Source of the DNA: Candidatus Nomurabacteria bacterium RIFCSPHIGHO2_01_FULL_40_20
GTDB lineage: Bacteria > Patescibacteriota > Minisyncoccia > Phycocordibacterales > UBA9973
Assembly: GCA_001786835.1 (NCBI GenBank)
Contig: MFTO01000015.1
Location: 1 to 32,822 of the forward strand
Direction of reading: 5' to 3'
DNA: 32,822 nt
Every line of letters begins with the position of its first letter. Positions within the stretch are counted from its first letter, which is position 1. Position numbers and translations under genes: made by a program. Shown piece after piece: positions 1 to 32,822 of this stretch. The notes under the pieces were generated by a model. That model was given only the letters and a program-made list of their open reading frames with translations. It ran no database searches and was not told the DNA's origin.

Positions 1-300
1 AGCTTTTGAAATTATAGCAACCGCTGTGCTTATTTCTCCACGCAGAGTCACTCCTCCGAGGGCGACATAAGCGCGTCTGATTTTTTTTATTCCGGAAGTC
101 TTCTCGGCTTGGGAGAGGGCGTTTTTTAAAGATTTAACTGCTTCTTTTTGGTCTGTGATATAGCCGTGACGCAAGCCCTCGGTCTCGCTCTCGCCAATAC
201 CAATAACTTTAGGATTTTTTTCTCCCTTACTAAACTCTCCCACGACGACTCTCGTCATGTGGGTGCCCACGTCTATGCCCACCAAAATATTTCTTATCAT
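1..300 (-). CDS. ftsA: Cell division protein FtsA, N-terminal part (runs off the window)
   Basis: Reading the minus strand from an ATG at 300 gives 100 codons without a stop to the window edge. The product begins MIRNILVGIDVGTHMTRVVV, the first phosphate-binding strand of the actin/ASKHA fold. It continues with a GIGESETEGLRHGYI-like stretch and RRAYVALGG, as in FtsA. FtsA is the actin-like protein that tethers FtsZ to the membrane at the division site. It is the third gene of a minus-strand run rpsU-ybeY-ftsA, and its first 71 nt overlap the ybeY frame. MreB and DnaK share the fold, but the LRHG-I and ALGG pattern fits FtsA best. The C-terminal half and amphipathic helix lie outside the window. 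Confidence 0.85.
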   Translation of the reverse strand, partial: MIRNILVGIDVGTHMTRVVVGEFSKGEKNPKVIGIGESETEGLRHGYITDQKEAVKSLKNALSQAEKTSGIKKIRRAYVALGGVTLRGEISTAVAIISKA

Positions 301-661
301 TCTTTTGTTCTGCTCTCTCCATTCTACTACTATGTGACATTCCTTTCAAATGAAGCATGCCGTGGATAACTAAGAATCCTAGCAAGTCGCGGAAGTTTTT
401 GTTAAATTTTTTTGTCTCTTTTTTGATAACGGAGGGGGCTAGGATGAGTTCACCGGAATTTTTACTGAGTGAAAACGACAAGACGTTGGTCGGGCAGTCT
501 TTATGACGCCACTTTTTGTTCAATTCCCTTGAAGTTTTTTCATTTACGTAGGCGATAGAGAGGGAATATTTTGGACCCAAGATGTCATTTTTGATACGCA
601 AAATCGGCAAGACTGGAATCCTACTTTTGGTTTTATTTATTACAGATAAAGTTTCTTTCAC
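230..661 (-). CDS. ybeY: Endoribonuclease / rRNA maturation factor YbeY
   Basis: The 143-residue product contains HGMLHLKGMSH at about residues 100-110, the three-histidine zinc motif (HGxLHLxGxxH) of YbeY. It is preceded by TNVLSFSL, the usual TDVLSFP region. YbeY is a single-strand RNase acting in 16S rRNA 3'-end maturation and ribosome quality control. The start is GTG at 661, 4 nt after the rpsU stop, so the two are probably co-transcribed. The frame runs 71 nt into ftsA. The last ~20 residues (from KNDKKYFGG) are very basic, resemble no usual YbeY tail, and are simply ftsA read in another frame. Either the overlap is real or an indel near 305 hides a stop. Confidence 0.88.
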   Translation of the reverse strand: MKETLSVINKTKSRIPVLPILRIKNDILGPKYSLSIAYVNEKTSRELNKKWRHKDCPTNVLSFSLSKNSGELILAPSVIKKETKKFNKNFRDLLGFLVIHGMLHLKGMSHSSRMERAEQKNDKKYFGGHRRGHPHDESRRGRV

Positions 662-665
662 CTTT

Positions 666-893
666 TTATCTTATTTTACCCAATTTTCGGAGACGTTCGT
701 TTTCTTTTCTTTTCTTAAGTCGTTTTAAAGTTCCTTGTTTTACTTTAAGTTTTGATTCCTTCCTCTCGCTATAACGGGAGCCCTTCACTTTTTGGATGAT
801 ATTTGACTCCTGCATTTTACGGGAAAAACGGCGTAAAAGGCTGGCGTTGTTCTCGCTTGGATTTTTCTTCACTTCTATTATTGTTTTTGCCAT
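666..893 (-). CDS. rpsU: Small ribosomal subunit protein bS21
   Basis: The 75-residue, very basic product starts MAKTIIEVKKNPSENNASLL and has the bS21 core RRFSRKMQESNII. A Lys/Arg-rich helical tail ends ERLRKLGKIR. bS21 sits on the 30S platform near the anti-Shine-Dalgarno end of 16S rRNA. It heads the minus-strand run rpsU-ybeY-ftsA. The start at 893 is preceded by a good promoter whose -10 lies only 7 nt upstream, so the mRNA is probably leaderless and no Shine-Dalgarno sequence is present. Confidence 0.92.
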   Translation of the reverse strand: MAKTIIEVKKNPSENNASLLRRFSRKMQESNIIQKVKGSRYSERKESKLKVKQGTLKRLKKRKENERLRKLGKIR

Positions 894-900
894 TCGTTAT

Positions 901-928
901 AGATTATCACAAATAAAATTTATCGCAA
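901..928 (-). promoter_or_regulatory. Promoter of rpsU, predicted leaderless
   Basis: On the minus strand TTGCGA (928-923) and TAATCT (906-901) are separated by 16 nt. Only 7 nt lie between the -10 and the rpsU ATG at 893, so transcription should begin at or next to the A of the start codon. Confidence 0.6.
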
Positions 929-946
929 GCGGGCGTAATGGAATTT

Positions 947-974
947 ACCCATACACTATATATAGTGTATGGGT
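947..974. promoter_or_regulatory. Perfect 28-bp palindrome between divergent rpsU and greA
   Basis: ACCCATACACTATA is followed directly by its exact reverse complement, with no spacer. It lies between the rpsU promoter and greA. Each half contains TATAGT in the outward direction, so it could supply two -10 boxes or be the operator of a dimeric regulator. As RNA it would be an A/U-rich hairpin followed by a short U-rich run, so a weak terminator is a less likely alternative. Confidence 0.6.
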
Positions 975-1008
975 TTACTTTTTGAAAAATAAAAGATAAG
1001 ATAGGGAA

Positions 1009-1488
1009 ATGAAACAAACCAAAGACTATATAACAGAAGAAAAAAGAAAAGCGCTGGAAGAGGAATTAAAAGACTTGAAAGGTCCGAAAAGGAAAGAAAT
1101 TTTGGAAGCTTTGGCCTATGCCAAATCCCTAGGAGACCTTGCCGAGAATGCCGAGTACCACCAAGCGCGTGAAGACCAAGGCAAGTTAGAAGCCAGAATC
1201 GCCAAAATAGAGCAGATACTTCGCTCTTCGGAAGTAGTTTCGGGTGGCGGGGGTGAGATGATTGAAGTGGGTTCCAAGGTGGTGGTGCAAAAAGAAAATC
1301 ATGGAAAGAATCAGGATGAAAAGAAAACTTATATTATAGTCGGCTCGGAAGAAGCTGATATGGCGCAGGGGAAAATTTCCAACCGTTCCCCGTTTGGTGA
1401 AGCGCTTTTCGGAAAAAAGAAAGGAGCTAATATTTCCTTTGATACTCCGAAGGGTAAAGTGCATTATAAAATCGTTAGTGTGTCCTAA
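1009..1488 (+). CDS. greA: Transcription elongation factor GreA
   Basis: The 159-residue product has the two GreA domains. An N-terminal coiled coil (about 1-78) carries the acidic tip LGDLAENAEYH, with D43 and E46 placed to bind Mg2+ in the RNA polymerase secondary channel. A C-terminal FKBP-like domain (about 85-159) includes ISNRSPFGEALFGKKKG. GreA stimulates cleavage of backtracked RNA so that stalled polymerase can resume. The length matches the usual ~158 residues. AGGG just before the ATG is the only ribosome-binding candidate. lysS follows after 14 nt, so the pair probably forms one transcript. Confidence 0.95.
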   Translation: MKQTKDYITEEKRKALEEELKDLKGPKRKEILEALAYAKSLGDLAENAEYHQAREDQGKLEARIAKIEQILRSSEVVSGGGGEMIEVGSKVVVQKENHGKNQDEKKTYIIVGSEEADMAQGKISNRSPFGEALFGKKKGANISFDTPKGKVHYKIVSVS

Positions 1489-1502
1489 TTAGAATCCAAA
1501 GT

Positions 1503-2957
1503 ATGTCTTTGATTGACGAAATAAAAGATGCAAGATTAAAAAAACTTGAACTTCTCAAAAAGAAAGGTATAAACCCATACCCAGCCGAAGCAAAAAGAGA
1601 AATGTCTTTGGGAGAAGCTTCCGAGAATTTTGAAACTCTAGAAAAAGGGGGAGAGGCAAAATGGCTTGCGGGACGAGTGATGTCTATCCGCGGGCAGGGG
1701 GCTATAGTTTTTATCACCCTTGATGATGGCACCGGAGTGTTCCAAGGGCTTCTTAAAAAAGATTCTTTGGGAGAAGAAAAATTTGATTTTTTTGGCGAGG
1801 TGGCAGACATTGGGGACTTTGTGGAGATACAGGGAACTTTTTTCACGACCAAAAGAGGGGAGAAGACACTGGAGGTAAAAAATTGGAACATGCTTACCAA
1901 AACTTTGCTTCCGCTTCCGGAGAAATGGCATGGACTTACAGATGTGGAAGAGCGCTTCCGCAAAAGGTATTTGGATATTTTGATGGACAAAGAAGTACGG
2001 GAACTACTCGAGAAGAAGACAAAATTTTGGGAAGTGACTAGGAATTTTATGGTGAGTCATGGATTCTTGGAAGTAGAGACGCCGACACTCGAAGTGACAA
2101 CTGGTGGAGCCGAGGCTACGCCCTTCAAAACTTACAATGAAGATTTTAAACTTCCGCTTTATTTGAGGATTTCTATCGGCGAGCTTTGGCAGAAGAGACT
2201 GATGTCGGCTGGATTTCCGAAAACTTTTGAAATCGGACGCGCTTATAGGAATGAAGGTAGTGATGCGAATCACTTACAGGAGTTTACCAATATGGAATTT
2301 TATTGGGCGTATGCGAACTATAAAGACGGTATGAAGCTTGCCGAAGAGCTTTATAAAAAAATTGCGCTAGAAGTTTTCGGTAAAACTTCGTTTGAAACTC
2401 GCGGGCACAAGTTTGACCTCGGGGGCAAGTGGGAAGAGATAGATTATCGCGAGACTGTCAAAAAAGAAACCGGTATAGATATTTTAAACACCACTTATGA
2501 TGAAGTGAAAAATAAATTGGAAACACTTGGCGTGGAGTATGATGGCGAGACCATGGAGCGCTTGGTGGATACGCTTTGGAAATATTGCAGGAAGAATATT
2601 TCCGGACCGGTATTTTTGACGGGACATCCGAAACTCGTCTCTCCGCTTTCTAAATCCATGCCGGAGAATCCCGAGCTCACCGAGAGATTTCAAATAATTA
2701 TCGCGGGCTCGGAAGTCGGGAATGGCTTTTCGGAATTAAACGACCCCCTAGACCAGTTGGAGCGATTTAATGCGCAACAAGAATTGATTGACCGCGGAGA
2801 CAAAGAAGCTATGATGCCGGACTATGAATTTGTGGAAATGCTGGAACATGGCATGCCACCGACTTGCGGTTTCGGTTTCGGTGAAATGCTTTTTGCTTTC
2901 CTTGCTGACAAACCTATCCGAGAAACTCAATTTTTCCCACTTATGCGACCAAGATAA
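1503..2957 (+). CDS. lysS: Lysyl-tRNA synthetase, class II
   Basis: The 484-residue enzyme charges tRNA-Lys. It shows the N-terminal OB-fold anticodon-binding domain (about 55-150, LAGRVMSIRGQGAIVFITLDD), motif 1 (FLEVETPTLEVTTGGA), motif 2 (FEIGRAYRNEGSDANHLQEF) and motif 3 near the C-terminus (GFGFGEMLFAFLADKPIRE). The length is typical. Motif 3 of class II synthetases normally reads G-x-G-x-(D/E)-R, with the Arg contacting ATP phosphates. Here the residue after E461 is Met462 (codon ATG). A one-base change from AGG would restore Arg, so this is either a real substitution or a base error. It follows greA closely and ends before a hairpin. Confidence 0.94.
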   Translation: MSLIDEIKDARLKKLELLKKKGINPYPAEAKREMSLGEASENFETLEKGGEAKWLAGRVMSIRGQGAIVFITLDDGTGVFQGLLKKDSLGEEKFDFFGEVADIGDFVEIQGTFFTTKRGEKTLEVKNWNMLTKTLLPLPEKWHGLTDVEERFRKRYLDILMDKEVRELLEKKTKFWEVTRNFMVSHGFLEVETPTLEVTTGGAEATPFKTYNEDFKLPLYLRISIGELWQKRLMSAGFPKTFEIGRAYRNEGSDANHLQEFTNMEFYWAYANYKDGMKLAEELYKKIALEVFGKTSFETRGHKFDLGGKWEEIDYRETVKKETGIDILNTTYDEVKNKLETLGVEYDGETMERLVDTLWKYCRKNISGPVFLTGHPKLVSPLSKSMPENPELTERFQIIIAGSEVGNGFSELNDPLDQLERFNAQQELIDRGDKEAMMPDYEFVEMLEHGMPPTCGFGFGEMLFAFLADKPIRETQFFPLMRPR

Positions 2958-2962
2958 AGAGT

Positions 2963-2983
2963 TGCGGAAGTCCGTCTTCCGCA
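2963..2983 (+). terminator. Hairpin after lysS, possible terminator
   Basis: TGCGGAAG and CTTCCGCA form an 8-bp stem around a 5-nt loop, six bases after the lysS stop. The following bases are not a T-run, so it may stabilise the mRNA 3' end rather than end transcription by itself. Confidence 0.45.
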
Positions 2984-2996
2984 CTAAAAGGGAAGG

Positions 2997-3027
2997 AATA
3001 AAAAAAGACAGACCACAAATGGATCTG
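2997..3027 (-). terminator. Intrinsic terminator of the predicted small RNA
   Basis: On the minus strand CAGATCC and GGTCTG pair (one bulged base) around a 6-nt loop. The RNA then continues TCTTTTTTTATT, a clear U-tract. The orientation points away from mraZ, towards the 3' end of lysS. Confidence 0.6.
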
Positions 3028-3195
3028 CCCTTCAGGCCGGGAATGCTCTTCCCCCCACTAAATCTATTTCACCAATCGGGACGCGAATATAATTCCCGGT
3101 TCTGTTTGCCCCCCTTTGAATTAGGAGGCTTTCACGTGTGTCGGGCGCGATAGGCCTTCGTCACGTGGACTTTTTCTTCGAATCGAAAAAGTCAC
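3000..3195 (-). ncRNA. Predicted structured small RNA of about 195 nt, family unknown
   Basis: This gene-free stretch on the minus strand has a promoter, a series of paired segments and an intrinsic terminator. Hairpins in order along the RNA: GACTTTTTC with GAAAAAGTC (3194-3170), two CACGTG halves (3169 to about 3135), GCCTCC with GGGGGC around position 3120, CGGGA with TCCCG around 3085, GGGAA with TTCCC around 3045, and the terminator stem 3027-3009. No reading frame of note covers it. The size resembles 6S RNA, but the ends do not pair into the long 6S-type rod. No SRP, RNase P or tmRNA signature is visible. Identity is unknown. Confidence 0.5.
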
Positions 3196-3199
3196 TTTC

Positions 3200-3227
3200 A
3201 TAATAACACATTTACGATATTTAGCAA
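3200..3227 (-). promoter_or_regulatory. Promoter of the predicted small RNA
   Basis: On the minus strand TTGCTA (3227-3222), a 16-nt spacer and TATTAT (3205-3200) give a good sigma-70-like promoter. The predicted start is about 3195-3193, at the base of the first hairpin. Confidence 0.5.
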
Positions 3228-3245
3228 GTTTTTTACATAGTAGGG

Positions 3246-3254
3246 TTATCCACA
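3246..3254 (+). promoter_or_regulatory. Perfect DnaA-box consensus upstream of mraZ
   Basis: TTATCCACA matches the strict DnaA 9-mer. It is the only perfect copy I found in non-coding DNA here and lies 12 bp upstream of the mraZ -35. One box does not make an origin; DnaA control of the division cluster is possible. Confidence 0.4.
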
Positions 3255-3265
3255 GGAGGGCTCTT

Positions 3266-3319
3266 TTGCTATAAAAAGGGCAGTGGTATACAATGTATAC
3301 CAAGTGGGAAAAAGTGGGA
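3266..3319 (+). promoter_or_regulatory. mraZ promoter, 17-bp inverted repeat and two MraZ boxes
   Basis: TTGCTA (3266-3271), a 17-nt spacer and TACAAT (3289-3294) form the promoter. The -10 lies inside a perfect inverted repeat, GGTATACA-A-TGTATACC (3285-3301). Two TGGGA boxes follow at 3305-3309 and 3315-3319, exactly 10 bp apart. This is the TGGGA-N5 spacing known for MraZ, which represses its own operon, so autoregulation is expected. Confidence 0.75.
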
Positions 3320-3330
3320 AATAAAAATTT

Positions 3331-3777
3331 ATGCTCATCGGCGAATACATACATACTATAGATCAGAAAAACAGAGTGTCCGTTCCGGTAAAATTCAGGA
3401 AGGAACTCGGTCGGAAAGTTATTATCACTCCTGGGCTTGATAACTGTCTGTTCGTTTTCAACATGAAGGGTTGGGAAAAAGTTGCCAAGAGATTAATGTC
3501 TTCCGAAAACGATTTATCTTTCCTCCGCGCTGACCAACGAAGTTTCAATCGAAACATGTTCGGGCAAGCTATGGATGTGGAGATAGATTCAATCGGGCGG
3601 ATACTTTTACCGGACGTTTTGAAAGACAAAATCAAGCCGAAAAATTCTGTTGCGATTATCGGAGTAGAAGACCGGCTAGAAATTTGGAACGATGAAGTTT
3701 GGAAAAGCTATAAGGAAAAAGCCAGAAACGAAGCGGAAGCATTAGCAGAAAAATTGGCGGGCAGAAAAGATGAGTAA
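3331..3777 (+). CDS. mraZ: Transcriptional regulator MraZ
   Basis: The 148-residue product carries two SpoVT/AbrB-like swapped-hairpin repeats, at about residues 5-50 (GEYIHTIDQKNRVSVPVKFR) and 78-125 (MDVEIDSIGRILLPDVL). The D-x-x-(N/G)-R-(V/I) pattern appears in both. MraZ forms rings that bind tandem TGGGA boxes and usually represses the division and cell-wall cluster. Two such boxes lie 12-26 bp upstream of the start. The gene opens the cluster and overlaps rsmH by 8 bp, so the two are translationally coupled. The length is normal for the family (about 143). Confidence 0.95.
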   Translation: MLIGEYIHTIDQKNRVSVPVKFRKELGRKVIITPGLDNCLFVFNMKGWEKVAKRLMSSENDLSFLRADQRSFNRNMFGQAMDVEIDSIGRILLPDVLKDKIKPKNSVAIIGVEDRLEIWNDEVWKSYKEKARNEAEALAEKLAGRKDE

Positions 3778-4687
3778 AGAAGTAAAAGATACGGTTTCGG
3801 TTCACAAGAGTGTTCTTTTAAATGAAGTTATACAAGGTTTGCATTTGAGCGATAAGTCGGTGGTGGTTGACGGCACTTTTGGGGGTGGTGGACATTCGAG
3901 CGAGATTTGCAAAAGATACCCGAAGGCTAAAATCATCGCGATTGACCAAGACAAGCATGCTTGGGTTAGCGCTAAGAGCAAGTTTAAGGGAATCAAATGC
4001 GACATTTCTTTTTTCAATATAAATTTCCGCGATTTGGAAAATGTTTTGGTAAAAGAAAAGTTAGCGACGGTTGACGCAGTTTTGTTTGACCTCGGACTCT
4101 CGTCAGACCAGCTAGAGAATTCCGGCAGAGGATTTTCTTTTCTAAAGGATGAGCCACTCCTGATGACAATGAAAGAAAATCCTTCGCCAGAAGATTTGAC
4201 TGCCCGGGACATAGTGAACACTTGGAGCGAAGAGAATATCGCGGATATCATCTACGGCTATGGTGAAGAAAGGTTTTCAAGGAGAATTTCAAAAGCAATT
4301 GTAGAGAGCCGGAAGAAAAATAAGTTTGAAACGACTTTTGATTTGGTGGGAGTGGTGGAGGCAAGTGTGCCCAAAGTAGCGAAGCGGGGCCGGATACACC
4401 CGGCGACAAAAACTTTTCAAGCATTGCGGATAGCAGTGAACGACGAGTTAAATACGCTAGATATCGGTTTGAAAAAAGGGTTTGAAATTTTGAGGGTAGG
4501 CGGACGAATGGCAGTCGTATCGTTTCATAGTTTGGAAGACAGGATAGTCAAGAGATTTTACAAAGCCAAAGAAGAGGCAGGGGAAGCGAATTTGATAAAT
4601 AAAAAACCGATTGCAGCAAGCGAGGGAGAGTTAAAAGAAAATCCCAGAGCTCGAAGCGCCAAGCTCCGAATAATAGAGAAAATATAA
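3770..4687 (+). CDS. rsmH: 16S rRNA (cytosine-1402-N4)-methyltransferase RsmH
   Basis: The 305-residue enzyme uses S-adenosylmethionine to methylate N4 of C1402 in the 30S decoding centre. The SAM site VVVDGTFGGGGHSSE (31-45) and the following IIAIDQD are clear, as are LFDLGLSSDQLENSGRGFSF, HPATKTFQALRIAVNDEL and VVSFHSLEDRIVKRFY. The length matches the family. The start overlaps the end of mraZ by 8 bp, in the mraZ-rsmH order usual for division/wall clusters. Confidence 0.96.
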   Translation: MSKEVKDTVSVHKSVLLNEVIQGLHLSDKSVVVDGTFGGGGHSSEICKRYPKAKIIAIDQDKHAWVSAKSKFKGIKCDISFFNINFRDLENVLVKEKLATVDAVLFDLGLSSDQLENSGRGFSFLKDEPLLMTMKENPSPEDLTARDIVNTWSEENIADIIYGYGEERFSRRISKAIVESRKKNKFETTFDLVGVVEASVPKVAKRGRIHPATKTFQALRIAVNDELNTLDIGLKKGFEILRVGGRMAVVSFHSLEDRIVKRFYKAKEEAGEANLINKKPIAASEGELKENPRARSAKLRIIEKI

Positions 4688-4702
4688 AATCAATAGAAAA
4701 TA

Positions 4703-5056
4703 ATGAGACAAGCAAGTTTAAAACTAAAAAATTACGCATCCAATGTATTTGCTGTGGATAGCAATAATTTACAGAAGAAAATTTTACACACGATACTCCT
4801 GTCTTTCGGAGCGCTTGCGGTATGTTATGTCTTAATTATTACAAGTACTATTTTTAATATTATTGAACGCAAAGCTCTCGAGACGAAAACGCGCATGGTT
4901 TTGAACGAAGTAAGTGAACTTGAAGTGCTGTATCTCTCGATAGGTAAAGATGTAGATATCTCTATGTCTCGCGCCATGGGTTTTGTAGAAACGAAAACGA
5001 ATTTTGCGACTCGCAAGTCTATTGGCAGTCTAACGCTTGCGCAAAATGAAATCTAA
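4703..5056 (+). CDS. FtsL-like bitopic division protein (by position and topology)
   Basis: The 117-residue protein has a short basic cytoplasmic end, one membrane helix (about 29-52, LLSFGALAVCYVLIITSTIF) and an extracytoplasmic stretch with helical heptad character. It sits between rsmH and a class B PBP, the place of ftsL, and overlaps the PBP gene by 11-20 bp. FtsL is part of the FtsQLB complex that activates septal peptidoglycan synthesis. Sequence conservation in FtsL is very low, so the call rests on gene order, size and topology. The extracytoplasmic part is rather short for a leucine zipper. Confidence 0.6.
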   Translation: MRQASLKLKNYASNVFAVDSNNLQKKILHTILLSFGALAVCYVLIITSTIFNIIERKALETKTRMVLNEVSELEVLYLSIGKDVDISMSRAMGFVETKTNFATRKSIGSLTLAQNEI

Positions 5057-6776
5057 CGCATCTTCCATTTTTTCTTTTAGGACGAAAGTTTTATCTATAT
5101 TGATTTTAATTTTTGCCTCTATTTTGATCGGCAAGCTCTTTTTGGTGCAAATAATACACCGAGAAGCTTTTGCCGACGAAGCCAATAAACAATACTTTAC
5201 TCCCTCGGCGGGTGTTTTTGAGCGAGGCACAATTTTTTTTAAAACCAAAGATGGTTCTTTGGTTTCGGCAGCCACCCAAATGGCTGGATTCAAACTCGTT
5301 GTCAACCCGAGTGAGATTTCTGACCCCGAAGATGTATATAAAAAATTATCCACGAAGCTCTCTATAAACCAAGAAGAATTTCTTAAAAAAACAGAAGACA
5401 GAAATGATACTTATGCAGAAATAATCGATCATTTATCGCAAAAACAAATGGAAGCTATATCTCTTCTCAAAATCCGTGGTGTTTCGCTTGTAAAAGAAAA
5501 ATGGCGATTTTACCCCGGGGGTAGTTTGGCTTCACACACTTTAGGTTTAGTAGGGTACAAGGGCGATGAATTGGGCGGGCGCTATGGATTAGAGAGGCAG
5601 TATGATGATGAACTCTCGCGAAACAAAGACAATCCATATATAAATTTCTTTGCTGAAGTTTTTTCAAATATTAAGGAAAATTTCTCATCGCCGGAAGAGA
5701 AAGACGGGGATATCATAACCACTATTGAACCCTCGGTACAGGGATTTTTAGAAAAAGAACTTTCACAAGTCAAGGCAAAATGGGCTGTTGATTCAATAGG
5801 CGGAATAATTATGAATCCTAAAGACGGGGCGATTTATGCAATGGGAGCGTTACCCCAATTTGACCCAAATGATTTCAGCGGAGAGAATATTTCTGTTTTT
5901 GCAAACCCTCTGGTAGAGCGAGTGCTTGAATTCGGCTCGGTAGTGAAACCTCTGGTGATGGCAGGGGCGCTTGACGCAGGCGCAGTCACAGCGGGCACTG
6001 CGTATAATGACACCGGCTCGGTCTGGATTGAAAAAAAAGAAATTTTCAATTTTGACAAGAAGGGGCGGGGACCGGACACCACCATGCAAGAAGTTTTGGG
6101 TGAGTCACTCAACACCGGGATGGTTTTCGTGTATCAAAAGCTTGGCAAAGAAAAATTGCGCGAATATCTTTATTCTTTTGGTATTAAAGACAGGACAGGG
6201 ATAAATCTTCCAAACGAAACGAGTGGACTTACTTCTAATTTGGACATAAAAAGTTCTCGCGAGATAGAATATGCCAATGCTTCTTTTGGTCAAGGTATAG
6301 CCATGACGCCGATATCTATAGTGCGTTCGCTTTCCGCTCTTTCAAATGGGGGGTATCTGGTCACTCCGCATGTGGTGGATAGCATAAAATATAATAACGG
6401 TATTTCAAAAAAAATAATTTATCCCGACCCTGTGCAGACAAAAATAAGCGCGGAAACCAGTGAAGAAATAACCCGAATGTTGGTAGAAGTCATGGACAAG
6501 TCCCTCAAAGGAGGATTGGCAAAATTAGAACACAACAGCATCGCCGTGAAAACCGGTACGGCGCAGGTTGCGAATCTAGAGGGAGGAGGATATTATGAAG
6601 ACAAGCATACGCATTCTTTTGTAGGATATTTTCCGGCTTATGACCCAGAGTTTATAATATTTCTTTATGCGGTAAATCCCAAAGGAGTGCAGTACGCTTC
6701 CCAGACTTGGGCAGACCCGTTTTTGAGTATCACAAAATTTTTACTGAACTATTACAAAATCCTACCGGATAGATAA
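5046..6776 (+). CDS. Class B penicillin-binding protein (FtsI/PBP2-like transpeptidase)
   Basis: This 576-residue DD-transpeptidase cross-links septal peptidoglycan. It has one N-terminal membrane anchor (about 15-35) and a dimerisation/pedestal domain with RFYPGGSLASHTLGLVG and YGLERQYDDEL. The transpeptidase domain has all three motifs: SVVK with catalytic Ser298 and Lys301, SLN at about 354-356, and KTG at 502-504. No glycosyltransferase domain is present, so it is class B. I prefer the ATG at 5046; a TTG at 5037 in the same frame would add three residues. It overlaps the FtsL-like gene, and its stop shares a base with the murF start, consistent with one operon. Confidence 0.92.
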   Translation: MKSNASSIFSFRTKVLSILILIFASILIGKLFLVQIIHREAFADEANKQYFTPSAGVFERGTIFFKTKDGSLVSAATQMAGFKLVVNPSEISDPEDVYKKLSTKLSINQEEFLKKTEDRNDTYAEIIDHLSQKQMEAISLLKIRGVSLVKEKWRFYPGGSLASHTLGLVGYKGDELGGRYGLERQYDDELSRNKDNPYINFFAEVFSNIKENFSSPEEKDGDIITTIEPSVQGFLEKELSQVKAKWAVDSIGGIIMNPKDGAIYAMGALPQFDPNDFSGENISVFANPLVERVLEFGSVVKPLVMAGALDAGAVTAGTAYNDTGSVWIEKKEIFNFDKKGRGPDTTMQEVLGESLNTGMVFVYQKLGKEKLREYLYSFGIKDRTGINLPNETSGLTSNLDIKSSREIEYANASFGQGIAMTPISIVRSLSALSNGGYLVTPHVVDSIKYNNGISKKIIYPDPVQTKISAETSEEITRMLVEVMDKSLKGGLAKLEHNSIAVKTGTAQVANLEGGGYYEDKHTHSFVGYFPAYDPEFIIFLYAVNPKGVQYASQTWADPFLSITKFLLNYYKILPDR

Positions 6777-8071
6777 TGAGAACAACTCTAAAGAAGATAA
6801 TATATTTTATTTTACAGCTGGAAGCACGGCTGGTGGTTTGGAAGTATAAACCAAAAATAATCGCAATCACCGGCTCGGTGGGCAAGACTTCCACCAAGGA
6901 TGCTATCTATGCAGTGCTCAAGGGAGTCACTTATGTTCGTAAAAGCGAGAAAAGTTATAACAGCCAAATAGGACTTCCGCTCACTATACTTGGAGTTCCA
7001 AATGGTTGGAATAATTTGCATTTATGGTTAAGAAATCTAGCAAAAGGTTTGTGGCTTGTTGTTTACCCTCATAAATATCCGGAATGGTTGGTGCTTGAAG
7101 TAGGTGTCGGCAAGCCTGATGATATGCGGACGACAGCCTCGTGGCTAAGGACCGATGTAGTGGTGATGACGGCCATCGGTGAGACCCCGGTGCATGTGGA
7201 ATTTTTTGAGTCGCGCAAACACTTGGTGGAGGAAAAAGAAAAACTTATCAAGACCCTAAAGAGGGATGGGTTTTTGGTATTGAACGCCGACGATGAAACG
7301 ATTCTGGAGATGAAACACAAGACGAAAAATCGGGTGGTGACTTATGGATTCAAAGAAGGTTCCGATATTCTGGCTTCCGGAGAAAATATCGCTTACGATG
7401 ATGTCGGTATCCCGAGAGGAATCATTTTCAGAATTGATGAAGGAGGTAAGAGTCTGCCAGTAGAGATAGATGGAGTTTTCGGCAAGAACCATATCTATGC
7501 GGTGCTGGCATCGCTAGCTATTGCCTCGGCGTTAAAATTCAATCTCCTAGATGCGATAAGTGCGCTTAGAAATTACGATGCTCCGCCGGGGCGAATGCGA
7601 ATACTCCCAGGCGAGAATGGCACACTCATAATTGATGACTCTTACAATTCCTCTCCGCACGCTTCCACATCGGCATTGCAAACTCTAGGCGAGCTAAAAC
7701 CTAAAGGGAGGAGGATAGCGGTCTTGGGCGACATGCTGGAGCTTGGTCGTCATACCAAAGAAGAGCATGAAAAAATCGGTGGGATTGCCAAAGAAAATGT
7801 GGAAATTCTCCTAGTCGTGGGGCAGAGAGCAAAATCTATCAAAGACGGCGCGCTAGCTTCCGGAATGAAAGAAAAAGCAATTTTTGAATTCGGGAACGCG
7901 CGCGAAACCGGAGAATTTTTAAAAACTTTTATTAAAGAAGGGGACATAATTTTAGTCAAAGGCTCGCAAGGCATGCGGATGGAGCGCGCGGTTGCAATGA
8001 TTCTCAAAGATAAAGAAAACAAAGAACGTCTCCTTGTGCGTCAAGAAAAAGAATGGCTGGCGAAGGAATAA
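6776..8071 (+). CDS. murF: UDP-MurNAc-tripeptide--D-Ala-D-Ala ligase (MurF-like)
   Basis: The 431-residue Mur ligase shows the P-loop ITGSVGKTSTK (31-41), the central ATPase domain with EVGVGKPDDM and LNADDETILEM, and the C-terminal domain with DDSYNSSPHASTSAL and LGDMLELG. The last two are characteristic of MurF, which adds D-Ala-D-Ala to the cytoplasmic precursor UDP-MurNAc-tripeptide. The start codon overlaps the PBP stop by one base (TAATG). The C-terminus ends in a charged extension (DKENKERLL...). The cluster stops here; mraY and murD do not follow within the window. Confidence 0.92.
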   Translation: MRTTLKKIIYFILQLEARLVVWKYKPKIIAITGSVGKTSTKDAIYAVLKGVTYVRKSEKSYNSQIGLPLTILGVPNGWNNLHLWLRNLAKGLWLVVYPHKYPEWLVLEVGVGKPDDMRTTASWLRTDVVVMTAIGETPVHVEFFESRKHLVEEKEKLIKTLKRDGFLVLNADDETILEMKHKTKNRVVTYGFKEGSDILASGENIAYDDVGIPRGIIFRIDEGGKSLPVEIDGVFGKNHIYAVLASLAIASALKFNLLDAISALRNYDAPPGRMRILPGENGTLIIDDSYNSSPHASTSALQTLGELKPKGRRIAVLGDMLELGRHTKEEHEKIGGIAKENVEILLVVGQRAKSIKDGALASGMKEKAIFEFGNARETGEFLKTFIKEGDIILVKGSQGMRMERAVAMILKDKENKERLLVRQEKEWLAKE

Positions 8072-8076
8072 TTTTT

Positions 8077-8634
8077 TTAATCTAGTTTTTTCTTTTCTAT
8101 ATATTGGGAAACAATTATGCCGAAGACCAAGATTAAAGCATAAATTGCCAATATTCCTACATAGCTAAAATTTACGCTATTTAATACTCCGAAGGCAAGA
8201 ACTGAAATCCATGAAATTACGGAAATAGTTCCACAAGCAAATGCGATTTTGCGGGTTTTGCGCTCCTTGCGATCCGTCAGAAAACCTTTTTTGGTCAAGC
8301 GAGGCCAGATTTCTTTGCTCAAGAAAAATCCATTTAGAACGAGTACGACGAGAATAGTCATTTTCGCGAGGAATTTATCGGAAGATAGATATCGGTCGGG
8401 ATTGGAGAAAAAAAGCATCAGCCCGGAAATCAAGAGAAGCAAAAGCCCGTACCAGACTATTTTGGATAACACGTTCAGAGTTTGTATTTCAGTTTGGTTT
8501 AAAATCTTATCCTTACTATAAAAATTAAACAAAAAATCACCCATGAGCGCCGCGCCCATGCCCACCACTGCCGACAAGACGTGGAAAATAGTAGAAACTG
8601 GTTTTATTTCTGTAAAAAAATTTATTGTCTCCAT
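8077..8634 (-). CDS. Integral membrane protein with five predicted helices, function unknown
   Basis: The 185-residue protein has hydrophobic segments at about 15-38, 56-77, 86-106, 129-151 and 156-176. Charged loops lie between, including a basic one (RLTKKGFLTDRKERKTRK). Helix 1 contains FHVLSAVVGMGAALMGDF, a His and Gly-rich pattern also seen in small CopD/cytochrome-b561-like membrane proteins, but haem ligands are not convincingly present. It converges on murF with 5 bp between stops. A TGTTATAAT extended -10 lies 8 nt before the ATG, so the leader is very short or absent. The function is not known. Confidence 0.75.
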   Translation of the reverse strand: METINFFTEIKPVSTIFHVLSAVVGMGAALMGDFLFNFYSKDKILNQTEIQTLNVLSKIVWYGLLLLLISGLMLFFSNPDRYLSSDKFLAKMTILVVLVLNGFFLSKEIWPRLTKKGFLTDRKERKTRKIAFACGTISVISWISVLAFGVLNSVNFSYVGILAIYALILVFGIIVSQYIEKKKLD

Positions 8635-8710
8635 GCGATGGGATTATAACACAACTTTTGATTTTATATGAGAAAATGTTATATTTTTTCTACGGCCTCA
8701 TCCCTCCTAC

Positions 8711-8732
8711 GCTAAAGCTTCGGACGGGCAGG
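8711..8732 (+). repeat. Dispersed repeat copy related to the inserts in obg and gatB
   Basis: This non-coding stretch ends CTTCGGACGGGCAGG. The end nearly repeats CCTCGGACGGGGCAGG inside obg (14929-14944) and AAGGACGGGGCAAG inside gatB (19849-19862). It contains AAGCTT and can fold weakly. Confidence 0.45.
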
Positions 8733-8774
8733 CGTCAAAAAAGGTTAAGATAGTGGAGTTGAAATAAAAATAAT

Positions 8775-8846
8775 GGCCTCATCGTCTAACGGTTAGGACA
8801 ACGGGTTCTCAATCCGTCAATCGGGGTTCGATCCCCCGTGAGGTCA
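8775..8846 (+). tRNA. tRNA-Glu, anticodon CUC
   Basis: The cloverleaf reads cleanly. The acceptor stem is GGCCTCA/TGAGGTC (one G-U) and the D arm GTCT/GGAC. The anticodon stem ACGGG/TCCGT holds loop TTCTCAA (anticodon CTC, reads GAG). The T arm is CGGGG-TTCGATC-CCCCG and the discriminator is A. The 3' CCA is not encoded (ACCG follows). Upstream, TTGATT (8659-8664), 16 nt and TATATT (8681-8686) form a candidate promoter. Confidence 0.93.
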
Positions 8847-8858
8847 CCGCACTTTTCA

Positions 8859-8882
8859 AGCTCTAGAGTTAGCTCTAGAGCT
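8859..8882 (+). terminator. Hairpin after tRNA-Glu
   Basis: AGCTCTAGA and TCTAGAGCT form a 9-bp stem around a 6-nt loop, 12 nt after the tRNA. No T-run follows, so this may mark the 3' processing region rather than a classic terminator. It sits just before the -10 of the next gene. Confidence 0.4.
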
Positions 8883-8904
8883 CTGTGTAGGTTATAATAT
8901 TTTT

Positions 8905-9321
8905 ATGCAACTCATTGAAGAATTTGATGCGAAAGGGAAGAGGCTTAGCCCGAAATTGGCGGAAGGTATAAAAAATTATCTCATAGATATAGACGGCACG
9001 ATTTGCGAAGATATTCCCAACGAAGAGCCGGAGCGGATGCTTACCGCCCCAGAGCTCCCCGGCGCCAAAGGTATTATACTCAAGTGGTATGACGAAGGGC
9101 ATATCATTACTTTCTTCACTTCGCGCACAGAGGCTCACAGGGCAAATACAGAGAAATGGCTCGCCCTGCACGGATACAAATATCACGGCATAATTTTTGG
9201 TAAACCCCGAGGCGGGAATTACCACTTAATAGATGACCGCACCGTGCGGGCGACCCGTTTCAACGGCAAATTCACTCCGTTTGTAAAGGTTTCAAAAGAG
9301 ATTTTAATTTTTGAAGAGTAG
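8905..9321 (+). CDS. HAD-superfamily phosphatase-like protein
   Basis: The 138-residue protein has HAD motif I as LIDIDGTICED (DxDGT), a motif II-like FFTSR after a central strand, and a motif IV-like LIDDRTVRATRF. It lacks a cap domain. Such short HAD proteins are usually phosphatases acting on small phosphorylated molecules; the substrate cannot be read from sequence. A TATAAT box (8893-8898) lies 6 nt before the ATG, so transcription probably starts at the start codon. The gene stands alone after tRNA-Glu and is followed by a hairpin. Confidence 0.72.
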   Translation: MQLIEEFDAKGKRLSPKLAEGIKNYLIDIDGTICEDIPNEEPERMLTAPELPGAKGIILKWYDEGHIITFFTSRTEAHRANTEKWLALHGYKYHGIIFGKPRGGNYHLIDDRTVRATRFNGKFTPFVKVSKEILIFEE

Positions 9322-9349
9322 CCGCGTGAGAACATTTTCTTTTACGCGG
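9322..9349 (+). terminator. Hairpin after the HAD gene
   Basis: CCGCGT and ACGCGG pair across a 16-nt loop right after the stop. A-rich DNA follows on this strand, so termination strength is uncertain. Confidence 0.4.
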
Positions 9350-9359
9350 GAATAACATA

Positions 9360-9398
9360 TAAAAAAATTGTCTTGCCTGCGGGTACAGACAAGACAAT
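9360..9398 (-). terminator. Intrinsic terminator for the small basic protein gene
   Basis: On the minus strand ATTGTCTTG-T-CTG and CAG-G-CAAGACAAT pair (9 bp, one mismatch, 3 bp) around a 6-nt loop. TTTTTTTAT follows. It lies 22 nt beyond the stop of the gene at 9421-9747 and supports that gene being real. Confidence 0.75.
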
Positions 9399-9420
9399 TG
9401 GTTGATGATAGCTAATAGCC

Positions 9421-9747
9421 CTAAAGAGCATTAGCGAGCATTCTTTTTTTGTTTGCGCGAGAAGCTGGCATCACTTTTTGGAGAATTTTTTTTACCTTTT
9501 TTCTCGCTCTTTTTGTGATAGGTTTTGGCTTTGTAGGTTCGAGGGTTTTAATCCACTTATCGAGAAGTTTGATTTTTTTGTCAAGACTCTCTTTGACACC
9601 CTGCCCCCCATTTTCATTAAGGAGAAGGGCTCTTTTTCTCGATGCAAACGCGCTTCTTTTCTTCTTCAGTTTCGCAAGTTTTGTTAGCGATAACTCAAAT
9701 TGGGAGTTCCCATTTTTTACGTGTCCATTCTCTTTTGACATGCTCAT
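9421..9747 (-). CDS. Small lysine/arginine-rich protein, function unknown
   Basis: The 108-residue product is strongly basic, with KKKRSAFASRKRALL and a C-terminal KPITKRARKKVKKILQ segment. It is predicted largely helical, with no cysteines or membrane helix. The composition suggests nucleic-acid or ribosome binding, but I recognise no family. The start may be ATG at 9747 or a second ATG at 9741 (MSKEN); neither has a Shine-Dalgarno sequence. A strong terminator on the same strand just past its stop makes a real transcript likely. It is an isolated gene. Confidence 0.6.
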   Translation of the reverse strand: MSMSKENGHVKNGNSQFELSLTKLAKLKKKRSAFASRKRALLLNENGGQGVKESLDKKIKLLDKWIKTLEPTKPKPITKRARKKVKKILQKVMPASRANKKRMLANAL

Positions 9748-9886
9748 AGGTTAAAAATTTTAAAATATTACAAAAATCTGTCTCCATTTTACTTATAAAA
9801 CATCTTCTGTCAAATTAACAAAAAAATAATTTTTTAGATTTAAGAATCTTTGTCTGATTTGACTTATTTTAAATAGAATGCATAAT

Positions 9887-10078
9887 TTAAACAGATTTAA
9901 ATGTCCTTGTGGAATATTCCACTTTTTCTTCCCATACTTTCAACCTATATCCAAGACTTCTCCTTTTTTTACGCGTGCCTGACATACTTTTAGGTTTTTT
10001 AATGATTTGGACTAGAATTCTCTTCAACTTTACTACACTTTCCCTTTTTGTCAAATAAAAATTTAATTTATTCCTCAA
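9887..10078 (-). CDS. Doubtful small basic ORF after rmuC
   Basis: The 63-codon frame overlaps the end of rmuC by 11 bp and encodes a Lys/Arg-rich peptide with no recognisable domain. Inside it, minus-strand TTGACA, 16 nt and TAAAGT look like a promoter. That could drive a shorter internal ORF from the ATG beginning MSGTRKKRRSLGYR (32 residues). The DNA around 9750-9890 is very A/T-rich and shows nothing else. Equally it may be non-coding. Confidence 0.25.
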   Translation of the reverse strand: MRNKLNFYLTKRESVVKLKRILVQIIKKPKSMSGTRKKRRSLGYRLKVWEEKVEYSTRTFKSV

Positions 10079-11120
10079 TTCTTGGTCTATCTATTGCAAT
10101 AGAGGAAAGCTCCGGCGAAGTGCCGGCGATGCGAAGCACGTCTTTGTCTATTTTTTTGAGTTCTTTGCCGGAAGCGTTGTAGTGGTTCACTACGGTGGAT
10201 AACGATGTGCCGAGCTTGGCGTGATACTCGTCAAAGCTTTTTAGGTGTCGTCCTAAGTCTTCTACCTTTTTAATTATCTCTTTAGCGCTCTCTTCTATTT
10301 GGAGCGCCTTGAGCCCTTGCAACACAGTTTGCAAGTAGGCGAGAAAAGAAGTAGGGGAGGTGATGATGACTTTATATTTACCGGATGCGCGCTGGATTAG
10401 GGATTCATTTTCTTCATCATCTTTTAGTCCACCGATTTTGTTTGTGATTAAATCGTAGTAAATTGCTTCATGAGGGATGAACATAAAAGCAAAATCCGTG
10501 GTGCCTTGGGTGGGTTGCACGTATTTTGCGGTCTCGGTGATTCTATTTTTCAAGTCGTTTACAAAAAGTGTCTCCAGTCTTTTCTTCTCTGTGGGGTCGC
10601 GCTCTTCTGCCATCTTATTATAATTTTCAAGTGAGAATTTTGAATCTATGGGAATGATTTTATCTTTCACAAAAACCACGGCGTCAACGATAGTGCCGTC
10701 GGGAAAAGGGTATTGCATTTGGTATGAGCCGGGAGGAAGCACATTTTTCAAAACAGTTTCCAGATAATATTCGCCGAGGATTCCGCGCTGTTTCGGATTT
10801 TTCAAAATATTTTCCAAGCTCTGGAGTTGATCTGCAAAAGAGATGACTTGCTTGTTGGTCTCATCAAGGCGGGTCAAGCGCTCAGTCACGTCGCGAATTA
10901 TTTTATTTGATTCACTAGAGTGAAATTTCAAACTCTCATTCATCTGCTTGTGGGTCTCGCCGATTTTAGAGTCCACTGTTCTAGTGAGCTCAATCATTTG
11001 CTGGTGGAGTAGTCCCAAGGCCGAACTATCATTTCCGCCTTCTTTTTTCTTATTCAAAATGAGATACACCAGTATCCCTCCACCCACAACCCCGATGATT
11101 ATCCATGCAATGTTTGACAT
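10068..11120 (-). CDS. rmuC: RmuC-family protein (DNA recombination)
   Basis: The 350-residue protein has an N-terminal membrane helix (about 5-23), a coiled-coil stretch (about 38-105), and the RmuC nuclease-like core beginning NPKQRGILGEYYLETVL. The core continues with VDAVVFVKDKIIPIDSKF (the D...DSKF restriction-nuclease-like pattern) and FMFIPHEAIYYDL. RmuC limits inversions and rearrangements at repeats; its biochemistry is poorly known. The length is somewhat below E. coli RmuC. TAAAAT lies 6 nt before the ATG, preceded by TGC, which suggests a leaderless mRNA. Its upstream neighbour on the same strand is the exonuclease at 11923-12642, now separated by an inserted unit. Confidence 0.9.
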   Translation of the reverse strand: MSNIAWIIIGVVGGGILVYLILNKKKEGGNDSSALGLLHQQMIELTRTVDSKIGETHKQMNESLKFHSSESNKIIRDVTERLTRLDETNKQVISFADQLQSLENILKNPKQRGILGEYYLETVLKNVLPPGSYQMQYPFPDGTIVDAVVFVKDKIIPIDSKFSLENYNKMAEERDPTEKKRLETLFVNDLKNRITETAKYVQPTQGTTDFAFMFIPHEAIYYDLITNKIGGLKDDEENESLIQRASGKYKVIITSPTSFLAYLQTVLQGLKALQIEESAKEIIKKVEDLGRHLKSFDEYHAKLGTSLSTVVNHYNASGKELKKIDKDVLRIAGTSPELSSIAIDRPRIEE

Positions 11121-11150
11121 AGTCTTATTTTAGCATTTTAAGTTTATAAA

Positions 11151-11177
11151 CAAAAACTCTGGCCTTATGCCAGAGTT
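11151..11177 (-). terminator. Minus-strand terminator, probably of the ancestral exonuclease gene
   Basis: AACTCTGGC and GCCAGAGTT form a perfect 9-bp stem with a 5-nt loop. On the minus strand it is followed by TTTTTG. It lies just past the duplicated exonuclease 3' end at 11188-11229 and points the same way. Confidence 0.6.
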
Positions 11178-11187
11178 GTATAATCTT

Positions 11188-11229
11188 CTAAAAATAATGT
11201 TTTAATGTATAAATCCAATCTTTGTGGAT
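11188..11229 (-). pseudogene. Duplicated 3'-end fragment of the exonuclease gene
   Basis: Read on the minus strand this encodes ...KDWIYTLKHYF-stop, matching the last residues of the intact exonuclease (EDWIYTLKYYLEK). Over 36 aligned bases (11194-11229 against 11935-11970) 30 are identical, including 16 in a row (GTATAAATCCAATCTT). Several differences are silent. An in-frame stop lies only a few codons upstream, so this is a remnant. The copies flank the hairpin/Cas2-like unit as direct repeats, as expected if the unit integrated at the 3' end of the gene. Confidence 0.7.
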
Positions 11230-11250
11230 TTTCTTTTTTTAAATACTAAT

Positions 11251-11284
11251 TTACCTAACTCAAGCGGTCGCAGGAATTAGGTAA
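11251..11284 (+). repeat. Hairpin repeat, copy 1
   Basis: TTACCTAACT, a 14-nt loop containing AGCGGTCGCA, then AATTAGGTAA (one change from the perfect complement). The same architecture, orientation and loop length recur at 11889 and 18659. Confidence 0.85.
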
Positions 11285-11312
11285 TTTAGGTTTATTGATT
11301 TATAATCACAGT

Positions 11313-11918
11313 ATGGGTATTTTAGAAAAGGAAATAAAAGCAAAGGACAAAAGAAAAAATATTCAAAAGATAATCTTGGGTACTATTTTTACTGCAGGGA
11401 TGTTGGGCGTGATGGTCGTGGCGCCGAATGTGCTTTCTGTAATCAGACAATTAGAGAAGGGTTCTAAAAGAAAAAAGAATCTAAAATATTCAATCAATGA
11501 ATCTTTCACTCGCTTAAAGGAAAAAGGTTTAATCGAGATAGTTGAAATCAACGGTAAGAAAGTTGCGAGAGTCACTTCAAAAGGAGAGGACAAACTTGAT
11601 TTTTTAGAAAGACATAGTTTCAAATTAAAAATTCCAAAGAAATGGGATGGTCGTTGGAGGGTAGTAAGTTTTGATATAAAAGAGTCAAAAAAAGGAATTC
11701 GTGAACGGTTGAGATTTACACTTATTCAAATAGGTTTTGTAAAACTTCAAAATAGTGTGTGGGTTTATCCCTACGATTGCGAGGACTTCATTTCTTTACT
11801 TAAAGCGGATTTTAAAATAGGGAAGGATGTTTTATATATAATAGTGGAAAAGTTAGAAAATGACTGGCACCTAAGAAAGTTTTTTAATTTACCTAACTCA
11901 AGCGGTCGCAAAAGTTAG
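11313..11918 (+). CDS. Winged-helix protein with Cas2/PaaX-C-like domain
   Basis: The 201-residue protein has a basic N-terminus, a hydrophobic helix (about 20-44), and a winged-helix region (about 50-98, YSINESFTRLKEKGLIEI). A C-terminal ferredoxin-like domain (about 108-195) begins WDGRWRVVSFDI and contains LQNSVWVYPYD. This matches the Cas2/VapD-type fold also found in PaaX C-termini; Asp121 aligns with the Cas2 metal-binding Asp. Such proteins are often auto-annotated as Cas2, but no CRISPR array or Cas1 is present. TATAAT (11301-11306) lies 6 nt before the chosen ATG, so the mRNA may be leaderless. An upstream TTG at 11295 is less likely. The last residues (NLPNSSGRKS) are encoded by hairpin copy 2. 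Confidence 0.75.
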   Translation: MGILEKEIKAKDKRKNIQKIILGTIFTAGMLGVMVVAPNVLSVIRQLEKGSKRKKNLKYSINESFTRLKEKGLIEIVEINGKKVARVTSKGEDKLDFLERHSFKLKIPKKWDGRWRVVSFDIKESKKGIRERLRFTLIQIGFVKLQNSVWVYPYDCEDFISLLKADFKIGKDVLYIIVEKLENDWHLRKFFNLPNSSGRKS

Positions 11919-11922
11919 GTAA
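11889..11922 (+). repeat. Hairpin repeat, copy 2
   Basis: TTACCTAACT and AGTTAGGTAA form a perfect 10-bp stem around the 14-nt loop CAAGCGGTCGCAAA. It contains the stop of the Cas2-like gene and abuts the stop of the convergent exonuclease (11923). T-runs flank it on the plus side, so it could also act as a terminator here. Confidence 0.88.
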
Positions 11923-12642
11923 TTATTTTTCTAGATAATATTTCAGCGTATAAATCCAATCTTCGTCGATGCCTTCACCGTTTAGTTTTTGGGCGAGCAA
12001 CCATTCCAGATATCCACGGTCAGTTTTGATGACTTCTTCAATTCTCTTGCCGTTGTGTTTGCCGAATTTGAAAGTGTGGAGTAGAGACGGATGACTAGAG
12101 ATTTCTATCATTTTTTCTATCGCGCCCTCTTTATCCAATTCGTTTTCCCCCATAACTTTTTTCAAAAGTCTCTCAAAAAGTTTCTCCAGTACGAGCACGT
12201 CTCCGAGCGCATCGTGCGCCGTGGCGTCTATTTCAATTTCTAAAAGATATCGCAAATATTGCAGATTGTATCGCTCTATTTTTTCTTCCTTATCTAAATA
12301 TCTTGCCACGCGGAGCGTGCAGATAAAATGCGAGGGCTCTATGCCTTCTTTTTTAAACATTATTAAATCAAAAGGAGCGTTGTGGGCGACGGCTATCACA
12401 CTTTCACCTTCAAAAAGTTTTTTGATTTTTTCCTTATCTCCACTCTCCGCAAAACTTTTTTTATCTGCCACCATTTTGTTGGTAATATGATGCACCGCGG
12501 ATGCCTCCGGCGGGATTTTCTTCTCCGGCTTATACAGCGCAGAAAAAGTTTCTTTTCCATTTTTAAAAGCCAATTGGCATAAAAAATCGCCTTCGGTATT
12601 GCCCGTAGTTTCAGTATCGAAGAATACAAGTTTTTTACTCAT
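11923..12642 (-). CDS. DnaQ-like 3'-5' exonuclease with C-terminal DUF3820-like extension
   Basis: The 239-residue protein is a DEDDh exonuclease: ExoI FFDTETTG, ExoII HNAPFD and ExoIII HDALGDV. This family trims DNA or RNA 3' ends, as in polymerase III epsilon or RNase T. A C-terminal segment (about 190-215), FKFGKHNGKRIEEVIKTDRGYLEWLL, looks like the small DUF3820 module found after such nucleases. TAAAAT preceded by TGC lies 6 nt before the ATG (leaderless mRNA likely). The 3' end has been duplicated at 11188-11229, and its stop touches a hairpin repeat. Together with rmuC downstream it suggests a DNA-maintenance pair. Confidence 0.88.
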   Translation of the reverse strand: MSKKLVFFDTETTGNTEGDFLCQLAFKNGKETFSALYKPEKKIPPEASAVHHITNKMVADKKSFAESGDKEKIKKLFEGESVIAVAHNAPFDLIMFKKEGIEPSHFICTLRVARYLDKEEKIERYNLQYLRYLLEIEIDATAHDALGDVLVLEKLFERLLKKVMGENELDKEGAIEKMIEISSHPSLLHTFKFGKHNGKRIEEVIKTDRGYLEWLLAQKLNGEGIDEDWIYTLKYYLEK

Positions 12643-12665
12643 TTCTCTATTTTAGCATATTTTGG

Positions 12666-12786
12666 TATAATGAGGGCACAGAAATATTATTTTTAGAGTA
12701 CGGATATTTTTCTGCTGAAAAATTCCTCGTGCTCACGCCAGTCGCGCTCGCAAGCCCCTAAAAACAATATTTTCTTGTTTAACCAT
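12666..12786 (+). promoter_or_regulatory. Promoter and structured 5' leader of the YqeY-like gene
   Basis: TATAAT at 12666-12671 with an upstream TG is an extended -10; no good -35 is seen. The transcript should begin near 12678. It would then fold: arms 12681-12696 and 12758-12774 pair (one mismatch, one bulge). They enclose GGA-T-ATTTTTC/GAAAAAT-TCC (12702-12726) and CGTG/CACG (12729-12738). A leader of over 100 nt is unusual in this window, where most starts are near-leaderless. It could be a cis-regulatory RNA. Confidence 0.45.
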
Positions 12787-13236
12787 ATGTTGCACGAACA
12801 AATCAAGCAGGGAATTATGGAAGCGATGAAAGCGCACGATGCGGATAGGCTAAAAGCGCTTCGCAATATGCTGGCAGCTTTTACGGTTGAACTGGTAGCC
12901 AAGAGCAAAAGGCCAAATGAAACACTAGAAGATGTGGAAGCTTTGACGGTGATTGCTCGCTTAGCCAAACAGAGAAAGGATTCCATAGAGCAATTTAAGA
13001 AAGGCGGGCGCGAGGATTTGGTCAAAGAAGAGGAAGCAGAACTTGCAATACTTGAAACTTATTTACCAAAGATGATGGAGCGCGCGGAAGTAGAAAAAAT
13101 TGCAAAGGCCAAGCAGGCAGAGCTCGGCATTACGGATGCAACCAAAAAAGGGCTCCTGATGTCGGCTTTAATGAAAGACCTAAAAGGCAAAGCGGATGGT
13201 AGCGTGGTCAAAGAAGTGGTAGACGGTTTATTTTAA
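12787..13236 (+). CDS. GatB/YqeY domain protein
   Basis: The 149-residue protein matches YqeY in length and pattern: LHEQIKQGIMEAMKAHDADRLKALRNMLAAF, then LAKQRKDSIEQFKKGGREDLVKEEEAELAILETYLP and the helical tail ending GSVVKEVVDGLF. The domain resembles the tRNA-binding tail of GatB/GatE; stand-alone YqeY has no settled role, though a link to tRNA-dependent amidation is suspected. gatB itself lies 6 kb downstream. I chose the ATG at 12787; a TTG at 12775 would add four residues. The gene leads a run with the MYG1-like gene and obg. Confidence 0.9.
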   Translation: MLHEQIKQGIMEAMKAHDADRLKALRNMLAAFTVELVAKSKRPNETLEDVEALTVIARLAKQRKDSIEQFKKGGREDLVKEEEAELAILETYLPKMMERAEVEKIAKAKQAELGITDATKKGLLMSALMKDLKGKADGSVVKEVVDGLF

Positions 13237-13248
13237 TAATAAAGAATA

Positions 13249-14142
13249 ATGGCTAAAAAAAAACTTATCACCCATAATGGCAAATTTCACACGGATGATG
13301 TTTTTGCCTGCGCCACACTTTGCCTTCTGCTTGAAAGTCATAAAGAGTCATACGAAATAATTCGCACTCGCGATGAAGAAATAGTAAGGGGCGGGAATTA
13401 TGTCTTTGATGTCGGCGGAGTAAATGACCCTAAAGCTGACAAATTTGACCATCATCAAACGGGTGGAGCGGGTAAAAGAGAAAATGGTCTAGAATATGCT
13501 TCTTTTGGTTTGGTTTGGATGAAGTATGGCGAGGAGTTGTGCGGGTCCAAAAAAGTTGCAGACTACATTGATAAGAAAATGATTGCTTCAATTGACGCGC
13601 AAGATAACGGCGTGGATGTTTTTGCCACAACGTATCCAAATATTTTACCGTATGCTATTTGGGACGCGTTTGGTTCGTATCTCCCGACATGGAGGGAAGA
13701 CGAAAGCGCAATGGATAGTATTTTTTTAGAAGTTGTGGCACTGGCAAAAAAAATATTACAGAGAGAGATTACGAGAGCGCAGGCAAAGGTGGAAGCCGAA
13801 GCATTAGTTGAAAAAGTGTACGCCGAATCCCCTGATAAAAGATTGATAGTTTTGGATGTTTATTATCCTTGGAGGGACGTGCTCATGAAATATCCTGAAC
13901 CATTATTCGTGGTGACTCCAAGAGTGGGGGGAAAGTGGGATTTGCAAACAGTGCAGGTATCAAACAATTCTTTCAAATCTCGCAAAGACCTGCCGGCATC
14001 CTGGGGGGGACTCTCAAACGAAGATTTACAGAAAATTACAGGAGTACCAGATGCCATTTTTTGTCATCGGTCGCTTTTTTTAGCGGGAGCATCTTCTAAA
14101 GAAGGAATTTTAAAACTCGCAGAACTCGCACTTAATAATTAA
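13249..14142 (+). CDS. MYG1-family (UPF0160) metal-dependent hydrolase
   Basis: The 297-residue protein starts with THNGKFHTDDVFACATL and has FDVGGV...DKFDHHQTGGAG. These are the His/Asp metal ligands of the MYG1 family, related to DHH phosphoesterases. Later IDAQDNGVD and PRVGGKWDLQTVQV fit the family. Eukaryotic MYG1 is a 3'-5' RNA exonuclease in nucleus and mitochondria; bacterial members are uncharacterised, so RNA cleavage is only inferred. The length is near the usual 300-340. It starts 12 bp after the YqeY-like gene and is likely co-transcribed. Confidence 0.85.
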   Translation: MAKKKLITHNGKFHTDDVFACATLCLLLESHKESYEIIRTRDEEIVRGGNYVFDVGGVNDPKADKFDHHQTGGAGKRENGLEYASFGLVWMKYGEELCGSKKVADYIDKKMIASIDAQDNGVDVFATTYPNILPYAIWDAFGSYLPTWREDESAMDSIFLEVVALAKKILQREITRAQAKVEAEALVEKVYAESPDKRLIVLDVYYPWRDVLMKYPEPLFVVTPRVGGKWDLQTVQVSNNSFKSRKDLPASWGGLSNEDLQKITGVPDAIFCHRSLFLAGASSKEGILKLAELALNN

Positions 14143-14153
14143 TTAGAATTTTA

Positions 14154-14177
14154 CTAGCAACTAGCAACTAGCAACTA
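14154..14177 (+). repeat. Heptamer tandem repeat upstream of obg
   Basis: CTAGCAA is repeated three times exactly, followed by a partial CTA, ending 6 bp before the obg ATG. A related period-7 repeat precedes the start at 17982. Confidence 0.85.
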
Positions 14178-14183
14178 ATCCAT

Positions 14184-15194
14184 ATGGCCTTCGTTGATGA
14201 AATAAAAATACATGCAGAGGCAGGGCGCGGAGGCGACGGCGTGGTGCGGTGGCGTCAAGAAAAATTTATTCCCAAAGGCGGTCCAGCCGGAGGGGACGCC
14301 GGGCGGGGCGGAGATTTTTATGTGATTGGTGTGCGTGATGTCGGAATTCTCGCGCAATACAAAGCAAAGCATGAATTCATTGCCGGACGCGGAGAAGACG
14401 GCGGGAATAAAAGTTTACATGGGGCAAATGGAGAAGATTATGTATTAGAGTTACCATTGGGTTCTGTGATTACAAACTTGGCGACAGACGAGAAGTGGTA
14501 CTTGAATGAAGTAGGGCAGAAAATTCTTTTGCTTAAGGGTGGCTATGGTGGCTACGGCAACGAACATTTTAAAAGTTCAGTCAATACAACGCCCCAAGAA
14601 CGCAATGTTGGCGAGGAAGGCGAGAGGGCGGATTTTTTAATTGAACTTGAACTTTTTGCGGATGTGGGTTTAGTAGGACTTCCGAACGCAGGCAAATCGT
14701 CGCTCCTCAACGCTCTTACAAATGCAGAAGCAAAAGTGGGGGATTATGCTTTCACTACACTTGACCCGAACCTTGGCGCTTTTTACGGATTTATCATTGC
14801 GGATATTCCCGGAATCATTGAGGGCGCATCGGAAGGGAAAGGTTTAGGGGTGAAATTTTTGAAACACATCAAACGCACAAAAATGCTCGCGCATCTCATT
14901 TCGTTGGACTCCGAACGAGAGCCTTCGGCCTCGGACGGGGCAGGAAATAAAAATCCAATGGAGAGATATTTAGAAGTTAGAAAGGAGCTTGAAAAATACG
15001 GCAACGATTTAGATAAAAAAGAAGAAATTATAGTTTTAACAAAAAGTGATCTTATGGAAGACAAAAAAGTTCTAATGAAAGTAGTAAAAGATTTTAAGAA
15101 AATATCTGAAAATGTTTTTGTTTTGTCCTTGTTTGACGACGAATCTGTAAAAGCTTTTCACGACGAGCTAGTCAAAATTCTCCGCAAAATTTAA
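14184..15194 (+). CDS. obg: GTPase Obg
   Basis: The 336-residue protein has the glycine-rich Obg domain (1-158, AGRGGDGVVRWRQEKFIPKGGPAGGD) and a G domain: G1 GLPNAGKS (165-172), switch TTLDPNLG, G3 DIPG (207-210), G4 TKSD (286-289). Obg binds the 50S subunit and acts in assembly and growth control. The C-terminal OCT domain is absent. Between LISLDSE and NPMERY the chain has about 13 extra residues (243-256, REPSASDGAGNK) where most Obg proteins have a short link. The DNA there is a hairpin sharing a repeat with gatB and non-coding DNA. Heptamer repeats precede the start. Confidence 0.95.
   Translation: MAFVDEIKIHAEAGRGGDGVVRWRQEKFIPKGGPAGGDAGRGGDFYVIGVRDVGILAQYKAKHEFIAGRGEDGGNKSLHGANGEDYVLELPLGSVITNLATDEKWYLNEVGQKILLLKGGYGGYGNEHFKSSVNTTPQERNVGEEGERADFLIELELFADVGLVGLPNAGKSSLLNALTNAEAKVGDYAFTTLDPNLGAFYGFIIADIPGIIEGASEGKGLGVKFLKHIKRTKMLAHLISLDSEREPSASDGAGNKNPMERYLEVRKELEKYGNDLDKKEEIIVLTKSDLMEDKKVLMKVVKDFKKISENVFVLSLFDDESVKAFHDELVKILRKI
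14911..14944 (+). repeat. Palindromic repeat inserted in frame in obg
   Basis: CCG-AA-CGAG-A-GCC, loop TTC, then GGCCTCG-GA-CGG: a hairpin with a symmetric internal loop and one bulge. Its end CCTCGGACGGGGCAGG recurs almost unchanged at 8718-8732 and partly in gatB. It encodes extra residues between G3 and G4 of Obg. Confidence 0.6.
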
Positions 15195-15236
15195 AAATTT
15201 GAAAAATACAGCTTTTGTGTTAGTATTTTTACCTGT

Positions 15237-16649
15237 ATGACTAAAGTATTAAATTTCATAAAAAGGAAGAAATATTGGCTGGTCGCCCTTTTAGTTATCG
15301 CCCTTTTAGCTGTTGTCGTTTTTAAGAATAAAAACACAGAAGTGGGCTATGTAGTGGGAAGGACTGATGTCAGGCAATCCGTGGTGCTTTCTGGGAAAGT
15401 GGAAACAAGCGCCAAAGCGGACTTGGGTTTTGCTGTCTCCGGCAGGGTAGAGAGAATTTATGTGAAAAATAATCAGGACGTTGAGCGGGGCGCAGTCTTG
15501 GCGCAACTTGAAATTGGAGAGCTTTTGGCTGATCTTAAAATCAAGGAATTGGATTCTAAAACTTCCGATGTGGATTTGGTGGGAGCAAAGGATGAATTGG
15601 AAAAAGTTAAATTGCAAGAAGATGCCAAAGTGGCAAACGCTTACCGAAATTTACTTAGTGAAGATTTGGAATTGATTCCACACTCAAGTGACTATATAGC
15701 AACAGCTCCGAATATTTTGGGTATTTATGATGGCGCCGAAGGAACTTATAAAATAAATATAAGTCAGGAAAATTTAACATACATACTTCGCACTTTTAAT
15801 TTAGAAAAAACAAAACGTGAAATCAATGAAGAGAGCGCTACCTTGTTCGGTACCCGCGGGCTCTATATTTCGTTTCCGGATGATTTCGGAGATTATGTTA
15901 GTACCACTTGGTACTTGAACATTCCAAATAAATCAGGGGCTTCGTATTTGGCAAATTACAATGCCTACATAGAAGCAAAGGGCGACAGAGATATCAAAAT
16001 AAAAAATGCCCAAGTCTCTTATGACAAACTCCTAGCGCAAGAGGGTAGCGGAGATTCTGTGGCTTTGGCTGAAATAGAAAAAATAAAAGCAGAGATAAGA
16101 AAAAACACTATCTATGCGCCTTTCTCTGGCAAGGTTACAAATATTGAAAAAGAAATAGGAGAAAATATTTCCTCTGGCGAGCGGATGCTTTCTGTCTTGG
16201 GCGAGGAGCGTTTTGAAGTGGTGCTCCAAGTCTCTGAGCTAGATGTTTCCAAACTCACTTTGGATTCCGAGGTAAAAATTATTTTGGACGCGATACCTGG
16301 AGAAACCTTTTATGGAATTCTTCGTTCGGTAAATTCAAAAGAGACCGAAGTGGATGGGGTGCCGGTATACGAAGCTTTCGTAGAGCTTGCGCCGGACCCG
16401 CGCATCAAGACGGGCATGAGCGCGCGAGGCGAGATAGTGCTTGCCGAAAGATTGGGCGTGATTGCTATCCCTGCCTATTTAATTCAAAAAGAAGGTGATA
16501 TTAATTTTGTAAAGATTGCGGGGACAAATGGAGACAGCAGTGGAGATATGACGAAAGTAGAAATTACAACTGGCATCACCGGTTCGGACTCTATGGTGGA
16601 AATAACTTCGGGGCTTAGTGAAGGCGACAAAGTGTTCGCCGGAGAATAA
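15237..16649 (+). CDS. HlyD/MacA-type membrane fusion protein
   Basis: The 470-residue protein has an N-terminal membrane helix (about 12-29), then a biotinyl-lipoyl-like half (VVLSGKVETSAKADLGFAVSGRVERIYVKNNQDVERGAVLAQLE). A long helical hairpin follows, then the second lipoyl half (IYAPFSGKVTNIEKEIGENISSGE) and beta-barrel domains. Adaptors of this kind link an inner-membrane ABC transporter to the exterior or cell wall. It is followed directly by a MacB/FtsX-type permease and its ATPase, so a MacAB-like three-gene export or envelope-stress system is likely. The cargo is unknown. The helical segment includes an unusual 80-residue insertion (DLELIPHSSDYIATAPNILG onwards), perhaps a separate domain. 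Confidence 0.88.
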   Translation: MTKVLNFIKRKKYWLVALLVIALLAVVVFKNKNTEVGYVVGRTDVRQSVVLSGKVETSAKADLGFAVSGRVERIYVKNNQDVERGAVLAQLEIGELLADLKIKELDSKTSDVDLVGAKDELEKVKLQEDAKVANAYRNLLSEDLELIPHSSDYIATAPNILGIYDGAEGTYKINISQENLTYILRTFNLEKTKREINEESATLFGTRGLYISFPDDFGDYVSTTWYLNIPNKSGASYLANYNAYIEAKGDRDIKIKNAQVSYDKLLAQEGSGDSVALAEIEKIKAEIRKNTIYAPFSGKVTNIEKEIGENISSGERMLSVLGEERFEVVLQVSELDVSKLTLDSEVKIILDAIPGETFYGILRSVNSKETEVDGVPVYEAFVELAPDPRIKTGMSARGEIVLAERLGVIAIPAYLIQKEGDINFVKIAGTNGDSSGDMTKVEITTGITGSDSMVEITSGLSEGDKVFAGE

Positions 16650-16651
16650 AA

Positions 16652-17935
16652 ATGGAAAAGGGTATTGACCGTTCAAATAAGTTTGGAAACACACTCAAGG
16701 TGGGTTGGTTTTTGGCCAAACGCCAAATCAAAGGGAGCAACAAGGCGACGACACTTCTCATCATATTCATCATGATGCTCACTTTTCTAAACCTCGTCGT
16801 GGTCTCGGGGATTTTGGTCGGGCTGATTGAGGGAGGCAATATCGCCAACCGAGAACAATACACCGGGGATGTAATTATCAAAACTCTGCCGGGCGAAAAA
16901 GATATCGGTAAAACTTATGAGATAACAAATACTTTAGAAAAAATGTCTGGAGTAGAATATTTTTCGGTGCGATATTTTGAAGGTGGGCAAATAGAAGCGA
17001 ACTACAAAACCAGACGCGATTTTGACACTCTGCAGGACTTGGTGTCTACTCAAATCACCGGTATCAATATCAAAAATGAGGAAGAGCTTTCAAATATTTC
17101 CGATTACATTGTAGAAGGAGAATTTTTAAAAGAAGGCGAGAGCGGATATATCATCATGGGTTCTAGTTTGCTTCGCAGATATTCCGCGGATTTTGGGGAC
17201 TACTTTGCTTCGCTTGAAGGCGTATATCCCGGCGAGGAAGTGAAAGTAACCGTGGGAGACAACACCAGGACTTTTATCGTCAAAGGCATTCTTGATTCCA
17301 AAGTTGGCGAAGTTTCTCTTCGCGCTTTTATCACCGAAGAAGATTTTTGGCGTTTGTCCGATAGACCGGGGTTAAACGGCAACGAGATTTCTATTTCAAT
17401 CATTCCGGGAGCGACTCTTACATCTACAGAATTAAAGAGCAATCTAATCAAAGCAGGTTTTGAGAATCAAGGTAAAATTCAGACTGCGCTTGAAGCGATT
17501 CCGGATTTTCTAAATCAAATCAAAATTGCTTTTTCACTTTTAGGCAATGTCATCGGGCTTATCGGTATCGCGGTTGCGTCCATTACAATTTTTATTGTGA
17601 TATTTATCAATGCCGTTACTCGCCGAAAATATATCGGCATTATGAAAGGCATCGGGATTAGTGAGCGGGCAATAGAGATTTCTTATATTTTCCAGTCCAT
17701 TTTTTACGCGACTTTAGGCGGGCTTTTAGGATTGCTCTTGGTCTACGGAGGGCTGGTTCCGCTTTTCTTGGCGCATCCGCTTGATTTTCCATTCTCTGAC
17801 GGCATACTGGTCGCTCCGGTTCCGGATACGACGTTTAAATTTTTCTTGCTTTTATTAGTCACCTTGATTGCTGGCTATATTCCGGCGCGAAGAATTGTAA
17901 AGAAAAATACATTAGACAGTATTTTAGGCAGGTGA
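16652..17935 (+). CDS. ABC transporter permease, MacB/FtsX type
   Basis: The 427-residue protein has the MacB topology. The first membrane helix is near 32-56 (TTLLIIFIMMLTFLNLVVVSGIL), followed by a large extracytoplasmic domain (about 60-285). Three C-terminal helices form the FtsX domain: about 293-325, 345-370 and 395-415. A coupling region RRKYIGIMKGIGISERAI lies between two of them. It begins 2 nt after the fusion-protein stop and is followed by the ATPase gene. Such permeases act by transmembrane conformational change rather than classic transport. The substrate is unknown. Confidence 0.9.
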   Translation: MEKGIDRSNKFGNTLKVGWFLAKRQIKGSNKATTLLIIFIMMLTFLNLVVVSGILVGLIEGGNIANREQYTGDVIIKTLPGEKDIGKTYEITNTLEKMSGVEYFSVRYFEGGQIEANYKTRRDFDTLQDLVSTQITGINIKNEEELSNISDYIVEGEFLKEGESGYIIMGSSLLRRYSADFGDYFASLEGVYPGEEVKVTVGDNTRTFIVKGILDSKVGEVSLRAFITEEDFWRLSDRPGLNGNEISISIIPGATLTSTELKSNLIKAGFENQGKIQTALEAIPDFLNQIKIAFSLLGNVIGLIGIAVASITIFIVIFINAVTRRKYIGIMKGIGISERAIEISYIFQSIFYATLGGLLGLLLVYGGLVPLFLAHPLDFPFSDGILVAPVPDTTFKFFLLLLVTLIAGYIPARRIVKKNTLDSILGR

Positions 17936-17948
17936 TTAATTATAATAG

Positions 17949-17975
17949 AAACTAGAACCTAGCAACTAGAACCTA
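17949..17975 (+). repeat. Period-7 tandem repeat upstream of the ABC ATPase
   Basis: AACTAGA-ACCTAGC-AACTAGA-ACCTAAT: four units of a degenerate heptamer, ending 6 bp before the ATG at 17982. It is related to the CTAGCAA repeat before obg. Confidence 0.75.
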
Positions 17976-17981
17976 ATTTAT

Positions 17982-18659
17982 ATGATTAAAGTAAAAAATT
18001 TACACAAAAAATACGCCACCAAACATTTGGAAACTCTTGTGCTCAAGGGTATTGACCTTGAAGTCAAAGAAGGCGAGTTCTTGGGCATAATGGGTCGCTC
18101 TGGCGCGGGCAAATCCACTCTCATGTATCAGATGAGTTTGCTTGACCATCCGAGTGGAGGTGAGATTCTGATAGACGGCGCAAATACTGAAAATATGTCA
18201 CCCAAAGAGCGCACCCAAATGCGACTCGGGACCCTCGGCTATGTGTTCCAAGACTACGCGCTCATTCCCGAGCTCACTGCGAGCGAGAATGTAATGATTC
18301 CACTTTTGATGCGAGGTAATACGCTCAAAGAAGCAAAAGATATCGCTGATGGTGTGCTTGGGAAAATTGGACTCTCACACAGAATAGAAAATAAACCGAG
18401 CCAGCTCTCCGGCGGAGAACAGCAACGGGTGGCCGTTGCTCGCGCTATGGCGCACGACCCGAAAATTTTGTTTGCCGACGAACCGACGGCGAACCTAGAC
18501 ACCGTCTCTGGCGAATCCGTGATAGAGCTTTTTGAAGAACTTCACAAAAAAGGGCAGACTATAGTGATGGTTACTCACGAAGATGAATATGCCAAATACT
18601 GCGACCGGATTGTGTATCTTGAGGATGGGAAAATTGTGAAGGAGAGTAGGAAGAAGTAA
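17982..18659 (+). CDS. ABC transporter ATP-binding protein, LolD/MacB type
   Basis: The 225-residue ATPase has Walker [10 protein letters not shown] (38-46), Q-loop [17 protein letters not shown], signature LSGGEQQ (142-148), Walker B ILFADE (162-167), the D-loop NLD and H-loop VTHE. These features and the size match the LolD/MacB/FtsE branch, which pairs with FtsX-type permeases such as the one encoded just upstream. It should power the MacA-like/permease complex. The 3' end touches hairpin repeat copy 3 (begins at the last stop base). Confidence 0.94.
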
Positions 18660-18698
18660 AATTACCTAACTATAGCGGTCGCAGAAGTTAGGTAATTT
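18659..18698 (+). repeat. Hairpin repeat, copy 3 (solo)
   Basis: AAATTACCTAACT and AGTTAGGTAATTT form a perfect 13-bp stem around the 14-nt loop ATAGCGGTCGCAGA. Stem core, loop length and AGCGGTCGCA match the two copies around 11.3-11.9 kb. No Cas2-like gene is attached. No T-run follows, so it is not simply a terminator. Confidence 0.88.
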
Positions 18699-18714
18699 GG
18701 AGTTTCATAGAAAG

Positions 18715-18744
18715 TTGACAAGCGGATTTTGAATATGGTATAAA
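18715..18744 (+). promoter_or_regulatory. Promoter of the gene at 18852
   Basis: TTGACA (18715-18720), an 18-nt spacer and TATAAA (18739-18744) preceded by TGG. It is one of the best sigma-70-like promoters in the window and predicts a leader of about 100 nt. Confidence 0.7.
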
Positions 18745-18782
18745 ATAGGCATAAAATTTTGTTCCTTGTAATTTTTAAGTTG

Positions 18783-18832
18783 ATGGATTGGTTATCCAAG
18801 ATTCTTGAGGGAGTTTTGGATAACTAATTCAT
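18783..18832 (+). promoter_or_regulatory. Leader hairpin containing a 14-codon ORF
   Basis: Arms 18783-18799 and 18816-18832 pair over 17 bp (two G-U pairs) with a 16-nt loop. The same stretch encodes ATG...TAA for MDWLSKILEGVLDN (18783-18827). It lies between the promoter and the start at 18852. It may be a leader peptide with an attenuator, or only a structured leader; no Shine-Dalgarno sequence supports the mini-ORF. Confidence 0.45.
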
Positions 18833-18851
18833 TAACTAAATTTTTTTTATT

Positions 18852-19355
18852 ATGCAGACAAGAACGCTAAGTAACTTGGGGATATTTGCAGTTCCTGACA
18901 AAGTTACGGTAACTGAAGAAAAAGTGCAAAAAAGCTATGTTGATGTGCATTGTAAGCCGGGTTGCGGAGGGGCAACCTGTCGGTATTTTAAACGTGAAGT
19001 AAATGGGTTTGGTTCGATGTGCAGTAAATACATGTATAATACCGGCATCTTAGATAACTCGCTACTATCAAGGGAGAATTGTGACGGACAGTTTGTAATC
19101 CGGAGGGTTCTCAGTTTTCTGGAAAGCAATATTGGCAGGACCGTCAGTTTGAACGGGGAAACAATGAAACTAAAAAGTGTTTCTCCGACACAATTGGAAC
19201 ACACCAAAATTCTCTCACTATTTCAGAAGAAATTGAATGGGGATGATATCGGACACACCCGTCACCTTTTCCTTGATCGTATTAAGATCGAGGAGAGAAA
19301 GAAAAAAATAATTCTGCATAGCGCCGGCTATACTTTGAAAATCCTAAAAGGATAA
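18852..19355 (+). CDS. Unknown protein with a cysteine cluster
   Basis: The 167-residue product is not recognised. Near residue 34 it has CKPGCGGATC followed by a further Cys at about 56 (GSMCSKY) and one near 77 (ENCDG). The spacing could hold zinc or an iron-sulfur cluster. The C-terminal half is rich in basic residues (RIKIEERKKKIILHSAG), with no membrane helix or signal peptide. It has its own strong promoter, a structured leader and a strong terminator, so it is a single-gene unit and presumably well expressed. Confidence 0.65.
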   Translation: MQTRTLSNLGIFAVPDKVTVTEEKVQKSYVDVHCKPGCGGATCRYFKREVNGFGSMCSKYMYNTGILDNSLLSRENCDGQFVIRRVLSFLESNIGRTVSLNGETMKLKSVSPTQLEHTKILSLFQKKLNGDDIGHTRHLFLDRIKIEERKKKIILHSAGYTLKILKG

Positions 19356-19367
19356 AGGAATAGCCGG
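19324..19367 (+). terminator. Hairpin spanning the stop of the 18852 gene
   Basis: CCGGCTAT and ATAGCCGG pair, with an inner ATCCT/AGGAT stem. This would fold the last codons and stop codon of the mRNA and could protect its 3' end. Confidence 0.4.
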
Positions 19368-19372
19368 ACAAT

Positions 19373-19414
19373 AAAGTGCGGTTCACATGAACCGCACTTT
19401 CTTTTTGCTTTTTT
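19373..19414 (+). terminator. Strong intrinsic terminator
   Basis: AAAGTGCGGTTCA and TGAACCGCACTTT form a 13-bp complement around two bases (a 4-nt loop in practice). CTTTTTGCTTTTTT follows. It ends the 18852 transcript before gatB. Confidence 0.88.
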
Positions 19415-19443
19415 GGTTGAAAACACTTATACTTTTTATACTT

Positions 19444-20928
19444 ATGTCGAAAAAATACTATTATACGGTGGGGCTGGAAATACATGCCGAGTTGAAAACC
19501 AAGAGCAAGATGTTTTGCAGTTGTAAAAATGATCCCGATGAGAAGAAGCCCAATGTAAACATTTGCCCGGTGTGTATGGCGCATCCGGGGGCTTTGCCGG
19601 TTGCCAATAAAAAAGCAATAGAGCATGTGATTAAAGTCGGGCTTGCGCTCGGCTCCACTATTGCGGACTTTAGCGAATTTGACCGCAAAAATTATTTTTA
19701 TCCGGATATTCCGAAGGGTTATCAGATTTCGCAGTACAAGTATCCAATAGTCTCGGGAGGTAGTCTTGCAAACTACGGCATTACCCGCGTGCACTTAGAA
19801 GAAGATACTGCCAACAACAAGCATTTTGAAGCTGGAAGTGGCCCCGCCAAGGACGGGGCAAGCTACTCCCTAATCGATTTCAATCGCGCCGGCGTGCCCT
19901 TGATGGAGCTTGTGACCGAGCCTCATACATTTGAGAGTATGGAGGAGGCATCCAAAACCGCTTCCAATTTTGCCAAAGAATATCAACTACTCTTGTGGTA
20001 TTTGGAAATATCGGAAGCAAATATGGAGAAAGGAGAATTTCGGGTAGAGGCGAATGTCTCCGTTTCAACAGAGAAGGGAAAATTGAGCCCAAATTACGTA
20101 GAAGTAAAAAATTTGAATTCTTTCAAGACAGTAGAGAAAGCTATCAAGTATGAATACGAGCGGATGATAGAATTGATTGAGGGAGGAAAGGCGGATGAAA
20201 TAGTAAAAGAGACTCGGGGTTGGGATGAAGGGAAACAGAAAACGACTTCGCAAAGGAAAAAAGAATCAAGCCAAGATTATCGCTATTTTCCAGATCCGGA
20301 TTTGCCGAAAATGTATCTCCATGAAGCATTTGATTTGGAAAAGATGAAAAGTGAATTACCAGAGTTACCTAATGCCATACGCAAACGTTTTGCAAGTTAT
20401 GGGATAAAGACCGAAGATGGAGATTTACTTGTCACAGAGCCAAAGTTAGGACTCATGTTTGAAGCCACGCTGTCATGCTTTAAAGAACTTTTTGATGGAG
20501 AAATGCCTTACGATCCAAAGTATGCCATTACAATAGCAAATTTCGTTCTTTCAGACCTGCAATCAATAAATAAAAAGGATCCCAATGCAGGTTTCCCGCA
20601 AGCAGAACAATTTGCGGTTTTAATACGAAGGTTTGTTGATGGAAAAATTTCTTCCCGAGTGGCCAAAGACCTTATCCCTAAATTGATTTATGAAAGAATT
20701 GAAGTTGATAAAGTGCTAGAAAAAGAGAACTTATTGCAAAGTAATGATGAGGGTGCGCTGAAAATTATCGTAGAAAAAGTAATCAGCGAGAATCCGGAAG
20801 TGGTGGCGACATATAAGGGCGGAAAAGAAAACGCGATAATGTCCTTGGTGGGTAAAATTATCAAAGAGTCTGGTGGCTCTGCCAATCCGCAAATTGTTTT
20901 AAAATTATTAAAAGAGATGTTAAAATAA
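19444..20928 (+). CDS. gatB: Asp/Glu-tRNA(Asn/Gln) amidotransferase subunit B
   Basis: The 494-residue protein starts YYTVGLEIHAELKTKSKMFCSC and contains NICPVCMAHPGALPV, the DFDRKNYFYPDIPKGYQISQ-type motif, DYRYFPDPDLP and a C-terminal YqeY/tRNA-binding domain. GatCAB converts Glu-tRNA-Gln or Asp-tRNA-Asn to the amidated form. I use the ATG at 19444; the frame is open to 19387, but that part lies in the upstream terminator. About ten extra residues (SGPAKDGAS) follow LEEDTANNKHFEAG, encoded by a palindrome. gatA and gatC are not in the window. Confidence 0.95.
   Translation: MSKKYYYTVGLEIHAELKTKSKMFCSCKNDPDEKKPNVNICPVCMAHPGALPVANKKAIEHVIKVGLALGSTIADFSEFDRKNYFYPDIPKGYQISQYKYPIVSGGSLANYGITRVHLEEDTANNKHFEAGSGPAKDGASYSLIDFNRAGVPLMELVTEPHTFESMEEASKTASNFAKEYQLLLWYLEISEANMEKGEFRVEANVSVSTEKGKLSPNYVEVKNLNSFKTVEKAIKYEYERMIELIEGGKADEIVKETRGWDEGKQKTTSQRKKESSQDYRYFPDPDLPKMYLHEAFDLEKMKSELPELPNAIRKRFASYGIKTEDGDLLVTEPKLGLMFEATLSCFKELFDGEMPYDPKYAITIANFVLSDLQSINKKDPNAGFPQAEQFAVLIRRFVDGKISSRVAKDLIPKLIYERIEVDKVLEKENLLQSNDEGALKIIVEKVISENPEVVATYKGGKENAIMSLVGKIIKESGGSANPQIVLKLLKEMLK
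19841..19862 (+). repeat. Short palindrome inserted in frame in gatB
   Basis: GCCCCG and CGGGGC flank a 7-nt loop. The segment GGACGGGGCAAG resembles the obg insert end GGACGGGGCAGG. It lies at a loop between LEEDTA and YSLIDFNRAG, where family members are shorter. Confidence 0.55.
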
Positions 20929-20932
20929 ACAT

Positions 20933-21937
20933 ATGGATAAAGATATTTTAACCAAAACAGTTTCGCGTTTGACAGCTTCACCGAAAGGTATATTGGCCAT
21001 AGATGAGAGTTTGGGTACATGCCGTGGTCGTTTTGAAAAGTTAGGTGTGCCATTTACTGAAGAAAAACGTCGCGAATATAGAGAGCTACTTATAACAACA
21101 CCCGGCATTGAAGAATATATCAGCGGATATATCCTTGTGAGCGAAACTGCTCTTCAAAAGACAAAAAATAATATACTTTTTACTGATATTTTAAATCAAA
21201 AGGGAATTTGCGTTGGCGTGACCGCTTATACAGGGTATAGTGTGTTTGATACGGTTAATGAAGTTAAGCAAGAAATTACAGAAGGTCTTTCTGATTTTGC
21301 ACAAAGAATAAAAGAATATAAAAAAGCCGGAGCTGTTTTTTCAAAATGGCGCGAGATGATAAGAATCGGAGAAAATCTCCCAACAGAAGAATTTTTAATA
21401 GAAAGCGCAAAACGTTTGGCACAGTATGCCCTCATCTGTCAGGCGGAAGATATTGTTCCAATAGTGGAACCAGAGGTAATGATAGATGGTAATCACTCCA
21501 TAGAAAAGTGTTATGAAGTGACTGCGCACAATTTAAAAATTGTTTTTGATGAATTAAAATCCGCCGGAGTTTTTTTGCCGGGGATAATTTTAAAAACAAG
21601 CATGGTGCTCTCTGGTAAAGACGCGCAAAATCGCGCGTCGGTGAAAGATGTGGCAAAGATGACTATCAAGTGTCTCAAAGAAAACGTCCCAAAGGAAGTC
21701 GGCGGAATAGTATTTCTCTCCGGAGGGCAGAGCGACGAAGAGGCATCACTCCATTTAGACACTATGAGTAAATTAGGGGGTCTCCCTTGGCATCTGACAT
21801 TCTCTTACGGCAGGGCGATTCAAAATCTAGCGCTCCAAAGCTGGGCCAAGAATCCCGAAGATGTCGCTTCTGCGCAAAGACTCCTCCTTGAATCAGCGAA
21901 AAGGAACAGCTTGGCGAGTGTTGGGAAATATAAATAA
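20933..21937 (+). CDS. Fructose-bisphosphate aldolase, class I
   Basis: The 334-residue enzyme matches the animal/plant-type class I aldolase. It has KGILAIDESLGTCRGRF near the N-terminus, IVPIVEPEVMIDG, the Schiff-base lysine in GIILKTSMV (Lys221), FLSGGQSDEEA, and a C-terminal SYGRAIQ. It cleaves fructose-1,6-bisphosphate to two triose phosphates without a metal. It starts 4 nt after the gatB stop. It is close to the usual ~340-360 residues and lacks the extended C-terminal tyrosine tail. Confidence 0.93.
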   Translation: MDKDILTKTVSRLTASPKGILAIDESLGTCRGRFEKLGVPFTEEKRREYRELLITTPGIEEYISGYILVSETALQKTKNNILFTDILNQKGICVGVTAYTGYSVFDTVNEVKQEITEGLSDFAQRIKEYKKAGAVFSKWREMIRIGENLPTEEFLIESAKRLAQYALICQAEDIVPIVEPEVMIDGNHSIEKCYEVTAHNLKIVFDELKSAGVFLPGIILKTSMVLSGKDAQNRASVKDVAKMTIKCLKENVPKEVGGIVFLSGGQSDEEASLHLDTMSKLGGLPWHLTFSYGRAIQNLALQSWAKNPEDVASAQRLLLESAKRNSLASVGKYK

Positions 21938-21940
21938 AAA

Positions 21941-22564
21941 ATGGGATTCATTGATGAGGGCAGACAATTTAACAAACAACTAAGTAGAGAAGAGCAAGCC
22001 ATCGCAAAATCTTTTGAAGGAATACCTTTTCTAAGTGAAGGTCAAAAAAGAGACGCTCTTCTTGTTTGGCGAAAATTAAAACCTGGGTCTAATTTTTCTC
22101 TAGAACCAGAAATTTCTAATGCAGACTTGAAAAAAATAGAGGATATAATAGAAAAAGCTGGACTCTTATTTAAAGTAGTAGAAGAAAAAAAATCAGATGA
22201 ACCTAGAAAAGTTTTTTTTGTTGCTAATAATCAAGAAGATTTAGAATCATTATCAAGATTGTTTTTTGGTGACCATCTTACTGACCCAAAGGTATATTTG
22301 GAGTTAGGTAGAATATATGGATTTCCAAAAACTGCAATAGAAGCTTTTGATAAAAACAGTCAAGCCGAAAAGGAGGGTTCCGAGTCTGAATTTCTTTTGA
22401 TATTAGATGAAATGGAAGAAAAAATACCCAAAAACTTGCGACGTTTTACTGATTTTTTATTATCTAAGGCAAATTGGCAGGATGAATTAAAAACCGTTAG
22501 AAAGTGGGCAGATGAGATAAATCTAGTAGATCCGGATTTTTATAAGCAATTATCTGGTTTATAA
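21941..22564 (+). CDS. Unknown protein after aldolase
   Basis: The 207-residue acidic, largely helical protein is not recognised. It starts MGFIDEGRQFNKQLSREEQ, has a KVFFVANNQEDLESLSRLFFGDH stretch in the middle, and ends with a helical region (DELKTVRKWADEINLVDPDF). There is no signal peptide, membrane helix or cysteine motif. It begins 3 nt after the aldolase stop and precedes the Nudix gene by 6 nt, so it is part of that transcript. Confidence 0.6.
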   Translation: MGFIDEGRQFNKQLSREEQAIAKSFEGIPFLSEGQKRDALLVWRKLKPGSNFSLEPEISNADLKKIEDIIEKAGLLFKVVEEKKSDEPRKVFFVANNQEDLESLSRLFFGDHLTDPKVYLELGRIYGFPKTAIEAFDKNSQAEKEGSESEFLLILDEMEEKIPKNLRRFTDFLLSKANWQDELKTVRKWADEINLVDPDFYKQLSGL

Positions 22565-22570
22565 TAGTAA

Positions 22571-23158
22571 ATGTACATGCAACACAAAGATGAAAAAATT
22601 GTTTACCAAGGGAGAATTGTTGAGCTAGTTGAATACCCCGTAGAAATGGATGGGAAAATAATTATTTTTGAGAAAGCGAGGCGGTCTCCAGGGGTCCGAC
22701 TTATAATTCATACAAAAGACGGAAAGTTCATTTTAAACAGAGAAAAACGACATGAGCTAGGACTTGCAGAAGATTTGCGTTTGCCGGGCGGGAAGGTCTT
22801 TGATTCTTTGACTGAGTACAATGAATTTTTACTAAATCACAATAGTGAAAAAGAAATACAAGAAAAAGCAAAAGAGTCTGCTATAAGAGAAGCCACAGAA
22901 GAAGCAGGTGTAAAACCAACAAAGATTGAATTCCTATCTGTTTCCAAATGTGGCGCCACGATGGAATGGGATTTGTATTATTTTTTAGTCAAAGAATACG
23001 AAGAAGTTTCAAAAAATTTAAAAGACACAGAATCTATGGAAATGGTAGGCACCGTTGTTTTGTCAAAAGATGAGCTAAAAGAGAAAGCTTTATCGGGAGT
23101 TATAAGTGAAGATAGGAGTGTGGCGGTGATTTTAAAGTATTTAAATAAAAAGTTATAA
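22571..23158 (+). CDS. Nudix hydrolase with an interrupted Nudix box
   Basis: The 195-residue protein has LRLPGGKVFD (70-78) and AIREATEEAGV (104-114), the two halves of the Nudix box GX5EX7REUXEEXGU. The catalytic REATEEAG part is intact, and the box Glu98 lies eight residues before R106. Between G74 and E98 there are 23 residues instead of 5, an insertion of 18 (from SLTEYNEFLL). Nudix enzymes hydrolyse nucleoside diphosphates linked to another group; the substrate is unknown. It follows the unknown gene closely. Confidence 0.82.
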   Translation: MYMQHKDEKIVYQGRIVELVEYPVEMDGKIIIFEKARRSPGVRLIIHTKDGKFILNREKRHELGLAEDLRLPGGKVFDSLTEYNEFLLNHNSEKEIQEKAKESAIREATEEAGVKPTKIEFLSVSKCGATMEWDLYYFLVKEYEEVSKNLKDTESMEMVGTVVLSKDELKEKALSGVISEDRSVAVILKYLNKKL

Positions 23159-23166
23159 TATAAAGT

Positions 23167-23196
23167 CATTCCAATGTTCTATAGAATGTTGGAATG
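23167..23196 (+). promoter_or_regulatory. Inverted repeat overlapping the start of the winged-helix gene
   Basis: CATTCCAATGTTC-TATA-GAATGTTGGAATG: 8-bp perfect outer arms, two T/G positions, then five perfect inner pairs. It is a likely operator for autoregulation. The right half plus the following bases recur before the next gene (23465-23490). Confidence 0.6.
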
Positions 23197-23481
23197 AAAA
23201 TTAAAATGAAAAAATTAGAGTATAAAAAGTTAGAAAGAATCATCAAAGGCGTGGCAAATCACAGGCGAATTCAGATTTTAGAATTACTACAAAAGGAGCC
23301 GGAACTTTCAGTACAGGAGATAGCGAATAATCTTAATTCGGAAATGAAAAATATTTCCGCTCATATCAACAAAATGGCAATAGCTGGGTTATTAATGAAG
23401 CGAAGTGATAGTAAATCAATACGTCACAAACTAACCAAGCGTGGCAATGTCATTCTAAAGTTCGTTAGAATGTTAGAATGA
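23194..23481 (+). CDS. ArsR-like winged-helix regulator
   Basis: The 95-residue protein has an ArsR/HTH_20-type winged helix: LERIIKGVANHRRIQILELLQKEPELSVQEIANNL, recognition helix EMKNISAHINKMAIAGLL and the wing KRSDSKSIRHKLTKRG. No metal-binding cysteines are present, so the signal is unknown. Two starts are possible, ATG at 23194 (inside the operator) or ATG at 23206; the latter leaves more room for a ribosome-binding GGA. It lies 11 bp before the FAD-oxidase gene, which has a similar inverted repeat in front. Regulation of itself and of the oxidase is likely. Confidence 0.82.
   Translation: MKIKMKKLEYKKLERIIKGVANHRRIQILELLQKEPELSVQEIANNLNSEMKNISAHINKMAIAGLLMKRSDSKSIRHKLTKRGNVILKFVRMLE
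23451..23480 (+). promoter_or_regulatory. Second operator-like repeat, upstream of the FAD oxidase
   Basis: CATTCTAA-AGTTCG-TTAGAATG (8-bp arms) is followed by another TTAGAATG. The sequence GAATGTTAGAATGAAAAATT nearly repeats the one at the start of the regulator gene. It lies inside the regulator's last codons and 13 bp before the oxidase ATG. Confidence 0.55.
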
Positions 23482-23492
23482 AAAATTAAAGA

Positions 23493-25322
23493 ATGAAATC
23501 AGAGATACAAAATTTTTTTAAGGGGGAAGTGGAGGATAGCGAGGAGACGCTAAAAAAGTATTCGCATGATGCGAGTGTTTTTGAGGTGCGACCGCAGGTG
23601 GTGGTTTTTCCCAAAGATTCGGAGGATGTGAAAAATTTAGTCAAATGGGTGTCCGAAAACTCCGCTAGGCAAGACCTAGCGGAGAAGTATGGAAAACTTG
23701 CAATTACGTGCCGGTGCGCGGGGACGGATATGTCTGGAGGAGCAATCGGGGAATCTATCATCATGGATTTCACTCGGCATATGAATAAACTGATTTCTTT
23801 TGATATGAAGCTTCCGTCAAAGAATTTTGGCGCCTTCGCCCTCGGAGTCACAGGACAGGGGACCCACGACGCTCCAAATTCTTCGCCGTCGGCTTCAATT
23901 ACTGTTGAGCCCGGTATGTTTTACCGAGATTTTGAAAAAATTACTTTAGAGAAGGGTATGATTTTGCCTTGTTATACGGCATCCAAAAGTATCAACGCGA
24001 TGGGTGGAATGTTTGGCAACAATTCCGCAGGAGAGAAGACTTTGAAATACGGCAAAACGGAGGACTACATAGTTAAGACAAAAATAGTTTTTGCCGATGG
24101 GGTGGAACAAGAAGTAAAATCGATTCCAATAAGCGAAGTTCTCAACAAAGGAGAACTTTACACAAGAGTTTTGAATTTAATCAAAGAAAATGAAATAGAG
24201 ATAAAACAAGCTAAACCAAACGTGCATAAAAATTCTGCCGGTTACTATATTTGGAATGTGATAGGTAAGAGTTTGTTTATAAAAAATTCTGCCGTCTTAA
24301 CCCTTCCCGGAGTACCGGGCGGGACCCACAACGATCAGAATTTTTCACAAACAAACTCTTATTTTGATTTAAATAAATTGCTCGTCGGCTCGCAAGGGAC
24401 GCTCGGCATTGCGACCGAAATTACTTTTCGTTTAGTGCCAAATCCGAAATATTCCAAGCTCGTGGCTATTTTTACGAATGATTTAGCGCCACTCGGCAGA
24501 CTGGTAGATGAAATTTTAGAATTGAAACCGGAGACTCTGGAGAGTTATGATGACAAAACTATGAAACTCGCAGTCCGTTTCTTTCCTGATTTTTTGAAAA
24601 ATAAAGGATTTTTTGGAATGATAAAATTTATGTGGAGTTTCTTGCCGGAGCTTCGTATGATGCTTTCTGGCGGTTTCCCAAAACTTATTCTGCTTGCAGA
24701 ATTCTCTGGTGAGAGTGATGAGAGTGTGCATAAAAAGTGCGTGGACTTGGCGGAAAAAATAAAACATTTTAAATTAAAAGTGCATATCACGAGGAACGAA
24801 GCGGAAGCGGGGAAGTATTGGGACATTCGGCGCGAGAGTTTTGCGCTTCTTAGGAAGCACGTCCGGGGCAAGCGGACGGCGCCGTTTATTGATGACATCA
24901 TTGTACGTCCGGAATTTTTACCGAAATTTTTACCACTCTTGGATGGAATTTTGAAAGAATATGAAAAAGACCTGACTTACACCGTTGCTGGGCATGCGGG
25001 GGACGGGAATTTCCATATTATTCCTTTGATGGACTTCTCAAAAGAAAATACGGCGCAAATTATTACCGAGCTCTCGGATAAAGTTTATGATTTAGTCTTG
25101 CGTTTTCACGGCTCCATCACCGCCGAGCACAATGACGGCATCATCCGCACGCCGTATCTAGAAAAGATGTATGGCGAGCATATAATAAAAATTTTCAGAG
25201 AAATAAAACAAATCTTTGACCCAAAAAATATTTTTAACCCCGGTAAAAAAGTAGGCGGAACTAAAGAATACCTACGAAGTCATTTGGCATTAGAACACCC
25301 TCACCAAGATCATAGGGTTTAA
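23493..25322 (+). CDS. FAD-linked oxidase (GlcD/D-lactate dehydrogenase family)
   Basis: The 609-residue flavoprotein has the PCMH-type FAD-binding domain: CAGTDMSGGAIGESIIMDFT, VEPGMFYRDFE, GGMFGNNSAGEKTLKYG and GSQGTLGIATEITF. The C-terminal FAD-oxidase domain has GHAGDGNFHIIPLMD, TAEHNDGIIRTPYL and FDPKNIFNPGKK. Such enzymes oxidise 2-hydroxy acids (D-lactate, glycolate). No iron-sulfur domain follows. Three places look enlarged by repetitive DNA: residues 56-64 (palindrome), about 111-128 (GVTGQGTHD) and about 262-285 (GVPGGTHND). The last two are encoded by related repeats in the same frame. A regulator with matching operators precedes it. Confidence 0.9.
   Translation: MKSEIQNFFKGEVEDSEETLKKYSHDASVFEVRPQVVVFPKDSEDVKNLVKWVSENSARQDLAEKYGKLAITCRCAGTDMSGGAIGESIIMDFTRHMNKLISFDMKLPSKNFGAFALGVTGQGTHDAPNSSPSASITVEPGMFYRDFEKITLEKGMILPCYTASKSINAMGGMFGNNSAGEKTLKYGKTEDYIVKTKIVFADGVEQEVKSIPISEVLNKGELYTRVLNLIKENEIEIKQAKPNVHKNSAGYYIWNVIGKSLFIKNSAVLTLPGVPGGTHNDQNFSQTNSYFDLNKLLVGSQGTLGIATEITFRLVPNPKYSKLVAIFTNDLAPLGRLVDEILELKPETLESYDDKTMKLAVRFFPDFLKNKGFFGMIKFMWSFLPELRMMLSGGFPKLILLAEFSGESDESVHKKCVDLAEKIKHFKLKVHITRNEAEAGKYWDIRRESFALLRKHVRGKRTAPFIDDIIVRPEFLPKFLPLLDGILKEYEKDLTYTVAGHAGDGNFHIIPLMDFSKENTAQIITELSDKVYDLVLRFHGSITAEHNDGIIRTPYLEKMYGEHIIKIFREIKQIFDPKNIFNPGKKVGGTKEYLRSHLALEHPHQDHRV
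23660..23684 (+). repeat. Palindrome inside the FAD-oxidase gene
   Basis: CTCCGCTAGG and CCTAGCGGAG form a perfect 10-bp stem around CAAGA. It encodes SARQDLAE between VSEN and KYGKLAIT, where relatives usually have fewer residues. Confidence 0.6.
23834..23867 (-). repeat. Dispersed repeat B, copy 1 (in FAD oxidase)
   Basis: On the minus strand GTGGGTCCCCTGTCC...GACTCCGAGGGCGAAG. It matches 29562-29596 at about 31 of 35 positions with one indel. In frame it encodes FALGVTGQGTHD, extra to the usual oxidase sequence. Confidence 0.75.
24303..24329 (-). repeat. Dispersed repeat B, diverged copy (in FAD oxidase)
   Basis: On the minus strand GTGGGTCCC...ACTCCGGGAAG, a shorter relative of the copy at 23834-23867. 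The same reading frame gives PGVPGGTHND, parallel to LGVTGQGTHD of the first copy. Confidence 0.5.
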
Positions 25323-25352
25323 TTTATTCATTTTTATGTTAGATTACTACTG

Positions 25353-27125
25353 ATGAATGAGCAAAAATCAGGATTTGCAAAACCAAAAGATTTACTACCC
25401 GAATACATTAAAATGTATGAAGTTTCTGGTCAAGATCTGATAACTAGACACAGTCTAAATAGGTATATAAAAAACACAGAACAAGATTTTTTAATAAAGG
25501 AACAGGTAGACAACTCTTCGGATAATTTTGAGAAAAAAATTAAAGAAGCAATTACTGATGAAGAAAAAATTTCCTTAATAAAAGAAGGATTAAAAAGTTC
25601 AAATATTGAAATGCAAAAAGCATCAGTGATAAGTATATCGTTCTTAACTTCAAAAGAAAAAATAAGCTCTTTGGTCAAATTATGTTTAAAAAGCGATGAT
25701 CTTGACATTGAGGCGCAAAAAGAAGCAATAGGAATGATTGATTCTATACCAGAGAAAGAAAGATCTTTTTTTATTAAGCAATGTTCAGAGAATCCAAATA
25801 TTGAGATACAGAAAATTTCTATTGAACAAATTGGACGGGCTCCAATAGAAGATAGAGTTTCTCTAATTAGGTTATTTTTAGGAAACCCCAAAGTTATCCC
25901 TGAGGTTCAAGCAGTGTCAGCTAAAGCAATAATGTATTTACCAGTTGAAGAAAGAGCATCATTAATAAATTTAGGATTAAAAAGTATCCACCCCGAAGTA
26001 AGAGAATCGGTTGCAGGAGAGGTGAGTTTAGTAAGACCAGAAAAAGAAAAAATTTCCTTAATTAAATCGTGTTTGGAAAATCCTAACGTCGGAGTACAAA
26101 ATTCCTCGGCTGCAGCAATAGGACTTTTACCCTCGTCAGATGAAAGGTCTTCTTTAGTAGATCTTGTTTCAGAAAAAATTAAAGAAGGATTAGAAAATCC
26201 CAATATGGAAATTCAGAAAAAAGTAATAGAAATGATTGCATATGCATCTCAAGATAAAAGGCACTTATTGATTCGGAAAGGTTTGGAAAGTCCCTACATT
26301 CAAGTACAAACAAAAGCAGCGTCTATGTTGCTGTGGGCAAGAGATGAAAATTTAAGAGAATTAGAAAAAATTCTTTCAGAAAAGGTTAGACAAGGACTGA
26401 AAAATCCAGATATTGAAGTACAAAAGGATGCAGTATATATGATTTGGTTTGTGCCAGAGAGAGATAAATTTTCTTTGGTAAAGTTGTGTTTAGAGAATCC
26501 AAGCATTGAAGTGCAGAAAAGAGCAGTTAAGCTGATTGTTTATGTAGAGATTCCAGAAGAAAAAAAGAAATTGTTTGACTTAATGTTGGAAAAAGATTTA
26601 GGTGAAGAACTAATTAAACATTCTCTTTATAGAAATAATAATATTGATAACAAAAGTTTTTCAAGGCAAGAGTTTGCAAAAACAGGATCCCAAACCACTC
26701 TTATTGGTGGTGAATTAAAAGACAAAACAATATTACGACACATAAAACCAGAAGCTTTTTTGACGTGGCAAAAAATTTACGAGGATTATGCTTCTTGGAA
26801 AGAATTTGGTTTTGATTATGTTCCCATAGAACCAATCGTGTCATACAGCTTAAACCTTAAAAAAGAGCAAGTAGATGTATTTAGTGTGGTTTTAGATTTG
26901 AATTTTGACGATTGGATGTATAAAACTGAGATGTTTTATGAAGAGCTAAGGAAGCAGAGAGATAGAATAAAAGAAGTTCTCTATAAGTTAAAGGTGAACC
27001 ATCGTCATATTGATGGTAATTTCTGTCTACGTTTTTTTAGAAATGAAGACAGTAGTATCGATTTTAAAAAGACCCCTCGACTTTATTTAATAGATTTTGA
27101 CGCTGCGGTGTTTGAAGAAAAGTAG
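25353..27125 (+). CDS. HEAT-repeat protein with C-terminal kinase-like domain
   Basis: The 590-residue protein has about ten helical repeats of ~39 residues (about 75-440). A recurring pattern is SLxKxCLENPxxEVQKxAxxxIxxxPxxE, as in HEAT/PBS-lyase repeats used for protein binding. The C-terminus (about 455-590) looks like a protein-kinase-like fold: GGELKDKTILRHI, a catalytic-loop-like HRHIDGN (550-556; Asp554, Asn556 as in HxDxxxN/HGDLxxxN loops) and LIDFDAA (Asp581, Asp583) in the DFG position. No glycine-rich loop is obvious. Phosphorylation or adenylation of a bound partner is inferred. It lies alone 30 bp after the oxidase; TTAGAT is 8 nt before the ATG. Confidence 0.65.
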   Translation: MNEQKSGFAKPKDLLPEYIKMYEVSGQDLITRHSLNRYIKNTEQDFLIKEQVDNSSDNFEKKIKEAITDEEKISLIKEGLKSSNIEMQKASVISISFLTSKEKISSLVKLCLKSDDLDIEAQKEAIGMIDSIPEKERSFFIKQCSENPNIEIQKISIEQIGRAPIEDRVSLIRLFLGNPKVIPEVQAVSAKAIMYLPVEERASLINLGLKSIHPEVRESVAGEVSLVRPEKEKISLIKSCLENPNVGVQNSSAAAIGLLPSSDERSSLVDLVSEKIKEGLENPNMEIQKKVIEMIAYASQDKRHLLIRKGLESPYIQVQTKAASMLLWARDENLRELEKILSEKVRQGLKNPDIEVQKDAVYMIWFVPERDKFSLVKLCLENPSIEVQKRAVKLIVYVEIPEEKKKLFDLMLEKDLGEELIKHSLYRNNNIDNKSFSRQEFAKTGSQTTLIGGELKDKTILRHIKPEAFLTWQKIYEDYASWKEFGFDYVPIEPIVSYSLNLKKEQVDVFSVVLDLNFDDWMYKTEMFYEELRKQRDRIKEVLYKLKVNHRHIDGNFCLRFFRNEDSSIDFKKTPRLYLIDFDAAVFEEK

Positions 27126-27186
27126 ATACTATTTTTGTTTTATTTTTAGTCTAACTGCATAAAAATTATCTAATTTAGTAAAGAAT

Positions 27187-27214
27187 TTGCTTTTTCCCTT
27201 TTTTTCTATATAAT
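27187..27214 (+). promoter_or_regulatory. Promoter of rplY, predicted leaderless
   Basis: TTGCTT (27187-27192), 16 nt, and a perfect TATAAT (27209-27214). Seven bases separate it from the ATG at 27222, so transcription should begin at the start codon. Confidence 0.7.
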
Positions 27215-27221
27215 AGTCTTC

Positions 27222-27899
27222 ATGTTAAAAATCGTAGCTAAAAAGCGAGATGCCAAGACAAGTCTAGAGACTTTGCGAAAAGGAGGCGGAATTCCGGCTG
27301 TTTTTTATGGCGCAGGCAATAATTCAACTCCTATTTCTATTTCCAATGTTGAATTCAAGAAAATCTGGCACAAAGCGGGGGAGTCCACTACGGTAAAAAT
27401 AAGTGTGGGTGGTCTTGAAGTTGATACTTTGATTCACGAAGTGCAGACGCATCCGGTCACCGACGAGCCGATCCATGTGGACTTTTTAGCTATTGATATG
27501 AATAAAAAAATCAAGGTCAATGTTCCGCTAGAGTTCGTTGGTATTGCTCCGGCGGTAAAATCTGGCATTGGAAACTTGGTGAAAGTTATGCACGAAGTGG
27601 AAGTGGAAGCTTTGCCGAAAGATTTACCGCACAACCTTACTGTCGATGTATCTAGATTAGAGAATCTTGAAAGTCTCATAACTCTTGCCGATATAAAATT
27701 GCCTGCCGGAGTAGTTCTAACCGCAAATCTTACTGACGTTGTGGCATCTATCGTTGAGCAAAAAGAAGAAAAAGTAGAAGAAGTTGCGCCACCGGTAGAT
27801 CTCTCCACTATTGAAGTAGAAAAGAAAGGCAAGAAGGACCTGCCTGCGCAGACAGGAGAGGAAGGAGAAATCCCCCTAGAAGAAGCCAAAAAGGAATAG
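27222..27899 (+). CDS. rplY: Large ribosomal subunit protein bL25 (CTC form)
   Basis: The 225-residue protein has the 5S-rRNA-binding bL25 domain (1-90, RKGGGIPAVFYGAGN...THPVTDEPIHVDFLAID) and the C-terminal TL5/CTC domain (about 95-180, VNVPLEFVGIAPAVKSG). A long acidic tail ends EEGEIPLEEAKKE. It binds 5S rRNA in the central protuberance. The tail DNA contains an 18-bp near-perfect palindrome (27839-27856, CCTG-C-CTGC/GCAG-A-CAGG), encoding DLPAQTG. It has its own promoter and no Shine-Dalgarno sequence. Confidence 0.93.
   Translation: MLKIVAKKRDAKTSLETLRKGGGIPAVFYGAGNNSTPISISNVEFKKIWHKAGESTTVKISVGGLEVDTLIHEVQTHPVTDEPIHVDFLAIDMNKKIKVNVPLEFVGIAPAVKSGIGNLVKVMHEVEVEALPKDLPHNLTVDVSRLENLESLITLADIKLPAGVVLTANLTDVVASIVEQKEEKVEEVAPPVDLSTIEVEKKGKKDLPAQTGEEGEIPLEEAKKE
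27839..27856 (+). repeat. Palindrome in the tail of rplY
   Basis: CCTGCCTGC and GCAGACAGG pair except for one central C/A mismatch per arm. The pattern CTGcCTG...CAGaCAG also forms the terminator stem at 9367-9398. Confidence 0.5.
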
Positions 27900-27922
27900 A
27901 ATTATGTTATACTAGAGAAGTT

Positions 27923-29293
27923 ATGACAAGAAATATATTCATAGCTTTTTTCGTCTTTGTTTTTTCATTTTTCGGATTGTTTTTATTTAAAACAAATGCC
28001 GCTATAAACTGTCTTTTGTTTACGACTTCTGCCAACACGGAAGACAGGAAATATTGTGAAAGAGAACTCGCCCAAATAGAGGCGCAGTTGGCAGAACTCT
28101 TGGTTAAGCAAAAAGAACAGCAAAAAAATACCGGCACCTTGGTCGGTGATGTAAATTATTTAAATAGTCAAATCAACACGCTAAAAACGAAAGTAAAAGC
28201 GCGCGCGCTTGCCATAGCGCAACTCAAAGTGGCCATCAAAGAGAAAGTTTCTACCATCGATGATTTATCAAAAAAAATCGAGCGTCAACACGAATCCATC
28301 GCTCAACTATTGCGCAATACTAATGATTTTGATAATGAAAATTTTATTCACTTGTTTCTCTCCGACGAGAGTCTGTCGGACTTTTACAGCGATTTGGAAT
28401 CATATGCTTCCATCAAAGAGGCTGTGAAAACTTCTGTGGATGAATTGCTGGGCATTAAAGGTTTGACAGAGGAAGAGAAAAAACAGTTAGAAGATAAACA
28501 AAACAAAGAAGCTGATGCAAAGTATGAACTTGAAAATACCCAAAAAAAGGTCGCGCAATCAGAAGCGGAAAAAAAAGTTCTGCTTTCCATAAGCAAACAA
28601 AAAGAAGTAGAATATCAAAAACTAGCTACGCAGAAAAAAGCGGAAGCGGATAGAATTCGAGCCGCGCTTTTCCCGCTTCGTGACAGTCAAGCCATACCTT
28701 TCGGCACCGCGCTTCTATATGCGGAGAATGCAGAAAAGAAAACCGGAGTCAGACCTGCGTTTGTGCTCGCGATACTGCAACAAGAATCCAACATGGGCGC
28801 GAACGTCGGCTCTTGTGTTATCACAAATTTATCTACCGGTGAAACCAAGGGCGTAAATTCAGGAACAATTTTTATAAATGGAATTCATCCGACGCGGGAC
28901 TTGCCGGTACTCCAAACTATTGTGGAGAGTCTGGGTAGAAATCCTCTGACTACGCGGGTGTCTTGTCCGATTGCCGGCGGAGGATATGGCGGAGCGATGG
29001 GTCCGGCGCAGTTCATTCCCTCTACTTGGAACATCATAAAGGCGAGAGTAGCCAAAGCGTTAGGCAAGAGCTTGCCGGATCCTTGGAATCCGGAGGACGC
29101 AATAATGGCTTCTTCCACACTCCTTATGGACAACGGCGCAGCGGGTGGAACATATACAGCCGAACGTACCGCAGCGCTGAAATATTACGCTGGAGGTAAT
29201 TGGAGTAAACCGGCGAACGCTTTTTATGGCAATCAGGTGATGGCTCGAGTAGCTCAAATTCAAGCAGACATAGATTTGCTTTATAACCAGTAA
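27923..29293 (+). CDS. Exported lytic transglycosylase with coiled coil
   Basis: The 456-residue protein has an N-terminal signal or anchor helix (about 4-22), coiled coils (about 40-130 and 180-250) as in EnvC/CwlO-like wall proteins, and a C-terminal MltB/SLT-type lysozyme-fold domain (about 265-440). The latter shows FVLAILQQES with the likely catalytic Glu288, then YGGAMGPAQFIPSTWN and ALKYYAGGNW. Such enzymes cut peptidoglycan between MurNAc and GlcNAc. The coiled coil may tie the activity to a partner such as FtsEX-type permeases. TATACT with an upstream TG lies 9 nt before the ATG, giving a very short leader. Confidence 0.88.
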   Translation: MTRNIFIAFFVFVFSFFGLFLFKTNAAINCLLFTTSANTEDRKYCERELAQIEAQLAELLVKQKEQQKNTGTLVGDVNYLNSQINTLKTKVKARALAIAQLKVAIKEKVSTIDDLSKKIERQHESIAQLLRNTNDFDNENFIHLFLSDESLSDFYSDLESYASIKEAVKTSVDELLGIKGLTEEEKKQLEDKQNKEADAKYELENTQKKVAQSEAEKKVLLSISKQKEVEYQKLATQKKAEADRIRAALFPLRDSQAIPFGTALLYAENAEKKTGVRPAFVLAILQQESNMGANVGSCVITNLSTGETKGVNSGTIFINGIHPTRDLPVLQTIVESLGRNPLTTRVSCPIAGGGYGGAMGPAQFIPSTWNIIKARVAKALGKSLPDPWNPEDAIMASSTLLMDNGAAGGTYTAERTAALKYYAGGNWSKPANAFYGNQVMARVAQIQADIDLLYNQ

Positions 29294-29311
29294 TGTGTTA
29301 ACATAAACGGA

Positions 29312-29527
29312 ATGAAAAAAGACATACATCCAAAATATGATACGAATGTGAAAGCCACCTGCGCTTGCGGAGCGGTTTTTATGATTGGCTCTACTATGCC
29401 CTCTATTACAATGGAAATCTGCAGTCAATGTCATCCTTTTTTTACCGGTAATGAAAAAATAATGGATACTGCCGGACGCGTTGAGAGATTTAACAAACGC
29501 AGAGCTGCTACTGCTTCCAAGAAGTAA
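29312..29527 (+). CDS. rpmE: Large ribosomal subunit protein bL31
   Basis: The 71-residue protein starts [23 protein letters not shown] and has [10 protein letters not shown]. The cysteine pairs (CAC and CSQC) make it the zinc-binding type. The motif [11 protein letters not shown] is typical of bL31 near the C-terminus. It bridges the two ribosomal subunits. It starts 18 bp after the transglycosylase stop; TAACAT lies 7 nt before the ATG. prfA follows, a common pairing in bacteria. Confidence 0.95.
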
Positions 29528-29533
29528 ATATCT

Positions 29534-29620
29534 ATTCCCTGAGAATGTTTTAAGGAAACGTGTGGGTCCCCTGTCCTTATGACTCCGAGGGCGCAGTTTC
29601 AAAAAACATTCTCAGGGAAT
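29534..29620 (+). promoter_or_regulatory. Long hairpin between rpmE and prfA
   Basis: ATTCCCTGAGAATGTTTT (29534-29551) and its exact complement (29603-29620) form an 18-bp stem. An inner GAAAC/GTTTC pair follows, and the apex is a copy of dispersed repeat B. TTTAATTTT and the prfA ATG come next. It could be a terminator (T-rich tail) or a structure that hides the AGGGA near the prfA start. Confidence 0.65.
29562..29596 (+). repeat. Dispersed repeat B, copy in the prfA leader
   Basis: GTGGGTCCCCTGTCC...GACTCCGAGGGCGCAG, nearly the same as the minus strand of 23834-23867 in the FAD-oxidase gene. Here it is non-coding and sits at the apex of the 18-bp hairpin. Confidence 0.75.
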
Positions 29621-29629
29621 TTTAATTTT

Positions 29630-30613
29630 ATGTCATTTAATCTAGAAGAACTTAAGAAAGATTACAAGACAAGCTTTTTGGCTGATATTTTGGAGCGCTT
29701 GGAGAGAGAGGAAAAAGAGGTGCGCGAGATGCTTGACTCCGATGAGTCTCTGCACGAACTCGCGGGTAAAGAGCTGAAATATATCCAGGAACAAAGAGAA
29801 GCAACGGAAAAACAAATCCAAGATATTTTGGATAAAGAAAAAGCAGAAGAAGCATTAAGAGAGGAATTTCCGAACGAAGCTGTATTAGAAGTGCGCGCGG
29901 GCGCCGGTGGAGACGAAGCTTCGCTTTTTGCTTGGGAGCTGGCGCACATGTATGAGCGATACGCAGAATTGGAAGGTTTCGATTGGAAAATAAATTATGA
30001 ATCAAAAAATGATTTGGGTGGATACAAAGAAGCGAGTTTTGAAATCAAAGGCAAAGATGTTTATCGGAAATTGCGTTATGAAACCGGCGTGCACCGAGTG
30101 CAAAGAATTCCAGCGACCGAGAAAAATGGCCGAGTGCATACTTCTACCGCATCGGTGGCTGTGCTTCCGATAAAGAAAAAAGTAAATTTTGAAATTAATC
30201 CTGCCGATTTGGAAATGGAATATTCTCGCTCCGGAGGCAAAGGCGGACAGAATGTAAACAAAGTGGAGACCGCCGTGCGACTCATACACAAGCCCACCGG
30301 GATAGATGTTCGCTCTACCAATGAACGCAGTCAAGTAGCGAACCGCGAAAAAGCGCTCTCAATTCTTACCGCCAAACTTGCCCAAATGAAGGAAGAGGAA
30401 GAAGCTAAAAAATACGCTGGTGAGCGTAAAGGGCAGATAGGCACCGGCGACCGAAGCGAGAAAATCCGTACCTATAATTTTCCTCAAGACCGAATGACCG
30501 ACCATCGCATCAAAAAATCTTGGCACAATTTGCCGAAAATTATGGAGGGGGGAATAGAAGATATAATTTCTGCGCTAGAATCTGGGGAAACAGGAGAAGA
30601 GGAGGAAAATTAA
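29630..30613 (+). CDS. prfA: Peptide chain release factor 1
   Basis: The 327-residue protein has the RF1 stop-codon motif as PAT (161-163, [14 protein letters not shown]) and the catalytic GGQ loop [11 protein letters not shown] (202-211, GGQ 205-207). The AGAGGDEA region precedes them. RF1 reads UAA and UAG. The true start is the ATG at 29630; an earlier in-frame ATG at 29579 lies inside the upstream hairpin and gives an unlikely N-terminus. The protein is a little shorter than E. coli RF1 (360) at its N-terminus. Confidence 0.95.
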
Positions 30614-30634
30614 TCATGCTATAATAACGCTCTT

Positions 30635-32392
30635 ATGCCTTCCTTTCGAAGAATCTTTAAATACTATTGGTTTTCAATAAAGAAGTATCAGTGGATTTTT
30701 TATCTTATGCTTTTTGCTTATGGCACAGGGGCTGTTTTATCTAATGTAATAAACCCAATCATTTTGAAAGATATTATAGATACTATCTCCGGTTCAGTTC
30801 CCGGAGTAGAAGCAAGTAATCGTTTGTTTAGATTAATTTTTCTTTTCGGATCCGTGATTTTCTTATATCAAATTGTTTATAGAATCGGAGATTATTCAAT
30901 AACAGCTTTTCAATCGAGGGCCATCAGAGATATTCACAACGATACTTTTAAAAGGTTATCCCTGCATTCATATAATTTTTACATTAATAATTTTGCAGGC
31001 TCTTTGGTTACTAAAGCCAAAAGATTTGCTTCTGCTTTTGAACGTATCGCCGACACTATAAGTTTCAACTTTTATTTTTCCCTCGTTAAATTTACTGGGA
31101 TTTTGATAGTGCTTTTTTCTAAAATACCCCCCGTCGCTTTTGCTTTTTTGGGTTGGATTGTTGTGTATATTTTTATTTCCTTTTTATTTTTGAGAAAAAA
31201 AATCAAATATGATTTGGCGCAGGCTGAAGCAGATTCAAAAGTTACTGCTTCTTTTGCCGATGTTATTACTAATATTTTAAACTTAAAAATCTTCTCTTCC
31301 TCTAAAAAGGAGCACTCATTATTTAAAAATGTTACAAATTACCAATATAAAAAAATAAGCACAAACTGGAATTTTGACAACTTACAAAACGCCGTAAAAG
31401 GTCTTTTGATTGGTTTTTTAAATGTTTTTGTACTTTATCTAATGATAAATTTATGGCTAGACCAAAAAACCACAGCAGGTATGGTTGTGTTGGTGCAAAC
31501 TTATATGTTTGGCATTTTTGACGAATTATGGAATTTAGGTAAAGCCATGACTCGTTTTGCAACCGAAGTTTCTAATGCCAAAGAAATGGCTGATATTTTT
31601 GACAAGGTACCGGATATCTTAGACCCCATCAGTCCAGAGAAGTTGAAAATCACAAAAGGGGAAATTAATTTTGAAAACGTTTCTTTTGAATATGTTGAAG
31701 ACTTGGCAGTGTTTAAAGATTTCTCACTAAATATCAAAGCAGGCGAGAAGGTGGGTCTAGTGGGGCATTCCGGGAGTGGCAAATCCACCATTACCAAAAT
31801 GCTTCTTCGTTTTGCCGACGTGAAAGAAGGAAGAATAACGATTGACGGGCAAGATATTAGAAATATCACGCAAGATAATTTGCGTTCCAAAATTTCCTAT
31901 GTTCCCCAAGACCCGATTTTATTTCACCGAAGCATAAGAGAGAACATTGGTTATTCCAAAGATAATGCAACCGATGAAGAAATTATAGAAGCGACCAAAA
32001 AAGCGCATGCGCATGAATTTATTTCCAATCTTCCAAAAGGGTATGACACTCTCGTCGGCGAGCGCGGAGTCAAACTCTCCGGAGGCGAGCGTCAGAGAGT
32101 GGCAATAGCGCGCGCAATGCTCAAAGACGCTCCGATACTTGTTTTAGATGAGGCTACGAGCTCGCTTGACAGTTTGAGCGAACACTATATCCAAGATGCC
32201 TTTAGTGAGCTTATGAAAGGCAAAACCACGATAGTGATTGCGCACCGCCTTTCAACTATTCAAAAAATGGATAGGATTGTTGTGCTTGATAATGGGAAAA
32301 TAGCGGAAGAGGGAACACATCAAGAGCTTTTGGCTAAAGATGGCATTTATGCTGAACTTTGGCGTCACCAAACCGGCGGATTTTTGGATTAA
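30635..32392 (+). CDS. ABC exporter, membrane domain fused to ATPase
   Basis: The 585-residue half-transporter has six membrane helices (about 15-315) and a C-terminal ATPase. The ATPase shows Walker A GHSGSGKST (377-385), Q-loop YVPQDPILFHRSI, signature LSGGERQ, Walker B ILVLDEATSSLD and the H-loop IAHRLSTI. It should work as a homodimer or with a partner to export lipids, peptides or drugs; the sequence does not reveal the cargo. TATAAT preceded by TGC lies 9 nt before the ATG, so the leader is only a few bases. It starts 21 bp after prfA. Confidence 0.93.
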   Translation: MPSFRRIFKYYWFSIKKYQWIFYLMLFAYGTGAVLSNVINPIILKDIIDTISGSVPGVEASNRLFRLIFLFGSVIFLYQIVYRIGDYSITAFQSRAIRDIHNDTFKRLSLHSYNFYINNFAGSLVTKAKRFASAFERIADTISFNFYFSLVKFTGILIVLFSKIPPVAFAFLGWIVVYIFISFLFLRKKIKYDLAQAEADSKVTASFADVITNILNLKIFSSSKKEHSLFKNVTNYQYKKISTNWNFDNLQNAVKGLLIGFLNVFVLYLMINLWLDQKTTAGMVVLVQTYMFGIFDELWNLGKAMTRFATEVSNAKEMADIFDKVPDILDPISPEKLKITKGEINFENVSFEYVEDLAVFKDFSLNIKAGEKVGLVGHSGSGKSTITKMLLRFADVKEGRITIDGQDIRNITQDNLRSKISYVPQDPILFHRSIRENIGYSKDNATDEEIIEATKKAHAHEFISNLPKGYDTLVGERGVKLSGGERQRVAIARAMLKDAPILVLDEATSSLDSLSEHYIQDAFSELMKGKTTIVIAHRLSTIQKMDRIVVLDNGKIAEEGTHQELLAKDGIYAELWRHQTGGFLD

Positions 32393-32394
32393 AA

Positions 32395-32422
32395 TTGCTA
32401 TTTATTTGTACTATGGTATACT
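32395..32422 (+). promoter_or_regulatory. Upstream promoter of the RRM gene
   Basis: TTGCTA (32395-32400), 16 nt and TATACT (32417-32422) preceded by TGG. It would give a leader of about 160 nt, the longest in the window. A second TATAAT lies at 32540-32545 without a clear -35. Confidence 0.5.
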
Positions 32423-32517
32423 TTTTCGGTAGTTTCTCAAGAGCTTTATTTTGCATATTGTGAGGTTCGATTAGTGTTTAGCATCAAGAAATCAAGTAAG
32501 CGACCAAGAGCATCTAC

Positions 32518-32537
32518 GATCCGACCTAGGTCGGATC
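32518..32537 (+). promoter_or_regulatory. Perfect 20-bp palindrome in the RRM gene leader
   Basis: GATCCGACCT is followed by its exact complement AGGTCGGATC. It is either an operator, since it covers the -35 position of the TATAAT at 32540, or a hairpin in a longer leader. Confidence 0.65.
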
Positions 32538-32554
32538 ATTATAATAACTTTTTG

Positions 32555-32574
32555 TCCTTTTTAGTAAAAAAGGA
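32555..32574 (+). promoter_or_regulatory. Hairpin sequestering the ribosome-binding site of the RRM gene
   Basis: TCCTTTTT and AAAAAGGA form an 8-bp stem with a 4-nt loop. The right arm contains AAGGA, the Shine-Dalgarno sequence 13 nt before the ATG. The stem is mostly A-U, so it could open with temperature, as an RNA thermometer would. Confidence 0.55.
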
Positions 32575-32587
32575 AGAAGTAAAAAGT

Positions 32588-32822
32588 ATGGCTACAAAGC
32601 TATATGTAGGGGGACTCCCTTACAGCACCCAAGAAGATGCGTTGAAAGACCTCTTCGCAGCGGCAGGTTCTGTTACCTCTGCTGTTATTATTATGGACAA
32701 GATGTCTGGTCGTTCAAAAGGTTTCGGATTCGTAGAAATGGCAACAGACGAGGAAGCGCAAAACGCTATCTCTATGTTCAATGAAAAGGAATTTGAAGGA
32801 CGCAAGCTCACAGTCAACGAAG
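32588..32822 (+). CDS. RRM-domain RNA-binding protein (cut by window end)
   Basis: The 78 visible codons form nearly a whole RNA-recognition motif: RNP2 LYVGGL near residue 5, then RNP1 KGFGFVEM near residue 48, and the final strand GRKLTVNE. Small single-RRM proteins of this kind occur in cyanobacteria and other bacteria, where some are cold-induced and bind single-stranded RNA. The structured leader with a hidden ribosome-binding site suggests post-transcriptional control. The C-terminal tail, usually glycine-rich, is beyond the window. Confidence 0.92.
   Translation, partial: MATKLYVGGLPYSTQEDALKDLFAAAGSVTSAVIIMDKMSGRSKGFGFVEMATDEEAQNAISMFNEKEFEGRKLTVNE

Follow-up and report, generated by a model that had tools for sequence, protein, structure and literature searches.

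A candidate small RNA gene divergent from mraZ in a Nomurabacteria genome, with a promoter at helical spacing from a DnaA box

Many small RNAs are lineage-specific, and the DnaA-regulated promoters of cell-cycle genes form a known class. In Rhodobacteraceae, the sRNA UpsM, of about 200 nt, is encoded on the mraZ strand and is produced by termination within the mraZ 5' UTR (PMC5089854). A literature search for small RNAs in reduced-genome (Patescibacteria-like) bacteria found no work. In this study, we report the analysis of a candidate small RNA gene of about 195 nt in the spacer between lysS and mraZ of Candidatus Nomurabacteria bacterium RIFCSPHIGHO2_01_FULL_40_20. The window referred to below is the whole stretch of 32,822 nt that was analysed; the source assembly comprises 0.55 Mb and is 78% complete. 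The reading that we prefer, and hold with about even confidence, is that of a stand-alone, lineage-specific small RNA gene, whose conserved divergent promoter is co-wired with mraZ via a DnaA box.

The lysS-mraZ spacer and the candidate transcript

The identities of lysS and mraZ are backed by NCBIfam family models (Table 1). Both genes have the same orientation and enclose a gene-free spacer of 373 nt. A sequence-only reading of the window had proposed that an unassigned, discrete RNA gene lies in this spacer on the minus strand, and had described its promoter, five or more hairpins, a terminator with a 7-T run, and an orientation away from mraZ and towards the 3' end of lysS. These elements were all recovered: the minus-strand promoter is present and has an extended -10 (TG precedes the -10), five hairpins are predicted on the same strand with the terminator counted, the terminator hairpin runs directly into its seven T residues, and promoter and terminator both lie on the minus strand. 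The claims that the stretch is gene-free and bears no signature of 6S, SRP, RNase P or tmRNA were likewise borne out, as it holds no ORF with a ribosome site (the sole frame of at least 12 aa begins near +1) and an Rfam search, at gathering level and at E 10, returned nothing relevant. The term 'antisense-oriented' is apt in so far as the RNA points at lysS; some 40 nt separate its 3' end from the lysS stop codon, and the two are therefore convergent, without antisense overlap of the lysS coding sequence. Its own promoter, its own terminator, the lack of an ORF and the gene-free spacer are the features expected of an intergenic small RNA gene.

Table 1. Features of the lysS-mraZ region, in window coordinates
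Feature	Position	Strand	Basis or remark
lysS, lysine--tRNA ligase	1503..2957	+	TIGR00499, 448.7 bits, over cut-off; convergent neighbour of the candidate RNA
Short GC hairpin immediately past lysS	2963..2983	not assigned	Sequence
Candidate small RNA, ~195 nt	2997..3193	-	Fold z -3.67, promoter, terminator
Intrinsic terminator, hairpin 3033-3003 then directly TTTTTTT	2997..3033	-	Sequence and scans
Sigma-70-like promoter TTGCTA-16-TATTAT, divergent from mraZ	3200..3227	-	Promoter scan, score 9/12
Perfect DnaA box TTATCCACA, flanked by the two divergent promoters	3246..3254	+	Only exact copy in the window
mraZ promoter-like site TTGCTA-17-TACAAT	3266..3294	+	Promoter scan
MraZ operator-like repeats AGTGGGAAAAAGTGGGAAA	3303..3321	+	Sequence; near-constant distance to the DnaA box in nearly all genus spacers
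mraZ, opening the division/cell wall cluster	3331..3777	+	TIGR00242, 123.5 bits, over cut-off

The candidate RNA stretch has a G+C content of 48%, the window as a whole one of 40%. Its minus strand (197 nt) was predicted to fold at -71.5 kcal/mol, with one of 200 shuffles as good, against -56.5 kcal/mol (z -1.73) for the plus strand. The energy was the lowest among 220 sampled 197-nt window strands, the z-score only about rank 16, and z drops to -2.2 when the first hairpin is left out. Stronger support than the fold z-score is given by promoter and terminator taken jointly. Dinucleotide shuffling of the spacer, repeated 3000 times, produced such a terminator in 1.0% and such a promoter in 24% of the sequences; in none was a promoter of equal quality followed by such a terminator at a distance of 120-260 nt.

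The same structure might instead belong to the plus strand, in which case lysS would have a long, structured 3' UTR and the minus strand no gene. The scan of the focal spacer gave no intrinsic terminator on the plus strand, and lysS transcripts may therefore enter the stretch; the short hairpin just past lysS has no U-tract on the plus strand and is reported by the terminator scan on the minus strand only. Two relatives (L049 and L062) have a plus-strand terminator past lysS. However, the plus strand folds far less well, and both the promoter and the T7 terminator are on the minus strand, which makes a lysS 3' UTR improbable.

The best z-score among the sampled stretches (-8.75) belonged to the surroundings of a hairpin and T-run at 19356-19410, after an ORF ending at 19355, that looks like an ordinary terminator. 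At 947-974, between a divergent S21-like gene and greA, the window also contains a perfect 28-bp palindrome, ACCCATACACTATATATAGTGTATGGGT, a possible operator.

The candidate RNA sequence is single-copy in its genome. BLAST with this sequence across 80 genus genomes (the focal genome and 79 congeners), and a covariance model of its structure run on the same 80 genomes and on 60 mraZ loci, gave only the RNA itself or chance matches. As there is no relative in the 79 congeners, no covariation could be counted and the structure is without comparative support. Closer relatives of the focal genome were sought through MraZ in a wider contig collection, and none was obtained: there were two matches, at no more than 47% identity, one of them a Ryanbacteria genome at 44%. 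The claim of a discrete RNA gene thus keeps its promoter, fold, terminator and want of an Rfam family, and loses conservation of the structure in relatives.

Several apparent leads were rejected. DNA BLAST matches in relatives near a GGTGAAATAG... motif were judged to be chance once the loci had been read. A module repeated in relatives, 'ATCGGCG...CGCC plus GCCTCG...', was considered as an RNA 3' end and dismissed because its other strand looks like a lysS terminator, a reading that the scan supports only in L049 and L062. The short motifs ACAGAA, GGTGAAA and AAGAGC suggested RNase P RNA (RF00010). It was discarded for this locus, as its model has no match in the window and the RNase P RNA of relatives is located elsewhere; it occurs at other places in 62 of the 80 genus genomes and was not found in the incomplete focal assembly.

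A diverged housekeeping RNA such as 6S RNA would fit the length and the stand-alone gene, and could be hiding here, given that the Rfam model RF00013 found 6S RNA in 0 of the 80 genus genomes. It is nevertheless highly improbable: the locus gave no Rfam 6S match even at E 10, and several separate hairpins in series are predicted, in place of a single long rod with a bubble at its centre.

The DnaA box and the divergent promoter across the genus

In the genus, lysS usually adjoins mraZ. The core of the DnaA box (TGTGGATAA, minus strand) hardly varies among 59 aligned spacers of the genus, and the box mostly lies 45-46 nt from the MraZ operator-like repeats. Throughout the genus the perfect box lies immediately upstream of the mraZ promoter. 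Elsewhere in the order, further families were seen by eye to have a DnaA box near mraZ as well; both orientations occur, often the opposite one. Together, box and repeats suggest DnaA control of the division cluster. The DnaA C-terminal domain was detected in 70 of the 80 genus genomes; a search of the focal assembly, at its 78% completeness, did not find it.

Of 46 non-duplicate spacers of the genus, the focal one included, 28 had a promoter that is divergent from mraZ and scores at least 9/12; shuffled spacers gave 5.7 +/- 2.1 and the opposite strand 6. At a score of at least 10/12 the count was 17 of 46, against 1.0 expected.

The distance from the end of the -10 to the DnaA box is 32-36 nt in nine genomes, 43-46 nt in ten and 56-59 nt in six. 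These three classes take in 25 of the 28 spacings (46 nt in the focal spacer), the other three being 66, 75 and 83 nt. The spacing thus moves in steps of roughly one helical turn, at about 34, 45 and 57 nt, and a period near 11 bp fits. The periodicity gave R 0.70 and P <=5e-5 in uniform and jitter simulations, a significance that is inflated by relatedness, and the phasing test was conceived post hoc, after the numbers were seen. When clades were collapsed by hand to 14 values, P was 0.002-0.003 for a period of 10.5 or 11 bp, and 0.02 when the period was free. The spacing class changed at least 10 times on a tree of MraZ and RsmH with many weak forks. The arrangement has the phased box expected of a DnaA-controlled promoter, and is most simply read as contact between the polymerase at the divergent promoter and a protein, presumably DnaA, that occupies the box. 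Since that promoter keeps one helix face relative to the box, DnaA would most likely activate or repress it.

In the small RNA reading, transcription from the sigma-70 promoter divergent from mraZ would begin at a predicted start near 3193 and yield an RNA of about 195 nt, which would fold into a row of hairpins and stop at its own intrinsic terminator before lysS. One DnaA box would be common to the promoters of mraZ and of the small RNA, and DnaA control would tie the latter to the replication and division cycle. The RNA would probably act in trans, through base pairing or protein binding, as other small RNAs do, and its product would evolve too fast for counterparts to be recognised between species.

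What lies behind the divergent promoter in relatives

In several relatives, the matching place holds a similarly oriented promoter that is followed by about 200 nt of noncoding sequence and by a terminator with a T-run. A minus-strand terminator closing a similar unit was found by scan in L044, L051, L084, L090 and L094, and by eye in L081. Many other relatives have small ORFs with ribosome sites, or no clear unit. The sequence past the divergent promoter has a mean fold z of -3.2 (28 spacers, focal included), and the transcribed strand surpasses its complement in fold strength in 18 of the 27 relatives (P 0.02). One pair of species, L056 and L100, keeps both promoter and hairpin, with 7 of 33 pairs changed and none broken; six of the seven changes pass through G-U states, which would be A-C on the other strand, a count that leans towards the divergent strand because RNAalifold chose the structure on that strand.

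The sequence-only reading had made conservation among relatives that keep the lysS-mraZ neighbourhood its own check. Neither the RNA nor its structure has a counterpart there, and on this point the sequence-only reading fails; what has been kept is the divergent promoter with its spacing from the DnaA box, and the tendency for either a folded transcript or a small ORF to lie behind it.

Small ORFs, instead of a folded RNA, follow the divergent promoter position in L041, L043, L061, L064, L065, L073 and L092, and several of them look like short membrane proteins. In L042, L058, L085 and L086 the lysS-mraZ spacer shares a stretch of 360-460 nt, 69-77% identical, possibly a plus-strand gene. The divergent transcripts of L049, L043, L056 and L048 contain sequences, TTGTTCTTT, that resemble the boxA of rRNA leader antitermination sites.

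Such variety raises the possibility that it is the divergent promoter that matters, and not the RNA. DnaA-timed transcription would then tune the mraZ promoter by supercoiling or polymerase competition, and any sequence behind the promoter would be transcribed and ended at any available terminator. That promoter and box spacing are kept while the products range over folded RNA, small membrane-type ORFs and unrelated sequence speaks for this explanation. It has to contend with products that fold more than chance, and more so on the transcribed strand, with the one species pair that keeps a hairpin through pair-preserving changes, and with the strong terminator that the focal unit has of its own; we regard it as a serious but rather unlikely alternative.

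The spacer might also be a hotspot for insertions, and the stretch a functionless element that was inserted there or is decaying. The length of the spacer varies from about 140 to more than 1300 nt among relatives, with largely unrelated contents, which would suit such a hotspot. On the other hand, the stretch is present once in the genome, searches of phage and plasmid collections with the candidate RNA gave no match, and its promoter and terminator are intact, so this origin appears quite improbable.

The small RNA reading may be extended, tentatively and with less confidence than the reading itself, to a genus-wide unit: DnaA would sit between two back-to-back promoters and drive the mraZ cluster as well as a fast-evolving divergent gene for a small RNA or small protein, and the divergent promoter would move only by whole helical turns. 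The focal RNA would then be one species' version of a replication-timed division regulator.

Comparison with known systems

If the unit is real, it would connect DnaA and the division cluster concretely with a non-coding RNA, and would exemplify regulatory wiring that is kept while its product is replaced. A test based on position can moreover support an RNA gene that is beyond the reach of sequence and covariance searches.

6S RNA (RF00013) is comparable in its length near 190 nt and its stand-alone gene; it differs in that the candidate RNA has neither the model match nor the rod-with-bubble fold. With the intergenic trans-acting sRNAs the candidate shares a sigma-70 promoter of its own, hairpins, an intrinsic terminator, the lack of an ORF and a fast turnover of sequence, whereas it is so far a candidate known from sequence. 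The perfect DnaA box beside division gene promoters recalls the DnaA-regulated cell-cycle promoters; here, in contrast, one putative box stands between the mraZ promoter and a divergent one, with helical-step spacing across the genus. UpsM is the nearest described case, likened by position: both RNAs are of about 200 nt, have several hairpins and an intrinsic terminator, and lie in the spacer that precedes mraZ and the division cluster. UpsM is co-transcribed with mraZ and released by termination in the 5' UTR, whereas the candidate RNA has its promoter and terminator on the opposite strand, is divergent from mraZ under a promoter of its own, and ends at lysS.

Follow-up and report, generated by a model that had tools for sequence, protein, structure and literature searches.

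Cas2 proteins are known as partners of the Cas1 integrase, as nucleases, and for a fold that is also that of the VapD toxin, and to our knowledge none has been described as the only protein that a mobile element encodes. The described systems that are closest in layout to the locus presented here are the REP/RAYT (TnpA-REP) systems, in which two palindromic hairpins bracket one gene, matching solitary hairpins lie between genes, and the type of gene and the type of hairpin vary together (PMC2817692, PMC8266576). The RAYT protein is an HUH Y1 enzyme (Transposase_17, PF01797). Elements of the IS200/IS605 type are also small, with a single gene and subterminal hairpins, and they make no larger target duplications (PMC2817692). 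In PaaX regulators, a winged helix is followed by a PaaX_M Cas2-like domain (PF20803), and CRISPR Cas2 proteins contain a ferredoxin-like domain with a conserved aspartate in the first strand.

The locus shares something with each of these. It lies in a stretch of 32,822 nucleotides from a Candidatus Nomurabacteria genome, the whole of which was analysed and is referred to as the window. Its arrangement of gene, bracketing hairpins, and solitary hairpins is that of REP/RAYT, whereas its protein is winged-helix and Cas2-like, solitary copies are far fewer, target-duplication-like repeats are found, the unit itself occupies many sites, and its ends were scored mostly as direct (in 97 units, with 27 inverted, a weak call because the ends are near-palindromes). 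Unlike IS200/IS605 elements, it has no Y1_Tnp domain, and long repeats surround some insertions. Compared with PaaX, the family is shorter, keeps a Cas2-type aspartate, is bracketed by hairpins, and is present in multiple copies. The long target duplications recall the duplication of the CRISPR repeat at spacer integration; unlike in CRISPR systems and casposons, the Cas2-like domain is fused to a winged helix and there is no Cas1-type integrase in 60 genomes of the genus.

The most probable explanation is that the locus belongs to a large family of minimal mobile elements in Patescibacteria, each measuring ∼0.67 kb and made up of a palindrome, a gene for a winged-helix and Cas2-like protein, and a matching palindrome. 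They are best read as having a REP/RAYT-like layout, a protein that is unrelated, and target duplications that are long. An earlier description of such elements was not found among the open-access papers searched, a set without preprints and many subscription journals. The hosts are tiny, uncultivated Patescibacteria, and the protein family is not known to move DNA by itself. If the units move with their Cas2-like proteins, they represent a new kind of DNA mobility that needs one gene and extends across a phylum; this would point to a further connection of Cas2 with mobile DNA, and would show the spread of hairpins in some of the smallest genomes. A construct of 0.7 kb would be enough to test mobility directly.

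The hairpin-bracketed gene in the window

The original prediction, that two 34-bp hairpins flank one gene and that the second of them encodes the end of its protein, is borne out exactly by the sequence. Both hairpins have the same orientation and 14-nt loops, and the second contains the last residues of the protein (...LPNSSGRKS) and its stop codon TAG at 11916-11918. The features of the region are as follows.

10068-11120, minus strand: rmuC-like gene, across the insertion from the exonuclease (named from reading the sequence)
11186-11229: target-duplication-like direct repeat (44 bp, 80% identical) of the exonuclease 3' end, left copy
11251-11284, plus strand: upstream hairpin (left end), exact match, fold z -2.6, of a type with 22 copies and compensatory pairs
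11313-11918, plus strand: gene for the winged-helix and Cas2-like (PaaX_M) protein, 201 amino acids, stop included
11889-11922, plus strand: downstream hairpin (right end), which overlaps the last codons of the gene and abuts the exonuclease stop codon
11923-12642, minus strand: DnaQ-like exonuclease, the target gene (named from reading the sequence)
11929-11970: right (native) copy of the 44-bp repeat, within the exonuclease C-terminus
18662-18695, plus strand: solitary hairpin of the same type, 2 bp past the stop codon of an ABC-transporter ATPase gene

As an exact match, the hairpin pattern occurs three times in the window and never in 100 dinucleotide shuffles, and a fourth copy lies on another contig of the same genome (G000:C8:19110-19143). 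When folded as single-stranded DNA and compared with shuffles, the upstream, downstream, and third copies give z values of -2.6, -3.8, and -5.3, respectively. The genome (G000, 78% complete) has six further paralogues of the gene, making seven family copies in total, several of which have their own, different pair of hairpins.

Domains and conserved residues of the protein

The prediction of a winged-helix and Cas2-like protein is confirmed by matches to PF20803 PaaX_M (E 1.3e-19) and to the Cas2 model TIGR01573 (E 6.9e-6; 26.2 bits, cut-off 24.5), while the match to a second Cas2 model, PF09827, is below its cut-off. The PaaX equivalog TIGR02277 (279 positions) gave 33 bits where its cut-off is 264.55, with only model positions 38-136 aligned. 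A Pfam scan of 69 family members found PaaX_M in all 69 and Y1_Tnp in none of them. In the AlphaFold model of the window protein (mean pLDDT 74.8), the Cas2-like domain, at residues ∼111-180, is confident (85-96 in this block) and the N-terminal part is weak. In fold, the protein is closest to E. coli PaaX (8a39, the best match) and to Cas2/VapD proteins. The list obtained with VIA-align is filled by PadR and MarR winged helices and so says little about the Cas2 part beyond two informative entries, 3exc and 8ia4; phmmer found no match for the Cas2-like part in the PDB.

Three residues, G91, D121, and R130, are invariant in the family. D121, the Cas2-type aspartate, is kept in 82 of 82 aligned copies and aligns with the aspartate of 3exc, a Cas2-family RNase; the same position is glutamine in the two PaaX regulators compared. 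In the alignment, this invariance supports D121 as a candidate nuclease-type site. It need not mean transposition, since D121 is also kept in an apparently fixed clade of the family that is linked to dnaK.

Paired hairpins across Patescibacteria

The family occurs in 58 of 60 genomes of the genus, with one to eleven copies in each of those, and in 63 of 192 genomes sampled across the phylum. In the pooled Patescibacteria, two matching palindromes bracket 124 of 155 gene copies, compared with 5 of 155 when upstream flanks are matched at random with downstream flanks. Across the phylum-wide sample, 61 of the 70 copies score above the 99% level of the mismatched-flank null. The units have a length of ∼670 bp. 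On reading the flanks, the palindromes are alike within one copy and unlike between families, with centres that include GCGGTCGC, GCATATGC, GCTATAGC, ACGGCCGT, and ACACGTGT. Named matches for one subfamily come from Candidatus Nomurabacteria and one Colwellbacteria. Phages and viral contigs contained no relative of the family, plasmids gave only distant PaaX-like regulators, and a search of PHROGs returned no useful match.

The palindrome is bipartite: positions 1-4 and 10-17 from the centre pair well, and positions 5-9 less so. A comparison of both ends of each unit gave 62 compensatory differences, with 11 expected (maximum 21), and in the window hairpin type (22 copies) one pair is seen as GC, CG, and AU, although kinship and the symmetry of DNA may feed such counts, which alone do not prove a folded strand. 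An alignment of the 22 copies of this type shows no GTAG head. The two hairpins within a unit have 30 of 36 bases in common, more than the 24 of 36 shared between units with 60-69% identical proteins, so the two ends evolve together. At one locus (L011), an extra near-perfect palindrome of 50 bp, of the hairpin type of that locus, is present at 3058-3107, ∼1 kb from the unit.

The clade linked to dnaK provides a built-in control. Its 15 copies (support 1.0) have no hairpin pair, and in the 14 detected cases the gene is divergent to a dnaK-like gene. These loci are:

L008 (own genome, C11), L031-L034, L036, L038-L040, L055, L056, L079, L131, and L133

The paired hairpins thus track the patchy, multi-copy members and not the family as such. 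Several members of the clade have a single palindrome in the common upstream region, with a similar centre, like CAAGTATTTCGCGACCGCGAAATACTTG. A regulatory role for this palindrome is plausible, and the proteins are candidate regulators of dnaK that are related to the mobile proteins.

Insertion sites and direct repeats

Flanks are unrelated in 203 of 279 pairs of homologous units, and full-length homology between units ends at or near the hairpin edges; in the pair L028/L052, for example, 701 bp of homology run from edge 0 to edge +1. Sites that are filled in some species are empty in others, the comparison here being with other species and not with sister strains. The site between the exonuclease and rmuC genes has a unit in the window, G014, and G053, and a solitary hairpin in G001 and G035, and it is empty in G041, G049, G011, and others, where the two genes are directly adjacent. 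The rpoD site has a unit in 4 of 30 genomes examined, including G035; in G055 and others it is empty, and rpoD is directly followed by its convergent, dsbA-like neighbour. At the level of species, the units have attributes of transposable elements, namely different sites, sharp ends, and empty sites.

No near-identical copies were found at two sites, the closest pairs at different sites being ∼80% identical, and units at the exonuclease, rpoD, and trmD sites recur in several species. Movement is therefore slow, or much of the present distribution is inherited. Units or hairpins of differing types are seen in different species at the trmD end (L026-L028, L030, L046, L085) and at the fmt end (L084, L092), which are either insertion hot spots or the places of old, inherited insertions.

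Direct repeats of 24-79 bp are present outside the hairpins at 8 of 122 testable loci, where they beat all 1,220 random flank pairs, and are not detectable at the others. The window repeat, for instance, has a score of 24.5, compared with a maximum of 20.5 among the random pairs. The eight loci are:

rpoD end, G035: repeat of 57/58 bp
kinase gene end, G053: repeat of 52 bp
trmD end, G011: repeat of 79 bp, 75% identical
long reading frame, G211: repeat of 78 bp, 83% identical
another reading frame, G236: repeat of 50 bp
rnhA-like gene start, G178: repeat of 34 bp
exonuclease end, window: repeat of 44 bp, 80% identical
helicase-like gene, own genome: repeat of 24 bp

These repeats look like target-site duplications that degenerate with age. 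Both their length and their distance from the hairpin (4-94 bp) vary, so the termini of the unit are placed only approximately.

Solitary hairpins

Hairpins without the gene were counted by pattern search, with totals tallied by hand from tables. Of the 60 genomes, 11 have the window type, at a total of 24 places, and at 16 of these the gene is absent. The TAGCATTAG type was found at ∼76 places in 19 genomes, ∼50 of them (about two thirds) without the gene; reversed-pattern controls for both types gave none. Solitary hairpins are dispersed at intergenic positions in low copy number (1-12 per genome), and most are 0-22 bp from a stop codon. Those examined have no flanking repeats. In six genomes, TAGCATTAG hairpins are present with no cognate pair visible. 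Solitary hairpins may be non-autonomous copies, remnants left when the gene between two hairpins was lost, or structures that are kept for a purpose such as termination.

Proposed mechanism and alternative explanations

The core of the original prediction, a REP/RAYT-like mobile unit, is strongly supported by the layout (124/155 against 5/155), boundaries, empty sites, repeats, and solitary hairpins; the likeness fails in that there is no HUH enzyme and the duplications are long. We infer that the Cas2-like protein does the moving. Searches for Cas1 were negative in 60 of 60 genomes of the genus, with positive search controls, and no Y1 transposase was matched in the window's own genome, the assembly of which is 78% complete and may lack a helper enzyme. 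The leading proposal is therefore that the Cas2-like protein acts as the catalyst, with a separate helper as a less likely possibility. The winged helix would recognize the palindromes, as its fold and the co-variation of gene and hairpin suggest, and dimerised Cas2-like domains could bring the two ends together. The acidic site of Cas2 type, by itself or together with repair enzymes of the host, might then nick the ends and the target at widely spaced positions, and gap filling would produce the long duplication. Bound to the upstream palindrome, the protein could also control its own gene, and solitary hairpins would be non-autonomous copies or remnants after gene loss. Taken further, the units would form a new class of bacterial transposon, in which a winged-helix Cas2-like nuclease mobilises a pair of bipartite hairpins without Cas1 or an HUH, DDE, serine, or tyrosine recombinase and leaves target duplications of tens of bases, and the sister clade linked to dnaK would descend from them by domestication or be a relative, used as a regulator; for this fuller claim we see roughly even chances.

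The same protein could be a PaaX-type regulator, with palindromes on both sides as double-stranded operators for autoregulation and with ordinary horizontal transfer and recombination to spread the units. Its closest fold is E. coli PaaX, a regulator, and it has a winged helix-turn-helix. A TATAAT-like box lies no more than 30 bp from the upstream centre in 64 of 124 units, compared with 23 downstream, and the upstream hairpin, often having such a -10-like box, may double as an operator. The single upstream palindrome of several dnaK-linked members, with the same kind of centre, also fits regulation. However, in nearly every unit a second palindrome lies at the stop codon or beyond it, solitary copies sit after stop codons and not in promoters, and the compensatory change among GC, CG, and AU at one position fits pairing better than contacts with a fixed half-site. 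Together with the empty sites, the boundaries at the palindromes, and the repeats of gene ends outside them, these observations make pure regulation unlikely. Termination is a further possibility, in which hairpins or other mRNA-end structures happen to follow genes and the Cas2-like gene is unrelated to them. The position of solitary hairpins immediately past stop codons fits this, as do the A that often precedes the stem and the T that often follows it. Hairpins following unrelated genes, which had been expected to mark terminators, were found in part; yet these are of the family's own types, in a genus where 58 of 60 genomes carry the family. The same type of hairpin also stands upstream, over the promoter of the gene, its sequence tracks the gene family, the dnaK-linked clade is without pairs, and window-type stems are AT-rich and weak (-5 to -10 kcal/mol), so that we consider termination scarcely credible.

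Units might also be non-autonomous and be moved in trans, for example by a Y1 (HUH) transposase, with a Cas2-like protein that only regulates or protects. Y1 transposases are present in 43 of 60 relatives, and the hairpin-bracketed layout is that of REP/RAYT. Against this, there was no Y1 match in the window's own genome (78% complete), in G026 (86% complete), or in G024, the latter two of which carry hairpins or units, and each unit retains a gene from this family together with a hairpin type of its own. Long repeats, moreover, are not products of IS200/IS605 (PMC2817692), and movement in trans is very improbable.

Hairpins within and beside other genes

Genes of Rickettsia carry palindromic elements inside them. 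As with these elements and with MITEs, the palindromes here are short, lie at the ends of genes, and in the case of miaA are in frame within the gene; unlike in those cases, a cognate bracketed gene is identified. The solitary hairpin in miaA is at approximately the same place in three species (L251 in G002, L259 in G057, and L262 in G035). Large cysteine-rich (zinc-finger-like) genes with ends like YCEKCYQQEVY are repeatedly followed by hairpins (L246-L248 in G002, and L253, L256, L258, L263, and L264). In G002, the cysteine-rich genes at L246, L247, and L248 are bracketed by hairpins, and genes of this type are possibly cargo or parts of composite units.
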